DNA of 64,000 nucleotides, taken from the NCBI RefSeq assembly GCF_002210105.1, contig NZ_AQQU01000001.1, positions 842,501 through 906,500 of the forward strand, read 5' to 3'. The position numbers and the translations under genes are program-made. Below the pieces are notes generated by a model, which worked only from the letters and a program-made list of their open reading frames with translations, made no database searches and was not told where the DNA came from. The DNA is from Oceanicola sp. 22II-s10i (GTDB lineage: Bacteria > Pseudomonadota > Alphaproteobacteria > Rhodobacterales > Rhodobacteraceae). Shown here piece by piece: positions 1-64,000 of this stretch; within the stretch, counting starts at the first letter, position 1, and the number at the start of each line of letters is the position of its first letter.

Positions 1-610
1 CCACCAGCACGACGCTGTCGGCGATCCGCCGGGCATCCTCGGGCGCGTGGCTGACCATCAGCAGCGTCGCCCCGGTTTCGCGACACAGACCGTCGACCAG
101 AGACAGCATCTCGGCCCGCAGCGCCGGCCCAAGCGCTGCGAAAGGTTCGTCCAGCAGCAGCAGCGGCCTGCGCTGCACCAGCACCCGCGCCAGAGCCGCG
201 CGGCTCTGCTGCCCGCCTGACAGTTCCGCAGGGCGGCGCGCGTCCATCCCCTCAAGCCCGACACGGCGGATCGCCTCGGCCACCTGCGCCTTTTGCTGGG
301 CCGACAGGCGCAGGTCAGGCCGGATCCCCAGCCCGACATTCCGCGCGACGCTCAGGTGCGGAAACAGGTTGCCATCCTGGAACAGCATGGCGATCGGCCG
401 TCTGCCGGGGGCAAGCCCGCCGATGTCCCGCCCGTCCCACGTCACCCGGCCGGACTGCGGCGCAAGAAATCCCGCGATCCCGTTCAGCAGCGTCGACTTG
501 CCGGCGCCGGACGGCCCGATCAGCGCCACGCGCGTGCCGGCAGGGACCGTCCAGTCCGCGCGCAGGCGAAAGTCGCCCTGCACCAGAGTCAGCCCCTCAA
601 GTCTCAGCAC
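1..610 (-). CDS. thiQ: Thiamine ABC transporter ATP-binding protein ThiQ (3' end outside window)
   Basis: ATPase that powers thiamine/TPP uptake with ThiP and ThiB. The minus-strand reading frame is open from a GTG at 610 to the window edge (about 203 codons; the family is about 230). Walker A GPSGAGKST lies at residues 32-40, the Q-loop reads LFQDGN, the ABC signature is LSGGQQ and Walker B is LLLLDEPF. The GTG start lies inside the end of thiP, giving a 14-nt overlap and implying translational coupling. Last gene of the thiBPQ operon, so it should fall under the TPP riboswitch upstream of thiB. Confidence 0.93.
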   Translation of the reverse strand, partial: MLRLEGLTLVQGDFRLRADWTVPAGTRVALIGPSGAGKSTLLNGIAGFLAPQSGRVTWDGRDIGGLAPGRRPIAMLFQDGNLFPHLSVARNVGLGIRPDLRLSAQQKAQVAEAIRRVGLEGMDARRPAELSGGQQSRAALARVLVQRRPLLLLDEPFAALGPALRAEMLSLVDGLCRETGATLLMVSHAPEDARRIADSVVLV

Positions 611-2144
611 GCCAGCGCCCCCCGAAATCGAACAGCGCGAACAGCGCGAAACTCAGCGACAGCAACAGAAGCGCCGCGCCCGCCGCGGCCTCCATCTGGT
701 AGGCCCCCATCAGCCGCCAGACCATCAGCGGCAGGGTCGCCCGCTCCGGATCGGCGAACAGGGCGATCACCCCGAGATCCCCCATCGACAGCGCCGCCGC
801 GATCCCGCCCGCAAAGCCGATCGTCCCCCGGCAGCGCGGCAGGATCAGCCAGCGCAGCCGCGCCAGGCCCGTCAGGCCAAGGCTGTCGGCCAGACGGCCA
901 TAGGACGCCTCGGCCTCGCTCACCGCCGGACCGACCACCCGCAGCGCATAGGGCAGTGCCATGACCGCGTTCACCACCAGCGTCACGACAAAGGCCCAGT
1001 CGCCGGGCCGGTCCCATGGGTTGATCAGCACGAACAACCCGGTCCCCAGAACCAGCGGCGAGGCCGCCAGCGGCGCCAGCCCCGCCACCTCGACCCAGTT
1101 CCGCCGTGCGCTGGCCAGCGCCAGCGTCAGCAGCAGCGTCAGCCCCGTCGCCAGCAGCGCGATGACCACCGAGGTCGCCGCCGCCTGCCACACCGCCACG
1201 GGCATCCGAGCCAGCCCTCCGATCCCGCGTGACACGATCGCCGCCATCGGCCCCAGCAGGAACAGTGCGGCGACGAGCATCCACCCCGCATCGGCCAGCC
1301 GCATCCCCGCGCCGCCGGTGTCCCAGCGTGCCACGGGCCGGTCGAACCCCGCGCCCGAGATCGCACGCGGGGTCAGTCGCAGCGCCGCCAGCCCGGCGGC
1401 GGCAACCAGCAGGAACTGCACAATGGCCAGCATCGCCGCCCGCCCGAGGTCGAATTCGAAGGTGAAGGACTGGAAGATCGCCAGCTCGACCGACGTCGCC
1501 TTCGGTCCGCCGCCCAGCGTCAGCGCGATGGCGAAGCTGGACAGGCAGATGGCAAAGATCACCGCCAGCACCCCCGGCACCACCCGCGCCAGCATCGGCG
1601 CCTCCAGCAGGCGGAACACGTCACGCGGCCGGGCGTCCAGCTGTGCTGCCAGCCGGAACCGTTCGGCGGGAATGCGACCCCAGCCCTGCAGGATCAGCCG
1701 CGTGGCCAGCGGCAGGTTGAAGAACACGTTCCCCAGGACCACCCCGTGCAGCCCGTAGACCGACACCGGCGGGATCCCCATCTGGCCAAGCAGCCCGTTC
1801 ACCCATCCGCCGCGTCCCAGCACGGCGATCAGGCCCAGCACTGCGACGATCACCGGCAGGATGAACGGTGCCCCCATCAGCGCGATGTAGATGCCGCGCC
1901 CCGGAAACCGCCGCCGCGACAACGCGCGCGCCACCGGAATGGCCAGAGCGGTCGAAAACAACGCCGAGAGCGACGCCTGCACCACCGTGAACCGGATCGC
2001 CGCCCAATCCGCCGCCGCGATCCGCCCGCTGCCCCCCGCTGCCGTCAGCACGGCCGCCAGAGGCAGAACGAGAAATGCGATGACGGCCCATGCCGCCGCG
2101 CGGCCGGGCAGGCCCCGGCTCAGCGCGACAGGGCCTGCCGCCAT
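597..2144 (-). CDS. thiP: Thiamine ABC transporter permease ThiP
   Basis: Inner-membrane permease of the thiamine/TPP importer, 515 residues, the usual size for the duplicated ThiP/FbpB type with two binding-protein-dependent permease domains in one chain. About twelve hydrophobic segments are spread along it, and EAA-type loops are recognisable in each half (around LLEAPMLARVVPG, and near the C-terminus LILPRCRGTIGFAGG). Start overlaps the end of thiB by 25 nt and the end overlaps thiQ, so the three subunits are co-translated. Confidence 0.93.
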   Translation of the reverse strand: MAAGPVALSRGLPGRAAAWAVIAFLVLPLAAVLTAAGGSGRIAAADWAAIRFTVVQASLSALFSTALAIPVARALSRRRFPGRGIYIALMGAPFILPVIVAVLGLIAVLGRGGWVNGLLGQMGIPPVSVYGLHGVVLGNVFFNLPLATRLILQGWGRIPAERFRLAAQLDARPRDVFRLLEAPMLARVVPGVLAVIFAICLSSFAIALTLGGGPKATSVELAIFQSFTFEFDLGRAAMLAIVQFLLVAAAGLAALRLTPRAISGAGFDRPVARWDTGGAGMRLADAGWMLVAALFLLGPMAAIVSRGIGGLARMPVAVWQAAATSVVIALLATGLTLLLTLALASARRNWVEVAGLAPLAASPLVLGTGLFVLINPWDRPGDWAFVVTLVVNAVMALPYALRVVGPAVSEAEASYGRLADSLGLTGLARLRWLILPRCRGTIGFAGGIAAALSMGDLGVIALFADPERATLPLMVWRLMGAYQMEAAAGAALLLLSLSFALFALFDFGGRWRAET

Positions 2145-3109
2145 TCGTCCAGCGCCGGACCGCGCATGGCTTCGGCCTCGTCCGCCGGCAGCAACAGCGA
2201 AGTCTTCGGCCGGATCATGTAATCGTACCCGTCGGGCAGGCCGCCCGCGGGGGTGACGGCCGGATACATCCAGTTCGTCGTCGGAATCGCCGCCTGGAAC
2301 GCGTCGGTCATCATGAACTGCAGGAACGCATCCGCCAGTTCCGGCTGATCGGTGGAGGCGAGCTTGCCTGCCACCTCGACCTGCAGGTAGTGCCCCTCGT
2401 CAAAGGCCAGCGCCTGCTTGGAACTGTCGCCTTCGGCGATCAGGTGATAGGCGGGCGAGGTGGTATAGGACAGCACGAGGTCCGCCTCGCCTTCCAGGAA
2501 CATGCCATAGGCTTCGGACCAGCCGGGCGTCACGGTGACGATGTTGTCCGCCAGCGCCTGCCAGATTTCCGGCGCGCGGTCGCCATAGGCCGCCTTGACC
2601 CACATCAGCAGCCCCAGGCCGGGGGTCGAGCTGCGCGGATCCTGTATCACCACGCTGGCGTTCCCCGCGCCCAGCTCCTCGAAATTCGCGGGCATCGGCC
2701 CGTCGACGTTGCCGACGAAGGCGAACCAGCCCCAGTCGAACGGCAGAAACAGCGGATCCTCCCACGCCACCGGCAGGTCCATGTCGACGGACACGCCATG
2801 CGGTGCGAACAACCCGCTCTCCGCGGCCTTGGCGATCAGCGAGGTATCCAGCCCCAGGACGATGTCCGCCTCGGACCGCGCGCCTTCCAGCCGCAGCCGC
2901 GACAACAGCGCGGCGCCGTCCCCGGCGGCGACGAACTGCAGGTCGCAGCCGCAGGTTTCCTCGAACGCCTTTTCCACCACCGGGCCGGGGCCCCATTCGG
3001 TGTTGAAGCTGTCGTAGGTGTAGATCGTCAAAACGGGCGTCTGCGCCACGGCCTGCGTGGCGAACATAAATCCCGTGGCAAGTGCAAGATGTCTCAAGGC
3101 ATCCTCCAT
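2120..3109 (-). CDS. thiB: Thiamine-binding periplasmic protein ThiB
   Basis: Substrate-binding protein of the thiamine/TPP importer, 329 residues from the ATG at 3109. The reading frame stays open to 3223, but that extension lies inside the TPP riboswitch, so the start was placed at MEDALRHLALATGF, which opens a signal peptide ending near AVAQT. The mature N-terminus LTIYTYDSFNTEWGPG and the segment EADIVLGLDTSL are typical of ThiB. First gene of thiBPQ; expression is expected to fall when thiamine pyrophosphate is abundant. Confidence 0.94.
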   Translation of the reverse strand: MEDALRHLALATGFMFATQAVAQTPVLTIYTYDSFNTEWGPGPVVEKAFEETCGCDLQFVAAGDGAALLSRLRLEGARSEADIVLGLDTSLIAKAAESGLFAPHGVSVDMDLPVAWEDPLFLPFDWGWFAFVGNVDGPMPANFEELGAGNASVVIQDPRSSTPGLGLLMWVKAAYGDRAPEIWQALADNIVTVTPGWSEAYGMFLEGEADLVLSYTTSPAYHLIAEGDSSKQALAFDEGHYLQVEVAGKLASTDQPELADAFLQFMMTDAFQAAIPTTNWMYPAVTPAGGLPDGYDYMIRPKTSLLLPADEAEAMRGPALDEWRQALSR

Positions 3110-3146
3110 GTCGCATCGGGCGGATCGGGGCGGGTGCCTTCGGAAC

Positions 3147-3233
3147 AGCCTTCCCTCCGCCGGTTCTAACCGGTTCAGGTTCAACGGGTTCGCGTCATCG
3201 CATCTCAGCCCGCAGCCGGGCACCCCGAGGTGA
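3147..3233 (-). ncRNA. TPP riboswitch (THI element) upstream of thiBPQ
   Basis: On the minus strand the leader carries the conserved THI-box blocks in order: CGGGGTGC, GGGCTGAGATG, then CCGTTGAACCTGA and finally GGAGGGAAGG, where CCT before the first block can pair with AGG at the end to close P1. It lies about 40 nt before the thiB start and begins almost at the predicted transcription start. The stretch from 3146 to the thiB ATG would hold the expression platform; I do not see an unambiguous terminator there, so control of translation is more likely. Confidence 0.92.
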
Positions 3234-3238
3234 TGCAG

Positions 3239-3267
3239 ACCCTAGTGCGGCCCGCCACCCCCGGCAA
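3239..3267 (-). promoter_or_regulatory. Probable sigma-70 promoter of thiBPQ
   Basis: Minus strand: -35-like TTGCCG (3262-3267), 17-nt spacer, -10-like TAGGGT (3239-3244). The implied start, near 3232, coincides with the 5' edge of the TPP aptamer, which is what makes this otherwise weak promoter credible. Confidence 0.5.
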
Positions 3268-3278
3268 GGGCGCAAACG

Positions 3279-3303
3279 AAAGGGGCCGCGAAACGGCCCC
3301 CTG
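3279..3303 (-). terminator. Intrinsic terminator after the DAACS symporter gene
   Basis: Stem GGGGCCG/CGGCCCC (7 bp, 5-nt loop; 3282-3288 and 3294-3300). On the minus strand it is followed by TTTCGTTT. It is downstream of the symporter gene and just upstream of the thiBPQ promoter, insulating the two units. Confidence 0.65.
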
Positions 3304-3385
3304 CTTCATCTTGCCCGAAATATGCCGGGGGGAGTCGCGGCCTTCAGGCCGCGACGGGGGGCTGGCCCCCCGCCGCCCCATAGGC
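3299..3385 (+). repeat. GC-rich intergenic repeat, copy A
   Basis: Begins CCCCCTGCTTC, continues GAAATATGCC and GGGGGGAGTCGCGGCC, holds a perfect 9-bp hairpin GTCGCGGCC-TTCA-GGCCGCGAC (3334-3355), and ends in a G-run/C-run pair (GGGGGGCTGGCCCCCC). A related sequence occurs in reverse orientation at about 10925-11014. Copy A sits directly against the 3' end of the symporter gene. It looks like a non-coding dispersed repeat, not a gene. Confidence 0.7.
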
Positions 3386-3386
3386 C

Positions 3387-4745
3387 TCAGTGCGGTTTGG
3401 CATAGGCGGCCAGGTCCTTCTCGGCCGCCTCGTCGATGCCGAGGTCGTCATCGGTCAGGATCCCCGCATCCGGGTCGTCGAAGACCGCCATGTCGATCTT
3501 GCCCTCGCCCTTGGCCACGATGGTCGACACGACCGCGTCGCCGGTGATGTTCACCGCCGTCCGGATCATGTCCATCAGACGGTCGACGCCGAGGATGATC
3601 GCGATCCCCTCGATCGGCAGCCCGACCTGACCCAGCACCATGGTCAGCATGACGAGGCCGACGCCCGGCACGCCCGCCGTCCCGATCGACGCCAGAACCG
3701 CCATCGCGATCACGGTGATGTAGCCGCCCAGTCCGAGGTCGATGCCATAGACGTTGGCGAGGAACACGGTCGCCACGCCCTGCATGATCGCGGTGCCGTC
3801 CATGTTGATCGTCGCGCCGAAGGGCACGCAGAAGGACGCGACCGAGTTGTCGACCCCGACCCGCTGCGTCACGCAGCGCAGGGTGACCGGGATCGTCGCG
3901 TTGGACGAGGCGGTCGAGAAGGCGAAGATCTGCGCCGGGCGCATCTTCTTCATGAAGGTGATCGGGTTCAGCCCGGACAGCACCTTGAGCATCAGCATCA
4001 GCGTCCCGAACAGGTGCAGGAACAGCGCCAGCACCAGCGTCACGACATAGGCGATCACCGGGATGAACAGGTCGATCCCCTGCTCGGTAAAGGTTTTGGC
4101 GATCAGGCAGAACACCCCGATGGGGGCAAAGGCCATGACGATGGTGACGACCTTCATCATCACCTCGTTCATGTATTCGCAGCCCTCGACGAACGGCTTG
4201 GACTTGCCGCCCAGCATCAGCACCGCGACGCCCAGAACGATGGTATAGAAGATGATCTGCAGCATCTCGCCGCTGGCAAAGGCCTGAACCGGATTGGTCG
4301 GCACGATGCCCGCGAAGACATCCCAGACCGACGGCGCGTCCTTGCCGGTGACGCCCGAGGTGTCGACGCCTTCCATGTTGAAGCCCTTGCCGGGCCCGAT
4401 AATGGTGGCGAGGATGATCGCAACGCCGATCGCCACGGCGGTGGTCGCGATATAGAGCCCAAAGCTCTTGCCGCCGACCCGGCCCAGCACGCGAATGTCG
4501 CCGATCCCGGTGACCCCGGTGATGAGCGAGAAGAACACCAGCGGCACGACCAGCATCTTGAGCGCGTTGACGAACATCTTGCCGATCATCGCGAACAGGC
4601 CGCCGACGATATGCGTGTTGATGAATTCGGAATCGATCAGGTTGAAGATCACGCCGAGGACAAGTCCGGCCCCCATGCCGATCAGAACTTTCACCGTCAG
4701 GGACATCTTGCCGCCGGACGGTGGGGTTGTGGTTGCAGCGGTCAT
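3387..4745 (-). CDS. Dicarboxylate/amino acid:cation symporter (DAACS/GltP-DctA family)
   Basis: Secondary transporter taking up glutamate/aspartate or C4-dicarboxylates with Na+ or H+, inner membrane. 452 residues from the ATG at 4745, chosen over the ATG at 4757 because GGAGG sits 5 nt before it. Family signatures are all present: serine-rich hairpin TASSNATIPVTL, GATINMDGTA in TM7, and DRLMDMIRTAVNITGD in TM8. The C-terminus carries an acidic tail (DDPDAGILTDDDLG). Substrate cannot be told from sequence alone. Monocistronic, with its own terminator. Confidence 0.9.
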   Translation of the reverse strand: MTAATTTPPSGGKMSLTVKVLIGMGAGLVLGVIFNLIDSEFINTHIVGGLFAMIGKMFVNALKMLVVPLVFFSLITGVTGIGDIRVLGRVGGKSFGLYIATTAVAIGVAIILATIIGPGKGFNMEGVDTSGVTGKDAPSVWDVFAGIVPTNPVQAFASGEMLQIIFYTIVLGVAVLMLGGKSKPFVEGCEYMNEVMMKVVTIVMAFAPIGVFCLIAKTFTEQGIDLFIPVIAYVVTLVLALFLHLFGTLMLMLKVLSGLNPITFMKKMRPAQIFAFSTASSNATIPVTLRCVTQRVGVDNSVASFCVPFGATINMDGTAIMQGVATVFLANVYGIDLGLGGYITVIAMAVLASIGTAGVPGVGLVMLTMVLGQVGLPIEGIAIILGVDRLMDMIRTAVNITGDAVVSTIVAKGEGKIDMAVFDDPDAGILTDDDLGIDEAAEKDLAAYAKPH

Positions 4746-4882
4746 GTACGCCTCCATCTCCGGTTGGATGACGGAAGCGTGACACGAAAGCCCCGGATCG
4801 CCTAATCGAAGCGAGGCTCATCCGCGCAAAAGCGGTGTTTAAGATTGATTAATAGGGCAATTCCGCCGGATCGCGGGCGGGT

Positions 4883-5788
4883 TCAGAGCCGTGTTCCGGC
4901 CGGAACCGGCATCCCGCGCAGAAACGACTCACCGTCCTGCGGGCCTTTTCCGGCCCGTTGAAGTCGGGTGATCCGCAGCGCGCCGTCGCCGCAGGCCACG
5001 GTCAGCGCATCGTCCAGCGTGGTCCCGGCGGTGCCGTTGCCGGATGCGAGATGGCTGCCGAGCAGCTTCAGCCGCTCGCCCCCGACCTCGCACCATGCGC
5101 CCGGAAACGGCGACAGGCCGCGGATCAGCCGGTCGACCTCGGCGGCGGGTTTCGTCCAGTCGATCCGCGCCTCGGCCTTGTCGATCTTGTGGGCGTAGGT
5201 GACGCCCTCTTCGGGCTGCGCCTCGGGGATCAGCATGTCGATCCGGGCCAGCGCCTGGACGATCAGCCCTGCGCCCATGACGGCCAGCCGGTCGTGCAGT
5301 TCGCCGGTCGTCTCCTCGGCCCCGATCTCGGTCTCCTCGCGCAGCAGGACGGGTCCGGTGTCCAGCCCGGCCTCCATCTGCATGATGCAGATGCCGGTTT
5401 CCGCATCGCCCGCCATGATCGCCCGGTGGATCGGCGCGGCGCCGCGCCAGCGGGGCAGCAGCGAGGCGTGGATGTTCAGGCAGCCGCGCGTTGGCGCGTC
5501 GAGGATCGCCTGCGGCAGGATCAGCCCATAGGCGACCACCACCGCGATCTCGGCCCCGAGGGCGGCGAATTCCGCCTGTTCAGGCTCTTTTTTCAGCGAC
5601 ACCGGATGGCGGACCGTCAGCCCGAGCGCCTCGGCCCGTGCATGGACCGGCGTCGGCCTGTCCTTCTTGCCGCGACCTGCGGGGCGGGGCGGCTGGCAGT
5701 AGACGGCGGCGATCTCGTGCCCCGCATCGACCAGCGCATCCAGCACCGGGACGGAGAAATCCGGCGTCCCCATGAAGACGATCCGCAT
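4883..5788 (-). CDS. fmt: Methionyl-tRNA formyltransferase
   Basis: Transfers a formyl group from 10-formyltetrahydrofolate to initiator Met-tRNA. 301 residues, normal length. N-terminal Rossmann start [16 protein letters not shown], catalytic region [16 protein letters not shown] (Asn and His) and the Asp in GLDTGPVL; a C-terminal OB-fold region follows. Third in the cluster def, def-like, fmt (3-nt gaps), the usual pairing of formylation and deformylation. Confidence 0.97.
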
Positions 5789-5791
5789 GGC

Positions 5792-6286
5792 TCAGCCCCC
5801 CTTTTTCGCGCGGCGCAGCAGCATGTCGCGCTTCACCTTGCTCAGCCGGTCGAAATACATCCGTCCGGCAAGGTGGTCGATCTGGTGCTGGACGCTGGTG
5901 GCCCAGAGCCCGACGAAGTCCCGCTCCTCGATCTCTCCGCTTTCGTTCAGAAAGCGCACCGTCACCGCGCGGGGCCGGGCGATCTTTGCCGAAACGCCGG
6001 GAAGGCAGGGGCTGGCCTCGTCATGGTCGCGCGGTTCGATGCTGGCGTGCAGGACCTCGGGGTTCGCCATCCGCACAGCCTGCCCGCGTTTGTCCGAGGC
6101 ATCCACGACGGCCAGACGCTGCATCACGCCGATCTGCACGGCGGCCAGTCCGACGCCCGGCATCGCCTCCATCGTGTCGATCATGTCGGTCCAGACTGCG
6201 CGGACCTCGTCCGTCACCGCTTCAACGTCGGCGGCAGGCGTGCGCAGCCGCCGGTCGGGCCAGCGCAGGATCGGACGGACCGCCAC
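5792..6286 (-). CDS. Peptide deformylase-like protein with altered active site
   Basis: 164 residues, clearly homologous to the neighbouring deformylase, but two of the three catalytic motifs have changed. Motif I is intact (GVGLAAVQIG, residues 44-53). Motif II, normally EGCLS, is SPCLP with the metal-ligand Cys kept (C94). Motif III, normally HEIDH, is HQIDH (134-138), so the general-base Glu is Gln. Both His ligands remain, so a metal site may persist without normal catalysis. It lies between def and fmt with 3-nt spacing on both sides. Family membership is clear; whether it is active is open. Confidence 0.85.
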   Translation of the reverse strand: MAVRPILRWPDRRLRTPAADVEAVTDEVRAVWTDMIDTMEAMPGVGLAAVQIGVMQRLAVVDASDKRGQAVRMANPEVLHASIEPRDHDEASPCLPGVSAKIARPRAVTVRFLNESGEIEERDFVGLWATSVQHQIDHLAGRMYFDRLSKVKRDMLLRRAKKGG

Positions 6287-6289
6287 GGG

Positions 6290-6802
6290 TCAGACCCGCG
6301 CCCGCTCGCGCTTGAGCTTCTGCATCTTGCGGGTGATCATCTGCCGCTTCATCGGGCTGAGATAGTCGATGAACAGCTTGCCATCGAGATGGTCGATCTC
6401 GTGCTGGACGCAGGTCGCCCAGAGCTTGTCGAACGCCTCGACATGCTCCTTGCCGTCCCGGTCGATCCACTGAACGTCGACCTCGGCCGGGCGAGTGACC
6501 TCGCCGTATTGCTCGGGGATCGACAGGCAGCCTTCCTCGTAGACGTTCTTTTCCTCGGACCGGGCGATGACCCGCGGGTTGAACATCACGTAGGGCTTGG
6601 GCGTGCCTTCCTTGACGCAGTCCATCACGATCAGGCGGCTGTTTATGCCGACCTGCGGCGCGGCCAGACCGATGCCCGGCGCGTCGTACATGGTTTCCAG
6701 CATGTCATCCGCAAGCTTGCGCAGCTCGTCGCTGATGTCTGCGACGGGCTCTGCCACCTTTTTCAGGCGCAGGTCGGGATGAATGAGGATCGGACGCTTC
6801 AT
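6290..6802 (-). CDS. def: Peptide deformylase
   Basis: Fe/Zn-dependent removal of the N-formyl group from nascent proteins. 170 residues from the ATG at 6802; an in-frame ATG at 6838 adds 12 residues with no family similarity. All three motifs are canonical: GIGLAAPQVG (43-52), EGCLSIPE with C92, and HEIDH (134-138). First gene of the def/def-like/fmt run; probably the only active deformylase here. Confidence 0.96.
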   Translation of the reverse strand: MKRPILIHPDLRLKKVAEPVADISDELRKLADDMLETMYDAPGIGLAAPQVGINSRLIVMDCVKEGTPKPYVMFNPRVIARSEEKNVYEEGCLSIPEQYGEVTRPAEVDVQWIDRDGKEHVEAFDKLWATCVQHEIDHLDGKLFIDYLSPMKRQMITRKMQKLKRERARV

Positions 6803-6900
6803 GCAGGTTGATTTAGGCGAAGCATGCAGGCTACGCAACGGCCCCCTTGCAGCCGGTGTGCAAAGGACTAGCGTCCGTCCGGATTGCTGAGGAAGAAAAA

Positions 6901-8076
6901 ATGAACTTTGACGAGATTATCGAGCGTAGGGGTACGCACTCGAGCAAATGGGACAAGATGCAGGAGTATTCCGGCGTGTCCCCCGACGACGGCATCCCGA
7001 TGTGGGTGGCCGATATGGACTTCCGCCCGCCGCAGGCGGTGATCGACGCGGTCCGCAAATATGCCGATCACGGGATCTTCGGCTATTTCGGGGATGACCG
7101 GGCCTATCTCGACTCGATCAAATGGTGGGCCAGGACGCGGCACGGTTACGAGATCGCTGAGGACGAGGCGATCTTTTCGACCCACGGTCTGGTGAACGGC
7201 GCCGCGCTGGCGATGCACACATGGACCAAGCCGGGCGACGGCGTGATCCTGTTCACCCCAGTCTACCACGCCTTCCACCGCATCATCGAAGCGGCGGGGC
7301 GCGAGATCGTGCAACTGGAACTGGTCCAGCACAACGGGCGCTACGAGATGGATTTCGACGCCTACGAGTCGCAGATGACCGGGCGCGAGAAGATGATCAT
7401 CTTCTGCTCGCCCCACAACCCCGGCGGCCGCGTCTGGAGCGCGGAGGAACAGAAGGCGCTGGCGGCCTTTGCCGAGAAGCACGACCTGATCGTCGTCTCG
7501 GATGAAATCCACTGCGACATCGTCCTGCCGGGTCACAAGCACGTGCCGTTCTCGGTCGCCGCGCCGGAGGCTCGGGCGCGGACGGTGATGATGATGGCGC
7601 CGACCAAGACCTTCAACCTGGCCGGGATGCACAACGGCAATGTCATCGTGGACGACCCGGCGCTGCGCGAGGCGTTCGGGCAAACGATGGCCGGGCTCGG
7701 CCTGTCGCCCAATGCCTTTGCCAAGCACATGGTGCCTGCGGTCTATTCGCCGGAAGGGGCGCAGTGGGTCGATGAATTGTGTGCCTATATCGGAGGAAAC
7801 GTCGAAGTTTTCGACGCCGGGCTGGCCGGGATCCCCGGTGTCACCTCGATGCCGCTGGAGGGGACCTACCTGGCCTGGGTCGACTTCTCGGGCACCGGGA
7901 TGGACCGCGACGAGATGATGCGCCGGATCGCGGACGAGGCGAAGATCGCCGTGAACCAGGGCCCGGCCTTCGGGCATGGCGGCGAGAGCTGGAACCGCTT
8001 CAACCTCGCCACCCCGCGCAGCCGGGTCGAGGAAGCGGTCGAGCGGCTGCAGAAGGCGTTTTCCGACCTTCAGTAA
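6901..8076 (+). CDS. MalY/PatB-type PLP-dependent C-S lyase or aminotransferase
   Basis: Fold-type I PLP enzyme of the MalY/PatB group (cystathionine beta-lyase-like), 391 residues. The ATG at 6901 follows GAGGAAG; an upstream in-frame ATG at 6847 adds an unrelated N-terminus. Early residues WVADMDFRPP are typical of the group, HNPGGRVW is the cofactor-proximal loop, SDEIHCDI holds the PLP-contacting Asp, and the Schiff-base lysine is K236 in APTKTFNLAG. Divergent from def, followed by a strong terminator, so monocistronic. Confidence 0.88.
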   Translation: MNFDEIIERRGTHSSKWDKMQEYSGVSPDDGIPMWVADMDFRPPQAVIDAVRKYADHGIFGYFGDDRAYLDSIKWWARTRHGYEIAEDEAIFSTHGLVNGAALAMHTWTKPGDGVILFTPVYHAFHRIIEAAGREIVQLELVQHNGRYEMDFDAYESQMTGREKMIIFCSPHNPGGRVWSAEEQKALAAFAEKHDLIVVSDEIHCDIVLPGHKHVPFSVAAPEARARTVMMMAPTKTFNLAGMHNGNVIVDDPALREAFGQTMAGLGLSPNAFAKHMVPAVYSPEGAQWVDELCAYIGGNVEVFDAGLAGIPGVTSMPLEGTYLAWVDFSGTGMDRDEMMRRIADEAKIAVNQGPAFGHGGESWNRFNLATPRSRVEEAVERLQKAFSDLQ

Positions 8077-8102
8077 TCGCGCGCATTGCGGAAGGCGAAC
8101 AG

Positions 8103-8133
8103 GGGGCCGCGTCGGATATGACGCGGCCCCTTT
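8103..8133 (+). terminator. Intrinsic terminator after the MalY/PatB gene
   Basis: Ten-base-pair stem GGGGCCGCGT (8103-8112)/ACGCGGCCCC (8121-8130), 8-nt loop, then TTT. It separates the PLP enzyme from the gentisate-pathway promoter just downstream. Confidence 0.75.
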
Positions 8134-8146
8134 CGCATCTGCGCGA

Positions 8147-8183
8147 TTGATCGGGTGCAGGATAGTAAGTATACATCCTATCT
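8147..8183 (+). promoter_or_regulatory. Promoter and MarR-type operator of the 3-hydroxybenzoate hydroxylase gene
   Basis: Promoter: TTGATC (8147-8152), 17-nt spacer, TATACA (8170-8175). Overlapping the -10 is an imperfect palindrome centred between 8171 and 8172 (8160-8183), with 10 of 12 positions symmetric: GGATAG arm, GTATAC core, CTATC arm. The 12-mer GTAAGTATACAT recurs exactly in the intergenic region before the MarR and gentisate dioxygenase genes (13427-13438). Position over the -10 implies repression. Confidence 0.7.
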
Positions 8184-8203
8184 GTGCGGAGGAGGAGACA
8201 CGC

Positions 8204-9397
8204 ATGGCATCCGACACACCTATTCTGATCGCCGGCGGCGGAATCGGCGGGCTGGCCGCCGCTATGGGACTGGCCCGGCACGGTCGCCGGTCCATCGTGC
8301 TGGAAAAGGCCCCCGCGCTCGGCGAGATCGGGGCGGGCATCCAGCTCGGGCCGAACGCGTTCCACGCCTTCGACTACCTCGGCGTGGGCGAGGCGGCGCG
8401 GGCGATGGCGGTTTATATCGAGAACCTGCGCCTGATGGATGCGATCGCGGGCGACGAGATCTGTCGCATCCCGCTGGGCGACGACTTTCGCGCGCGGTTC
8501 GGCAATCCCTACGCGGTGGTGCATCGCGGCGATCTGCACGGCGTGTTCCTGAGGGCCTGCCGTGAGAGCGATCTGGTGGATCTGCGGACCTCGTCCGAGG
8601 TGGTGGATTACGAACAGGACGGCGGGTCGGTCACGGCGATCCTCGCCGACGGGTCGCGTGTCACCGGGGCGGCGCTGATCGGGGCGGACGGGCTGTGGTC
8701 GAACATCCGCAAGAAGGTCGTGGGCGATGGCGCGCCGCGGGTGTCTGGCCATACGACGTATCGCTCGGTGATCCCGACCGAGGAGATGCCCGAGGACCTG
8801 CGATGGAACGCGGCGACGCTCTGGGCGGGGCCGAAGTGCCATATCGTCCATTACCCGCTGTCGGGGTGGAAGGTGTTCAACCTCGTCGTCACCTATCACA
8901 ATGACGCGCCGGAGCCGGTGGCGGGCCAGCCGGTCAGCCATGACGAGGTGCGGCGCGGGTTCGAGCATGTCGCGCCGGTGGCGCGGCAGGTGATCGAGAA
9001 GGGCAAGGACTGGCGGCTCTGGGTGCTGTGCGATCGTGATCCGGTGATGGACTGGGTGGACGGGCGCGTGGCCCTGCTGGGGGACGCGGCGCATCCGATG
9101 ATGCAGTACATGGCGCAGGGCGCCTGCATGGCGATGGAGGATGCCGTCTGCCTTTCCGCGGAACTGGGGAAGACGGCGGACACGGAGACTGCGCTGGCGG
9201 ACTATGCGTCGAAACGGCGGCTCAGGACCGCGCGGGTGCAGCTGACCTCGCGCCAGATCGGCGAGCATATCTATCATCCGGCGGGGGTGCATGCGGCGCT
9301 GAGGAACCAGATCATGGGGGCGAAGTCGCCGGAGGAGTGGTACGAGGTGCTGGACTGGATTTACGGCTCGACCGGGCTGACGTCGGCGGCGGTGTAG
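8204..9397 (+). CDS. FAD-dependent 3-hydroxybenzoate 6-hydroxylase (salicylate hydroxylase family)
   Basis: Single-component flavoprotein monooxygenase, 397 residues. FAD-binding GGGIGG and an Rossmann Glu (LEKAP) at the N-terminus; GDAAHPMMQYMAQGACMAMEDA is the second FAD motif region of this family (shown here in two overlapping parts: GDAAHP and QGACMAMEDA). ATG at 8204 follows GGAGGAGG. The product assignment to gentisate formation from 3-hydroxybenzoate rests on context: the three following gentisate enzymes and a MarR regulator are encoded nearby under a shared operator. Salicylate or a related substrate is the alternative. One base separates it from the VOC gene. Confidence 0.8.
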   Translation: MASDTPILIAGGGIGGLAAAMGLARHGRRSIVLEKAPALGEIGAGIQLGPNAFHAFDYLGVGEAARAMAVYIENLRLMDAIAGDEICRIPLGDDFRARFGNPYAVVHRGDLHGVFLRACRESDLVDLRTSSEVVDYEQDGGSVTAILADGSRVTGAALIGADGLWSNIRKKVVGDGAPRVSGHTTYRSVIPTEEMPEDLRWNAATLWAGPKCHIVHYPLSGWKVFNLVVTYHNDAPEPVAGQPVSHDEVRRGFEHVAPVARQVIEKGKDWRLWVLCDRDPVMDWVDGRVALLGDAAHPMMQYMAQGACMAMEDAVCLSAELGKTADTETALADYASKRRLRTARVQLTSRQIGEHIYHPAGVHAALRNQIMGAKSPEEWYEVLDWIYGSTGLTSAAV

Positions 9398-9398
9398 G

Positions 9399-10016
9399 AT
9401 GGCTGTGCTGGATCATATCGTGGTGGTCTCATCCGGCCTCACGGCCGGTCTCGACCATGTGGAGCGGATGATCGGTGTGCGCCCCCCGCCGGGCGGATCG
9501 CATCCGCTGATGGGGACCCACAACCACCTGGTCAGGCTTGGCGAGGCCTCATTTCTCGAGGTGATCTCGGTCGATCCGGACGCGCCCGCGCCGTCGCGTG
9601 CGCGATGGTTCGGGCTGGACACGCCCCCCGCCGCGCCCCGGCTGGCGCACTGGGTGGTGCGGACGGATGACATGGCGGCGCTGCACCCGCGTCTTCCGGC
9701 GGCCTGCGGACCGGCGATCCCGGTGACGCGGGGCGATCTGCGGTGGCTGCTGACGGTGCCCGAGGACGGGTCGCTGCCCGAGGGCGGGGCGTTTCCGAGC
9801 GTGCTGGAATGGCAGGCCGATGCGCTGCCGCCGACGCGGATGGCGGGGGCCGGGCTGGACCTGCTGCGGCTGGAGATCGCGCATCCGGAGCCGGAGCGGC
9901 TGGCCGGTATGCTGGAGGGCGTGATCGACGATCCGAGGGTCGTCGTGGGTCAGGGACCAGCGCCGGGGCTGCGGGCGCTGCTGTCGACGCCGGATGGCGA
10001 GAAATGGCTGGAATAG
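9399..10016 (+). CDS. VOC-superfamily glyoxalase-like protein
   Basis: 205 residues, start one base after the hydroxylase stop, so co-transcribed. N-terminus LDHIVVVSSGLTAGLDHVE, then HPLMGTHNHLVRLGEASFLEVI, is the pattern of the Glyoxalase_3 (PF13468) group of the vicinal oxygen chelate fold, with His and Glu candidates for a metal site. No specific substrate can be named. Its place suggests a side role in the aromatic pathway, such as handling a reactive intermediate, but this is inference. Confidence 0.75.
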   Translation: MAVLDHIVVVSSGLTAGLDHVERMIGVRPPPGGSHPLMGTHNHLVRLGEASFLEVISVDPDAPAPSRARWFGLDTPPAAPRLAHWVVRTDDMAALHPRLPAACGPAIPVTRGDLRWLLTVPEDGSLPEGGAFPSVLEWQADALPPTRMAGAGLDLLRLEIAHPEPERLAGMLEGVIDDPRVVVGQGPAPGLRALLSTPDGEKWLE

Positions 10017-10023
10017 AGCCTGA

Positions 10024-10419
10024 TCAGAGTGCCTGAAGCGCCTCGCGGAAGTGGTCGGGGATCGGGGCGGCCTTGCGGGCCTTGAGGTCGAAGTAGACGG
10101 TCACGGTTTCGGCTTCGGCCAGCACGTCGCCGGTGGCGGCGTCGGTCATCCTGTGCAGGACTGTCATGGATTTGCCGCCCAGTTTGACCAGTTCCGAGGT
10201 CACGACGATCGCGGTGCCGCGCGGGGTTTCCTGCAGGTAGCGCAGGGTGTGCTGGACGTCGGCCCAGCCGTAGGTGTCGTCGGTCACATGGCCGATCATG
10301 GCGATGAGGACGAAGGCCGCGTCATCGAACATGCCAAGGTAGTGACGGACGTTCATGTGCCCCATCTCGTCGCAGTGCCAGGTCTGGACATAGGTGCGCA
10401 GGGTTTCGGTGCCGGGCAT
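10024..10419 (-). CDS. Hotdog-fold acyl-CoA thioesterase (4HBT type)
   Basis: 131 residues from the ATG at 10419, chosen because GGAG lies 7 nt before it; an upstream in-frame ATG at 10452 has no such site. The segment CDEMGHMNVRHYLGMFDDA matches the catalytic Asp and the GHxN turn of 4-hydroxybenzoyl-CoA-type thioesterases. Convergent with the VOC gene and divergent from the next thioesterase gene. Substrate unknown; acyl- or aryl-CoA. Confidence 0.82.
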   Translation of the reverse strand: MPGTETLRTYVQTWHCDEMGHMNVRHYLGMFDDAAFVLIAMIGHVTDDTYGWADVQHTLRYLQETPRGTAIVVTSELVKLGGKSMTVLHRMTDAATGDVLAEAETVTVYFDLKARKAAPIPDHFREALQAL

Positions 10420-10511
10420 GGGTGTCTCCTTTGCCACCATCCTTTCACGCATGTCCCGGATTGCAAGCCGGACGGTGCCGTGGCCTTCTGGCGCGAGCAG
10501 GAGGAGTGCGC

Positions 10512-10901
10512 ATGGCAGATACGGTATTCGAGGGCAATATCCGCTACACCATCCGGTATGACGGACTGGGGGAGGACACGGCGAGCGGCGAGATGGAGGT
10601 GCAGAAGGGGATCATGAACCCCTTTGGCACCGTGCATGCCGGGGCGATGATCTGGTTCGCCGACGTCATGGCCACCCGGCTGGTGCTGGGCGAGGCCAGC
10701 GCGAGTGCGGGGATGAAGGGATTTCCGCTGGCCGTCGATCTGAACGCGCGGCTGTTCACCAACCTGCGCGAAGGGGTCATCACCGGCCGGGCGCGCTACG
10801 TCAAGAAGGGGCGGCGGCTGTCGGTGGTGCGGACCGAGGTGATCCGGCCGGACGGCAAGGTGATGGTCGAGGTGACGACCAGCCATATGCCGTCGGAGTG
10901 A
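10512..10901 (+). CDS. PaaI-type hotdog thioesterase
   Basis: 129 residues from the ATG at 10512, preceded by AGGAGGAG. The segment GTVHAGAMIWFADVMAT corresponds to the helix of the PaaI/DUF4442 hotdog group (HGG-like HAG plus Asp). Likely hydrolyses small acyl- or phenylacyl-CoA esters, relieving CoA trapping during aromatic catabolism; the substrate is inference. Divergently arranged with the 4HBT-type thioesterase. Confidence 0.8.
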   Translation: MADTVFEGNIRYTIRYDGLGEDTASGEMEVQKGIMNPFGTVHAGAMIWFADVMATRLVLGEASASAGMKGFPLAVDLNARLFTNLREGVITGRARYVKKGRRLSVVRTEVIRPDGKVMVEVTTSHMPSE

Positions 10902-10924
10902 CGACAGTCGGGCCTCGGTGCGCG

Positions 10925-11014
10925 TGGCCGGGTCGTGATGGGGGCGCTGCCCCCGCCGCGTCCCTGCGGGCCGCGACTCCCCCGAAGTATTTCTGACCAG
11001 AAGAAGCAGGGGGG
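10925..11014 (-). repeat. GC-rich intergenic repeat, copy B
   Basis: Read on the minus strand it aligns with copy A at 3299-3385: CCCCCTGCTTC, a variable 9-mer, GAAATA, then GGGGGAGTCGCGGCC and a closing G-run/C-run pair (GGGGGCAGCGCCCC). The inner hairpin of copy A is degenerate here. It lies between convergent genes (PaaI thioesterase and maleylpyruvate isomerase), again in a 3' flank. Confidence 0.68.
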
Positions 11015-11033
11015 ACCGGCGCGGGCGGGACTG

Positions 11034-11672
11034 TCAGTCGTCGGGGTTGGGGTTGTTGTCGGGATGGGCGGCGATGAAGGCCGGGTGTTCGGCGGCGGCT
11101 GCGGCGATCGCGGCGAGGCGGGTGAGGTCGGAGATGTCGACGCCGAAGCGTGCCGCGTTGCGCATCTGGGGGATCAGGCAGATGTCGGCCATGCCGGGTG
11201 TGTCGCCGGTGGCGAAAGGGCCTGTCGGGTGCGTGGTGAGCAGCTCCTCGCAGGCGGCGAGGCCGCGGCGGATCCAGTGGCGGGCCCAGTCCTGCTGCGC
11301 CTCTGCGCCGAGGCCGAAGTCGGTGCCGAGGACGCGGAGGGCGCCGGTGTTCTGCAGGGGATGGATGTCGGCCACCACGATCTGCGCGATGGCGCGGGAC
11401 CGGGCGCGGTCGAGTGCGGAGCCGGGCAGGAGCGGCGGGTCGGGGAAGACCTCGTCCAGATATTCGAGGATCGCCATCGACTGGACGATCACGCCGTCCT
11501 CCGTGACGAGGCAGGGCAGGCGCATCTGGGGATTGAGAGCGCGGAAGGCATCGTCGTATTGCGCGCCTTCCGTGATGTGCTCGATCGCGACGCGGTCGCC
11601 CGCGCCCTTGAGCGCGAGGGCGATCCGCACCCGGTAGCTGGCCGAGGAGCCGGATCGCCCGATCAGTTTCAT
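11034..11672 (-). CDS. nagL: Maleylpyruvate isomerase (zeta-class GST type)
   Basis: Isomerises maleylpyruvate to fumarylpyruvate, probably with glutathione. 212 residues. N-terminal thioredoxin-like domain with SGSSASYRVRIALALKG (the serine pair of zeta GSTs), then MRLPCLVTEDGVIVQSMAIL, followed by an all-helical domain; the C-terminus is DNNPNPDD. The ATG at 11672 overlaps the stop of the hydrolase gene (ATGA). Third gene of the dioxygenase-hydrolase-isomerase operon. Confidence 0.88.
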   Translation of the reverse strand: MKLIGRSGSSASYRVRIALALKGAGDRVAIEHITEGAQYDDAFRALNPQMRLPCLVTEDGVIVQSMAILEYLDEVFPDPPLLPGSALDRARSRAIAQIVVADIHPLQNTGALRVLGTDFGLGAEAQQDWARHWIRRGLAACEELLTTHPTGPFATGDTPGMADICLIPQMRNAARFGVDISDLTRLAAIAAAAAEHPAFIAAHPDNNPNPDD

Positions 11673-12361
11673 TCCGGGTCGCCGAGGGTCAGGTCGACCG
11701 GGCCGAGGCCCGCGACCTCGCCATGCAGGACCGCGCCGGGCTGCACCGCGCCGACGCCCGCCGGCGTGCCGGTGTAGATCAGGTCGCCCGGTCCGAGGTG
11801 ATAGTAGCGCGACAGGTGGACGAGCACGGCGGGCACGTCGTGGATCAGTTCCGCCAGCGTCGCGTCCTGCTTCATCTCGCCGTTGACCGCGAGCGTGATG
11901 GACTGGTCCGACACCGTGCCGAACTCGGCCGCCTTGGTGATCTCGCCGATCACCGCCGCGCCCTCGACGTCCTTGCCGAGATCCCAGGGGCGGCGCTTGT
12001 CCTTGGCCTGGCCCTGCAGGTCGCGGCGGGTCATGTCGAGGCCGCAGGCATAGCCGTAGACCGCCGCCATGCCTTCGTCCGCCGAGCAGCGGAAGAGCGG
12101 CGCGCCGAGGGCGACGACGAATTCCATCTCGTGATGGTAATCCTCGGTCCCCGGCGGGAAGGGCAGGGTCGCGCCGGTCAGGACGAGGTGGGCGGGCGAC
12201 TTGGTGAAGTAGAACGGCGCCTCTCGGTCGACCTCGTTGCCCATCTCGGCGGCATGGGCGGCGTAGTTGCGGCCGACGCAGAAGATGCGGCGGACCGGGT
12301 AGCCTTCGGTTTCGCCCTTCACGGGCACGTCGGGGATCGGGGGCAGGTCGAAAAGGCTCAT
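11669..12361 (-). CDS. nagK: Fumarylpyruvate hydrolase (FAH family)
   Basis: Cleaves fumarylpyruvate to fumarate and pyruvate, final step of the gentisate route. 230 residues, FAH fold: RIFCVGRNYAAHAAEMG at the N-terminus, EFVVALGAPL, YACGLDMTRRDLQ and GDLIYTGTPAGVG carry the usual metal and substrate residues. Start and stop overlap both operon neighbours by 4 nt (ATGA). Context separates this from the many other FAH-family hydrolases. Confidence 0.9.
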   Translation of the reverse strand: MSLFDLPPIPDVPVKGETEGYPVRRIFCVGRNYAAHAAEMGNEVDREAPFYFTKSPAHLVLTGATLPFPPGTEDYHHEMEFVVALGAPLFRCSADEGMAAVYGYACGLDMTRRDLQGQAKDKRRPWDLGKDVEGAAVIGEITKAAEFGTVSDQSITLAVNGEMKQDATLAELIHDVPAVLVHLSRYYHLGPGDLIYTGTPAGVGAVQPGAVLHGEVAGLGPVDLTLGDPE

Positions 12362-13386
12362 CGGGCGCGTTCCTCGTAATAGCCCAGCTTCTCCTGAAGC
12401 GGGCGGTCGTGGATCCGGACGAGGAAGGACTCCTCCTCCGCCTGATGGGTGATCTCGGAAAACACCGGCGCGGTAAAGGTGTCCTTGGGCCCCCAGGCGA
12501 TCTTTTCGCCGTTGACGGTGGTCGTGCCGCGCCCCCTGACGACATGGAAGGCGGCGGAGGTGGAGCGGACCGGCGGCCGGTCGGTCGCGCCCGCCGGGAT
12601 CATCATCGCGGTGAAGCCCATGGTCGGCAGCACGTCCTGCCCGGTTTCGGGGTTCACGTAGTCAAGCTCAGGCAACCCGTCGCCATAGGCCGCCATCTGG
12701 CGCAGCGCCGCCTCGGTCCGGGCCCAGGGAAAGCGGGTCATCGGGTATTTGCGCGGCGCGCCGCGCAGGCGCGACGGCACGAGCCCGGCGGAGAGGTATT
12801 CGACCTGGCTGGCGTCGGGACGATTCCGTTGCGCCTGAAGCGGGCCTTCGATCGCGTAGGACCCTTCGAGATAGACGAAGAGCGGCAGGTCGAGCGCGTC
12901 GAGCCAGACGACCGGTTCGTCGCCCTCGTGCCCGTGATCGTGCCAGTCGCCGCCGGGGGTCAGGACGAGGTCGCCTTCCTCCATCGGCAGTTTCTCTCCG
13001 TCAACGACGGTGTAGCCGCCCTTGCCTTCGACGATGATGCGGGTGGCGGATGGCGTGTGGACGTGGGCGGGCGCAGTTTCGCCCGGCAGCAGCAGCTGCA
13101 TCCCGAGGTAGATCGACGGCGTGGCGCACATCGCGCCGGGGCCACGGCCGGGGTCCGACAGGACCAGTACGCGGCGTTCGGCCTTTTCCACCGGGGTCAG
13201 CTCGCCGGCGCGCAGCAGCAGCGGGCGGACGGCGTCATAGGCCCAGTGGCCCGGTTTCGTGACGGGTTTCGGCTGGCCATGCGGCAGCACGTTGCGCATC
13301 ATGGGCCAGAGCGGGGCGACCCCTGCGGCGGTCATGTCGTCGCGATAGTCCTGCGGAAGCTCTTCGAGCGTGCCAAGATCTGCCAT
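12358..13386 (-). CDS. Gentisate 1,2-dioxygenase
   Basis: Fe(II) cupin dioxygenase opening gentisate to maleylpyruvate, 342 residues (family about 340-350). Two cupin domains: the first has PAHVHTPSATR (H108, H110) and GGDWHDHGHEG, typical of gentisate dioxygenases; the second includes TSAAFHVVRGRGTTTVNG. The ATG at 13386 follows GGGGAGGAG; the longer open frame to 13581 runs across the promoter and the marR start, so it is rejected. First gene of the three-gene operon, divergent from marR. Confidence 0.93.
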   Translation of the reverse strand: MADLGTLEELPQDYRDDMTAAGVAPLWPMMRNVLPHGQPKPVTKPGHWAYDAVRPLLLRAGELTPVEKAERRVLVLSDPGRGPGAMCATPSIYLGMQLLLPGETAPAHVHTPSATRIIVEGKGGYTVVDGEKLPMEEGDLVLTPGGDWHDHGHEGDEPVVWLDALDLPLFVYLEGSYAIEGPLQAQRNRPDASQVEYLSAGLVPSRLRGAPRKYPMTRFPWARTEAALRQMAAYGDGLPELDYVNPETGQDVLPTMGFTAMMIPAGATDRPPVRSTSAAFHVVRGRGTTTVNGEKIAWGPKDTFTAPVFSEITHQAEEESFLVRIHDRPLQEKLGYYEERAR

Positions 13387-13421
13387 TGGTCTCCTCCCCT
13401 TCGACTCGGTTGGCATCGGTT

Positions 13422-13445
13422 CTTTGGTAAGTATACATATTATCC
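13422..13445. promoter_or_regulatory. MarR-type operator between gentisate dioxygenase and marR
   Basis: Contains the 12-mer GTAAGTATACAT (13427-13438) found at the hydroxylase promoter, centred on GTATAC (13431-13436). The outer arms are less symmetric than in the first site. On the minus strand TATACT inside it could be the -10 of the dioxygenase operon. Placement lets one bound repressor control both the operon and marR itself. Confidence 0.65.
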
Positions 13446-13477
13446 TGAGGGGCAGTGTCGCAAGCGGGGAGGACGCG

Positions 13478-13912
13478 ATGACAGAAGGGCCGGACATTCT
13501 GGCGATGCCGGGGCACCTGATCCGCAGACTGCAGCAGCAGGCCACCGCGCTGTTCGGCGAGGCGATGGCCGAGACGGACATGCGGCTGACCCCGGTGCAG
13601 TTCGCGGCGCTTTCCGCGCTGGCCCATGCACCGGGGATGGACCAGGCGACACTGGCGGCGACGATTTCCTACGACCGGGCGACCATCGGCGGAGTCGTGG
13701 ACCGGCTGGTCGCGCGTGGCGTCATCGCCCGCGCGGTCAGCCAGACGGACAGGCGGGCACGGGTGCTGTCGCTCACGCCGGAGGGGCAGGCGCTGCTGGC
13801 GCGGGCACGACCGCTGGTCGAGACGGTTCAGGAACAGATCCTCGCCCCCCTGCCAGAGGCGGAGCGGGCGACGTTCATGGCGCAGCTGCGGCGGGTTGCC
13901 GGGGCGGAATAG
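13478..13912 (+). CDS. MarR-family transcriptional regulator of the gentisate genes
   Basis: 144 residues from the ATG at 13478, preceded by GGGGAGGA. Winged-helix core: LTPVQFAALSALAHAPGMDQ, recognition helix area ATISYDRATIGGVVDRLVARG, wing QTDRRARVLSLTPEG. Probably represses the dioxygenase operon, the hydroxylase gene and itself via GTAAGTATACAT, with 3-hydroxybenzoate or gentisate as inducer (inference). Convergent, 3 nt apart, with the downstream membrane protein gene. Confidence 0.9.
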   Translation: MTEGPDILAMPGHLIRRLQQQATALFGEAMAETDMRLTPVQFAALSALAHAPGMDQATLAATISYDRATIGGVVDRLVARGVIARAVSQTDRRARVLSLTPEGQALLARARPLVETVQEQILAPLPEAERATFMAQLRRVAGAE

Positions 13913-13915
13913 GCT

Positions 13916-15334
13916 CTAAGCCAGCCCAAAGATGGCGATGGCCGAGACGTAGGCCGAGATCGCGAGGCCCGACAGGATCGTGTAGGCGCCGTTCCATCGC
14001 CAGCTGACATGGCGTGGCGGGACGCTGCCGAACCGGGCAAGCAGCAGGGTCGGGGCCGCGAAGGGCGAACTGATCGCGCCGAGCGTCCAGCCGCCGGTCA
14101 GCGCGACGAAGACGGCGGTGGAAGAGACGCCGATCACCTCGGGATGCGGGATGATCGGGAACATCAGGGTGGTGGCGAGCAGCGGGCTCATCCCGAGCTG
14201 GCCGCCGAGCGGGACAAGCCAGACCAGCGCCACCAGCGCCGCCCAGGCGGGCAGGCGGTCGAGGGTCAGGCCGGTGGATTGCACCAGCGGGGTCAGCAGC
14301 GTCGCGCCGAGCGCGCCGATGAAGCCCGCCATCCCCATCAGCAGGAATTCCTCGCGGAAGCCGGGAAGGTCGTCGCGGACGAGCTTCGAGGTTCGCTGGC
14401 CGAGGTAGCCCGCGCGGGTTCCGGCGGGGCCCTGTATCGCGAACCAGCCGACGGCGATCAGCGGCACGATCACGAGGATGATCGATGTCACGCGCATGCC
14501 GGTGGCTTCGTGCAAGCCGATTGCGGTGCCCATCAGGACGACCAGAAGGGACAGCAGCGGCAGGATCGTGGCCCATGTGCCGTAATCGCTTGTGGCGACC
14601 ATGGTGGGGCGGCCGGGGATCCGCGGCTTGAAGATCGTGTCGAGCGCCCAGCCGATGCCGATCATCAGGCCCGAGGTGATCAGCGCATAGGGCACGGCCC
14701 GCGCCCAGACCAGGTCAGGCAGCAGGACGGTGGCGATCACGACGGCGAAGGCCAGCGGCGACCACGTCAGCATGCCGGAAAAGCCGCGCTGGATGGCCAG
14801 CAGCATCCGTCGGACTCGGTGGTTGCGCACCACCTCGTCCGGTTCGTCGGCGGCGCTGGCGGTCGAGAGCGAGCCGAGCAGCGCGATGGCGCCGTAGTTC
14901 AGCGGGACCGCGAACATATGCGCGCCGGCGGTCAGGGCGAGGTAGCGGCGGCCGGGCGGCTGGTGGGCGAGGAACAGGCCGCAGCGGGCGATCGAGGGCG
15001 AGGTGTCGGCGGCATGCTGCAGCGTGGCGAGGGCGGCGAAATAGGCCATGATGAAGGCCGAGCGTTCGAAGGCCGCGCGGACCTGCATGATCCAGTCGTC
15101 GCGGGTGGCGATGGCCAGCACGATCAGGGCCAGTCCGACGGCCACGAACATCAGCCGCCCCTTGCGGACCTTCAGCGCCTGAACGGCGATCAGGAAGGGA
15201 AACAGGATCCCCGCCGCCTGTATCGCCCATGTGGCGCCGCCCCAGTGGTTCACCGTGACAAGCAGCCAAAGCAGCAGGATGCCGGGCCCGAGGATCGCGA
15301 TGTCGAGCGGGCGCGGCCCCGTCGTGCCGCTCAT
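13916..15334 (-). CDS. Uncharacterised polytopic membrane protein, possible transporter
   Basis: 472 residues with about eleven or twelve hydrophobic segments. I recognise no characterised family; the general pattern (paired blocks of helices, loops such as [18 protein letters not shown] and [15 protein letters not shown] in the C-terminal half) recalls ion-transporter-superfamily permeases, but this is weak. Its ATG overlaps the aroQ stop by 4 nt, so it is translated with the dehydroquinase. That suggests transport of quinate, shikimate or a related ring acid, or of an aromatic substrate used next door; unproven. Confidence 0.7.
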
Positions 15335-15771
15335 GAAGCCAGGATCGTGGCGAGGTGGCGCACGGCGAGCTGATAGCCGTTGGTGCCGCACCCGACGATG
15401 ATCCCGTCCGCCCGCTGCGAGACGTAGGAATGGTGACGGAAGCTTTCGCGCTTGTGCACGTTCGAGATATGCACCTCGATCACCGGCGACTCGTAGGCGT
15501 TCAGCGCGTCGAGGATCGCGACGGACGTGTGCGAATAGGCGCCGGGATTGATGACGATCCCCGCCGTTTTGCCCCGCGCATCGTGGATCCAGTCGACCAG
15601 TTCGCCTTCGTGGTTCGATTGCAGGGCGGCGATGGTGTAGCCGAACGTCTCGGCCAGCCTGCGGCAGTCGGCCTCGATGTCGGCCAGCGTTTCGGATCCG
15701 TAGATGTCCGGTTGTCTCTGTCCGAGAAGGTTCAGGTTGGGCCCGTTCAGGATCAGGATCGTCTGTGTCAT
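15331..15771 (-). CDS. aroQ: Type II 3-dehydroquinate dehydratase
   Basis: Interconverts 3-dehydroquinate and 3-dehydroshikimate. 146 residues from the ATG at 15771. Family landmarks: [19 protein letters not shown] with the catalytic Arg/Tyr, [12 protein letters not shown] with the Asn-His region, [17 protein letters not shown]. Not linked to accBC as is common in relatives; instead it precedes and overlaps a membrane protein gene, close to aromatic catabolism genes. It may thus be a catabolic paralogue (quinate/shikimate use) or the only biosynthetic copy; this window cannot decide. Confidence 0.93.
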
Positions 15772-15896
15772 CGGTTCGCCTGTCGCGTTTGGCGCGACGC
15801 TGCCATGCGACCGGCGGGTCTGCAATGCCCGATCTGGACAGTCCGGGCGCTTTGCGGTCACCTGTGACCGGACCTCTTACAGAACCGGGTGATTGC

Positions 15897-17597
15897 ATGA
15901 GCATTCCAGCGCTGTCCGATCTCATTTCTCAGGGGCGCGGCGATGCGCCGGCGGATCTGGTGCTGAAGGGCGGGCAGGTTCTGGACGTGGTGACGGGCGA
16001 TCTGGTCGCGGGCGACGTGGCGATCTGCGGCGACACCGTGGTGGGGATCGGGGCCGGATACGAGGGGCGGCAGGTGATCGACGTCACCGGGAAAACGCTG
16101 GTTCCGGGCTTCATAGACACGCATCTGCACATCGAAAGCTCGCTGGTGACGCCGCATGAGTTCGACCGTTGCGTCGGGCCGCGGGGCGTGACGACGGTGA
16201 TCTGCGACCCGCACGAGATCGCGAACGTGATCGGGGTGCCGGGGATCGAGTATTTCCTCGCCGCCGCGCAGGAGACCCTGATCGACATCCGTGTGAACCT
16301 GTCGTCCTGCGTACCGTCGAGCCACATGGAAACGGCTGGAGCCGAGATCGGGGCCACCGATCTGATCCCGCTGGCGGACCATCCCAAGGTGATCGGGCTG
16401 GCCGAGTTCATGAACTATCCCGGCGTGATCTTTCAGGATCCCGGTTGCATGGAAAAGCTGGAGGCATTTCGCGGCCGGCATATCGACGGACATGCCCCGC
16501 AGCTGAGCGGGCGCGACCTGAACGCCTATATCGCCGCCGGTATCCGGACCGAGCACGAGGCCACGACCGCCGAGGAGGCGCGCGAAAAGCTCCGCAAGGG
16601 GATGCGGGTGCTGATCCGCGAAGGCTCGGTGTCGAAGGACCTGCATGCCTTGCAGCCGCTGCTGACCGACATCACCAGTGCCTACATGTGCCTGTGCACG
16701 GACGACCGAAATCCGCTGGATATCGCCGAGCACGGGCATCTGGACTACATGATCCGCGAGCTGATCCGGCTGGGCTGTCCCACGCTCGCCGTCTACCGCG
16801 CGGCCAGCCTGTCGGCGGCCGAGGCGTTCGGGCTGAAGGACCGGGGCCAGATCGCGCCGGGCAAGCGGGCGGATATCGTGGTGCTCTCTGATCTGGCCGA
16901 TTGCCGGGCCGAGATGGTGCTGGCGGGCGGTGTGGTGCTGGAGGATGCGGCCTTTGCCGTTCGCCCTGTCACGCCGCCGGTCGGGCGCGGGTCGGTCAAG
17001 GCGCCGGTGTTGGACGGCGACGACTTCCGCACGACCGCGAACCGGGAGGAGACGGACGTCATCGGCATCCTCGACGGCAAGATCATCACCGAGCATCTGA
17101 AGGAGGAGATCGCGATCGAGGACGGCGACAAGCGCCCCGACCCGGCGCGCGACCTCGTCAAGATCGCGGTGGTGGAGCGGCACGGCAAGAACGGGAACAT
17201 CGCCACCGGCTTCGTGAAGGGGTTCGGGCTGAAACGGGGGGCCATCGCCTCGACCGTCTGCCACGACCATCACAACATCGCGGTGGTCGGCATCGACTAC
17301 GACGACATGGCGCTGGCGGCGAACCGGCTGGGGCAGATCGAGGGCGGGTTCGTCGTGGTGGACGACGGCAAGGTCATCGCGGAACTGCCGCTGCCGGTGG
17401 CCGGGCTGATGAGCCTTTCGCCCTTCGAGGCGGTCCATGCCGACCTCGTGGAACTGCGCGCGGCCGCCAAGCGGCTGGGGGTCACGTTGGCCGAGCCGTT
17501 CCTGCAACTGGCCTTCCTTGCGCTGCCGGTGATCCCGGCGCTCAAGATCACGGACCGGGGCATGGTCGACGTGGTGAAGTTCGAGATCATCTCGTGA
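15897..17597 (+). CDS. ade: Adenine deaminase
   Basis: Converts adenine to hypoxanthine and ammonia, purine salvage. 566 residues, normal for the amidohydrolase-type Ade. Metal motif THLHIESS (H76, H78), [22 protein letters not shown], and C-terminal domain [18 protein letters not shown] followed by [10 protein letters not shown] at 15897 gives the usual N-terminus; a longer frame from 15765 lacks family similarity and overlaps aroQ's upstream region. Divergent from aroQ. Confidence 0.94.
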
Positions 17598-17687
17598 TCC
17601 GCTCACGCAGCATGAACGGAGTTGTCACGCAACTTCCTGATCTTTCAGGCGTATAAGCTCTGACAGAAGACCAAAGGAGGCACGAGA

Positions 17688-18008
17688 GTGACCATGCTTC
17701 GAACGACCCTATGCGCGGTGACCGCGCTGACACTGGCCGGGACCGCCGCACAGGCGCAGTCCGGCTTCATCACCAAATCCGAGATCGGGATCGCAGGCGC
17801 CCCCGGCATCTCGGACCGCGACGACCGGCTGTCCGCCCCGACCGGCGACCCGTTCATCAGCGTCATCGTCCTGGACCGCGCGTCCGGCGACCTGAAGCTG
17901 TGCGGATCCTACCAGAACGACGAGAACGGACGCGGCGTGCGCTGCGGGCCGCTGCCCGCGAACAGCGAGGCCGTGGAACCGAAACAGCAGAGCCTCTGGG
18001 AGTTGTGA
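17688..18008 (+). CDS. Small secreted protein of unknown function
   Basis: 106 residues if started at the GTG at 17688, which sits 7 nt after AGGAGG; the ATG at 17694 is the alternative. A signal peptide (LCAVTALTLAGTAAQAQS) is followed by about 80 polar residues with two cysteines (KLCGSYQ and VRCGPLP) that could form a disulfide. I recognise no family. It has its own ribosome site and is not tightly linked to the genes on either side. Confidence 0.72.
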   Translation: MTMLRTTLCAVTALTLAGTAAQAQSGFITKSEIGIAGAPGISDRDDRLSAPTGDPFISVIVLDRASGDLKLCGSYQNDENGRGVRCGPLPANSEAVEPKQQSLWEL

Positions 18009-18039
18009 TTTTCCGCTAATCGGAACATAATTCCACGCA

Positions 18040-18068
18040 TTGACCTCTCCCCGACGCTTGCCTAGTTT
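18040..18068 (+). promoter_or_regulatory. Probable sigma-70 promoter of the beta-oxidation operon
   Basis: TTGACC (18040-18045), 17-nt spacer, TAGTTT (18063-18068), about 85 nt before the fadJ-like start. The leader that follows is rich in CGCGCG and may fold. Confidence 0.5.
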
Positions 18069-18152
18069 GGCGCGCGCCGGGGGGAGGTCGCGCGCGTTTC
18101 CAGCGCGCCCGTTCGACCTGTCCCCCCGATTTGTTTCTGAAAGGGGTAGGCC

Positions 18153-20249
18153 ATGGCCGAAGCGAACCGGATCAACGACGTCATCAGCACCGGGATGGAG
18201 GGCGACATCGCCCTGATCTGCATCGACAACCCGCCGGTGAACGCCACCGGTCAGGCGGTGCGCGCCGGGCTGAAAGAGGCGATGGAGGGTCTGGTTTCCG
18301 AAGGCCGCGCCAAGGTCATCGCGATCTACTGCGCGGGCCGCACCTTTGTCGCCGGGGCCGACATCCGCGAATTCGGCAAGCCGCCGCAGGCCCCCGGCCT
18401 GGGCGATGTGCTGAGCGCGATCGAAGGTTCGCCGATCCCCGTTATCTCCATCATTCACGGCACCGCGCTCGGGGGCGGCTATGAACTGGCGCTTTCGACT
18501 CATGCCCGCGTGGCCGTCGAAGGCGCGCGCATCGGGCTGCCCGAGGTCCTGCTGGGCCTGCTGCCGGGTGCCGGTGGCACGCAGCGTCTCCCGCGTCTGT
18601 CCGGGCTGGCATTCGCGCTGGACGTGATCCTGTCGGGCCGCCAGGTACCGGCCAAGGAAGCCGCCGCCAAGGGCGCGGTCGACAAGGTCATGGCCGGCGA
18701 GCCGCGCGATGTCGCGCTGAAGGCGGGGCAGGAGGTCATCGACGGCACCCTGCCGACGCGGCGGACGGACCTGATCGAGGCGGAGTATGACCGGAAGGTC
18801 ATCGACGACACGCTGGCCGGGGTGAAGAAGAAGAACCCCCACCTGATTTCCCCGGTGAAATGCGTCGAGGCGGTCGCGGCCTGCAATCTTCCGCTGGAAG
18901 AGGGTCTGAAAGTCGAACGCCAGTGCTTCATCGACTGCATGAACACGCCGCAGCGCGCGGGTCTGATCCATGCGTTCTTTGGCGAACGGGCCGTGTCGAA
19001 CATCCCCGAGGCCAAGGGCGATCACCGGCCGCTGAACAAGATCGGCGTGATCGGCGGCGGCACGATGGGGTCGGGCATCTCGACCGCCTGCCTGACCGCC
19101 GGGATCCCGGTGATGCTGGTCGAGGTCAAGCAGGAGGCGCTGGACCGGGGCGTCGCGACGATCACCAAGAACCTCGACGGGGCCGTGTCGCGCGGCAAGA
19201 TGAGCGCCGACAAGCGGGACGCCACGCTGGCCCTGCTGTCGACCAGCCTCGAGATGGAGGCGCTGGCCGATGTCGATCTGGTGATCGAGGCGGTGTTCGA
19301 GAAGATGGAGATCAAGAAGGAGATCTTCGAAAAGCTCGACCGCATCTGCAAGCCGGGGGCGATCCTTGCCTCCAACACCTCCTACCTGGACGTGAACCAG
19401 ATCGCCGCCGTGACCAAGCGGCCCGAGGACGTACTGGGCCTGCACTTCTTCAGCCCCGCGCACGTGATGCGCCTGCTGGAGATCGTGCAGGGCGAAAAGA
19501 CCGCCGCCGACGTGGTCGCCACCGGCTTCCGCCTGGCCGCGAACCTCAAGAAGGTCGGCGTGCTGGCGCAGGTCTGTGACGGGTTCATCGGCAACCGCAT
19601 CCTCGGGCACTACTCCAAGGTCATCGCCTACCTCGTGCTGGACGGCGCGAGCCCGCAGCAGGTGGATGACGCGCTGGAAGGCTTCGGGCTGGCCATGGGG
19701 CCGCACAAGGTCGGTGACCTTGCCGGGCTCGACATCGGCTACATGAACCGCCAGCGGATGAAGGAAGAGGGTCTGAACCCCGCCGAACGCTATGGCGGTG
19801 TGGTGGCCGACCGGATCGCGGAACAGGGCTGGTACGGCCGCAAGACCGGCAAGGGCTATTACGTCTACGACGCCGGTGCGCCGGTGCCGAACGAAGACGT
19901 GGCAGGCATCATCGACGCCGTTCGCGCCGAGCAGGGCATCACCCCCAAGAGCTTTACCGAACAGGAGATCGTGGATCGCTACATGACCGCGATGATCTCG
20001 GAAGCCGCCCGCGTCGTAGAAGACGGGACCGCCAAGCGTCCGGTGGATGTCGATATGGTGTTCCTGTTCGGCTACGGCTTCCCCCGGTTCCGGGGCGGAC
20101 CGCTGCACTACGCCGACACCATCGGCGCGGCGGAGCTGGTCAAGCGGATCGAGGCCTATGCCAAGGAAGACGCACACTATTGGCAGGTGCCGGAGATCCT
20201 GCGCAAGATGGCGGCCGACGGCACCACGTTCGCCGATCTGAATTCGTAA
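18153..20249 (+). CDS. Bifunctional enoyl-CoA hydratase/3-hydroxyacyl-CoA dehydrogenase (FadJ/PimF-like)
   Basis: 698 residues. N-terminal crotonase domain: oxyanion-hole segment IHGTALGGGYELAL and the catalytic region GLPEVLLGLLPGAGGTQRL. Then an NAD-binding domain with GGGTMGSGI (from 301), the hydroxyacyl-CoA dehydrogenase motif FFSPAHVMRLLEIV, and the C-terminal dimerisation region. Carries out two successive beta-oxidation steps in the cytoplasm. Followed by two acyl-CoA dehydrogenase genes 19 nt and 3 nt apart. The order resembles pimF-pimC-pimD for dicarboxylic acid degradation, but ordinary fatty acids are possible. Confidence 0.9.
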   Translation: MAEANRINDVISTGMEGDIALICIDNPPVNATGQAVRAGLKEAMEGLVSEGRAKVIAIYCAGRTFVAGADIREFGKPPQAPGLGDVLSAIEGSPIPVISIIHGTALGGGYELALSTHARVAVEGARIGLPEVLLGLLPGAGGTQRLPRLSGLAFALDVILSGRQVPAKEAAAKGAVDKVMAGEPRDVALKAGQEVIDGTLPTRRTDLIEAEYDRKVIDDTLAGVKKKNPHLISPVKCVEAVAACNLPLEEGLKVERQCFIDCMNTPQRAGLIHAFFGERAVSNIPEAKGDHRPLNKIGVIGGGTMGSGISTACLTAGIPVMLVEVKQEALDRGVATITKNLDGAVSRGKMSADKRDATLALLSTSLEMEALADVDLVIEAVFEKMEIKKEIFEKLDRICKPGAILASNTSYLDVNQIAAVTKRPEDVLGLHFFSPAHVMRLLEIVQGEKTAADVVATGFRLAANLKKVGVLAQVCDGFIGNRILGHYSKVIAYLVLDGASPQQVDDALEGFGLAMGPHKVGDLAGLDIGYMNRQRMKEEGLNPAERYGGVVADRIAEQGWYGRKTGKGYYVYDAGAPVPNEDVAGIIDAVRAEQGITPKSFTEQEIVDRYMTAMISEAARVVEDGTAKRPVDVDMVFLFGYGFPRFRGGPLHYADTIGAAELVKRIEAYAKEDAHYWQVPEILRKMAADGTTFADLNS

Positions 20250-20268
20250 TCAGGAGGGAGGACCTGAC

Positions 20269-21456
<1,188 letters not shown>

Positions 21457-21459
21457 TCC

Positions 21460-22509
21460 ATGAACTTTGATCTGACTGAAGACCGCCAGATGCTCCAGGA
21501 CAGCCTGCGGCGCTACTTGGGCGACAAGTACCCGGTCGAGCACCGCAACAAGGTGGCCTATGCCGAGCCGTTCCACGATCCGTCCAAGTGGGACGAGCTG
21601 GTGGAACTTGGCGCGCTCTATGCGCTGGCCGGTGAGGATGCGGGCGGCATGGGGGGCACCGGGTTCGACATCTCGGTGGTGTTCGAGGAACTGGGCCGGA
21701 CGCTCTGCCCCGAACCCGTGCTTGGGGCGCTGATGGCCTCGCGGATCCTGAGCGCCGCCGGTGCGGATCAGGAGGCGCTGCTCTCCGGCGCGACCAAATA
21801 CGCGGTCGGGCTGGGCGAACTGGACGCGCCCTACGACCTGAGCCAGATGACGACCGAGGCCAAGGGCGGCAAGCTGTCGGGCCGCAAGTCCATCGTCTAT
21901 GGCGGGCAGGCGGCGGATGGCTTCCTGATCGCGGCCAAGGACGGCGGGTCGGTCTCGGTGTATTCGGTGAAAGCCGAGGACGCCTCCGTCACCGGCTACG
22001 GCATGATGGACGGCGGCGGCGCGGCCGAGGTCGTGCTCGAGGACGCTCCGGCGGAACTGGTGCTGAAGGATGCCGATGCCGCGATCCAGGACGCGATCAA
22101 CGCGGGCATCGTGGCGCTGTGTTCCGAAGCGGTCGGCGCGATGGAAGTGCTGCACAAGATGACCGTGGAATACCTCGGCCAGCGCAAGCAGTTCGGCCGT
22201 CCGATCGGCACGTTCCAGGTGCTGCAACACCGCGCGGTCGACATGCTGACCGAGATCGTTCAGGCCCGCTCCATCGTCATCAAGGCGGCGTCCGAGCTGG
22301 GTGGTGCGGATGCCTCGCGCTACTGCTCGATGGCCAAGAACCTGATCGGCCGCGCCGGTCGGCAGGTGGCCGAAGAGGCGATCCAGATGCACGGCGGCAT
22401 CGCGATGACCTGGGAATACCCCGGCTCGCACTACGCCAAGCGCATCATCATGATCGACGCGCAGTTGGGGGATACGGATTATCACCTGATGCAGGTCGCG
22501 GCGGCCTGA
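21460..22509 (+). CDS. Acyl-CoA dehydrogenase, PimD-like (small subunit)
   Basis: 349 residues, shorter than a standard acyl-CoA dehydrogenase, and the N-terminal/middle domains are divergent (DRQMLQDSLRRYLGDKYPVE; GGMGGTGFDISVVFEELG). The C-terminal helical domain is well kept: RKQFGRPIGTFQVLQHRAVD and AIQMHGGIAMTWEYPG. Start 3 nt after the upstream dehydrogenase implies coupled translation and partnership with it. Last gene before a strong terminator. Confidence 0.87.
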   Translation: MNFDLTEDRQMLQDSLRRYLGDKYPVEHRNKVAYAEPFHDPSKWDELVELGALYALAGEDAGGMGGTGFDISVVFEELGRTLCPEPVLGALMASRILSAAGADQEALLSGATKYAVGLGELDAPYDLSQMTTEAKGGKLSGRKSIVYGGQAADGFLIAAKDGGSVSVYSVKAEDASVTGYGMMDGGGAAEVVLEDAPAELVLKDADAAIQDAINAGIVALCSEAVGAMEVLHKMTVEYLGQRKQFGRPIGTFQVLQHRAVDMLTEIVQARSIVIKAASELGGADASRYCSMAKNLIGRAGRQVAEEAIQMHGGIAMTWEYPGSHYAKRIIMIDAQLGDTDYHLMQVAAA

Positions 22510-22531
22510 TTTCGGGCGGAAGGTTTGCGGG

Positions 22532-22557
22532 GGCCCGGACGGTTGTCCGGGCCTTTT
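22532..22557 (+). terminator. Intrinsic terminator of the beta-oxidation operon
   Basis: Nine-base-pair stem GGCCCGGAC (22532-22540)/GTCCGGGCC (22545-22553), GGTT loop, then TTTT and a further T-run (GCGTTTTTT). The bases from here to 22677 hold nothing else I can identify and mark the left edge of an AT-richer stretch. Confidence 0.85.
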
Positions 22558-22677
22558 GCGTTTTTTGGGGGGTGGTGAGCCGATGGTTGAGAGAGCGATG
22601 ACCGCTTCGAGCCAAGACTGGACTGGGCGCGTCAGGCCAATTTTGCACGCGCGACGCCGCGCTAAATCGGCTTGATC

Positions 22678-23550
22678 TCAGTCTCCTGAGAGGCGCGTGA
22701 CCTCCGACGGCCATTTGAACAGATAGGTCTCGTCAAAGTCGGACGGGATTGGCCGCGTCACATTGACAATGCCAAATGTGGTGGCAAACGATGAGAAGGC
22801 CGCATTCGCACGCTCTGTTTGAGGGCTGTGGCCTTCAAATTGCATCACCCTGGAAACGATCACCAACCAGGACCGGTCGCAGGCCGCATATTTCTTCAGC
22901 CGATCGTTCTTGCTTTTCAGGATCGGTAAGAGGACGCGGTCGTCGAAGTCTGGCGTGATACCACCTCGGCTGCCAGTCACCTTGATGTCGTGTCTCCCGT
23001 CCCTGTAGAGGGAAATGTTCTGGATGAACTCCGGCAACTGGGCGGACGGCTCTGAGCGCGCGCTTCGCATTCCCCCGTCGTAGCGGATGCGTGCCCATCT
23101 TTCTGACCAAATTGTTATGGCACCTGGGTTTGGCAGCTTCGCCGCAGCGTCGGAGATCAGAGCCGCCACTCGCGGTAGGTCGTCTTTGTCTTCGACGCTG
23201 ACAGGAACTCCGTCTACAAAGGCAATGTTGATGATCAACCCATCATCCCCCTCCCTTGCATTCTTCTCAACCAATTTGCGCAGTGCTTTCGCATATTCGC
23301 TCTGGGCATGTTCGATCTGTAGCGCACCAAATTTCCCAGCTTCATGCCTTGCAATCGTGAGTTCGATCCCGACGGTCTCTCCGTCAATGACTGCGATGAA
23401 GTCCGGACACTCGTAAGGTTCCAGCTTTTCGGGCACGATACCTGCGGCTCGAAAGAATTCGTTGAGATGAAGGAATTCTGACTCTTTCGCACTGTTCATG
23501 GCTCGGCCACTCACTTTTCCGCAACTACTACATGCGAAGTATGGCCGCAT
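22678..23550 (-). CDS. Hypothetical protein, possible PD-(D/E)XK-like nuclease
   Basis: 290 residues if begun at 23550; an ATG at 23499 (MNSAKESEF) is an equally plausible start, as neither has a clear ribosome site. The longer form opens with a CxxC (CSSCG). The segment ECPDFIAVIDGETVGIELT resembles a PD-(D/E)XK core, with T where K is usual. A mid-protein stretch is rich in polar residues; no signal peptide or membrane segment. Base composition is visibly more AT-rich than either flank, suggesting horizontal acquisition. No partner gene. Function not recognised. Confidence 0.6.
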   Translation of the reverse strand: MRPYFACSSCGKVSGRAMNSAKESEFLHLNEFFRAAGIVPEKLEPYECPDFIAVIDGETVGIELTIARHEAGKFGALQIEHAQSEYAKALRKLVEKNAREGDDGLIINIAFVDGVPVSVEDKDDLPRVAALISDAAAKLPNPGAITIWSERWARIRYDGGMRSARSEPSAQLPEFIQNISLYRDGRHDIKVTGSRGGITPDFDDRVLLPILKSKNDRLKKYAACDRSWLVIVSRVMQFEGHSPQTERANAAFSSFATTFGIVNVTRPIPSDFDETYLFKWPSEVTRLSGD

Positions 23551-23841
23551 TTACGGCTCTTTTAGATGATTAGGAACGTCCGCTTGTTTGAAGCAAGGAT
23601 TGCTTCTTTGCCGGTGCGGCGAAAGACCGATTTCCGCCCTACCTCCCTTGTGTCTTCGCGGGCGCAACGTAGATCGACCATATGCGGCGAATGGCAAATC
23701 TGTCCGTCTAGCAGACTTCCTCACGAGGTTTGTCGAAGGCTTCCACGTTTTCCTCCCCAAGGACTCTTGTTCACCGAATCTTAGTGTGGGAAAGTTCTGC
23801 TAAGAGCAGCTTAACCAGAACACACAGGCCCACCCCAGGCG
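23551..23841. other. 291-bp AT-richer gene-free stretch before recQ
   Basis: Short open frames on both strands overlap here, none with a ribosome site or recognisable product. Composition matches the nuclease-like gene to its left, not recQ. I see no tRNA, terminator or repeat. It may be decayed coding sequence from the same insertion, plus the recQ promoter. Confidence 0.45.
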
Positions 23842-25887
23842 ATGAGCGACGCGAGCACGATACTGCGCGAGGTCTTCGGATTCGACGGATTCCGTCCGGG
23901 TCAGGCCGAGATCGTGGAGGCGGTGAGCGCGGGCCGCGACGTGCTGGCGATCATGCCGACCGGCGGCGGAAAATCGCTGTGTTATCAACTGCCTGCCCTC
24001 ATGGGTGAGGGGCTGACGGTCGTCATCTCCCCCCTCATCGCCCTGATGCGCGATCAGGTCCGCGCGCTGCGCGAGGCGGGGGTCGAGGCGGGGGCGCTGA
24101 CCTCGGGTAACACGCCGGAAGAGACGGATTTCGTCTGGGAACGGATCGAGGCGGGGGCGCTGCGGCTGCTCTATCTCGCGCCGGAACGGCTGGCGGGCGA
24201 GGGCACGGTGCGGATGCTGCGCCGGATCGGCGTGAAGCGGATCGCGGTGGACGAGGCGCATTGCGTCAGCCAGTGGGGGCATGACTTCCGGCCCGATTAC
24301 CTGCGGATCGGGGAGTTGCGGAAAGCGCTCGGCGTGCCGGTTGCGGCCTTCACCGCGACGGCGGATGCCGAGACGCGGGACGAGATTGTCGCGCGGCTGT
24401 TCGACGGGCCGCCGGAGACCTTCCTGCGCGGCTTCGACCGGCCGAACATCCATCTGGCGTTTCAGGCCAAGGACAACCCGCGCACGCAGATCCTGACCTT
24501 CGCCGCCGCGCGCAAGGGGCAGTCCGGCATCGTCTATTGCGGCACCCGCGCCAAGACCGAGACGCTGGCGCAGGCGCTGCGCGAGGCGGGACATCTGGCG
24601 ATCCATTACCACGGCGGGATGGAGGCCGAGGACCGGCGCGTGGCCGAGACCCGGTTCCAGCGCGAGGACGGGCTGATCGTCTGCGCAACGGTCGCCTTCG
24701 GCATGGGTGTCGACAAGCCCGACATCCGCTGGGTCGCCCATGCGGACCTGCCCAAGAGCATCGAGGCCTATTACCAGGAGATCGGCCGCGCGGGGCGCGA
24801 CGGTGCACCGGCCGAGACGCTGACGCTCTACGGGCCCGACGACATCCGCCTACGCCGGTCGCAGATCGACGAGGGGCTCGCCCCGCCGGAGCGGCGGGCG
24901 GCGGACCATGCCCGGCTGAACGCCCTGCTGGGGCTTGCCGAGGCGCTGGAATGCCGCCGGGCCAAGCTGCTGACGTATTTCGGGGAAGAAGCGACGGCCT
25001 GCGGGAATTGCGACTGCTGCGACAGCCCGCCCGAGGTGTTCGACGGGACGGAGGCGGTGCGCAAGGCGCTGTCGGCGATCCTGCGGACCGAGGAATGGTT
25101 CGGCGCGGGGCATCTGACGGACATCCTGATCGGCAATGTCACCGACAAGATCCGGCAGCGTCGGCATGACGACCTGCCGACCTTCGGCGTGGGCAAGGAC
25201 CTGAGCAAACGGGAATGGTCGGCGGTGTTCCGGCAGATGATGGGTCACGACCTGATCCGTCCGAACCCGGACCGCCACGGCGCGCTGACGATGACCGAGG
25301 CCGCGCGCCCGATCCTGCGGGGCGAGGAGTCGATCGACCTGCGCCGCGACAGCATCGACCGGGCGCGGGCCAAGGCCTCGCGCCCTGCCGTCAGGACGAT
25401 GGTGTCCGAGGAGGACGAGCCGCTGCTGTCCGCGCTCAAGGCCAAGCGCCGCGCGCTGGCCGAGGAGGCGCGGGTGCCGGCCTATGTGATCTTCCCCGAC
25501 CGCACGCTGATCGAGATGGCCGAGAGCCGCCCGCAGAGCCTCGACGACATGGCGCGGGTCAGCGGGGTGGGTGCCAAGAAGCTGGAACGCTACGGGGCGA
25601 TGTTCCTCGAGGTCATCACCGGCGCGTCGGAGGAGCTGCACCCCGCGCGGCGCAGGCTGGCGGGGCAGGGGGCCGGGTCGCTCTACGACCGGCTGATGGA
25701 GGTTCAGGCCGACCTCGCGCGCGGGCCGGACGGGATCGACAAGCCGCTCAGCTGTTCCGCCTCGCAGGTGGCCAAGGTGGCGCAGGCGCGGCCCGAGAGC
25801 GAGGCGGCGCTGGAGCGGATACTGGGCGAACACCGCGCGGAACGGTTCGGCGCGGCCTTTCTGGACGCCATCCGGGCGACGGGCTAA
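23842..25887 (+). CDS. recQ: ATP-dependent DNA helicase RecQ
   Basis: 3'-5' helicase of recombination and fork repair. 681 residues: Walker A PTGGGKS (39-45), DEAH motif VDEAHCVSQWGHDF, helicase motif VI region EIGRAGRDG, zinc-binding cysteines near CGNCDCC, winged-helix (RQC) and an HRDC domain (RPQSLDDMARVSGVGAKKLERYG) near the C-terminus. A C-terminal extension of about 90 residues follows HRDC. Ribosome site is weak. Confidence 0.96.
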   Translation: MSDASTILREVFGFDGFRPGQAEIVEAVSAGRDVLAIMPTGGGKSLCYQLPALMGEGLTVVISPLIALMRDQVRALREAGVEAGALTSGNTPEETDFVWERIEAGALRLLYLAPERLAGEGTVRMLRRIGVKRIAVDEAHCVSQWGHDFRPDYLRIGELRKALGVPVAAFTATADAETRDEIVARLFDGPPETFLRGFDRPNIHLAFQAKDNPRTQILTFAAARKGQSGIVYCGTRAKTETLAQALREAGHLAIHYHGGMEAEDRRVAETRFQREDGLIVCATVAFGMGVDKPDIRWVAHADLPKSIEAYYQEIGRAGRDGAPAETLTLYGPDDIRLRRSQIDEGLAPPERRAADHARLNALLGLAEALECRRAKLLTYFGEEATACGNCDCCDSPPEVFDGTEAVRKALSAILRTEEWFGAGHLTDILIGNVTDKIRQRRHDDLPTFGVGKDLSKREWSAVFRQMMGHDLIRPNPDRHGALTMTEAARPILRGEESIDLRRDSIDRARAKASRPAVRTMVSEEDEPLLSALKAKRRALAEEARVPAYVIFPDRTLIEMAESRPQSLDDMARVSGVGAKKLERYGAMFLEVITGASEELHPARRRLAGQGAGSLYDRLMEVQADLARGPDGIDKPLSCSASQVAKVAQARPESEAALERILGEHRAERFGAAFLDAIRATG

Positions 25888-25914
25888 GTCATCCCGGAAC
25901 CGAGGGGACCTGCC

Positions 25915-26691
25915 ATGCTGATCGTCATTTCACCGGCCAAGAAGCTCGACTGGGAGGAGCGCGACCTCGCCCTGACCGAGCCCGAGTTTCAGGACGACGC
26001 CAACCGGCTGGCCAAGACGATGCGCAATCAGACCTTGCGTGATCTCAAGGGGTTGATGGACCTGAGCGACGACCTCGCCCGGCTGAACCGCGACCGGTTC
26101 AAGGCGTTCTCGGACGCGCCGGTCGCCTCTGCGTTGCGGCCCGCCGTGCTGGCCTTTGCGGGCGACACCTACCAGGGGCTCAGGGCCGGGGAGTTCACGG
26201 GGTCCGAGATGATGCGCGCGCAGGAGCGGCTGCGGATCCTGTCGGGGCTTTACGGCGTGCTGCGGCCGCTGGACGGGATCCAGCCCTACCGGCTGGAGAT
26301 GGGCAGCCGGCTGTCGACGCGGCGGGGTGCGAACCTCTACGACTACTGGCGCGACCAACCCGCGAAGGTGCTGAACCGGCGGGCCGAGGAGCTGGGCACA
26401 GACACGCTGGTGAACTGCGCCAGCCAGGAATATTTCGGCGCGGTCGATCTGAAGCGGCTCAAACTGAACGTCATCACGCCGCAGTTCCTCGAGGAGGATG
26501 GCGGCAGCGCCAAGATGATCAGCTTCTTCGCCAAGCGCGCGCGGGGTGCGATGGCGGGCTGGCTGATCCGGGGGGACGTGACGGACCCGGCGCGGATCGT
26601 GGAGTTCGCCGAGGACGGTTATGCGCATGATCCTGCGCGGTCGGAACCGGGGCGTCCGGCGTTTGTCCGTCCGAGGCAGGCGGGGGCCTGA
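25915..26691 (+). CDS. yaaA: Peroxide stress protein YaaA (DUF328)
   Basis: 258 residues, the usual length. N-terminus LIVISPAKKLDW, then GDTYQGLRA and LSGLYGVLRPLDGIQPYRLEMGS (given in part: LYGVLRPLDGIQPYRLEM), all diagnostic of YaaA; the C-terminal FFAKRARGAMAGW is also typical. In E. coli it lowers free iron and DNA damage during H2O2 stress and binds DNA. Lies 27 nt after recQ, probably in one operon with this repair helicase. Confidence 0.93.
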   Translation: MLIVISPAKKLDWEERDLALTEPEFQDDANRLAKTMRNQTLRDLKGLMDLSDDLARLNRDRFKAFSDAPVASALRPAVLAFAGDTYQGLRAGEFTGSEMMRAQERLRILSGLYGVLRPLDGIQPYRLEMGSRLSTRRGANLYDYWRDQPAKVLNRRAEELGTDTLVNCASQEYFGAVDLKRLKLNVITPQFLEEDGGSAKMISFFAKRARGAMAGWLIRGDVTDPARIVEFAEDGYAHDPARSEPGRPAFVRPRQAGA

Positions 26692-26694
26692 GGC

Positions 26695-28581
26695 TCAGCC
26701 CGTCAGGGCCAGCGACGACAGGCGCGGGAAAGGCCAGAGCGTGCCCTGAGGCGCGTGACGGGTGATCGCCGCGCGGATCGCGTCGCGCGACAGCGGCTTG
26801 GTCAGGTAGTGATCCAGCCCTGCCGACAGGATCTCCTGCGCGTCGCCCTGCAGGGCATGGGCGGTCATCGCGATGATCGGCACATGCGCGCCGGGCGTGG
26901 CCTGCTCCGCCTGACGGATCAGGCGGGTCGCCTCCTTGCCGTCCATGCCGGGCATGGAAATGTCCATGAAGATCAGATCGGGCGCGTGGTCGCGCCAAGC
27001 GTCGACGGCCTCTTCGCCGTTGGTTGCGAAATGCAACTCGATCCGCGCGCCGCGCAGCATCCGGTCGAACACCATCCGGTTGGTCGGGTTGTCCTCGGCC
27101 GCCAACACCCGCAGCAGGCGTAACTCCGGGGCCGGTTCCTGCGCCGCGTCCTGCCGGTGGCGGCGGGATACGAAGCCCTGCCCGGCACTCGTGCCGACGG
27201 CCGTCGAGGGGGCCGGGGCATCCGGCGCTGGCCTTGCCGCATCCGCCGCGCAATGGACCGGCAGGGTGATACGGAAACCAAAGGCCGATCCCCGCCCCGG
27301 TTCGCTGTCCACCCAGATGTCGCCGCCCATCAGGCCGATCAGGCGGCGCGAGATCGACAGGCCCAGCCCGGTCCCCTCGAACTGGCGGTTGTGCGCGCCT
27401 TCGGCCTGGCTGAACTGGTCGAAGATCCGGTCGACCTGGGCCTGGTCTATCCCGATACCGCTGTCCTCGACGGTGATGTGCAGATCGACGCTGCCGCGCA
27501 GGTGGAACCCCATGACCCGGACCAGCACATGCCCCTCGGCTGTGAACTTCACCGCATTGCCGATCAGGTTGGTCAGCACCTGCCGGATCCGCCCCCGGTC
27601 GCCCGTAACCACCGCGGGCAGCCATGCGTCGTAGTCCGTGAGCAGGTCCAGCCCCTTGGCGCGGGCGGACGGCATCAGCAGCGTCATGACCTCGCGGATC
27701 ATCTGTTCCAGTTCGAACGGTTCGGGGTTCAGCACCAGCTTGTCCGCCTCGATCCGCGAGTAGTCGAGCACGTCGTTGATGATCACCAGCAGCGCCTCGC
27801 CCGACGAGCGGATGGTTTCGGCATAGAGCTGTTGATCGGGGTCGAGCGCGGTGTCGCAGAGCAGTTCGGCCATCCCGACCACGCCGTTCATCGGCGTCCG
27901 TATCTCGTGGCTCATGTTGGCGAGAAAGGCGGATTTCGCGCGGTTCGCGGCCTCGGCCCGTTCGCGGGCCTCGCGCAGACGTTCCTCGTACCGGACCGAG
28001 GCGGTGATGTTCATGGCGATGTTCACCACGTCGCCGCCGTGGCCACGATGGGTGATGAGGCGGATGAAGTGGTCGTTCCACAGGCGGATGACCTCGGGCT
28101 CTGGCGCGGCGTCCTGCCAGCGGTCGATCATTCGACCGCGCCACTGCGCGGGCGACTCGTCGCCGGTGTCGATGATCCCTTCCTCGGTGGCGAGTTGCAG
28201 CAGGCGGACGTAGGAGACACCGGGCTGCACCTCGTCCAGACCGTCGAATATCTGCATCCAGGCATCGTTGGCGGCAATCATCCGGCCTTCGCTGTCGAAG
28301 AAGGCGAACCCGTCCTGAATCGCGCGGATCGACATCCAAAGGCGGCGTTCGGCGATGGCGATCTTCTGGTTCGCCTCGGTGATCTCGGACCGGAAGCGCT
28401 GGTTCTCGTCCCGGACGCTGCGCACCTCTTCACGGGTCTCGGTGATCTCCTCGCTCAGTTGCCGCGCGTGCAGGCCGAGCTTGCGGTTGGCGGCGAACAG
28501 CTCCGCCTGCTTCTGCTCCAGCAGGCGTTCGGCGGCCAGCCGGCCGCGACGTTCCTCGGACAATCTGTCGGCCATTGTCAT
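26695..28581 (-). CDS. Hybrid sensor histidine kinase with PAS and receiver domains
   Basis: 628 residues from MTMADRL. Order: N-terminal coiled coil (about 1-80, Glu/Arg/Gln rich), PAS (about 85-200, [22 protein letters not shown]), HisKA with phospho-His H225 in [10 protein letters not shown], HATPase_c ([31 protein letters not shown]), a Pro/Ala linker, and a receiver with D540 in [11 protein letters not shown]. No membrane segment, so cytosolic. No cognate regulator beside it. The open frame runs on to 29058 across the promoter region and into the divergent gene; that extension is not credible. Confidence 0.92.
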
Positions 28582-28738
28582 TGCCGCGCGACGCTCCGTT
28601 CTCGGCCCGGAATTCGGGTCCGGACAGGGTGCGCGACGAGGGTAAACAATGCGTTCACTTTCCTGCCGATTCCGATGGAATCCTTGCGTGCGACGTGACC
28701 TCCTGCGACCATGCGGCAATTGCCCAAGGAGTTTTCCG

Positions 28739-31700
28739 ATGAATCGATTTCTTGCTGTTCTCGTGGCGGGTGGACTGACCCTCGCCTCTGCCCTGCCCGG
28801 TCTGGGCCAGACGGCCGCCGACCAGCCGCTGCCCAAGAAGCGGATGATCGTCACGATGAACACGGATTTTCCGGGCTCCGACCTGCAGAACATGTTCGAC
28901 ACCTCGTTCGAGGCCTGCCGCACGGCCTGCGAGGCGCTGGATGCCTGCACTGCGTTCACCTTCAACGCGAAATCGAACGCCTGTTTCCCCAAATCCGCGG
29001 TGTCCAGCCAGATCCCCTTCGACGGGGCGCATTCGGCGGTGATGCTGACGCCGACCAACGGTGCGCGGCTGCTGGCGGCGGAGCGTGTCGGGGAGCTGGG
29101 CTTTCTCGGAGACAGGACGCTGACGGGCGCGCGCGAACTGGCGGAACAGATCGGCTGGATCCATCCCTCGGGCCAGTTCGACGTTCAGCGGATGCTGGAG
29201 AATTCGCGCAGCGCCGATGTCTCGGGCGATACGCTGAATGCGATGCGCTGGATGGGCGGCGCAGTCGCGCAGAGCGATCAGGCCGCGCATTGGGCTGAAT
29301 TCTCGCGTCTGCTGCTGGAGGTCCGGACGGAGAACTCGGGCGACCGGAGCCGCTATCGCGACCGCGCGCTGGATGCGGCCGCCAACGCCTACCTGCGGGC
29401 GGATGCCGTGCCGGTCCGGGTCAACGCGCTGACCGCGCTGGCGGATGCGCTGCGGGTGAACGGACGCGGGCGCGACACGATCCCGGCGTTGCGGCTGGCC
29501 CGGTCGCTGCAGCCGCGCGAGGACATCGAGGCGGCGCTGGACGACGCCATCGCGAAATACGGCTTCCGTATCGAGGAGCATCGCGTCGACAACGATCAGG
29601 CCCGGCCGCGCATCTGCGCCGAGTTCACCGAGCCGCTGGTCGAGGACGGGGTGAACTACGCCGATTACGTCAGGCTGCCGGATCAGACCATGGCGGTCGA
29701 GGCGAACGGCAACCAGATCTGCATCAACGGCGGCACCCATGGCGAACGCTACACGGTGGTGTTCCGTGAAGGCATGCCCGCCAAGTCGGGCGAGGTGCTG
29801 GCCAAGGATGTCGAGCTGCGGTTCTACATCCGCGACCGGACGCCGATGGCGCGTTTCCCCGGCCGGGCCTACGTGCTGCCCGCCGCCGGGGACGCGGCGC
29901 TGCCGATCGAGACGGTGAACACCGACAAGGTCGAGCTGAAGCTGCGCCGGGTCATCGACCGCAACCTGCTGCGTGCGATCCAGGACAGCTATTTCGGGCG
30001 TCCGATCTACGAGTGGGAGGAAGAGAGCTTTGGCGCCGATGTGGCCGAGGAGATCTGGACCGGCACCGGCGAGACGGCGAACGAGCTGAACACGGACATG
30101 ATGACCCGCCTGCCGATGGGGGAAATCCTCGCCGGGCTGACGCCGGGGGCCTATGCACTGACCGCGACGGTGCCGGATCAGGACGAGTATGAGCCCGCGA
30201 CGCAGTGGTTCATCCTGACCGACCTCGGCATCACGACGATGAGCGGAACGGACGGCACCCATGTCTTCGTGCGTGGCCTCGGCGATGCCGCCGCGCGCGA
30301 AGGGGTGACGGTGGAATTGCTGTCGCGCGCCAACCGGGTGCTGGGCACGGCGCAGACGGATGCCGAGGGGCATGTGGTCTTCGAGGCCGGGCTGACGCGG
30401 GGCCGTGGCGGTGCCGCGCCCGCGCTGGTGACGGTGCGGGACGGGTCGGACGACCTTGCCTTCCTCGCGCTGACCGATCCGGCGTTCGACCTGTCCGACC
30501 GTGGCGTCGAGGGGCGCCAGCCCGCGCCGCCGATCGACGTGTTCCTTGCGACCGACCGGGGCGCCTATCGGGCGGGCGAGGTGATCCATGCGACCGCGCT
30601 GGCACGGGATGGGGTTGCTTCAGCCATCGACGGCCTGCCGCTGACGGCGGTGCTGACCCGGCCCGACGGGGTGGAATATTCGCGCGTGACCTCGACCGAC
30701 GACCGGGCGGGCGGTCATGTCTGGGCGCTGCCCGTCGCCGCAGCGGCCCCGCGCGGGACCTACCGGCTGGACATCCACGCCGATCCCGACGCGCCGGCGC
30801 TGTCGTCCAAGACGGTGCTGGTCGAGGATTTCCTGCCCGAGCGCATCGACTTCGATCTCGCGCTGCCCGAGGGCGTGATGAGCCTCGGCGACATGCCAGA
30901 GGTCACGCTGGAGGCGAAGTATCTCTTCGGCGCGCCTGCGGGCGGTCTGGGGATCGAGGGCGATGTCCGCGTTTCGGCCAAGCGCACGCTGGAGCAGTTT
31001 CCGCGCTATCGCTTCGGGCGGCATGACGAACAGCTCTACGATCAGATCGGCGAGTTCCCCGGCGGCGAGACGGCCGAGGACGGCAGCGCCGCGATCACCT
31101 TCGGCCTGCCGGAGTTCGACGATCTGGACCGTCCCGCCGAGGTCAGCCTGACCGTCCGCGTTCGCGAAGGCTCGGGCCGCCCGGTCGAGCGCGCCGCGAC
31201 GCGGATGGTCCTGCCGGACGCGCCGGTGATCGGGATCCGTCCCGGCTTCGACGATGTCGCGCCCGAGGGGGTGGATGCCACGTTCGACCTGATCGCCATC
31301 GGGCCGGATCTGACGCCCGCACCGATGGAGGTGCGGTGGCGGCTGAACCGCGTCGAGACGCGCTATCAGTGGTATCAGCAATACGGCAGCTGGGAATGGG
31401 AGCCCTTCACCACCCGCACCGAGGTGGCCAGCGGCACCGCGATGCTGGGCAGCGATCCGGTCGGTGTCGCTGGACCGGTCGACTGGGGCCAGTACGAGAT
31501 CGTGGTCGAGCAGGCCGGCGGCGACATGGCCTCGTCCATGTCCTTCTATGCGGGCTGGTATGCGCCCGCGGATACATCCTCGACCCCGGACACGCTTGAG
31601 CTGTCGCTGGACAAGCCGGGCTATGCCATCGGCGATACCGCGCAGGTTCGCGTCGTGCCGCGCTACGCGGGGACGGCGCTGGTGACGGTGCTGTCGAACC

Positions 31701-34189
31701 GGCTGATCGACACGAAAGCGGTGCCGGTAACCGAGGGCGAGAATGTCATCGACATGCCTGTCACGGCCGACTGGGGCGCGGGGGCTTACGTGACCGTGTC
31801 GGTCATCCGACCGATGGACACCCCTGCCGGGCACAACCCGGCCCGCGCGCTCGGGCTGGGCTATGCCAAGATCGATCCGGGCGCGAAGGCGCTGGACGTC
31901 AGCTTCGACGCACCGGCGGAGAGCGATCCGCGCGGAACGCTGACGGCGGCTGTCGTGGTGAACGGCGTGGCCGAGGGCGAAACGGCCTGGGTCACGGTGG
32001 CGGCGACGGATGTCGGCATCCTGAACCTGACCGGGTTCAAGACGCCCGATCCCAATGGCTACTACTTCGGCCAGCGCAGGCTTGGCGTCGACATCCGTGA
32101 CCTCTACGGACGGCTGATCGACGGCTCGCAGGGCGCCATGGGGGCCGTGCGCTCGGGTGGCGACGGCGAGGGTCAGGCGCGGCTGCAGAGCCCGCCGCCG
32201 ACCGAGGAGCTGGTCGCCTTCTTCTCGGGCCCCGTGCAGGTCGGGGCGGACGGGCGGGCCGAGGTCAGCTTCGACATTCCCGCCTTCAACGGCACGGTCC
32301 GGCTGGCCGCGCTGGCGTGGACCCCGACCGGAGTCGGTTCGGCCGAGGCGGACGTGCTGGTGCGTGACCCGGTGGTGGTCACTGCGACCCTGCCGCGCTT
32401 CATGGCGCCGGGCGACAGCTCCACGCTGCTGCTGGAGATCGTGCACGCCTCCGGCCCGGCAGGGCGCGCGGGGCTCGACGTGGTGGCGGATGGCGTGAGT
32501 GTTGCCGCCGCACCGTCGGGCGTCGATCTGACGGAGCAGGGCAAGGCGGTGCTGAGGCTGCCGGTGACGGCGGACGAAGTCGGCGATCATGAGATCCGCG
32601 TGGTTCTGACCACGCCGGGCGGACGGGCGCTGACCAAGTCCCTGACGGTGCCGGTCCGGGCGAACGATCCGGCGATGTCCACGACACAGCGCTTCTCGCT
32701 GGCGGCGGGCGCGACCTTCACGCTGGACGCACAGGTCTTCGCGGGCCTGCGCCCCGGCACCGGGCAGGCCATCGTCTCGGCCGGACCGCTGGCCCGGCTC
32801 GACGCGCCGGCGCTTCTCGCCACGCTCGACCGGTATCCCTATGGCTGCACCGAACAGGTGACGTCCAAGGCGATGCCGCTGCTCTATCTGTCGTCCGTGG
32901 CCGAGGCCATGGGACTGGCCAGCAAGCCGCAGGTGGACGAACGCATCGCGCAGGCCGTGACGCGGGTCCTGACCCGGCAGGCGTCGAACGGCGCCTTCGG
33001 GCTGTGGCGGGCGGATTCGGGGGACTTCTGGCTCGACGCCTATGTCTCCGACTTCCTGAGCCGGGCCAAGGCGGCGGGCTACCCGGTGCCCGACATCGCC
33101 TTCCGCAATGCGATGGACAACCTGCGCAACCGCATCAACTACGCGCCCGACTTCGACGCCGAAACCAACGGCGGGGGCGAGGACGTGGCCTATGCGCTGA
33201 TGGTGCTGGCCCGCGAGGGCGCGGCGAACATGGGTGATCTGCGCTACTATGCCGACGTGAAGGGCGAGGACTTCGCCACACCGCTGGCCGCTGCCCAGGT
33301 CGGCGCGGCGCTGGCGAGCTACGGCGACCAGCTTCGGGCGGATGCGATGTTCACCATCGCGGGCCGCAAGCTGGAGGCGCGGCGCGCGCGGTCCGAGGCG
33401 CAGGTGTTCCGGGCTGATTACGGCACCAACCTGCGCGACGCGGCGGGCGTGCTTTCGCTGGCGGTCGAGGCCGGATCGACGGCGGTGGACCGTCTGCAGC
33501 TCGCCTCGGTTGTGGGCGCGGCGGAGGGGCCGCTGTCGACGCAGGAAAGCGCGTGGACGCTGCTGGCGGCCAAGGCGCTGGTGGACGATCCCTCGGTCAA
33601 CGGCATCTCGGTGAACGGCGTCACGGTCGACGGCCCGATGGTCCGCGCGATGGAGGCCGAGGCCGCCGTCGGCATGGCGATCCGCAACGAAAGCCAGAGC
33701 GCGACCGAGATCACGCTGACCACCATCGGCGTGCCGTCGCAGCCGGGACCGGCCGGCGGCTACGGCTACACGATCGACCGCATGTACTACACGATGGAGG
33801 GCGAGGCGGTGTCGCCCGACACGGTGGCCGCCGGGACGCGGCTGGTCGTGGTGCTGCGGGTGCGGCCGTTCGAGGAGACGGGCGCGCGGCTGATGGTGGA
33901 CGATCCGCTGCCCGCCGGGTTCGAGATCGACAACCCGTCGCTCCTGCGCTCGGGCGATATCGCGGCGCTCGACTGGCTCGACACGGCGGACACCCAGACG
34001 ACCGAGTTCCGGTCCGACCGGTTCCTCGCCGCCGTGGACTGGCGGTCGAAGAACAGCTTTGACCTGGCCTATATCGTCCGCGCCATCTCTCCGGGCAGCT
34101 ACCATCACCCGGCGGCGGTGGTCGAGGACATGTACCGCCCGCGCTACCGCGCATGGACGGATGCGGGTCAGGTGACGGTCACCGAATGA
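28739..34189 (+). CDS. Bacterial alpha-2-macroglobulin with N-terminal PAN/Apple-like domain
   Basis: 1816 residues. Signal peptide ([18 protein letters not shown]) with no lipobox Cys, so the product is probably free in the periplasm, unlike E. coli YfhM. Residues about 40-95 form a cysteine-bearing PAN/Apple-like module ([17 protein letters not shown]). Then repeated MG domains and the thioester motif GCTEQ with C1370, in the complement-like TED domain. Traps proteases by covalent capture. ATG at 28739 follows AGGAG. The stop overlaps the PBP1C start, the classic A2M-PBP1C pair. Confidence 0.95.
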
Positions 34190-36234
34190 CCCGCCGCGCG
34201 GGCCTGACGCTCGGCGCGCTGGTTCTGGCGCTCGGCCTCGGGGCCGGGGGCCGGGACGCGGTGGACGCATGGGTGGACCGGACGGTGCTGCCCGCGCTCA
34301 CGCCCGAGACGGCGGTCGAGATGCGGGACCGGGGCGGGGCGCTGCTGCGAGCCTATACGGTGGCGGATGGCCTGTGGCGGCTTTCAGTCGATCCGGCGCG
34401 GGTCGATGCCGGGTATCTGCGGATGCTGGTGGCCTACGAGGACCGGCGGTTCCGGTCGCATCACGGGGTCGATCCGCTCGCCGTGCTGCGCGCCGGGTGG
34501 CAGGCGGTCTGGAACGGGCGTGTGGTGTCGGGCGGCTCGACGCTGACGATGCAGGTCGCGCGGCTGCTTGAGGACAGCGGGACCGGCCAGTGGGCGGGCA
34601 AGCTGCGCCAGGCCCGGCTGGCGATGGCGCTGGAGCGGCGGCTGAGCAAGGACGAGATCCTTGCGTTATACCTGGAGCTGGCGCCGTTCGGTGGAAACCT
34701 CGAAGGGCTGCGCGCGGCAACGCTGGCGTGGTTCGGGAAGGAACCGGCGCGGCTGACGCCCGCGCAGGCGGCGTTTCTGATCGCGCTGCCGCAGGCGCCC
34801 GAGGCACGGCGGCCGGATCTGGACCGCGAGGCCGCGCGGCAGGCGCGGGACCGCGTCTTGGACCGTATGGCGGCGGCCGGTGTGATCGGGTCCGAGGCCG
34901 CGCGTGTCGGCAAGAGCGAACCGGTGCCTTTCGCGCGCCGTCCGTTTCCGGCTCTTGCCCCGCACATGACGGACCGGGCGCGGGCGGATGCGCCGGACCG
35001 GGCCGTGCAGGTTCTGACGCTGGATTCAGCGTTGCAGGCCAGGCTCGAGCGGCTGGCGCAGGACAGCCTGCGCGGCGCGGCGGATGGCGTTTCGGTCGCG
35101 ATGGTGGTGGCCGATCATGCCACGGGCGAGATCCTCGCTTCGGTCGGATCGGCGGGCTACGGGAGCGCAGAGGCGCGGCAGGGATTCGTGGACATGACGA
35201 CCGCCCTGCGCTCGCCCGGATCCACGCTGAAGCCGCTGGTCTACGCGCTGGCCTTCGACGCGGGACTGGCGCATCCGGAGACGTTGATCGCGGACCGCCC
35301 GGTGTCCTTCGGGCGCTATGCTCCGCAGAACTTCGACGGCGCGTTCCGGGGCGAGGTGCGGGTGGCGGATGCGCTGAGGCTGTCGCTGAACGTGCCGGTG
35401 GTGCTGCTGACCGACGCGCTCGGGCCCGAGGTGCTGATGTCGGCGCTGACGCGGGCCGGGGTGCGGGCGGTGCTGCCGGGTGGCAAGCCGGGGCTTGCCA
35501 TCGCTCTCGGCGGTGTCGGGGTGACGCTGGAGGATCTGACCGGGCTCTATGCCGGGCTGGCGCAGGGCGGCAAGCGGGTTTCCCTGCGGTGGCGTATGGG
35601 TGATCCCGCCGTGACCGGTGCGCGGGTCGTCAGCCGGGCGGCGGCATGGCAGGTCGGGCATGTGCTGTCGGGCCTCGCCCCGCCGCCGGATGCGCCGCTC
35701 AACCGGCTCGCCTACAAGACGGGGACAAGCTACGGCCACCGGGATGCGTGGGCCGTCGGGTTCGACGGACAGCATGTGATCGGCGTCTGGATGGGCCGCC
35801 CGGACGGCACGCCGGTGCCGGGCGCGTTCGGCGCCGATGTCGCCGCGCCGCTGCTGTTCGAGGCGTTCCAGCGTCTGAAACCCACGTTGGATCCATTGCA
35901 TGCCCCGCCGCCGGAAACGCTGCTGATCGGCGCGTCGCAGTTGCCGGAGCCACTGAAGTGGTTCCGTGGCCGCGCCGCGGTCGCTGTGGACGACAGCGCG
36001 CCGGTCATGGCCTTTCCGCCCGAAGGCGCTGTGCTGGAGGCGGGCAGGTCGGGCGTGCCGGTGAAGGTGCGCGAGGGAAGGCCCCCTTTCACATGGCTGG
36101 TCAGCGGCGAGCCTGTCGCGACCGGCGTGCGGCGGCGCGAGATGCTCCTGGACGGGCTGGGCCGGGGTTTCTCCGAGATCGCGGTGATCGACGCCGAAGG
36201 CCGGGCGGCACGGGTCCGGGTTCAGGTCAGATAA
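34186..36234 (+). CDS. pbpC: Penicillin-binding protein 1C
   Basis: Bifunctional peptidoglycan glycosyltransferase/transpeptidase, 682 residues. N-terminal signal anchor (LTLGALVLALGLGAGG), GT51 domain with catalytic E85 in YEDRRFRSHHGVD and GGSTLTMQVARLL, transpeptidase with active S346 in STLK (346-349), SLN and KTGTS (K511), and the C-terminal BiPBP_C domain that distinguishes 1C. Start overlaps the alpha-2-macroglobulin stop (ATGA). Likely repairs walls after attack while its partner traps the invading protease. Confidence 0.95.
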   Translation: MTRRAGLTLGALVLALGLGAGGRDAVDAWVDRTVLPALTPETAVEMRDRGGALLRAYTVADGLWRLSVDPARVDAGYLRMLVAYEDRRFRSHHGVDPLAVLRAGWQAVWNGRVVSGGSTLTMQVARLLEDSGTGQWAGKLRQARLAMALERRLSKDEILALYLELAPFGGNLEGLRAATLAWFGKEPARLTPAQAAFLIALPQAPEARRPDLDREAARQARDRVLDRMAAAGVIGSEAARVGKSEPVPFARRPFPALAPHMTDRARADAPDRAVQVLTLDSALQARLERLAQDSLRGAADGVSVAMVVADHATGEILASVGSAGYGSAEARQGFVDMTTALRSPGSTLKPLVYALAFDAGLAHPETLIADRPVSFGRYAPQNFDGAFRGEVRVADALRLSLNVPVVLLTDALGPEVLMSALTRAGVRAVLPGGKPGLAIALGGVGVTLEDLTGLYAGLAQGGKRVSLRWRMGDPAVTGARVVSRAAAWQVGHVLSGLAPPPDAPLNRLAYKTGTSYGHRDAWAVGFDGQHVIGVWMGRPDGTPVPGAFGADVAAPLLFEAFQRLKPTLDPLHAPPPETLLIGASQLPEPLKWFRGRAAVAVDDSAPVMAFPPEGAVLEAGRSGVPVKVREGRPPFTWLVSGEPVATGVRRREMLLDGLGRGFSEIAVIDAEGRAARVRVQVR

Positions 36235-36356
36235 CGTCCGGCCGACAGCGCTGAGGCAATTCCTGCCATTCCCGGCCGGGGGCCCCGGAAATTATCGTGA
36301 TCAATTTGACCTTCCCCGCGCGGACGGCTGTAATCGGGCGAAAGCGAGGTGCCCTG

Positions 36357-37559
36357 ATGATTCCCGTCGATCCCGAGCGTTTCCTGTCCGATCTGCATGA
36401 ACTGCGAGGCTTCGGCGCCTCCGGCGTCGGCAAGGGGGTGGTCCGGCCGGGCTATTCCGATCCGGACATCGCCGCGCGCGAATGGCTGGCTGCGAAGTAC
36501 GGGGCGGCGGGGCTGGAGCCGCGCATCGACCCGATGGGATCGGTCTGGGGGCTGGCGGAGGGCAAGTCTCTGCTGGTCGGGTCCCATTCCGACAGCCAGC
36601 CCGAGGGCGGCTGGCTGGACGGCGCGCTCGGGGTGATCTGCGGGCTGGAACTGGCACGGGCCGCGCGCGAGGGGGGCGGGCCGGCGGTGTCGGCTGTCAG
36701 TTTTCAGGACGAGGAAGGCCGGTTCGGCGTGACCACCGGCAGCCGGGTCTGGTCGGGGGCGACGAGCCTGGACGAGGCGGACAAGCTGCGCGATCCCACC
36801 GGGGTGACACTGGCCGAGGCGCGCGCCCGTATGGCGCATCTGGCGGGCGATTTCGTAGACCCGGCGCGGTTCAGCGGGTTCGTCGAATGTCACATCGAAC
36901 AGGGGCCCTGGCTGGACGAAGCGGGCGAGGCGGTCGGGGTCGTCACCGACATCGTCGGCATCCGCGACATGCGCATCACCTTCGGGGGTCAGCAAAACCA
37001 CGCGGGCACCACGCCGATGCACCGCCGCCGCGACGCTTTGCAGGCGATGCTGAAGTTCCAGACGCTGATCGCGGAGCGGTTCCGCAACGTGGTGACGCCG
37101 CAGTCGGTCTGGACCAGCGGCCATGTCGACGTGCATCCCGGCGCGCATTCCATCGTGCCGGGGCGGTGCAGCTTTTCCATGCAGTGGCGCGATGGCGACA
37201 AGGAGCGGCTGGCGCGGATGGAGGAGATCATCCGCGACACCGCCCGCGAGGTGGCCGAAACGGGCGGGTTCGAGCTGTCCTACTCGGGGCTCGTGGGCCT
37301 CGACCCCGTGCCGATGGACGCTGGCATGCAGGCCGCGCTTGGCGAGGCGGCCGAGGCGGTCGCACCCGGTCGCTGGCGACGGATGCAGTCCGGGGCGCTG
37401 CACGATGCGGCGAGCGTGGGGCGGCTGATGCCGGTGTCGATGCTCTTCGTGCCGTCGATCGACGGGATCAGCCATGCCTTCGCCGAGGACACGGCGGAGG
37501 ACGACCTTGTCACCGGGCTGAAGGTGCTGGCCGGGGCGGTGGAGAAGATGGCGGGGTGA
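36357..37559 (+). CDS. M20-family Zn-dependent amidohydrolase (hydantoinase/carbamoylase or allantoate amidohydrolase type)
   Basis: 400 residues from the ATG at 36357 (GAGG upstream). Metal ligands recognisable: [38 protein letters not shown] and HDAASVG near the C-terminus; dimerisation region [12 protein letters not shown]. Cleaves a carbamoyl or ureido C-N bond. No pyrimidine- or allantoin-pathway genes lie beside it, so which substrate it uses is open. Confidence 0.85.
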
Positions 37560-37591
37560 GGTCCTTGGCTATCGCTTAATGAGGTTGTGTC

Positions 37592-38548
37592 GTGGGACAT
37601 CTCCTGGCAGCGTATCGCACACGTGCCGGGAGGAAGTGGACGTTGGGACATGCGGTATTCATTCAGAACCCTGTCTCGATCTATGCGGATGCCCCCGGCG
37701 AGGTTTACAACTTCCCGAAAATCTATCTGTCGCGTGTGAAGGAGACAGTTGGCGATTGGGTCGTCCTTTATGAGAGCCGAAAGGGCGCTTTTGGCTATGT
37801 AGGAGTCCAGAAGGTCATCGGGATCGAGCCTGATCCGGTGCGGTTCGATCACTACTATGCAGTCATCGAGCCGGGCAGCCTGATGGACTTCGAACATATC
37901 GTGCCGCGCGAAACGCCATTTGGCATCGCCTATGAGAAATCGCTCCGCGGCGCGGACGGGCGGGCGACGTCGGGTGGGCAGAACGTCTCGGCCGTCCGGT
38001 TGCTGTCCGACCCGGAGTTTGCAGCGATCGTGGATGCAGGGCTGGCCGCTATTGCCGGGCCGGATGCGATGCCGCGAACCGACCGGCCGGGCCTCGAGGA
38101 AGCACAAACCGACTATAGTGTAGCGCCGCTTTCGGGTGACCGGCGGCGCATACTGGCATCGCGCAGTTATCGGGATCAGTCCTTTGAGAGAAAGGCGAAG
38201 GCAGCCTATGGCGGACGCTGCGCCATTTCCGGGCTGTCACTGCGAAACGGCGGCGGACGGCCCGAGGTGCAGGCCGCGCATATTCGACCGGTCAAGAACA
38301 ATGGTCCCGACACGATCAACAACGGGATTGCCCTGTCCGGGACACTGCACTGGATGTTCGACCGGGGGCTCATCTCGGTCGCCGAGGACATGACGATTCT
38401 CGTCTCACACAACAAGGTCGATCCCGAAACGGCGCGCCGCCTGATACATCCCGGTCAGAAGCTGATGGCGCCGCCGAACCTGCGCCATCACCCGCACCCG
38501 GACTATCTGAGGTTTCACCGAGAGCAGGTATTCGGCCGGGTCGCTTGA
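37592..38548 (+). CDS. HNH endonuclease with N-terminal PUA/EVE-like domain (candidate type IV restriction enzyme)
   Basis: 318 residues from a GTG at 37592; a TTG at 37643, 6 nt after GGGAGGAAG, is a strong alternative that removes 17 N-terminal residues. N-terminal half: VFIQNPVSIYADAPGE, GDWVVLYESRKGAFGYVGVQ and HYYAVIEPGSL, a strand pattern like PUA/EVE modified-base readers. C-terminal HNH: CAISGL, QAAHIRPVKNNG and NGIALSGTLHWMFDRGLISV. Reader plus HNH implies cutting of modified DNA. Single gene, no methyltransferase near. Family call good; specificity is inference. Confidence 0.8.
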   Translation: MGHLLAAYRTRAGRKWTLGHAVFIQNPVSIYADAPGEVYNFPKIYLSRVKETVGDWVVLYESRKGAFGYVGVQKVIGIEPDPVRFDHYYAVIEPGSLMDFEHIVPRETPFGIAYEKSLRGADGRATSGGQNVSAVRLLSDPEFAAIVDAGLAAIAGPDAMPRTDRPGLEEAQTDYSVAPLSGDRRRILASRSYRDQSFERKAKAAYGGRCAISGLSLRNGGGRPEVQAAHIRPVKNNGPDTINNGIALSGTLHWMFDRGLISVAEDMTILVSHNKVDPETARRLIHPGQKLMAPPNLRHHPHPDYLRFHREQVFGRVA

Positions 38549-38549
38549 C

Positions 38550-39251
38550 CTAGGCCCATTCCACATCCCCCAGAAATATATAACCCGCCCCGTAAATCGT
38601 CTTGATCAGCCGCGGGTTCTTGGGGTCTTCCTGCAGTTTCTGCCGCAGGCGCGAGATGCGGACATCCATCGCGCGGTCAAAGCTCTCGCCCGCCGCGCCA
38701 CCCAGCGTTTCCTGCATCATCGCGCGCGAGATCAGGCGCTTGGGGCGTTCGAGGAACAGGCGCAGCACCTCGCCCTCGGCATGGGAAAAGGGCGTCTCGG
38801 CGCCCGTCTCGTCCACCAGCGAGAAGCGGTCGAAATGCGCGGTCCAGCCGTTGAAGCGGGCCGTTTCGCCCCCCGAGGCGGCCGGGCGGTCGCGGCGCAG
38901 GCGGGCGCGGACGCGGGCCACGACCTCGGCCGGGTCGAAGGGCTTGATGATGTAGTCGTCAGCGCCCAGCTCCAGCCCCGTGACCCGGTCCTGCACCTGC
39001 GCGCGGCCCGAGATGATGATGACCGTCGCACCCTGTTCCAGCGCCAGCCGGTGCACGAGGGTCAGCCCGTCGCGGTCCGGCAGCGACAGGTCGACGAGGC
39101 AGAGATCGGGCGAAAAGCTCTTGAGCGCCGCCTCGAACTCGGTCGCGCGGGAAAAGCCCATGGTGCGGAACCCCGCCTCTTCCAGCGCGGCGGCCAGCAT
39201 CGCGCGGATCTCGGGTTCGTCGTCGAGAATGGTGACGAGGGGGGCACTCAT
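38550..39251 (-). CDS. OmpR-family response regulator
   Basis: 233 residues. Receiver with D10, D11, phospho-acceptor D54 (LVDLSLPDRDG) and conserved Lys in IIKPFDP; C-terminal winged helix ending IKTIYGAGYIFLGDVEW. No histidine kinase is adjacent, so an orphan; the hybrid kinase at 26695 is a possible but untested partner. Next gene upstream on the same strand is the desaturase, 9 nt away, suggesting co-transcription. Confidence 0.9.
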   Translation of the reverse strand: MSAPLVTILDDEPEIRAMLAAALEEAGFRTMGFSRATEFEAALKSFSPDLCLVDLSLPDRDGLTLVHRLALEQGATVIIISGRAQVQDRVTGLELGADDYIIKPFDPAEVVARVRARLRRDRPAASGGETARFNGWTAHFDRFSLVDETGAETPFSHAEGEVLRLFLERPKRLISRAMMQETLGGAAGESFDRAMDVRISRLRQKLQEDPKNPRLIKTIYGAGYIFLGDVEWA

Positions 39252-39260
39252 TGCATGGGA

Positions 39261-40352
39261 TCAGGCCGGTCGGCCCTGTCCGGCACAGCGGGCGGAATTG
39301 TCGTCGTTCAGCATCGGGTTCTCGCGGCTGGCGGTGAAGTCGCCCCGGACGTGGTCCAGCCAGTATCCGAAATAGCTTTTGTCCACCTCGACATTGAAGA
39401 CCTCGGGCGCGCCGCTGCGCAAGGCCGGAAGGCGGTTCCACGGCACGGCGGGGAAGGTGTGATGCTCGTTGTGATAGCCCGTGTTGAACAGCAGCCAGTT
39501 CAGCCAGCCGTAATAGGAGCGGGTCGGCGTGACCTCGTCCTGGCCCTGATGTTCGGACAGCGACTGGCCGAGGTTCCAGATGCCGAACTTGCCCAGGAAC
39601 AGCGACAGCGCCCACAGGTGATAGAGCAGCGCCCAGGGACCAAGCAGCCACAGCAGCGTCAGGTTAGACACCAGCGAAACGGCCATGAACAGTCGCATCT
39701 CGCCCACGGGGGGCTTGGCCGCGTTGATGTGCCGGTCGGGGTCGCTCTGCGGACGGTGGGTGGCACGGTTGTTGATCCAGCGGATCAGCGGATCGCCGAG
39801 GACGGAGCCGAGCGGCAGCAGGTGCAGGATCAGGACAAGACCGGTCAGGATGTGCTGGAGCACCGGGTTCTCGGAGCGCAGCATCATCCGGGACTGCAGG
39901 GCGCAGATGTCCTCGTGTTCATAGTCGCGTTCGTAGTCGCCGATATAGGGGTGGTGACTGGTGACGTGTTCATACTGGTAGGTCAGCTGCTTGCCATAGG
40001 ACGACATGATCCACTCCAGCCCCATGTCGAAGGCCAGCTTGGCGCGGCGTCCGCGAAAGATCAGCTTGTGCGCGGTTTCATGAAGCAGCGACCCAGCGGC
40101 ATGGATCGCGATCTGGCCGACGAAGAATGCGGCAAGGAAGATCACCCAGATCGGCGCATCCGACACGGCCCAGGCCGTGCCCCAATGCGCCAGCAGAATG
40201 ACCGGCAGGGCAAGGGCGGTGCGCGGCTCTGTCCCGGCCAGCCCGCGCAGGTCGGGGTGGGCCGAGACCGCGGCGCGGCGCATATCGTTGTGGCGGCGGG
40301 CCTGGGGCGAAATCCGGCCCCGGTCCTCTGTTATGCGCAGTTCGTCCTTCAA
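39261..40352 (-). CDS. Membrane fatty acid desaturase resembling sphingolipid delta-4 desaturases (DES1)
   Basis: 363 residues with several hydrophobic helices and three His boxes: HETAH, HVTSHH and GYHNEHHTFP. The last segment, SYYGWLNWLLFNTGYHNEHH then FPAVPWNRLPALR, recalls eukaryotic DES1 closely (from memory), as does the length and the N-terminal RRHNDMRRAAVSAHPDLRGL. Di-iron oxygenase of the inner membrane acting on a lipid acyl chain or long-chain base. Divergent from the SDR gene, so a lipid role for both is conceivable. Whether its substrate is a sphingolipid is unknown. Confidence 0.85.
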   Translation of the reverse strand: MKDELRITEDRGRISPQARRHNDMRRAAVSAHPDLRGLAGTEPRTALALPVILLAHWGTAWAVSDAPIWVIFLAAFFVGQIAIHAAGSLLHETAHKLIFRGRRAKLAFDMGLEWIMSSYGKQLTYQYEHVTSHHPYIGDYERDYEHEDICALQSRMMLRSENPVLQHILTGLVLILHLLPLGSVLGDPLIRWINNRATHRPQSDPDRHINAAKPPVGEMRLFMAVSLVSNLTLLWLLGPWALLYHLWALSLFLGKFGIWNLGQSLSEHQGQDEVTPTRSYYGWLNWLLFNTGYHNEHHTFPAVPWNRLPALRSGAPEVFNVEVDKSYFGYWLDHVRGDFTASRENPMLNDDNSARCAGQGRPA

Positions 40353-40528
40353 TGCTTCGCGTCCCTATCCATTCCCCAAATGCATGCCCCGGCCTTGTCT
40401 GGCCGGTGGCGCAGTCCGCACACGATTATGTTACAGCTTGGCGTTTGCGGGTCCAATCGTATAGTCCCGGATCGATTGCAAGCCGTGCGAGAAATCAGCG
40501 CGGCCCGGACATGGATCAGGGAGGACAC

Positions 40529-41317
40529 ATGGACATTTCGACACTCTTTTCGCTCAAGGGCCGCACTGCGCTGATCACTGGCGGGTCGCGGGGCCTCGGC
40601 AAGCACTTTGCCGAGGCATTCGTCGCGGCGGGCGCCAAGGTCTACATCTCGTCCCGCAAGGCCGAAGCCTGTTTCGCCACCGCCGAGGAACTGGGCCCGA
40701 ACTGCATCGCCCTGCCCGCGGACGTGTCGAACATGGAGGGCATCGACAGCCTGATCGCCCAGCTGAAGGAGCATGAGGACGGGCTGGACATCCTCATCAA
40801 CAACGCGGGCCTCGCGTGGGGCGCGCCGTTCGACGAGTTCCCGGAAACCGGCTGGGACCGGTCGATGGACCTGAACCTGAAGGCGCCGTTCTTCCTGATG
40901 CAGAAACTGCGCCCGATGCTGGCGGCGCGGGCCAGTGCCGACAAGCCGTCCAAGGTCATCAACATCGCCTCGATCGACGGGCAGCGGCTGAATCCGTGGG
41001 ACACCTACGCCTATCACGCCTCCAAGGCCGGGCTGATCTACCTGACCCGTCGGGTGGCGGCGGAGCTGATCAAGGACCAGATCAACGTCACCGCCATCTG
41101 CCCCGGCGCCTTTGCATCGGACATGAACCGTGCGGCCCGCGACCACGCCGACGATGTGGGCAAGAAAATCCCGAACGGCCGGATCGGCAATCCCGAGGAC
41201 ATCGCGGCCGCGGCCATCTACCTTGCGGCCCGATCGGGCGATTATATCGTCGGCAATGCGCTGACGGTGGACGGCGGGATCGTGAACGCCTTCGTCGGCG
41301 CCTCGATCGACGCATGA
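40529..41317 (+). CDS. Short-chain dehydrogenase/reductase
   Basis: 262 residues from the ATG at 40529, after GGGAGGAC. Classical SDR: NAD(P) motif TGGSRGLG, NNAG, active-site Ser in NIASIDG, YHASK (Tyr and Lys), and the C-terminal GDYIVGNALTVDGG. Basic residue after the second strand (SSRK) suggests NADP(H). Substrate unknown. The longer frame from 40352 crosses the divergent promoter region and is rejected. Confidence 0.9.
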   Translation: MDISTLFSLKGRTALITGGSRGLGKHFAEAFVAAGAKVYISSRKAEACFATAEELGPNCIALPADVSNMEGIDSLIAQLKEHEDGLDILINNAGLAWGAPFDEFPETGWDRSMDLNLKAPFFLMQKLRPMLAARASADKPSKVINIASIDGQRLNPWDTYAYHASKAGLIYLTRRVAAELIKDQINVTAICPGAFASDMNRAARDHADDVGKKIPNGRIGNPEDIAAAAIYLAARSGDYIVGNALTVDGGIVNAFVGASIDA

Positions 41318-41321
41318 CGGC

Positions 41322-42245
41322 ATGATCCGGCTTTCCGTCATCATCCCGCTCTACAACAAGCGCAGGACGGTCCTGCGTGCGATCGACTCCGTCCTCGGGC
41401 CCGAGTGCCCCGACGGGGTCGAGCTGATCGTCGTCGACGACGGCAGCACGGACGGATCGGCCGAGATCGCCGAGAGCCGAAAGGATGACCGGATGCGCAT
41501 CGTCAGGCAGGCCAATGCGGGCCCGGCGGCGGCGCGGAATGCGGGGGCGCGACTGGCCAGTGCGCCGGTCCTCTCCTTTCTCGATGCCGATGACGAGTGG
41601 TGCAACGGGTTCGCCTGTGCAGGGCTTGCCGCGCTCGACGCCCATCCGGACTGTGTGGCCTATGTCAGCGGCTACGATGCAGGCGCATATGCCCACAAGC
41701 GCAACAACAAGGTGCGCGCGCTCGGTCTCGACGGACCTGCGGGCCCGGTCTATCGCTACGACCCGCCGCGGTGGAAACAGCTCGTGGACGCCCTGCATTC
41801 CAGCTGTGTCATGGTGCGTCGCGGCGTGTTCGAGCGGTTCGGCGGCTACTACGACGCAGAACGCGCGATGTATGGCGAGGACAGCCCGCTCTGGGCGCAG
41901 GTCCTGCTGGCCGGCCAGATCTACTGGGACCCGGCGGAACGGCTCTATTTTCACGTCGAGGATTCGGACCTCGGCTTTGCCGTCCGCCGCCGCACCGGCC
42001 CGCGTCCGATCACCCGGCTGGGCGCGCAGCTGATCGCCGCCCGCTCGGGCGCAGCGGCAGACGCGATGCGCGGGATCGTCGCCGAGATCGCGGAGGACGA
42101 CCTGCGCCAAATGTCCAGGTCCGGCATAGTCGGCCGCACCCTGCGGCTGCGGCGCGCGCATGGCCTCGTGTCACCGGCGGCCACCGCGGGCGACCTGTTC
42201 CGCGCGGCCTGTTACCACGCGATGCGGCCGTTCCGGTCCGCCTGA
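41322..42245 (+). CDS. Family 2 glycosyltransferase
   Basis: 307 residues. GT-A fold: LSVIIPLYNKRRTVLRAIDS, VDDGSTDGS, QANAGPAAARNAG and the metal-binding FLDADDEW. C-terminal third is alpha-helical and less conserved. No membrane segment. Starts 5 nt after the SDR stop, so probably co-transcribed, but nothing else of a polysaccharide cluster is nearby. Donor and acceptor not predictable. Confidence 0.87.
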   Translation: MIRLSVIIPLYNKRRTVLRAIDSVLGPECPDGVELIVVDDGSTDGSAEIAESRKDDRMRIVRQANAGPAAARNAGARLASAPVLSFLDADDEWCNGFACAGLAALDAHPDCVAYVSGYDAGAYAHKRNNKVRALGLDGPAGPVYRYDPPRWKQLVDALHSSCVMVRRGVFERFGGYYDAERAMYGEDSPLWAQVLLAGQIYWDPAERLYFHVEDSDLGFAVRRRTGPRPITRLGAQLIAARSGAAADAMRGIVAEIAEDDLRQMSRSGIVGRTLRLRRAHGLVSPAATAGDLFRAACYHAMRPFRSA

Positions 42246-42252
42246 ACCTGGG

Positions 42253-43212
42253 TCAGAGCGCCGGTTTCGCCCCTGGCAGGGTGGCGAGGATGGCCTTCGA
42301 CATCATCACGTGACTACCCTTCTGCTCGTTCACCAGCTGGGTCACGCGCACGTCCCCGGACAGGCTGATCAGCATCAGCGCCTCGTCCCGCGTCAGGTCG
42401 GACAGGTCCGTGATCCAGTCCACCATCCGCCGCAACGCGTCCTGCGCGGCGGTGTCCAGATCGGCGTGCATGCCCATCGTCATCAGGTGATCGGGCGTCA
42501 CCGCGCGGGGATAGTCCCAGCCCAGTCCCTTGTGCAGGTGCAGTTCGAACGTGCCGGTCAGCCCGGTCTCGACGGCGGTCACGCAGACCTCGCCATCACC
42601 CTGCACACCGTGCCCGTCACCGCAGGAAAACAGCGCCCCCTCGGCCATCACCGGCAGGAACAGTGTCGTGCCCGCGACCAGTTCCTTGTTGTCCAGGTTG
42701 CCGCCATGCGCGCGCGGCTGGATGGTCGAGATCATGCCCCAGTCGTCCGGCGGCGCGACACCCATGACGCCAAAGAAGGGCGCCATCTTCAGCTCGGTCC
42801 CCCACGGCAGGCGGCCCGTGCCCGCGGTCTGGTCGATCGCGGTGTGGATCAGCGTCCGCCCGACCTCCAGCGGCAGCGCCCCGGCCAGCGGGCGGGTGAT
42901 CGTATAGCCCCAGTCATCCGCCAGCGCGACGTCGAGGATCCGCACCTCCAGCACGTCGCCGGGCATGGCGCCCCTGACCGCCACCGGCCCGGTCAGGATG
43001 TGCCCCGGCAGCTTGCGCTCCACCTTGTCGTGGATGGCCAGCAGTTCGGGGCGCACGGTCATTTCGTCGGGCGGCATGACCTCGGGCGTGCCCGAGACCG
43101 AGGTGATGATCACCGTATCCCCGCTGTCCACCGTCACGACCGGCGTCGCGCGGGCCGAGAACCAGCCCCAGTGCGCAGTGTCAGGTCCGGCGTCGATCCG
43201 ATGTGTGGGCAT
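42253..43212 (-). CDS. Acetamidase/formamidase family protein
   Basis: 319 residues. Diagnostic segments: GDGHGVQGDGEVC (metal-binding, as GDxHAAQGDGEVC in FmdA), HGGNLDNKELVAGTTLFLPV and MPGDVLEVRI. Hydrolyses small aliphatic amides to ammonia and the acid. No amide transporter genes adjoin. Convergent with the glycosyltransferase. Confidence 0.87.
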   Translation of the reverse strand: MPTHRIDAGPDTAHWGWFSARATPVVTVDSGDTVIITSVSGTPEVMPPDEMTVRPELLAIHDKVERKLPGHILTGPVAVRGAMPGDVLEVRILDVALADDWGYTITRPLAGALPLEVGRTLIHTAIDQTAGTGRLPWGTELKMAPFFGVMGVAPPDDWGMISTIQPRAHGGNLDNKELVAGTTLFLPVMAEGALFSCGDGHGVQGDGEVCVTAVETGLTGTFELHLHKGLGWDYPRAVTPDHLMTMGMHADLDTAAQDALRRMVDWITDLSDLTRDEALMLISLSGDVRVTQLVNEQKGSHVMMSKAILATLPGAKPAL

Positions 43213-43349
43213 CCCGAGTCTCCTTGCTGATGTCGTCCGCAGATTGGCTGAGCGTCACGGCAGGGACCAGCGTCCGCGGCGGATTGCTGTCCCGGGACCC
43301 GGTGGATGCGTAATGCGCAGGCGGCAGGCGGTGGCACTTGGCGCTCAGT

Positions 43350-43889
43350 TCAACCATGCAGCCGGGCCAGAACGAATTCCGCGCGGGCGGCGATGTCCGC
43401 GCGAGGCAGTTCCACGATCTGATAGCCGAGGCGCGCATAGGTTTCGGCCATGATCTCCGCGGTCGCCATGGCCTCCGCCCGGTCCTGCCTGCGTTCGGCG
43501 TCCTGCGTGAAGATCTCGCCCCAGTAGGGCGCGAAGAATACCGTCGGGTTGTAGCGGGTCTCGCGCGCCACACGCGCCACCTTTTCGGGCACATCCAGAC
43601 CGCAGAGTGCCAGATAGCCGAGCACATCCGGCACGCCAGGGTCAAAGACCACAGGCCCCGTGCCGGCCCCGGCCGAGGCATGGCCCGTCAGATCGCGTTC
43701 CAGCATCCGCATGGCATACGCCAGCCGGTCACCCCACGGCAGGGCGGTGCCGCCGCGTGCCTGCTCCTCGCGGATCACAGCGCGGCCGGATTCGGGCGCG
43801 GTCTGCACACCGCGCCGGGCGAGCTCCCGGATCAGGCTGGTCTTGCCCGCACCGGGACCGCCCGTCACGACGAAGAAACGGTGGCTCAT
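43350..43889 (-). CDS. AAA_28-type P-loop NTPase, unknown function
   Basis: 179 residues from the ATG at 43889. The open frame extends upstream to 44051 but there runs into the tRNA-Ala gene, so the shorter start is right. Walker A TGGPGAGKTS at the N-terminus, Walker-B-like VVFDPGVPDVLG. Matches small predicted ATPases (AAA_28); many are nucleoside/kinase-like. No neighbour informs function. The 137-bp gap on its 3' side shows nothing notable. Confidence 0.75.
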   Translation of the reverse strand: MSHRFFVVTGGPGAGKTSLIRELARRGVQTAPESGRAVIREEQARGGTALPWGDRLAYAMRMLERDLTGHASAGAGTGPVVFDPGVPDVLGYLALCGLDVPEKVARVARETRYNPTVFFAPYWGEIFTQDAERRQDRAEAMATAEIMAETYARLGYQIVELPRADIAARAEFVLARLHG

Positions 43890-44002
43890 GGGGCGTCCCC
43901 TGATGTCATGGAGTTCCGCCCGCCGTGCGGTGAGAGACAGCCGCCAAGCAGCCCGAAGCAACGGAAGCTTCGCGCAAAGGTCTGTCGGCACTGGCGGGAA
44001 TT

Positions 44003-44078
<76 letters not shown>

Positions 44079-44089
44079 GTAGTGGCGGG

Positions 44090-44118
44090 TATCTAGTGAA
44101 GGCTTGGACGGGGATCAA
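44090..44118 (-). promoter_or_regulatory. Promoter of tRNA-Ala(GGC)
   Basis: Minus strand: TTGATC (44113-44118), 17-nt spacer, TAGATA (44090-44095), about 12 nt before the mature 5' end. Confidence 0.7.
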
Positions 44119-44168
44119 GCGAAAAACGGAAGGCCCGCGACGGATTTCGCAATCACCCAAAAAGCGAA

Positions 44169-44187
44169 CGCCGCCCAGAGGGCGGCG
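44169..44187 (-). terminator. Intrinsic terminator of the FYDLN gene
   Basis: Eight-base-pair GC stem CGCCGCCC/GGGCGGCG with a 3-nt loop, followed on the minus strand by TTCGCTTTTT. It separates the FYDLN gene from the tRNA. Confidence 0.8.
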
Positions 44188-44212
44188 CGGCTCGGTTCAG
44201 GTGGCGCGACGG

Positions 44213-44545
44213 TCAGTCGTCGCCATCCTCGTTCGACACATCAGCGATGTCGTCCAGCGACACGTTGTCGTCATCGTCGTCGTCGTCCAGCAGATCGTCG
44301 TCCAGATCCACATCGACGTCGTCATCATCGTCTTCGATGACATCCGAATCGTCGTCCCGGTCGTTGGCACGCATTTTCTTGGTCGCCGCATCCTCGGCGT
44401 CGGCGGCGATCATGCGACCGCGCGCGGTGTCGATCTCGACGACCTCGCCGGTGTACGGGCTGACGATCGGATTGGCGTTCAGATCGTAGAATCGCTTCCC
44501 GGTGGTCGGGCAGACGCGCTTGGTGCCCCACTCTTCCTTGGGCAT
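44213..44545 (-). CDS. TIGR02300 family protein (FYDLN acid protein)
   Basis: 110 residues. Begins MPKEEWGTKRVCPTTGKRFYDLN, the hallmark that names the family (shown here in part: GTKRVCPTTGKRFYDLN), with SPYTGE; then an extremely acidic tail of Asp runs (DDDDDVDVDLDDD). Found widely in alphaproteobacteria; function unknown. Divergent from the YgjP gene, own terminator. Confidence 0.95.
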   Translation of the reverse strand: MPKEEWGTKRVCPTTGKRFYDLNANPIVSPYTGEVVEIDTARGRMIAADAEDAATKKMRANDRDDDSDVIEDDDDDVDVDLDDDLLDDDDDDDNVSLDDIADVSNEDGDD

Positions 44546-44646
44546 GGGAAATCCCTTCGTTCAGTGACATATATTGTCGGCGATCCGCGCCACCTGCCAT
44601 AACGCGATATGGGTGTCAAAGCCTTTCGGGGCCGGATCACACGAGC

Positions 44647-45345
44647 ATGAGGCATATGGGACAGCACATCCTTCCGGGCAACCCCCCGGTCGAGGTCAAT
44701 CTGAAACGATCCATCCGCGCGCGGCGGATCAGCCTGCGTGTCTCGGGCCTGGACGGCCGTGTGACGCTGACCCTGCCGCGCGGGGTCAGCGAACGCGAGG
44801 GGCTGGCCTTTGCGCGGGAAAAGGCAGACTGGCTGCGCGGGCACCTCGACCGGCAGGCGCAGCCGGTCAGCATCGGTATCGGCGCCAGCCTTCCGGTGGA
44901 AGGTGTGGATCGGACGATTCGCGCCGGCACAGGGCGCGGGCTGCGGCTGGAAGGCGATGCGCTGATCGTCCCCGGCAGCGCGGATACCGCCAGCCGCCGG
45001 ATCGCCGCCTGGCTCAAGGCGCTGGCCCGCGACCGGCTGGCCGAGGCGTCGGACCGGCATGCGGCGGCGCTTGGACGGCGTTACACCAAGCTGACGCTGC
45101 GCGACACGCGGTCCCGCTGGGGGTCCTGCACGGCGGACGGCGGGCTGATGTATTCCTGGCGCCTGATCCTCGCCCCGCCCGAGATCCTGGATTACGTCGC
45201 GGCGCACGAAGTTGCGCATCTGGCCGAGATGAACCACTCCGCCGCCTTCTGGGCGCATGTCGACCGTCTCTACGGGCCGCACAAGGCGGCGCGGGGCTGG
45301 CTGCGGCAGCACGGGCCGGGATTGCACGCGCTGCGCTTCGACTGA
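44647..45345 (+). CDS. YgjP/DUF45 metallopeptidase-like protein
   Basis: 232 residues from the ATG at 44647; the ATG at 44656 is nearly as likely. Zinc motif HEVAHLAEMNHS with a downstream FWAHV, and upstream the conserved TRSRWGSCT, as in YgjP/SprT-related M48-like proteins. Cytosolic, no signal peptide. Substrate unknown. Confidence 0.88.
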   Translation: MRHMGQHILPGNPPVEVNLKRSIRARRISLRVSGLDGRVTLTLPRGVSEREGLAFAREKADWLRGHLDRQAQPVSIGIGASLPVEGVDRTIRAGTGRGLRLEGDALIVPGSADTASRRIAAWLKALARDRLAEASDRHAAALGRRYTKLTLRDTRSRWGSCTADGGLMYSWRLILAPPEILDYVAAHEVAHLAEMNHSAAFWAHVDRLYGPHKAARGWLRQHGPGLHALRFD

Positions 45346-45365
45346 TCGTTGACGGCCCGCGGTTT

Positions 45366-45375
45366 TGTGATCACA
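45366..45375. promoter_or_regulatory. Palindrome TGTGATCACA before the GntR gene
   Basis: Perfect 10-bp palindrome 8 nt before the gntR ATG, flanked by T-runs. Typical place and size for an autoregulatory operator of a GntR/FadR-type protein; it would also cover the ribosome-binding region. Confidence 0.4.
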
Positions 45376-45383
45376 GTTTTTTC

Positions 45384-46031
45384 ATGCTGTTGAACACACG
45401 CCCCGATCCGTCCCCCTCCGCCCATGACAGGGTCTATCGCGGTCTCAGGACGCGGATCATGCACGGCGAACTGCCACCCGGCCAGCCGCTGACCCTGCGC
45501 GGCATCGGGGCGGAATACTCCGTCTCGATGACACCGGCGCGCGAGGCGGTGCGCCGTCTGGTGGCAGAAGGGGCGCTGACCCTCTCCGCCTCGGGCCGCG
45601 TCGCGACGCCGGACCTGTCGAACGAGCGGATTGAGGAACTGGCCGCCCTGCGCGCCCTGATCGAGGTGGAGCTGTCCAGCCGCGCCCTGCCGCGCGCGCA
45701 CCTCGCGCTGATCGACCGCCTTCAGGCAATCAACACCACGATCGGCGAGATGGTCGATCGCCACGACGCCGTCGGCTACATCCGGACGAACCTCGAATTC
45801 CACCGCACGCTCTACCTGCGGGCGCAGGCCCCGGCGATGCTGGCAATGGCGGAAACGGTCTGGCTGCAGCTGGGGCCGACGATGGCCAAGCTCTATGGCC
45901 GCGTCCGCCGCCGCGAGGCGCCGCATTACCACCGGCATATCATCGCGGCGCTGAAGGCCGGGGACGAACCCGGCCTGCGCCTTGCAGTCCGGTCGGACGT
46001 CACGCAGGGCCTGAGGATGCTTGTGACGTGA
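45384..46031 (+). CDS. GntR-family (FadR/FCD) transcriptional regulator
   Basis: 215 residues from the ATG at 45384. Winged helix: VYRGLRTRIMHGELPPGQPLTL, MTPAREAVRRLVAEGAL; C-terminal FCD ligand domain with His residues (NLEFHRTLYL, HYHRHIIAAL) that usually bind a metal and organic acid. The same frame is open back to 44574 over the YgjP gene, which is a shadow. Overlaps the GST gene by 4 nt (GTGA), so it may control it. Confidence 0.9.
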   Translation: MLLNTRPDPSPSAHDRVYRGLRTRIMHGELPPGQPLTLRGIGAEYSVSMTPAREAVRRLVAEGALTLSASGRVATPDLSNERIEELAALRALIEVELSSRALPRAHLALIDRLQAINTTIGEMVDRHDAVGYIRTNLEFHRTLYLRAQAPAMLAMAETVWLQLGPTMAKLYGRVRRREAPHYHRHIIAALKAGDEPGLRLAVRSDVTQGLRMLVT

Positions 46032-46672
46032 GCGGCCTGACGCTCCACGGTTTCCGCTACAGCGTCTACGTCCGCGCCGCCCGCATCGCCCTGCACGAAC
46101 GGGGGCTGGACTATGCGCTGATCGAGGTGAACCCGTTTTCGGGCGCAAACGACCCGCCGAACCCGCATCCGATGAACCGCATCCCTGTTCTGAATCACGA
46201 CGGATTCCGCCTGTTCGAGACGCTGGCGATCCTCGACTACATCGCCAGCTTCCCCGGTCCGGCCCTGATCCCCGACGATCCGAAACGCCGCGCCCGGATG
46301 TGGCAGGTGCAGGGGATCGTGAACAGCTACGCCTACTGGCCGCTGGTCCGGCAGGTCTATGTCGCTGGGGCGTGGGACCGTGCGGTCGGACGGACTGTGG
46401 ACCAGGCGGAACTGGATGCGGGCCTCACCGCCGCCGGTCCCGTTCTGGCGATGCTCGAGGATATCGCGACCGAGGGCCTCGCCCTGTCCGGTCCGGTCAC
46501 GCTGGCCGACATCCAGCTCGCCCCGATGATCGCCGCATTTGCCACCGCCCCCGAGGGGGCCGGGATGCTGGCACGCCACCCGGTCCTGTCGCGCTGGTGG
46601 CAGGCCATGGCAGAGCGCCCGAGCGTGACCACGACTGACGCGGGGCTGCCGGTCGATTCCACCGAGGGTTGA
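46028..46672 (+). CDS. Glutathione S-transferase family protein
   Basis: 214 residues, GTG start overlapping the gntR stop. Thioredoxin-like N-terminus (LTLHGFRYSVYVRAARIALHE, NRIPVLNHDGF, ETLAILDYI) then a helical domain with LADIQLAPMI. Probably glutathione-dependent detoxification, co-regulated with the GntR gene. Substrate unknown. Confidence 0.87.
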   Translation: MSGLTLHGFRYSVYVRAARIALHERGLDYALIEVNPFSGANDPPNPHPMNRIPVLNHDGFRLFETLAILDYIASFPGPALIPDDPKRRARMWQVQGIVNSYAYWPLVRQVYVAGAWDRAVGRTVDQAELDAGLTAAGPVLAMLEDIATEGLALSGPVTLADIQLAPMIAAFATAPEGAGMLARHPVLSRWWQAMAERPSVTTTDAGLPVDSTEG

Positions 46673-46746
46673 TCGGCCCCTGACCTTACGGCATGCTCCG
46701 GTCATTGCAGCCGGGCTGCGGCCCGTCCCTCCGGGGTGATTTCAGA

Positions 46747-48561
46747 ATGACCAGTTCGACCGACGCTTTGCCGCAGGCCACGCCGGATCCCGGTGGCCAG
46801 TCCGGCGAAGGCTACACCGCCATCGTTCACTTCCACGGCATGGGCAGCCAGCGCCGCTACGAGGAATCGTGCCGCCTGATCGACGCGATGGACGTCTACC
46901 TGCGCAACCGGCAGCAGGGCGAGGGCAAGTCGCTCGGCCGTCTTGTCGGCATCGGCGCGCGGCAGGAACCGGACCGGCGCAGCGAGGACGGCATCGTCAC
47001 CTACATGCGCGCCAGGCATCTGCCTGCGCCCCACCAGACGGGCGGAGAGCGCGAGATCCGGGTCTACGAATGCTACTGGGCCCCCGCGATGGCCGGGTCG
47101 AAATCGGCCTACGGGATCGGCCTGTGGATGCTGAAGCAGGTGCTGCGTCCGATCTATTCCGCCGCGACCCCGTGGTGGGAACGCCATCGCCTGCGGGAAT
47201 CCATGCTGCGCGACCTGCAGCAATGTCCGCACTACTGGCCAGAAGGCGTCACCGATCAGGATTTCGACCGGATGCTCGGCGCCTACGGGCGGTTCCGCAA
47301 ATCGCTCTACCACCGGGGCTGGCGGGGATATTTCTGGCACTTCCTCAAGCTCTTCGACACCGGCCTGCGCCGCTACCCCGAGGCGGCGAAGCGGATGAAG
47401 AAGCTGGCGTGGGTCTGGTGGATCTACGCCCACCTGATCGAGGCGCGGAATGCCTTCCTGCTGGGCACCCTGCTGCTGACGCTGGTCCTGTCGCTCGGCG
47501 GGCTGGTGTGGTCGGTGTTCCACCTGCTTCAGATCATCGCGACCGAGGCCGAGGGAACCGGGGTCTTATCGACCATCCGCGACCTGTTCGGCGACCATCT
47601 GAAGCCCACCGTCCAGACCGCCGCCGGGATCGTGGTCAGCGGCCTGTCCCTGATCGGCGTCACACGGTTCCTGACCGAGTCGATGGGCGACGTCTATGGC
47701 TGGTCGACCTACACCGAGACCGACGCGACCTTCGAACGCCGCGCCAAGGTGCTGACGATGGGGCAGGACACCCTGCGCCACGTGCTGTGCGATCCGGACT
47801 GCGGACGGGTCGTCGTCACCGCGCATTCGCTGGGGACGAGCGTCGCCTTCGACACCATCCCGCTGCTGGCGATGCGCAACCTCGCGCATGGCCGGTCAAA
47901 CCCGATTGCGGGGCCGATCCCGCTGGAAAAGATCAGCCACTTCGTCACGATGGGCAGCCCGATCGACAAGATCCACTACTTCTTCGGCGGTCAGCGCAGC
48001 AAGGTGCTGAGCTTTCTCGACGTGCTTGACCAGCTCAAGACCACCACCGCGCGGATGCCCTTCGTCAAGAACCGCAAGCCGCATATCCACTGGATCAACT
48101 ACTGGGACGACGCCGATCCGATCTCGGGTCCGCTTCAGTCTCCGGTGGAAAGCGGGCCGGGGGCACGCGCCGTGGATGATGTCCATGTGCAGAGTTACGA
48201 CTTTCCCGCCCCGGCAAGGTCGCACAACGCGTATTTCGAGAACCGGACCGTGATCGACGGGCTGTTCCGGATGACGGTGCTGAACGAGATGAACTATTCC
48301 AACCTGCCGCTGCTGCCCGATGACGGGGGCTACGACTACGACAGCGTCACCTGCGGCCCCGGCCTGCCGCGCGGGCGGCGCAGGGGCTGGGCCCTGGTCG
48401 CGCTGGCCGTGCCCTACGCGGCGCTTGCCACGGTGATTGCGGTGCTGACCGGGAACGCGGACCTCGCGCGGTGGATCGGGTACCCGACCGCCGGGGTCGC
48501 GGCGCTGCTGGTGCTGTTCTGGCGGGCGAGCCTGCGGCGCGGGAACCTCGAAAAGCTCTGA
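46747..48561 (+). CDS. Membrane-associated alpha/beta-hydrolase-like protein, unknown function
   Basis: 604 residues from the ATG at 46747 (GGGGTGA upstream). Alpha/beta hydrolase signs: IVHFHGMGSQ near the N-terminus and a nucleophile elbow TAHSLGTSVAFD with S361. Two hydrophobic segments in the middle (AFLLGTLLLTLVLSLGGLVW and a second around VQTAAGIVVSGLSLIG) separate these, and two more lie at the C-terminus (LVALAVPYAALATVIAV, WIGYPTAGVAALLVLFW). Thus a catalytic fold split by a membrane hairpin. I cannot name a family beyond that. Stands alone. Confidence 0.75.
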   Translation: MTSSTDALPQATPDPGGQSGEGYTAIVHFHGMGSQRRYEESCRLIDAMDVYLRNRQQGEGKSLGRLVGIGARQEPDRRSEDGIVTYMRARHLPAPHQTGGEREIRVYECYWAPAMAGSKSAYGIGLWMLKQVLRPIYSAATPWWERHRLRESMLRDLQQCPHYWPEGVTDQDFDRMLGAYGRFRKSLYHRGWRGYFWHFLKLFDTGLRRYPEAAKRMKKLAWVWWIYAHLIEARNAFLLGTLLLTLVLSLGGLVWSVFHLLQIIATEAEGTGVLSTIRDLFGDHLKPTVQTAAGIVVSGLSLIGVTRFLTESMGDVYGWSTYTETDATFERRAKVLTMGQDTLRHVLCDPDCGRVVVTAHSLGTSVAFDTIPLLAMRNLAHGRSNPIAGPIPLEKISHFVTMGSPIDKIHYFFGGQRSKVLSFLDVLDQLKTTTARMPFVKNRKPHIHWINYWDDADPISGPLQSPVESGPGARAVDDVHVQSYDFPAPARSHNAYFENRTVIDGLFRMTVLNEMNYSNLPLLPDDGGYDYDSVTCGPGLPRGRRRGWALVALAVPYAALATVIAVLTGNADLARWIGYPTAGVAALLVLFWRASLRRGNLEKL

Positions 48562-48565
48562 AGCC

Positions 48566-49528
<963 letters not shown>

Positions 49529-49608
49529 CGGGACCTCCGTTGCGGCTGTTTGCTATATGAAGGCGGCAAGGGAATGATGCAACTGCGCAAGATTTGCCGG
49601 GCGGTGTG

Positions 49609-50490
49609 ATGGCAGATAACGACCGGAGGAAACCTGACAAGGTGCGGAGAATGTCAGCCGTCGAACGCCGCCTGCGTCGCGTCATCGATCATGTCCATGC
49701 CGATCCCGGTCGCGCACATTCGCTGGACGACCTCGCCGACGTGGCCGCGATGAGCCGCTTTCACTGGCACCGCGTCTGGCGTCAGCACATGGGCGAGACG
49801 CAGGCGGTCTGGCTGCGGCGGATCCGTATGCACATGGCTGCCAGCGAACTGGCGCGATCCCGTCCGGACGATTTGGGCGAACTGGCGCGGCGGGTCGGCT
49901 ACCCCGACGTGGACAGCTTTGCCCGCGCCTTTGCCGCGCAATACGGCATGACCCCGCGCCGGTTCCGCGACCGGGGCGGCCCGCTGCCGCTGCTGTCCGA
50001 CATGAGAGGAGAGACCATGGCCTACCCCGTCGAGATCCGCGACATCCCCGTCCGCCGCCTTTTCGGCCTGCCGCACATTGGCGCCTATTACCGGATCGCC
50101 GAAGCCTACGACCGCCTTGGCGCAACCGTCGCCGCGCGCGATCTGACGCAGGTTCTGGGCCCGATGATCGCCATCTTCTACGACGACATCAACACGGTGC
50201 CCGAAGCCGAGCTGACAAGCTTTGCCGCTCTTGTGGCGCAAAATGACATGCCGTTGCCGGAGGGGCTGGAGGAACGACGCCTTCCGCCCGGTCCCGCAGC
50301 CGTGCTGACCTTCCGGGGGCCCTATGCCGACCTGCCGCAGGGCTATGATCACCTGTTCCGCACGTGGTTCCCGGCGTCGGGGCGCGAACCTTCGGGCGAG
50401 GCGCTCTACGAGCTCTACCTCAACACCCCGCTCGATACCGCGCCCGAGGATCTGGTGACCGAAATCCACTTTCCCCTGAAACCCGCGTGA
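49609..50490 (+). CDS. AraC-family regulator with GyrI-like effector domain
   Basis: 293 residues from the ATG at 49609; start at 49651 (MSAVERRLRR), which fits relatives better, is possible. N-terminal AraC DNA-binding domain (about 20-125: DDLADVAAMSRFHWHRVWRQ, ARRVGYPDVDSFARAF) followed by a GyrI/SoxS-like ligand domain (about 140-290: MAYPVEIRDIPVRR, GPYADLPQGYDHLFRTWFP). Such proteins often sense hydrophobic drugs or amphiphiles. No efflux gene adjoins. Confidence 0.9.
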   Translation: MADNDRRKPDKVRRMSAVERRLRRVIDHVHADPGRAHSLDDLADVAAMSRFHWHRVWRQHMGETQAVWLRRIRMHMAASELARSRPDDLGELARRVGYPDVDSFARAFAAQYGMTPRRFRDRGGPLPLLSDMRGETMAYPVEIRDIPVRRLFGLPHIGAYYRIAEAYDRLGATVAARDLTQVLGPMIAIFYDDINTVPEAELTSFAALVAQNDMPLPEGLEERRLPPGPAAVLTFRGPYADLPQGYDHLFRTWFPASGREPSGEALYELYLNTPLDTAPEDLVTEIHFPLKPA

Positions 50491-50521
50491 CCTGAACGTC
50501 CTGCCGCGCTAGCCATGGGGC

Positions 50522-50881
50522 ATGGACCACAGCCCCGGCACCCATCTGCTGATCGACCTCTACGGCGCACGGCACCTGACCGACACCGACCGCCTGCGGA
50601 CCGCCCTGACAGGCGCGGCGCGGGCGGCGGGGGCTACGGTGCTGTCGGATCACTTCCACGGCTTTCCCGACCGGGGAGGCGTCACCGGCGTGGTGCTGCT
50701 GGCCGAGAGTCATATCTCGATCCACACATGGCCCGAGATCGGGTTCGCCGCCGTCGACATCTTCATGTGCGGCCGCACCGACGCCCGCGCGGCGGCGGCG
50801 CATCTGCAGCAGGCACTGGCACCCTCTGACACCCGCGTCACCGAGGTTCAGCGAAACCAGGCGTCCCAGCCCTGGTTGTAA
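50522..50881 (+). CDS. speH: S-adenosylmethionine decarboxylase proenzyme (SpeH)
   Basis: Makes decarboxylated AdoMet, the aminopropyl donor of polyamine synthesis. 119 residues. Self-cleavage motif AESHISIHTWPE, with S63 becoming the pyruvoyl group after cleavage at E62/S63; other family residues HLLIDLYGA and MCGRTDA. Its last 34 nt overlap the 3' end of the aminopropyltransferase gene on the opposite strand. The pair supplies donor and transferase. Confidence 0.93.
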   Translation: MDHSPGTHLLIDLYGARHLTDTDRLRTALTGAARAAGATVLSDHFHGFPDRGGVTGVVLLAESHISIHTWPEIGFAAVDIFMCGRTDARAAAAHLQQALAPSDTRVTEVQRNQASQPWL

Positions 50882-52386
50882 TAGCCGACCAGCGCGTGGT
50901 CGCGGATCGAGTTCACCTCGGCCGCGATCGGCCCCGTGTCCGTCCCGAAGACCTGCGCCGCCGCCCATGTCTCGGGCGTGAGGTACCGGAGACCGTCCGG
51001 AAGGACGGGCGACGTCCCCCTCGGCTGCATCGGCGCGGCGATGACAAAGCCCCAGTCCCCGAAACTCGGGACGTAGACGTGGTAAGGCAGGGTCCACAGC
51101 CCTTCGCCCGGCCGCTGCGGGTTGCGCGTGGCCCCCAGCGTGGTGGCCACCGACCAGAACGCCTGCCGCGCGAACAGCGGCGATCCGGCCTGCGTCACGA
51201 GGATGCCCTGCGCCGACAGCCGGTCGATCAGAACGGCATAGAATTCGAGGCTGTAGAGCTTGGATAGCGCGATGTTCTTCGGATCCGGCAGGTCGACGAT
51301 GATCACGTCGTAACTCTCCCCGCTCTCTTCCGCGAAGCGCCAGGCATCGGTGTTCCGCACCTCCACCCGCGGATCGCCGAAGGCGTTGCCGTTCAGCGCC
51401 GCGAGGTCGGGGTTATCGGTGAACAGCTCGGTCATCCGGGGGTCGAGATCGACAAGTGTCACACGCTCCACATCGTCGTGCTTCAGCACCTCGCGCAGCG
51501 CCATCCCGTCGCCGCCGCCGAGGATCAGCACATGCCTCGCGCGGGGGGCCATCGACAGCGCGGGATGCACCAGCGCCTCGTGGTAACGGTATTCGTCCTG
51601 CGTATCGAACTGGATCGAATGGTCGAGGAACAGCCGCACCCGGTCGCGGAACCGGGTGACGGTGATGTTCTGGTATGGCGTCGCCTCGCTCAGGATCACC
51701 TCGTCCTCGAACAGCTGCGCCTCGGCGACCGAGACCATCCGTTCCGCCTGCGCCAGGCCGATCACCGTCATCACCATCGCCACGCCCCAGACCGCGACGG
51801 ACCCCCAGGCCATCCGCGCCCGGAACAGCCACAGCGACAGGCCCGCGACGCAGAGGTTCAGCAGCCCGAATGCAAGGCTCGCGGACATCAGCCCGAGGTA
51901 GGGAATGACGAGCACCGGGAACGCCAGCGAGGCGGCCAGCGCGCCGAGGTAGTCCGCCGACAGCACGTTTTCGAACCGGAACTCCGGCGCGCCGATTTCC
52001 TTCAGCGCGCGGGCGATCAGCGGGATTTCCATGCCCGACAGCACCCCGACGGCGACCAGCACCAGGAACAGCGGCAGCGCGACCGCGCCGTAGGCCGCGT
52101 ATGTGAAGAACAGGATCGGCGCGAGGAACCCGCCGACGATGCCAAGCGCGATCTGCGCGTGGACGAAGCCCTGCAGCGCATCGCCCACGTAGCGCGACAC
52201 CCAAGCGCCCACCCCCATCGACGACAGGAACACGCCGAGGACAAAGCTGAACTGCCGGACGCTGTCGCCCAGCAGGTAGCTCGACAGGGTCGCCGCGATC
52301 AGCTCGTAGATCAGCCCGGCCACGGCGACGAGGAACGTGGCGACCAGCAGCCACGCCTCGCGCGGGGCGACCCTGAGGTCCGTCAT
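50848..52386 (-). CDS. Polyamine aminopropyltransferase with N-terminal membrane domain
   Basis: 512 residues. Residues 1-210 hold about seven hydrophobic segments; the rest is a spermidine synthase domain: dcAdoMet-binding LILGGGDGMALREVLKHDD (290-294 is GGGDG), acidic residue in TLVDLDPRM, and active-site VIIVDLPDPKN. It transfers aminopropyl groups to a polyamine or other amine at the inner membrane. Last gene of a minus-strand operon with DUF350, a small peptide and two DUF4178 proteins; 1 nt after DUF350. Substrate may differ from free putrescine. Confidence 0.9.
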   Translation of the reverse strand: MTDLRVAPREAWLLVATFLVAVAGLIYELIAATLSSYLLGDSVRQFSFVLGVFLSSMGVGAWVSRYVGDALQGFVHAQIALGIVGGFLAPILFFTYAAYGAVALPLFLVLVAVGVLSGMEIPLIARALKEIGAPEFRFENVLSADYLGALAASLAFPVLVIPYLGLMSASLAFGLLNLCVAGLSLWLFRARMAWGSVAVWGVAMVMTVIGLAQAERMVSVAEAQLFEDEVILSEATPYQNITVTRFRDRVRLFLDHSIQFDTQDEYRYHEALVHPALSMAPRARHVLILGGGDGMALREVLKHDDVERVTLVDLDPRMTELFTDNPDLAALNGNAFGDPRVEVRNTDAWRFAEESGESYDVIIVDLPDPKNIALSKLYSLEFYAVLIDRLSAQGILVTQAGSPLFARQAFWSVATTLGATRNPQRPGEGLWTLPYHVYVPSFGDWGFVIAAPMQPRGTSPVLPDGLRYLTPETWAAAQVFGTDTGPIAAEVNSIRDHALVGYYNQGWDAWFR

Positions 52387-52387
52387 G

Positions 52388-52612
52388 TCAGGACAGGATG
52401 ACGGCGGCGATGATGATGGCGACGGATACGAAGACCGATCCGATCAGCACGGCGAGCGCGATGTTGTTGTCCTGCTCGATCTCCTTGACCACCGGAAAGG
52501 GGGTCACCCAGTCGATCAGCTTCCAGATGATGAACAGCAGCGCCACGCCCACGAAGGTGTAGATGACGGTGCTGACAAGCTCGGCCAGCTTGATGGCGAC
52601 GATTGGTTCCAT
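52388..52612 (-). CDS. DUF350 membrane protein
   Basis: 74 residues, ATG after GGAGA. Two hydrophobic helices (STVIYTFVGVALLFIIWKL; IALAVLIGSVFVSVAIIIAA) around a polar loop with KEIEQDNN, the DUF350 hallmark. Function unknown. In other bacteria DUF350 genes sit with DUF4178/DUF2491 and polyamine or ATP-grasp genes (from memory, E. coli yjfKLMC). Confidence 0.88.
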   Translation of the reverse strand: MEPIVAIKLAELVSTVIYTFVGVALLFIIWKLIDWVTPFPVVKEIEQDNNIALAVLIGSVFVSVAIIIAAVILS

Positions 52613-52633
52613 GCGCTCTCCTGTGTCTCGCGC

Positions 52634-52795
52634 CTATTTCACGCGTCCGTTGATACCGCCGCCGCCCGGACTTCCCAGCCGGACGGAACGGTCGAGGTCG
52701 GTGCTGTCGCGCCAGACCCCGAAATATGACAGATACCCGGCCCCGGCGACGGTCCCGAGGGCTGCGATCAGAAAGACGACGCGGAACAGGTTCAT
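52634..52795 (-). CDS. Small membrane or secreted peptide in the DUF350/DUF4178 operon
   Basis: 53 residues, too short for usual length cut-offs. The ATG at 52795 is 1 nt after the stop of the DUF4178 gene, and DUF350 follows, so it lies in the operon frame order without conflict. Residues 4-25 form a hydrophobic helix or signal peptide (FRVVFLIAALGTVAGAGYL); the rest is polar and ends SPGGGGINGRVK. The position matches a small exported protein in related operons elsewhere. No family recognised. Confidence 0.72.
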   Translation of the reverse strand: MNLFRVVFLIAALGTVAGAGYLSYFGVWRDSTDLDRSVRLGSPGGGGINGRVK

Positions 52796-52796
52796 C

Positions 52797-54098
52797 TCAG
52801 TCGTCGTCCTCGTCTTCTTCGACCCAGTCGCTGCCCTGCCAGCGACGGCGGCGCGACACGAGCCGCCCGCCGACCGTCAGCAGGCCCGGCAGCATCAGCA
52901 GGCCCGCCGCGATCACCAGCCAGAACCCGCTTTTCGCGCCCTCGCTGACGGTGACGCCGACGCGGCTGAGCGGGCTGCCGGAACGCTCCCACGTCTCGGC
53001 CTCGGCCATCGCGATTTCCAGCGTATAGGTGCCGGGTGCGGGCGGGTGGAACCGCACCGTGGCCCAGCGTGACCCCTCGGTCCAGTTGCCGTCGTCATAG
53101 CCCGAGTAATAGCCGATCTCGCGCCCCACCTCGAACACCGGCTGGTCCTCGGGATCGGTCAGGCTGGCCTCCAGCCATGTCCACGAGTTGTCGACATCCG
53201 CATAGAGCTGGATCAGCGCCAGCTTCTCGGTGTCGGTCAGGTCGAAACTCACTTCCGCCGGCAGCTGCGACAGGGCGAATTGCTGCGCCGGTAACACCTC
53301 GCGCCCGTCGTCGAAGCCGAGGATCAGCGCGCCGAACAGGCTGACCACGGCAAAGACCAGCCCGGCCACCAGCAGGAAGGTGTCGTCGGGATAGCGCCAG
53401 ACCGGCTGCACCGCGTGGACATAGGGCGCCTTGGGCCGCGGCTCGGCCCCGAAGGCCGCCAGCGTTTCGGCCTGCGGCAGGTAGTGCGTCAGCTCCACCT
53501 CGCGCTCATTGCCGCTGTCCACGAAATCCAGCATCGCCCCGTCGGCCAGCATCGAAACGGTGGTCGTCCGGTCGCCGATCCGGGGCCGCCAGTTGAACTC
53601 GCCCTCGGCAAAGGTGATCGCGGCGTCCGAGGTTTCGTAGTAGCCGAACCGCACGCCGCGGCTGTTCACGCTCGGCCGCCCCTCGGCCCGCTCGACCTGC
53701 GCCGACGACACCCAGCCGGGCGATACCTCGCCCCGGTATTTCCGGGTGAACACCAGGTGCCCGCTTTCCCATGTCAGCCAGGCGTAGCCATGGGTGGGCG
53801 AGAAGATCTGATGCTCGACCCAGTTCCAGACCTGCCCGTGATACCGTTCCTCCATCCCGAGCGTGCCGATGACGGTATACTCCACGCCCTCGATCTGCCC
53901 GCGCATCCCGATCCGCAGCGGCGAGCCGGGGCGCTGGAGCCCTTCGAACTTGGCCAGCACCTTGTAGTTGTCGACCGCGTCCAGTTCGGCCCCGCAATAG
54001 GAGCAGACATGCGCCAGCACCCGACCGCCGCCATGCACGTCGAGGCCCGCCCCGCAGGAAGTGCAGTTGATCGACTTGATCTCGGCGTCGCGGGTCAC
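52797..54098 (-). CDS. DUF4178 protein with zinc ribbon and membrane segments
   Basis: 433 residues from the GTG at 54098, which overlaps the upstream stop (GTGA). N-terminal zinc ribbon CTSCG...CSYCG (residues about 12-38), then a DUF4178 domain (GMRGQIEGVEYTVIGTL, WNWVEHQIFSPTHGYAWLTW). Two hydrophobic segments in the middle and near the C-terminus (FLLVAGLVFAVVSLFGALIL; FWLVIAAGLLMLPGLLTVGG) frame a soluble, jelly-roll-like portion. Acidic end EEDEDDD. Probably the scaffolding partner of DUF350; role unknown. Confidence 0.85.
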   Translation of the reverse strand: MTRDAEIKSINCTSCGAGLDVHGGGRVLAHVCSYCGAELDAVDNYKVLAKFEGLQRPGSPLRIGMRGQIEGVEYTVIGTLGMEERYHGQVWNWVEHQIFSPTHGYAWLTWESGHLVFTRKYRGEVSPGWVSSAQVERAEGRPSVNSRGVRFGYYETSDAAITFAEGEFNWRPRIGDRTTTVSMLADGAMLDFVDSGNEREVELTHYLPQAETLAAFGAEPRPKAPYVHAVQPVWRYPDDTFLLVAGLVFAVVSLFGALILGFDDGREVLPAQQFALSQLPAEVSFDLTDTEKLALIQLYADVDNSWTWLEASLTDPEDQPVFEVGREIGYYSGYDDGNWTEGSRWATVRFHPPAPGTYTLEIAMAEAETWERSGSPLSRVGVTVSEGAKSGFWLVIAAGLLMLPGLLTVGGRLVSRRRRWQGSDWVEEDEDDD

Positions 54099-54709
54099 GT
54101 TGCGCGTTCCACCCGGATGTCGAAGGGATCGGCCCAGTTGCCGATGAACCACGACCGTCCGCCGGGCCAGAACTCGCCCGACAGCAGCGCGCCATTGGCG
54201 GCTGCGCAGTTCACGAAGTCATAGGTTTCGCCCACCGTAAGCTCTTCGTCGAAGGCCCCGCGCAGGGCGAGGCATTCGGCGCGCTCGGCCTCGGTCACGT
54301 TGAACTTGCGCCCGTCCACGCTGAACTGGGCGCCGAGCGCCGGGGCGCTGGTGGCCTTGGGCCAGTTGGGCTGGGGCAGCGGGGCCTGGATGGCAACGTC
54401 GCCCTCGTCGACCGAGAGCCAGAACAGGCTGCCCGCCTCGTTCACGGCCTGGAATTCGTCCCACCATCCGCGCCCGTAGGAAAATCGCGCATGGCCAAGG
54501 ATGTCATAGTTCTTGCCCCAGACATTCACCCGGTCGCCCAGCCCGAACAGCATCGGCGCGTCGTGCATCACGCCGGCCTGACCGGCCTGCCGCACCGCCT
54601 CGTCCTCGATCAGCAGCGAGGTGCCGCAGGACGGACAGACGACATGCCGGAAGCCCGCCATGCGCGGGTCGATGCGGTCGCCGCAATTGGGGCAGTTGTG
54701 ATCGGCCAT
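54095..54709 (-). CDS. DUF4178 protein with zinc ribbon (soluble)
   Basis: 204 residues. N-terminal zinc ribbon CPNCG...CPSCG (6-32), then a DUF4178-type domain (GLGDRVNVWGKNYDILGHARF, WWDEFQAVNEAGSLFWLSV). No membrane segment. First gene of the operon that ends in the aminopropyltransferase; its stop overlaps the next gene's GTG. Confidence 0.83.
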   Translation of the reverse strand: MADHNCPNCGDRIDPRMAGFRHVVCPSCGTSLLIEDEAVRQAGQAGVMHDAPMLFGLGDRVNVWGKNYDILGHARFSYGRGWWDEFQAVNEAGSLFWLSVDEGDVAIQAPLPQPNWPKATSAPALGAQFSVDGRKFNVTEAERAECLALRGAFDEELTVGETYDFVNCAAANGALLSGEFWPGGRSWFIGNWADPFDIRVERAT

Positions 54710-54805
54710 GTCGTCCCGGTTCCCTGGTCGGTCCGGGCGACCATGCCAATTCAGGCAGGGTGCGGCAAGCCGCGCGTCACCCTGCGCCCCATCCGTGGCG
54801 GACCG

Positions 54806-55426
54806 TCAGGCGGCCAGCAGGTCCAGCAGCGACAGTTCGGGCGGCAGACGGCCCCGCATCAGCACCGCCTCGTCCCGCGTCAGGCAGCGACGCGGGGCGC
54901 GGGCGCCGGGGTCGAGCAGGGCGGTCGCCCGCCGGACGGCAGGCGGCAGGTCCAGCGTCCGGGCCGTGTCGGCATCCACGCTGTCGACCCAGAGCGATCC
55001 GGCATTGATGATCTCGTGCCGGGCCATGACGATCAGGTGGTAGGATAGCGGGCCCATGCCGGGGTCTACCCGCGGTTCGGCCCGCCGGGTCAGGTCGCCG
55101 AACCGCGCCAGCACCTCGTCCGTGCCGAAATAGAGCTCGCACTCCGCACGTTTGACCAGCCCGCGCGTCCCCGGCGCGACCCGCAGTTTTTCCATCAGCC
55201 TGCCGCCCGGCCCGTATTCGCCCGGCAGGAAGACGATGGGCGGCGGCAGTGCCCCGCCGTCGGGCATCGTCCGCAGCCGGGCGACATGCAGCACCGGCTG
55301 CGCGCCGTGGTCGCGGGTGATCAGCCGGTCGCCGGGCGCGAGCCATTCGACCGGGATCTCACCCGACGCGGCCAGCAGCATGGTGCCGGGCCCCAGACCC
55401 GTCAGGGGAAAATGACTGTTCAGCAT
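54806..55426 (-). CDS. Hint-domain protein
   Basis: 206 residues from the ATG at 55426 (GGAGG upstream); a GTG at 55450 is unlikely. The segment GPGTMLLAASGEIPVEWLAPGDRLITRDHG matches the opening of a Hint (hedgehog/intein) domain (key parts: GTMLLAASGE, VEWLAPGDRL), with VAPGTRGLVKRAEC later. The nucleophilic Cys or Ser expected before GT is absent (LGPGT), so no self-splicing. Common in Rhodobacterales as large-protein modules; here it is free-standing. Confidence 0.78.
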   Translation of the reverse strand: MLNSHFPLTGLGPGTMLLAASGEIPVEWLAPGDRLITRDHGAQPVLHVARLRTMPDGGALPPPIVFLPGEYGPGGRLMEKLRVAPGTRGLVKRAECELYFGTDEVLARFGDLTRRAEPRVDPGMGPLSYHLIVMARHEIINAGSLWVDSVDADTARTLDLPPAVRRATALLDPGARAPRRCLTRDEAVLMRGRLPPELSLLDLLAA

Positions 55427-55545
55427 GGCGCCGATCCTCCGCGCCTGCACCTTCCGCGATCAGAGTTTCCCGCCGGTTAAGGCAGACACCCCGAAACCCC
55501 GCGCCGCAGCTTGCCACCCACGGGGCCGCCGTGCATTAAGACGTC

Positions 55546-56190
55546 ATGGCCAAGCAACTCCCCTATACCACGATGCGTGAGATCTTTGACCGGTTCCACG
55601 CGGCGGAGCCGGAGCCGAAGGGAGAGCTGGAACACGTCAATGCCTATACGCTGGTCGTCGCCGTGGCGCTGTCCGCGCAGGCGACGGATGCGGGCGTGAA
55701 CAAGGCCACGCGCAAGCTGTTCGCCGTCGCCGACACGCCGGAAAAGATGCTGGCGCTTGGCGAAGAAGGCGTGACCGAGCACATCAAGACCATCGGTCTG
55801 TTCCGCCAGAAGGCCAAGAACGTCATCAAGTTGAGCCGCATCCTCGTCGACGAGTATGGCGGCGAGGTGCCCAATTCACGCGCGGCGCTGCAGGCGCTGC
55901 CAGGGGTCGGGCGCAAGACGGCGAACGTGGTGCTGAACATGTGGTGGCACTATCCGGCGCAGGCCGTCGACACCCACATCTTCCGCGTCGGCAACCGCAC
56001 CGGCATCGCGCCCGGCAAGGACGTGGTCGCCGTGGAACGCGCGATCGAGGACAACGTCCCGGTCGATTTCCAGCAGCACGCCCATCACTGGCTGATCCTG
56101 CACGGTCGTTACATCTGCGTGGCGCGCAAGCCCAAGTGCAACGCCTGCCTGATCCGCGATCTCTGCCCATTCGAGGACAAGACCCCATGA
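55546..56190 (+). CDS. nth: Endonuclease III
   Basis: Base-excision repair glycosylase/AP-lyase for oxidised pyrimidines. 214 residues. HhH motif LPGVGRKTANVVL with K124, catalytic D142 in VDTHIFRVGN, and four Fe-S cysteines C191, C198, C201, C207 in C-x6-C-x2-C-x5-C spacing. Stop overlaps the adenosine kinase ATG (ATGA). Confidence 0.97.
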   Translation: MAKQLPYTTMREIFDRFHAAEPEPKGELEHVNAYTLVVAVALSAQATDAGVNKATRKLFAVADTPEKMLALGEEGVTEHIKTIGLFRQKAKNVIKLSRILVDEYGGEVPNSRAALQALPGVGRKTANVVLNMWWHYPAQAVDTHIFRVGNRTGIAPGKDVVAVERAIEDNVPVDFQQHAHHWLILHGRYICVARKPKCNACLIRDLCPFEDKTP

Positions 56191-57176
56191 CCAAGACCTA
56201 CGACGTGATCGGCATCGGCAACGCGATTGTCGATGTCATCGCCCGCGCCGACGACAATTTCCTCGAACTGATGGGGATCCAGAAAGGCATCATGCAGCTG
56301 GTCGAACGCGACCGGGGCGAGATGCTCTATGGTTCGATGAGGGATCAGGTGCAGGCACCCGGCGGGTCGGTCGCGAACACCATCGCGGGCTGCGGCAACC
56401 TCGGGCTGCGCACCGGGTTCATCGGGCGGGTGCGCGACGACGCGCTCGGGCGGTTCTACGCACAGGCGATGGCCAAGGACGGCACCGATTTCCCGAACGG
56501 TCCGGTCAAGGACGACACCCTGCCGACGTCGCGCTCGATGATCTTCGTCTCGCCCGATGGCGAGCGTTCGATGAACACCTACCTCGGCACCTCGGCAGAA
56601 CTTGGGCCCGAAGACGTGCCGCTGGACGTGGCCGCCGACGCGCGGATCCTGTTCCTCGAGGGCTACCTGTTCGACAAGGACAAGGGCAAGGCCGCCTTCG
56701 AGACCGTCAGCCGCGCCACGCGCGAGGCAGGCGGGATGGCGGGGATTTCGCTGTCCGACCCGTTCTGCGTTGACCGGCACCGCAGCGACTTCCGCCGGCT
56801 GGTCCGGGAACTGGACTACGTGATCGGCAACGAACACGAATGGCTGTCGCTTTACGAGACGGACGACCTCGGCAAGGCGCTGGAAACGGCGGCGGGGGAA
56901 TCCGGGCTGATCGTCTGTACCCGCTCGGGCCATGACGTGGTGCTGGTGAAGGGCGAGGAAGAGGCGATCGTGCCGGTCACCCCCGTGACCCCGGTCGATG
57001 CCACCGGCGCGGGCGACCTGTTCGCGGCCGGGTTCCTCTATGGCCTCGCCACCGGCGCCGACCTCGCCACCTCGGGCCGCATGGGCTGCGTCGCGGCGGC
57101 CGAGGTGATCGCGCATGTCGGGGCGCGGCCCGAAGCGAACCTCAAGGCGCTGTTCCGCAAGGAAGGCTTGATCTGA
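56187..57176 (+). CDS. PfkB-family adenosine kinase-like protein
   Basis: Phosphorylates adenosine or a related nucleoside. 329 residues. Start motif DVIGIGNAIVDVIARADD; substrate loop GGSVANTIAGCGNLG; catalytic DATGAGDLFAAGFLYGL. Typical alphaproteobacterial adenosine kinase. Coupled to nth. Confidence 0.9.
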   Translation: MTKTYDVIGIGNAIVDVIARADDNFLELMGIQKGIMQLVERDRGEMLYGSMRDQVQAPGGSVANTIAGCGNLGLRTGFIGRVRDDALGRFYAQAMAKDGTDFPNGPVKDDTLPTSRSMIFVSPDGERSMNTYLGTSAELGPEDVPLDVAADARILFLEGYLFDKDKGKAAFETVSRATREAGGMAGISLSDPFCVDRHRSDFRRLVRELDYVIGNEHEWLSLYETDDLGKALETAAGESGLIVCTRSGHDVVLVKGEEEAIVPVTPVTPVDATGAGDLFAAGFLYGLATGADLATSGRMGCVAAAEVIAHVGARPEANLKALFRKEGLI

Positions 57177-57223
57177 GAGGGGGGACGGTATCAAGTCGGG
57201 GGCACCGCGACTCCGATCCGGGG

Positions 57224-57256
57224 TTGAACTACATATTCAATTCACAATATATGTGA
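57224..57256 (+). promoter_or_regulatory. Promoter with operator-like palindrome upstream of the SulP gene
   Basis: TTGAAC (57224-57229), 17-18-nt spacer, -10 region ATATAT/TATATG near 57247-57253. TCACA-N5-TGTGA (57242-57256) overlaps the -10, and ACATAT/ATATGT arms (57231-57254) surround it. Promoter fair, operator speculative. Confidence 0.5.
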
Positions 57257-57262
57257 GGCCCA

Positions 57263-57281
57263 CCCCGCGCCCGTCGCGGGG
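57263..57281 (+). other. 5' leader hairpin of the SulP gene
   Basis: Seven-base-pair stem CCCCGCG/CGCGGGG, 5-nt loop, just before AAGGA and the ATG at 57299. No T-run follows, so not a terminator; may shape translation. Confidence 0.4.
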
Positions 57282-57298
57282 AATCAAGGAACCTCCGC

Positions 57299-59074
57299 AT
57301 GCCCCAGCCGTCCCAACTCGCCAAGGCCGCCCGCCGCTACCTGCCCATCCTCGACTGGGGCCGCAGCTATGACCGCGACACGCTGACCAACGACCTCGTC
57401 GCGGCGGTGATCGTGACGATCATGCTGATCCCGCAGTCGCTGGCCTATGCGCTGCTGGCCGGGCTACCGCCGGAAATGGGGCTCTATGCCTCGATACTGC
57501 CGCTGGTGGCCTATGCGATCTTCGGCACCTCGCGGGCGCTGGCCGTCGGGCCGGTCGCGGTCGTGTCGCTGATGACCGCCGCCGCCGTCGGGTCGATCGC
57601 GGAGCAGGGCAGCATAGGCTATGCCACCGCCGCGATCACGCTCGCCTTCATGTCCGGCGCGTTCCTGCTGTTGCTCGGCATCTTCCGCCTCGGGTTCCTC
57701 GCCAACTTCCTGTCGCACCCGGTCATCGCCGGGTTCATCACCGCCTCGGGCCTGCTGATCGCGACCTCGCAGCTGAAGCACCTGTTCGGCATCAGCGCGG
57801 ACGGCCATTCGCTGATCGGCCTCGTCGTGTCGCTGGTCGAGAACCTCGGCAGCACGAATGTACTGACGCTGATCATCGGCGCGTCGTCGGTCGCCTTCCT
57901 GTTCTGGGTCCGCAAGGGGCTGAAGCCGCTGCTGCTGAAACGCGGCCTGTCCCCGCGCATGGCAGACGTGCTGGCCAAGGCCGGCCCGGTCGCCGCCGTC
58001 GCGTTCTGGACGCTGGCCACCTGGGCCCTCGGTCTGTCCGGCTGGGGCGGTGTCGCCATCGTCGGCTCGGTCCCGCAGGGGATCCCGCCCTTCACGCTGC
58101 CGAGCGCGGATCCCGAACTCTGGAGCCAGCTTGCCCTCGCCGCCGTCCTGATCTCGATCATCGGCTTCGTCGAATCCGTCTCGGTCGCCAAGACGCTGGC
58201 CGCCAAGCGCCGCCAGCGGATCACCCCGGATCAGGAGCTGATCGGCCTCGGCGCGTCGAACATCGCGGCGGCGGTCAGCGGCGGCTATCCGGTCACCGGC
58301 GGCTTTGCCCGGTCGGTCGTGAACTTCGACGCGGGCGCGGAAACGCCGGCGGCCGGGGCCTTCACGGCGGTCGGCATCCTGCTGGCCGCGCTGATCCTGA
58401 CGCCGCTGCTCTACTTCCTGCCCAAGGCCGTCCTCGCCGCGACCATCGTCGTCGCCGTGCTGTCGCTGGTCGACTTTTCCATCCTCAAACGGGCGTGGTC
58501 CTATTCCCGCGTGGATTTCGCCGCCGTCGCCGCGACGATCCTGCTGACCCTCGGCTTCGGGGTCGAGATCGGCGTCTCGGCGGGTGTCGCGCTGTCCATC
58601 GGCCTGTTCCTCTACAAGACCTCGCGCCCTCATGTGGCCGAGGTCGGGCTAGTCCCCGAGACCCAGCATTTCCGCAACATCAAGCGGCACAAGGTGGACA
58701 CCGACCCCTCGCTGCTGACCATCCGCATCGACGAGTCGCTCTACTTCGCCAACGCGGCCTTTTTGCAGGACATCATCCTGGCCCGCGTGGCAGGCGAGCA
58801 GCCGATCCGGAACATCGTACTGATGTGCTCGGCCGTGAACGAGATCGACCTATCGGCGCTGGAAAGCCTGGAGGAGATCAACAAGCGGCTGCAGGAAATG
58901 GGCATCGCGCTGCACCTGAGCGAGGTGAAGGGGCCGGTCATGGATCGCCTGAAACGCTCGCATTTCCTGGACGAGCTGTCGGGCGAGGTCTTCCTGTCCC
59001 AATACGACGCCTACCGCAAACTGACCCCCGGTCTGATGCCGCCCGCGGTTGACCGCGCGGCGGCGGCGGAATAG
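57299..59074 (+). CDS. SulP-family inorganic anion transporter
   Basis: 591 residues. Ten or more hydrophobic segments (about 30-430) with the SulP start motif (VTIMLIPQSLAYALLAGLPP, YASILPLVAYAIFGTSRALAVGP) and a cytoplasmic STAS domain (about 445-560: TIRIDESLYFANAAFLQD, NEIDLSALESLEEI). Takes up sulfate, bicarbonate or another anion; substrate open. Confidence 0.92.
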   Translation: MPQPSQLAKAARRYLPILDWGRSYDRDTLTNDLVAAVIVTIMLIPQSLAYALLAGLPPEMGLYASILPLVAYAIFGTSRALAVGPVAVVSLMTAAAVGSIAEQGSIGYATAAITLAFMSGAFLLLLGIFRLGFLANFLSHPVIAGFITASGLLIATSQLKHLFGISADGHSLIGLVVSLVENLGSTNVLTLIIGASSVAFLFWVRKGLKPLLLKRGLSPRMADVLAKAGPVAAVAFWTLATWALGLSGWGGVAIVGSVPQGIPPFTLPSADPELWSQLALAAVLISIIGFVESVSVAKTLAAKRRQRITPDQELIGLGASNIAAAVSGGYPVTGGFARSVVNFDAGAETPAAGAFTAVGILLAALILTPLLYFLPKAVLAATIVVAVLSLVDFSILKRAWSYSRVDFAAVAATILLTLGFGVEIGVSAGVALSIGLFLYKTSRPHVAEVGLVPETQHFRNIKRHKVDTDPSLLTIRIDESLYFANAAFLQDIILARVAGEQPIRNIVLMCSAVNEIDLSALESLEEINKRLQEMGIALHLSEVKGPVMDRLKRSHFLDELSGEVFLSQYDAYRKLTPGLMPPAVDRAAAAE

Positions 59075-59083
59075 CCAGCGTGG

Positions 59084-59824
59084 ATGGACTGGACAGGCAT
59101 ATGCGGCACCGATGACGGGCTGACCGGCTGGAGCTTCGACGGCTCCGCCGTGCGGGCGCGGCTGGACGCCGAGGCAAGCCGCGCGGCTCCCGGACAGGTT
59201 CCTTCCGACCGCCTGCTGATCGCCGGGGCCGCAGACGCACCGTCCGAAGCCATCCCGGCGAAACTGACCCCCGACGCGCTGCATCAGGCCCCCGGCGGGC
59301 TGGTGCTGACAGCGTTGCAACAGGCGAAACCCCTGCACCGGCTGAACGGCGCGCGACTGAAGGCCATCGGATTTGCCGCGCTCAACCCTGACTGGGACGG
59401 CACGATCTGCCTGCCCGGCGCGGTGACGCACTGGATCAGCCTGAGCGCGGCGGAGGTCGTGTTTCTCCAGTCCGCGCTGACCATGACGCTGGCCGCCAGC
59501 CTCGGCGCGGCCGAAGCGGTGGCCGATGCCGACGCATTGTCCGACAGCCTGTCGCGGCCTGAGCGTCTGGCCGCGACGCTGGGCAGCGCGGCGGTGGCCG
59601 AACGGCGCGACGTTGCGCTCGGCGCGCTGATCGGGGCGGAACTGGCCTCGGCCCGTGCGCTCTGGCTGGGGCAGCAGGTGGCGGTGGTCGGCGACGGGAC
59701 TGCCGCGACGGCCTATCGCAAGGGGCTGGAGGCGCAGGGCGTGCCGGTGCTGCAGGTCCGGGGCGATCAGGCGGCGGAAAAGGGCATGCTGGCGCTTGGC
59801 ACCAAGTTCGGGCTGACGCGCTAG
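59084..59824 (+). CDS. Divergent 2-dehydro-3-deoxygalactonokinase-like protein
   Basis: 246 residues against about 290 for DgoK. Middle and C-terminal parts resemble DgoK (GTICLPGAVTHWISL, RRDVALGALIGAELASARALWLGQQVAVVGDG), but the N-terminal phosphate-binding DWGT is not kept (MDWTGICGTDDG) and the substrate motif region is altered. Either a decayed kinase or a new function. Its TAG stop shares CTAG with the stop of the convergent troD gene. Confidence 0.55.
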   Translation: MDWTGICGTDDGLTGWSFDGSAVRARLDAEASRAAPGQVPSDRLLIAGAADAPSEAIPAKLTPDALHQAPGGLVLTALQQAKPLHRLNGARLKAIGFAALNPDWDGTICLPGAVTHWISLSAAEVVFLQSALTMTLAASLGAAEAVADADALSDSLSRPERLAATLGSAAVAERRDVALGALIGAELASARALWLGQQVAVVGDGTAATAYRKGLEAQGVPVLQVRGDQAAEKGMLALGTKFGLTR

Positions 59825-60738
59825 GTCCCCGCCCGCCTGCGGCAGGGACCGAAGACCGCCGCCAGCCCGAGGATCACGCCCGCGACCACCGCAATCATCC
59901 CCGCCGCACTGACCGCATCCGCCCGGCCCAGCCAGAGCGGCCCGTAGCCCGCCAGCACGTAGCCCAGCACCGCCGAGACGGTGGCGAAGACCGCGCTCCA
60001 CCCGATCTGGCGGGCGAGGCTGTCGGTCATCATCCGCGCTGCGGCGGGCGGGCAGATGAACATGGCGATCACGATGATCGACCCGACCGCATCGAAGGCC
60101 GCGACCGCCGCGATGGCGGACATGACCATCAGCGCAAGGCTCAGCGGGCGGGTGGCGATCCCGGCCATGGCGGCAAAGCCCTCGTCGAAGGTCGACAGCA
60201 TCAGCGGCCGCCAGAGCACCCGGATGAACAATGCGATGCCGAGCGCCACGAGCGCCATGCGCGGCAGCTCCGGCGGCAGGCCCGCCAGCGCGACGGGGTC
60301 GAACAGGCTTTCCCAGCCGAAGGCGTCCAGCCAGATCAGGCTCTCGAGGTTGCCGTAAAGCGCATGCTGCACGTCGAGGTGGACCGATGAGGTGTCCGAC
60401 AGTTCCAGCAGCAGCACGCCGCCCGCGAACATCGAGGTGAACACGACCCCCATGGCCGCCCCCGGCTCCACCCGGCCAAAGCGGGCGACCACTTCGATAA
60501 GCAGCACCGACACCAGCGCCGTGCCGCCCGCGCCCAGCATCATCGGCCAGGTTGCCACGCGCCCGGTCAGCAGGAAGCCCACGACAATCCCCGGGAGCAC
60601 CACGTGCGAGATCGCGTCACCGATCAGTGCCTGCCGCCGCAGGATCAGGAAGTTCCCCGGCAGCGCACTGGCCAGCGCCGCGCAAACCCCGATCAGAAGG
60701 GGCACCAGCGACAGGGGGACGAATTCCTCGCCGCTCAT
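59821..60738 (-). CDS. troD: Metal ABC transporter permease (TroD-like)
   Basis: 305 residues; ABC-3 family permease with about eight hydrophobic segments, LRRQALIGDAISHVVLPGIV at the N-terminus. Second permease of the Mn/Zn importer; its ATG overlaps the upstream troC stop (ATGA). Confidence 0.85.
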   Translation of the reverse strand: MSGEEFVPLSLVPLLIGVCAALASALPGNFLILRRQALIGDAISHVVLPGIVVGFLLTGRVATWPMMLGAGGTALVSVLLIEVVARFGRVEPGAAMGVVFTSMFAGGVLLLELSDTSSVHLDVQHALYGNLESLIWLDAFGWESLFDPVALAGLPPELPRMALVALGIALFIRVLWRPLMLSTFDEGFAAMAGIATRPLSLALMVMSAIAAVAAFDAVGSIIVIAMFICPPAAARMMTDSLARQIGWSAVFATVSAVLGYVLAGYGPLWLGRADAVSAAGMIAVVAGVILGLAAVFGPCRRRAGT

Positions 60739-61625
60739 TCCATCACCTCCGCCCGCCAGCGCCTGCGCCGGGCCAATGCCGCCAGCACGCCGCGTTTCGG
60801 CGAGAAGATCATCGACAGCACGAAGGCCCCGGCCGCCAGCAGCACGATCACCGGCCCTGTCGGCACCCCCGGCACCAGCGCCGAGATCAGCGCCCCGCCC
60901 GCGCCCGCCGCGGCCCCGGTCAGCCCGGCGATCACCGCCATTACCCCGGCGCGATCCGTCCAGAACCGCGCGGCGACCGGCGGGATGATCAGCAGGGCGA
61001 CGATCAGCACCAGCCCGACGATCTTGAGCCCCACGACCACCACCGCCAGAACCAGCATCATCAGCGCCGCGTCGATCCGGCGGGGGTTCATGCCGATGCT
61101 CTCGGCATAGCCCGGATCGAAGGCCGCCAGCACCAGCAGCCGCCGCAGACCCGCGACCGCCAGCAGGCAGAGCGCGCCGCCCGCCGCGATGATCTCGGCC
61201 TCGCTCCGCAGCATGCCGGCGGTGGAGCCGAGCAGGAACGCCTCGAGCCCCGCCTGCCGTCCGGCGGTCATGGTCTGGATCACGGTAAGCAGGACGACCC
61301 CCGCGCCGAAGAACACCGACAGCACCGCCCCGATCGCCGCGTCCTCGGCCAGACGGGTCCGTCCGGTCAGCCATTGCACGACCGCCAGCCCGATCCCGGC
61401 GGACAGCGCCGCGCCCAGCATCAGGCCGAACAGGTTCCGCCCCTCTCCCCCGAGCGCGACCATGGCCATGAAGGCCAGAGCCACCCCCGGCAGGGTCGCA
61501 TGGCTGATCGCATCGGACAGCAGCGCCCGCTTGCGCAGGACGAGGAAGGTGCCGGTCGCGCCGCCGGTGAAACCCAGCAGACCCGCGCCGGTCAGGACCA
61601 GCAGGGCGTTATAGCCAAGCTCCAT
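60735..61625 (-). CDS. troC: Metal ABC transporter permease (TroC-like)
   Basis: 296 residues, ABC-3 family: LRKRALLSDAISHATLPGVA, later LLIIPPVAARFW. Eight or so hydrophobic segments. The ATG at 61625 is 1 nt after the troB stop; the longer frame from 61658 is inside troB and is rejected. Two different permeases make a heterodimer. Confidence 0.85.
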   Translation of the reverse strand: MELGYNALLVLTGAGLLGFTGGATGTFLVLRKRALLSDAISHATLPGVALAFMAMVALGGEGRNLFGLMLGAALSAGIGLAVVQWLTGRTRLAEDAAIGAVLSVFFGAGVVLLTVIQTMTAGRQAGLEAFLLGSTAGMLRSEAEIIAAGGALCLLAVAGLRRLLVLAAFDPGYAESIGMNPRRIDAALMMLVLAVVVVGLKIVGLVLIVALLIIPPVAARFWTDRAGVMAVIAGLTGAAAGAGGALISALVPGVPTGPVIVLLAAGAFVLSMIFSPKRGVLAALARRRRWRAEVME

Positions 61626-61626
61626 C

Positions 61627-62384
<758 letters not shown>

Positions 62385-62388
<4 letters not shown>

Positions 62389-63341
62389 AGCACCGCCTTC
62401 AGACGCCCGTCCATGCCGCCCTGCGGCACCCGCCCGCCGAGCGCCGCCGCGATGACCGAGACGTTGTGATCGATCATCCCCGGATAGGTCCCCTCGTAAG
62501 TCCCCGGCACGCCCATGGCGTCGGAATAGAGCTCGCCCCCGATCCGCACCTCGTGCCCCTCGGCGGCGGCCCCTTCGACCAGTGCGCGCATGTTGCGGTC
62601 GGAGACCGAGCTTTCCACGAAGACCGCCCCGATCCGGCGGTCGACCAGCATCCGCACGATGTCGCCGATCCGTTTCAGCCCCGCCTCGCTCTCGGTCGAG
62701 ATGCCCTGGATGCCGACCACCTCGAACCCGTAGGCGCGGCCGAAATAGCCGAACGCGTCATGCGCCGTGACCAGCACGCGGGCGCTGTCCGGCACCGTCG
62801 CCAGCACCTCGCGCGCGTAGGTGTCGAGCCGTGCAACAACGTCCTGATAGCCCGCCGCCTGTTCGGCGATCCGCGCCTCGGCCCCTGGCACGGCGACGGT
62901 CAGCGCACGCGCGACCTCGGCCACCGGCGTGGACCAGAGCGCCGGGTCCATCCAGACGTGCGGATCGAATTTCTCGGCATAATCCGCATGCGCCCGCAGC
63001 CGGTCGCGCGGGATGCTCTCGGCCACCGCGACGACGTTCCGGCGCACGGCGAGATCCTGCATGAACTGCTCCATCTGCGCCTCGAGATACAGCCCGTGCC
63101 ACAGCACCAGATCGGCGCGGGTCATCGCGACGATGTCGGTGCGGGTCTGGCGATAGGAATGCGGATCGACCCCCGGCCCCATCAGCCCGCGCACCTCGGC
63201 CAGCCCTGCGCCGATCGTCCGGGCGGCATCCGCGATCATCCCGGTCGTCGCCACGATCTGAACCGGCGCGGCGGCGGGCAGGCGGGTGGCGGCGAGACCG
63301 GCAAGCGAGGTGGCAAGCATCTGGCGGCGGCTGAGACGCAT
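62385..63341 (-). CDS. troA: Metal-binding periplasmic protein (TroA-like)
   Basis: 318 residues. Tat-like signal with SRRQMLATSLAG; metal ligands by alignment to TroA: H61 (DPHSY), H128 (FDPHVW), H194 (TAHDAFGYFGRAYG) and D274 (ELYSDAMG). Three His and one Asp fits TroA, which binds Zn and Mn. First gene of troABCD, behind two Fur/Mur-type boxes. Confidence 0.9.
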
Positions 63342-63364
63342 GTGATGATTCTCCTTTGCACATC

Positions 63365-63415
63365 AGTATCTGAGAACCATTCTCATCAAGTCAATGCAAT
63401 TGAGAACCATTTTCA
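63365..63415 (-). promoter_or_regulatory. troABCD promoter with two Fur/Mur-type boxes
   Basis: Minus strand: TTGACT (63389-63394), 18-nt spacer, GATACT (63365-63370). Box 1 TGAGAACCATTCTCA (63371-63385) fits the 7-1-7 Fur pattern and fills the spacer. Box 2 TGAGAACCATTTTCA (63401-63415) lies 30 bp away, just upstream of the -35. Suits metal-dependent repression by a Fur-family (Mur/Fur/Zur) protein. Confidence 0.75.
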
Positions 63416-63520
63416 TAAATCCGCCGAAACCGGCGCCCCGCTGCCTGACGTCGCGCCGCCTCGCTTGCCTTGGGCAGGGCGGCATGACACCCTTTCCCGG
63501 CATTATCGGGAGGAGCACCG

Positions 63521-64000
63521 ATGGATCAGGTCAGCGAAACCCTCGCGCCGGGACTTCCCCAGACGGTGGAGCCACGCAATCCGGGCATGGAACTGGACAT
63601 GGACTGGGTGCGCTCGGTTCAGGCGAACACCTCGGCCATCGAACGCCGCGCGGCGACACTGCCCGGCCGCCGGTCGGTCAAGAAGGACTACCAGGCCGCG
63701 TGGCTGGCCCGCGCGATTTCCTGCATCGACCTGACGACGCTGGCCGGTGACGATACCGAGGGCCGGGTTCGCCGCCTCTGCGCCAAGGCCCGCCAGCCGG
63801 TGCGCGCCGACATCCTCGACACGCTGGGCCGGCCCGGCCTGACCGTCGGCGCGGTCTGCGTCTATCACGAGATGGTGCCCGCCGCCGTCGAGGCGCTGGA
63901 GGGATCGGGCATCCCCGTCGCCGCCGTGTCCACCGGCTTTCCGGCGGGCCTTTCGCCCTATCGCCTGCGCGTGGCCGAGATCGGGGAAAGCGTCGCGGCC
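63521..64000 (+). CDS. deoC: Deoxyribose-phosphate aldolase, 5' part (runs off window)
   Basis: First 160 residues of a class I DeoC, from the ATG at 63521 (GGGAGGAG upstream). Recognised by AISCIDLTTLAGDDTEGRV, VRADILDTLG and VGAVCVYHEMVPAAVEAL; PVAAVSTGFPAGLSP holds the loop before the active-site lysines, which lie beyond the edge. Cleaves deoxyribose 5-phosphate in nucleoside breakdown. Divergent from troABCD, so its promoter adjoins box 2. Confidence 0.88.
   Translation, partial: MDQVSETLAPGLPQTVEPRNPGMELDMDWVRSVQANTSAIERRAATLPGRRSVKKDYQAAWLARAISCIDLTTLAGDDTEGRVRRLCAKARQPVRADILDTLGRPGLTVGAVCVYHEMVPAAVEALEGSGIPVAAVSTGFPAGLSPYRLRVAEIGESVAA

Follow-up and report, generated by a model that had tools for sequence, protein, structure and literature searches.

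An invariant C-terminal lysine on the partners of membrane-fused aminopropyltransferases points to a candidate acceptor at the bacterial envelope

Every co-encoded membrane-anchored or exported partner of a membrane-fused aminopropyltransferase that we read ends in lysine (80/80 partners with 76 distinct tails, from loci that are kin by descent, so that the counts are not independent trials), a rule that is new here. For these widespread enzymes, the lysine that always ends a membrane protein encoded beside them points to one atom as a candidate acceptor. The pairing of a membrane enzyme with a lysine-ended peptide suggests that lysine is decorated at the envelope and that no free polyamine is made. 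We give an even chance to the reading that the operon described below is an envelope aminopropylation system, in which the enzyme would aminopropylate the terminal lysine of the peptide and SpeH would supply decarboxylated SAM. If true, this would add a protein modification akin to hypusine, move polyamine chemistry outside the cytoplasm, and give DUF350, DUF4178 and the PspA-linked envelope operons a chemical meaning.

The operon lies in a window of 64,000 nucleotides, the whole stretch of Oceanicola sp. 22II-s10i DNA that was analysed, and comprises the following genes:

50522-50881, plus strand: speH, S-adenosylmethionine decarboxylase, 119 aa (AdoMet_dc, Pfam, 1.1e-34; TIGR03330 above cut-off)
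50848-52386, minus strand: membrane aminopropyltransferase, 512 aa, seven TM helices followed by a spermidine-synthase domain (NF002956, 618 bits against a cut-off of 472)
52388-52612, minus strand: DUF350 protein, 74 aa, two hydrophobic segments by eye (PF03994, 9.1e-13; slot kept in 19/19 loci)
52634-52795, minus strand: 53-aa membrane peptide with one hydrophobic segment and the tail DLDRSVRLGSPGGGGINGRVK (slot and invariant terminal lysine conserved)
52797-54098, minus strand: DUF4178 protein B, 433 aa, GTG start (PF13785, 8.4e-14)
54095-54709, minus strand: DUF4178 protein A, 204 aa, two CxxC pairs and, by eye, no TM segment (PF13785, 4.6e-18)

Pfam and NCBIfam profiles placed these genes and families where the sequence-only reading had put them, and the five minus-strand genes, described there as overlapping or lying within about 20 nt of each other, are separated by a 4-nt overlap, 1 nt, 21 nt and 1 nt. 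The convergent speH gene shares 34 nt with the end of the aminopropyltransferase gene. A promoter and terminator scan found none. The 53-codon ORF had no family match at E 0.1 in a profile search, and the only lysine of its peptide is the last residue. The claim that both DUF4178 proteins carry zinc ribbons holds for the DUF4178 domain and the CxxC pairs, which are present in A and B, but the zinc-ribbon profile matches are weak and under the cut-off. Protein B (AF2 model, pLDDT 87) has N-terminal zinc-ribbon-like CxxC pairs, the DUF4178 domain, a TM helix at 239-261, a beta-rich domain at 266-388 that is predicted to lie outside, a further TM helix at 392-420 and an acidic end. A structure search with protein B found no global match, and its local matches to a beta-sandwich of ~130 residues, in subtilases for example, were too weak for use (TMq 0.13-0.19).

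The sequence-only reading had staked its proposal on a gene order conserved in relatives and on purifying selection on the peptide gene, and both were found. The order DUF4178-DUF4178-peptide-DUF350-membrane aminopropyltransferase is the same in 19/19 Rhodobacterales loci, the 53-residue frame occupies the same slot in 19/19 other Rhodobacterales loci, and its dN/dS is 0.03-0.31 (10 pairs, with sequences shared between pairs). Among the 248 family genomes drawn, a profile of the peptide matches 17, exactly those 17 with the window's type of membrane enzyme. On these sequence comparisons the 53-residue frame is a real gene. The place of SpeH in the system, also proposed there, is less firm: speH is convergent at the window locus but was found next to the operon in only 5/19 loci (locus L016 ends directly after the enzyme gene), and it was rejected as a fixed neighbour. 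No other spermidine-synthase domain above the Pfam cut-off was found in its own genome, which leaves SpeH without another evident partner. Two flanking genes were rejected as parts of the system, a Hint_2 gene (54806-55450), near the operon in L003, weakly in L006 and in 0/17 other loci, and an AraC/GyrI regulator (49594-50490), near it in L003 and in 0/17 other loci, with L007 and some other loci ending early on one side in this check.

Partners were found in 80/84 membrane-aminopropyltransferase loci; no nearby partner was found in L122, L180, L184 (a 7-kb contig) and L195. From other phyla, the locus sample holds one Gemmatimonadota plasmid only (L076); a further search of plasmids added no organism. 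The partners are of very different kinds, namely the 53-aa peptide, a tail of the same kind fused to a DUF4178 protein (8 loci), a 200-aa protein, and proteins of 270-580 aa that are mostly lipoproteins. Among the last 12 positions of the 80 tails, position -1 is the sole invariant one. Terminal lysine is present in 13/441 background ORFs and, as controls from the same operons, in SpeH 0/34, DUF350 0/42 and the enzyme 1/86. No further lysine is present in 43/50 of the short partners (48-100 aa), and several others are present in the long ones. For the first 65 partners, 52 were chosen without use of the last residue and 13 with it. A selection rule fixed in advance and applied to 18 further loci picked a lysine-ended protein in 13/18; the non-lysine picks in the other 5/18 all had a poor tail, and in 2 of these 5 a lysine-ended partner is present that was found only once the rule was relaxed. 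The idea that the small peptide could be a substrate gains a specific reason from the invariant lysine, which makes the peptide a candidate acceptor. The wider inference of the sequence-only reading, a polyamine made at the membrane or attached to something there, is partly supported, and the product may still be a polyamine made at the membrane.

Membrane-fused aminopropyltransferases are present in 44/398 Pseudomonadota genomes and in 26/26 genomes with DUF4178. The AF2 model of the window enzyme, built on 20 close homologues, has a pLDDT of 81 and seven TM helices, read off the helix list; the best Foldseek match is the T. thermophilus polyamine aminopropyltransferase 1uir, and all solved relatives found are polyamine synthases. 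Active-site residues were assigned by motif match to the descriptions in the portions of PMC4356361 and PMC6514230 consulted. The catalytic Asp pair and the Tyr, His and Gln of the decarboxylated SAM site are kept in 65/65 distinct relatives, and the GGGDG loop appears as GAGDG in 2/65; the catalytic Asp of the window enzyme is D365. The acceptor-groove position that corresponds by motif to Tyr264 of Plasmodium SpdS is Phe in 65/65, and the Ser that follows the catalytic Asp in SpeE is replaced by Leu or Phe, then Pro, in 65/65. The SpeE feature set is thus present at the decarboxylated SAM and catalytic sites and absent at the groove Tyr and the Ser after Asp. The N-terminal hairpin that closes the putrescine groove might or might not be missing: lengths are similar to those of soluble enzymes, and this stretch is poorly modelled.

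The catalytic domain looks extracytoplasmic, judging from the AF2 model together with charge and Cys counts. The TM region has a positive-inside pattern, and Cys is rare in the catalytic domain (3 in 18,990 residues, versus 31 in 5,091 in SpeE-like homologues without the TM part, of which 1/20 control rows lacks Cys). In the short partners positive charge is higher before the helix than after it in 49/50, a balance that would place the tail of the 53-aa peptide outside; a lipobox is present in 14/16 long partners. Oxidoreductase neighbours in relatives have RR/Tat-like starts. A catalytic domain outside the cytoplasm would need decarboxylated SAM there, which counts against the envelope aminopropylation reading, and we know of no exporter of decarboxylated SAM.

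Under envelope aminopropylation, SpeH would produce decarboxylated SAM in the cytoplasm, and this would be exported, perhaps via the TM domain of the enzyme itself or via DUF350. The enzyme would be held by its seven TM helices with the catalytic domain at the outer face of the inner membrane, the same side as the Gly/Ser/Arg-rich tail of the peptide. The side chain of the C-terminal lysine would then sit in the acceptor groove in the place of putrescine, and its amine would receive one aminopropyl group or several in succession. The resulting tethered polycation might sense or steady the membrane, a role in line with the PspA linkage in relatives (a PspA-family protein in L056, a PspA-like one in L075). 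No modified peptide was seen in this analysis or is described in the papers found, which also counts against this reading.

A second system pairs a different partner end with a different enzyme. The link to the E. coli yjfKLMC group that the sequence-only reading drew was correct: by RefSeq annotation yjfK is DUF2491, yjfL DUF350, yjfM DUF1190 and yjfC 'peptide--spermidine ligase'. The wider yjfIJKLMC group with the peptide-spermidine ligase YjfC was reportedly described by Pederick et al. 2023. DUF1190 partners of the ATP-grasp ligase have a Gly-Gly end in 30/30 loci read. This contrast with lysine implies that each partner end suits the reaction of its enzyme, an amine for the aminopropyltransferase and a carboxylate for the ligase. 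The two systems occur together in 0/398 genomes (expected 6.9; one-sided P 3.6e-4, with genomes kin by descent and trials not independent). A Pfam scan of the window proteins around the operon gave no ATP-grasp match, and a profile search found no DUF1190 match in the window's own genome. DUF1190 partners look like lipoproteins too, and the ligase may work on either side, so that membrane side alone decides nothing. With somewhat less than even confidence, we propose a new post-translational modification, in which an extracytoplasmic enzyme would build an aminopropyl, possibly oligo-aminopropyl, chain on a C-terminal lysine to give an envelope-tethered polyamine, and two bacterial routes, building on a terminal lysine and ligating ready-made spermidine to Gly-Gly (YjfC/DUF1190).

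The tail could instead have a structural or regulatory role and bind the enzyme or the membrane unmodified, the acceptor being another envelope molecule such as a lipid head group or a polysaccharide amine. A lipid acceptor suits a membrane-embedded enzyme, the large predicted external domain of DUF4178-B could bind such a molecule, and the tail is invariant at its end only, as a docking motif could be. Such a motif would, however, be expected to end in Arg on occasion, yet 0/80 partners do so, with Arg five times commoner than Lys as the last residue in the background, and the contrast between Lys and Gly-Gly would be left unexplained; we consider this reading rather unlikely. More improbable still is an ordinary spermidine synthase sited in the membrane, whose product, free spermidine or a similar polyamine, the neighbours sense or bind. 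The retention of every catalytic residue and the identity of the solved relatives favour it, as does an ornithine/diaminopimelate-fold decarboxylase, non-LysA and present twice in the genome, that could make putrescine; neither copy reached an NCBIfam equivalog cut-off. By NCBIfam cut-offs, none of the three decarboxylase-fold proteins of the genome is a carboxynorspermidine decarboxylase. Against free spermidine stand the groove Phe and the changed residues past the catalytic Asp, and the terminal lysine of the partner would go unexplained. Li et al. 2019 also reportedly found no rescue of an E. coli speE mutant by such fusions, and no spermidine in their hosts.

The lysine might also serve another enzyme, be it a carboxypeptidase, an oxidase that forms cross-links or a ligase that uses its carboxylate, and the aminopropyltransferase would then only be co-regulated. 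FAD-dependent oxidoreductase-like genes do follow the enzyme in L061, L063, L072, L076 and L078, but the window operon has no such gene, and the genome-by-genome companion of the tail is the aminopropyltransferase (17/17 peptide genomes), which makes this very improbable.

Clusters of AdoMetDC with an MFS-SpdSyn fusion and DUF350 were reportedly described by Li et al. 2019 (Biochem J 476:2579), who are said to have proposed an acceptor other than putrescine and left it unnamed; these reportedly share with our operon the AdoMet decarboxylase, the membrane-fused spermidine-synthase-like enzyme and DUF350. The operon type itself is already in print: the portions of Ravi et al. 2024 (mSystems, PMC11237479) consulted describe a PspA/CesT-linked operon with a 7TM-spermidine synthase, DUF350, a Ctha_1186 lipoprotein and DUF4178. 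Common to both operons are the aminopropyltransferase fused to a 7TM domain, the DUF350 and DUF4178 genes, and a membrane-anchored protein. In contrast to that operon as described in those portions, ours has no CesT/PspA pair among the eight window proteins Pfam-scanned around it, a single two-segment DUF350 unit rather than 8 TM, two DUF4178 genes that carry zinc-ribbon-like motifs, and the 53-aa peptide in the place of the lipoprotein. The peptide may still be of the Ctha_1186 kind: it shows no lipobox, and it has the terminal lysine in common with lipoprotein partners elsewhere. The term 'C-terminal lysine' is absent from the main text of Ravi et al., and we found nothing in the portions consulted on which side the catalytic domain faces. 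The sequence-only reading contained neither the terminal-lysine rule, nor the likely extracytoplasmic enzyme, nor this earlier description of the operon type.

A fungal N-terminal histidine methyltransferase, an ER resident that modifies the end of exported proteins, likewise carries a spermidine-synthase-like domain after seven TM helices, but transfers methyl from SAM to an N-terminal His; the portion of PMC10349129 consulted describes its TM region as confined to filamentous fungi. The E. coli yjfIJKLMC group shares with our operon type DUF350, a PspA-family gene, polyamine-peptide chemistry and a Gly/Ser-rich partner that is anchored in the membrane and invariant at its end. It differs in having an ATP-grasp ligase where the aminopropyltransferase stands here, and a DUF1190 partner that ends in GG where the partner here ends in K.

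Family searches of the window proteins bore out the positions and families that the sequence-only reading had given to six genes. The minus-strand run comprises two DUF4178 genes (DUF4178-A and DUF4178-B), the 53-aa frame, a DUF350 gene and the gene for the membrane aminopropyltransferase (hereafter the enzyme); taken in this order, the first two genes overlap by 4 nt and the later junctions are 1, 21 and 1 nt wide. The convergent speH overlaps the end of the enzyme gene tail to tail by 34 nt (window 50848-50881), and a convergent overlap of these two genes also occurs in five loci fetched from relatives (L003, L006, L008, L015 and L020). Directly upstream of the operon, on the same strand, lies a Hint_2-domain gene (window 54806-55450) with a counterpart in L003 (79% identity) and a weak one in L006; none was found in the remaining Rhodobacterales loci. 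The host genome, from Rhodobacteraceae, measures 5.11 Mb (stated completeness 100), and beyond the enzyme none of its proteins carries a spermidine-synthase domain above the Pfam cut-off. Outside the window, its contig C34 encodes a second spermidine-synthase-like membrane protein (L002; NCBIfam MFS_SpdSyn, 239 bits, below the Pfam cut-off). Of the relatives fetched, Pseudooceanicola pacificus is the closest, its enzyme being 80% identical.

A scan of genome contigs yielded 20 enzyme relatives, all but one from Rhodobacterales. The order DUF4178-A, DUF4178-B, peptide, DUF350, enzyme, which the sequence-only reading requires to be conserved, was present in 19/19 of the Rhodobacterales loci, and speH adjoined the operon in five of them (in L016 the sequence stops right after the enzyme gene). 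The peptide has a single hydrophobic segment. Most rows also show the motif ES.DLD.S[VI]R.GS.G, after which come a brief Gly-rich stretch and [VI]K. The further expectation of purifying selection on the 53-aa frame held as well, with dN/dS of 0.03 to 0.31 in ten ungapped pairs, some of which share a sequence. Of 248 genomes drawn once from the family, 17 matched the peptide profile, and 20 carried the membrane enzyme at full length (E below 1e-170), in 21 copies; the 17 peptide genomes were exactly the 17 with the window-type enzyme, and the remaining four copies were of a second type. Among 398 Pseudomonadota genomes, the enzyme occurred in 44 (E up to 1e-70) and DUF4178 in 26, all 26 falling within the 44 (expected 2.9, Fisher 2e-29).

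In the second operon type (L102-L105, Rhodobacteraceae), the enzyme gene is accompanied by speH, by a gene whose product combines rhomboid and acetyltransferase domains (as typed in L104 only) and by one for a TM protein of roughly 200 aa with the end ..SGG..GK; neither DUF350 nor DUF4178 was found in these four loci. Elsewhere, FAD-dependent oxidoreductase-like genes lie directly downstream of the enzyme (L061, L063, L072, L076 and L078), with RR/Tat-like starts in L061, L063, L072 and L076 and Pfam Amino_oxidase above the cut-off in L061 and L078 (L063 was outside the scan). Their products could oxidise an external polyamine product. An SPFH/Band-7-like protein is encoded upstream of the DUF4178 genes in L076 (Pfam Band_7_1, 3e-74, with a weak C-terminal zinc ribbon), L078 (by annotation) and L060 (by resemblance).

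The sole lysine of the window peptide is its last residue. In the loci read, co-encoded membrane-anchored or exported partners of the enzyme take at least five forms, all ending in Lys:

Form 1: a peptide of about 48-66 aa
Form 2: a Gly-rich peptide of about 78-100 aa
Form 3: a zinc-ribbon DUF4178 protein extended at its end by a TM helix and a similar tail, in 8 loci (L060, L061, L063-L066, L070, L071)
Form 4: the protein of about 200 aa in the second operon type (L102-L105)
Form 5: 16 proteins of about 270-580 aa (L074, L075, L080 and 13 of L179-L196), with a lipobox in 14 (exceptions L074 and L193)

In a first set of 65 loci with a partner, Lys was last in 65/65; 52 of these partners were chosen by homology, slot, Pfam domain, annotation, ORF size or hydrophobicity, and 13 knowing the Lys (L058, L059, L067, L068, L069, L076, L077, L079, L102, L103, L105, L110 and L111). 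A partner was also sought near the L122 enzyme and none was found. A selection rule blind to the last residue was then fixed before reading 18 further loci, namely those in the 398-genome draw that have the enzyme, lack DUF4178 and were previously unread; an ORF-overlap filter outside the written rule was added in applying it. The rule chose a Lys-ending protein in 13; the remaining five picks had I, D, H, A or Y as last residue and tail scores of 9 or less versus 15-25. Stop-to-stop re-inspection of these five revealed a Gly/Ser-rich, Lys-ending protein in L182 and L190 and no partner in L180, L184 or L195. In total, 80/84 loci have a partner, with Lys last in 80/80 (76 distinct tails), and the terminal position alone is invariant among the last 12. 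As background, Lys was last in 13/441 ORFs of 200 aa or more (taken from 44 of the same sources, window included) and, among same-operon neighbours, in 0/34 SpeH, 0/42 DUF350 and 1/86 enzymes. Arg is five times commoner than Lys as last residue in the background, yet never ends a partner. A second Lys is absent from 43/50 short partners (48-100 aa). Because the loci are related, the terminal-Lys counts are not independent trials, and the variety among the partners weighs more as an argument.

The predicted structure of the window enzyme (512 aa; 20 close homologues, pLDDT 81) has seven TM helices, the third kinked, followed by a catalytic domain that resembles solved polyamine synthases in Foldseek; all 25 PDB sequence matches at 1e-10 belong to the polyamine synthase family. 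Nine residues are invariant in 65/65 distinct membrane enzymes (Gln259, Asp264, Tyr268, His269, Asp293, Asp315, Asp365, Asp368 and Gln399). Matched by motif to published descriptions (PMC4356361, PMC6514230), they include the catalytic Asp, the Asp that binds putrescine at its far amine and residues holding the aminopropyl group. The acceptor-groove Tyr is replaced by Phe in all 65, and the catalytic Asp is followed by Leu or Phe, then Pro, versus Ser-Thr in the control set of SpeE-like proteins. With the nine residues invariant and these positions changed, the enzyme should therefore be an active aminopropyltransferase with an altered acceptor side.

In 20 diverse enzymes, mean Lys+Arg was 2.1, 2.25, 3.4 and 3.5 in presumed inside loops and 0.45, 0.65 and 0.8 in outside loops; with seven helices, this pattern places the catalytic domain outside. 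Cys is depleted in the catalytic domain (3 per 18,990 residues, 62/65 proteins without any) relative to the membrane portion of those proteins (185 per 17,281) and to matched stretches of 20 out of 39 SpeE-like matches without a TM part from the same family of bacteria (31 per 5,091, 1/20 Cys-free). Positive charge before the helix exceeds that after it in 49/50 short partners and equals it in one. Loop charge, Cys depletion, short-partner charge and the long-partner lipobox agree on a predicted outer-face location.

We propose that SpeH would produce decarboxylated SAM and that the enzyme would move the aminopropyl group onto the terminal lysine of the peptide; we hold the chances of this lysine being the acceptor to be evenly balanced. 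In a structural model of DUF4178-B, the membrane separates zinc-ribbon-like Cys pairs and DUF4178 from a beta-rich domain, and the protein may be a scaffold for the complex or a reporter on it. This reaction, donor export and any physiological role are inferences.

Fusions of a membrane domain to a spermidine-synthase-like domain reportedly fail to complement an E. coli speE mutant, their hosts being said to lack spermidine (Li et al. in 2019). The operon type is already in Ravi et al. 2024 (PMC11237479), without the peptide's features. Among the titles and abstract openings listed, from mainly open literature, neither a terminal lysine nor an aminopropylated protein is described, the latter by name having been less widely sought; the chemistry, if true, would therefore be new. 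The kind of operon is known, and the proposed chemistry is specific and testable.

Two known systems offer comparisons. A fungal ER-resident enzyme, likewise built of seven TM helices plus a spermidine-synthase-like domain, modifies exported proteins by methylating their N-terminus (PMC10349129). It is alike in an arrangement able to act on exported proteins, and differs in its reaction, methylation. DUF350 also adjoins the gene of YjfC, an ATP-grasp enzyme whose RefSeq product name in E. coli is peptide-spermidine ligase. This ligase is said to have been studied by Pederick et al. in 2023. The neighbour of YjfC, DUF1190 (YjfM), resembles the Lys-ending partners in being membrane-anchored with a Gly/Ser/Arg-rich tail, and had 67 matches in 62/398 genomes. 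In the best-scoring 30 of the 67 (L128-L157, many enterobacterial-like and mutually close), a Gly-Gly end was found in 30/30, as in E. coli YjfM, and a YjfC-like gene lay beside DUF1190 (YjfM/YgiB-like) in 28/30. This Gly-Gly is likely the ligation end, of which we noticed no description in the literature. The enzyme (44) and DUF1190 (62) occur together in 0/398 genomes (expected 6.9, one-sided P 3.6e-4, kinship ignored). YjfC activates a carboxylate and its partners end in Gly-Gly, whereas the aminopropyltransferase needs an amine and its partners end in Lys; the partner's end therefore matches the need of its enzyme in each system.
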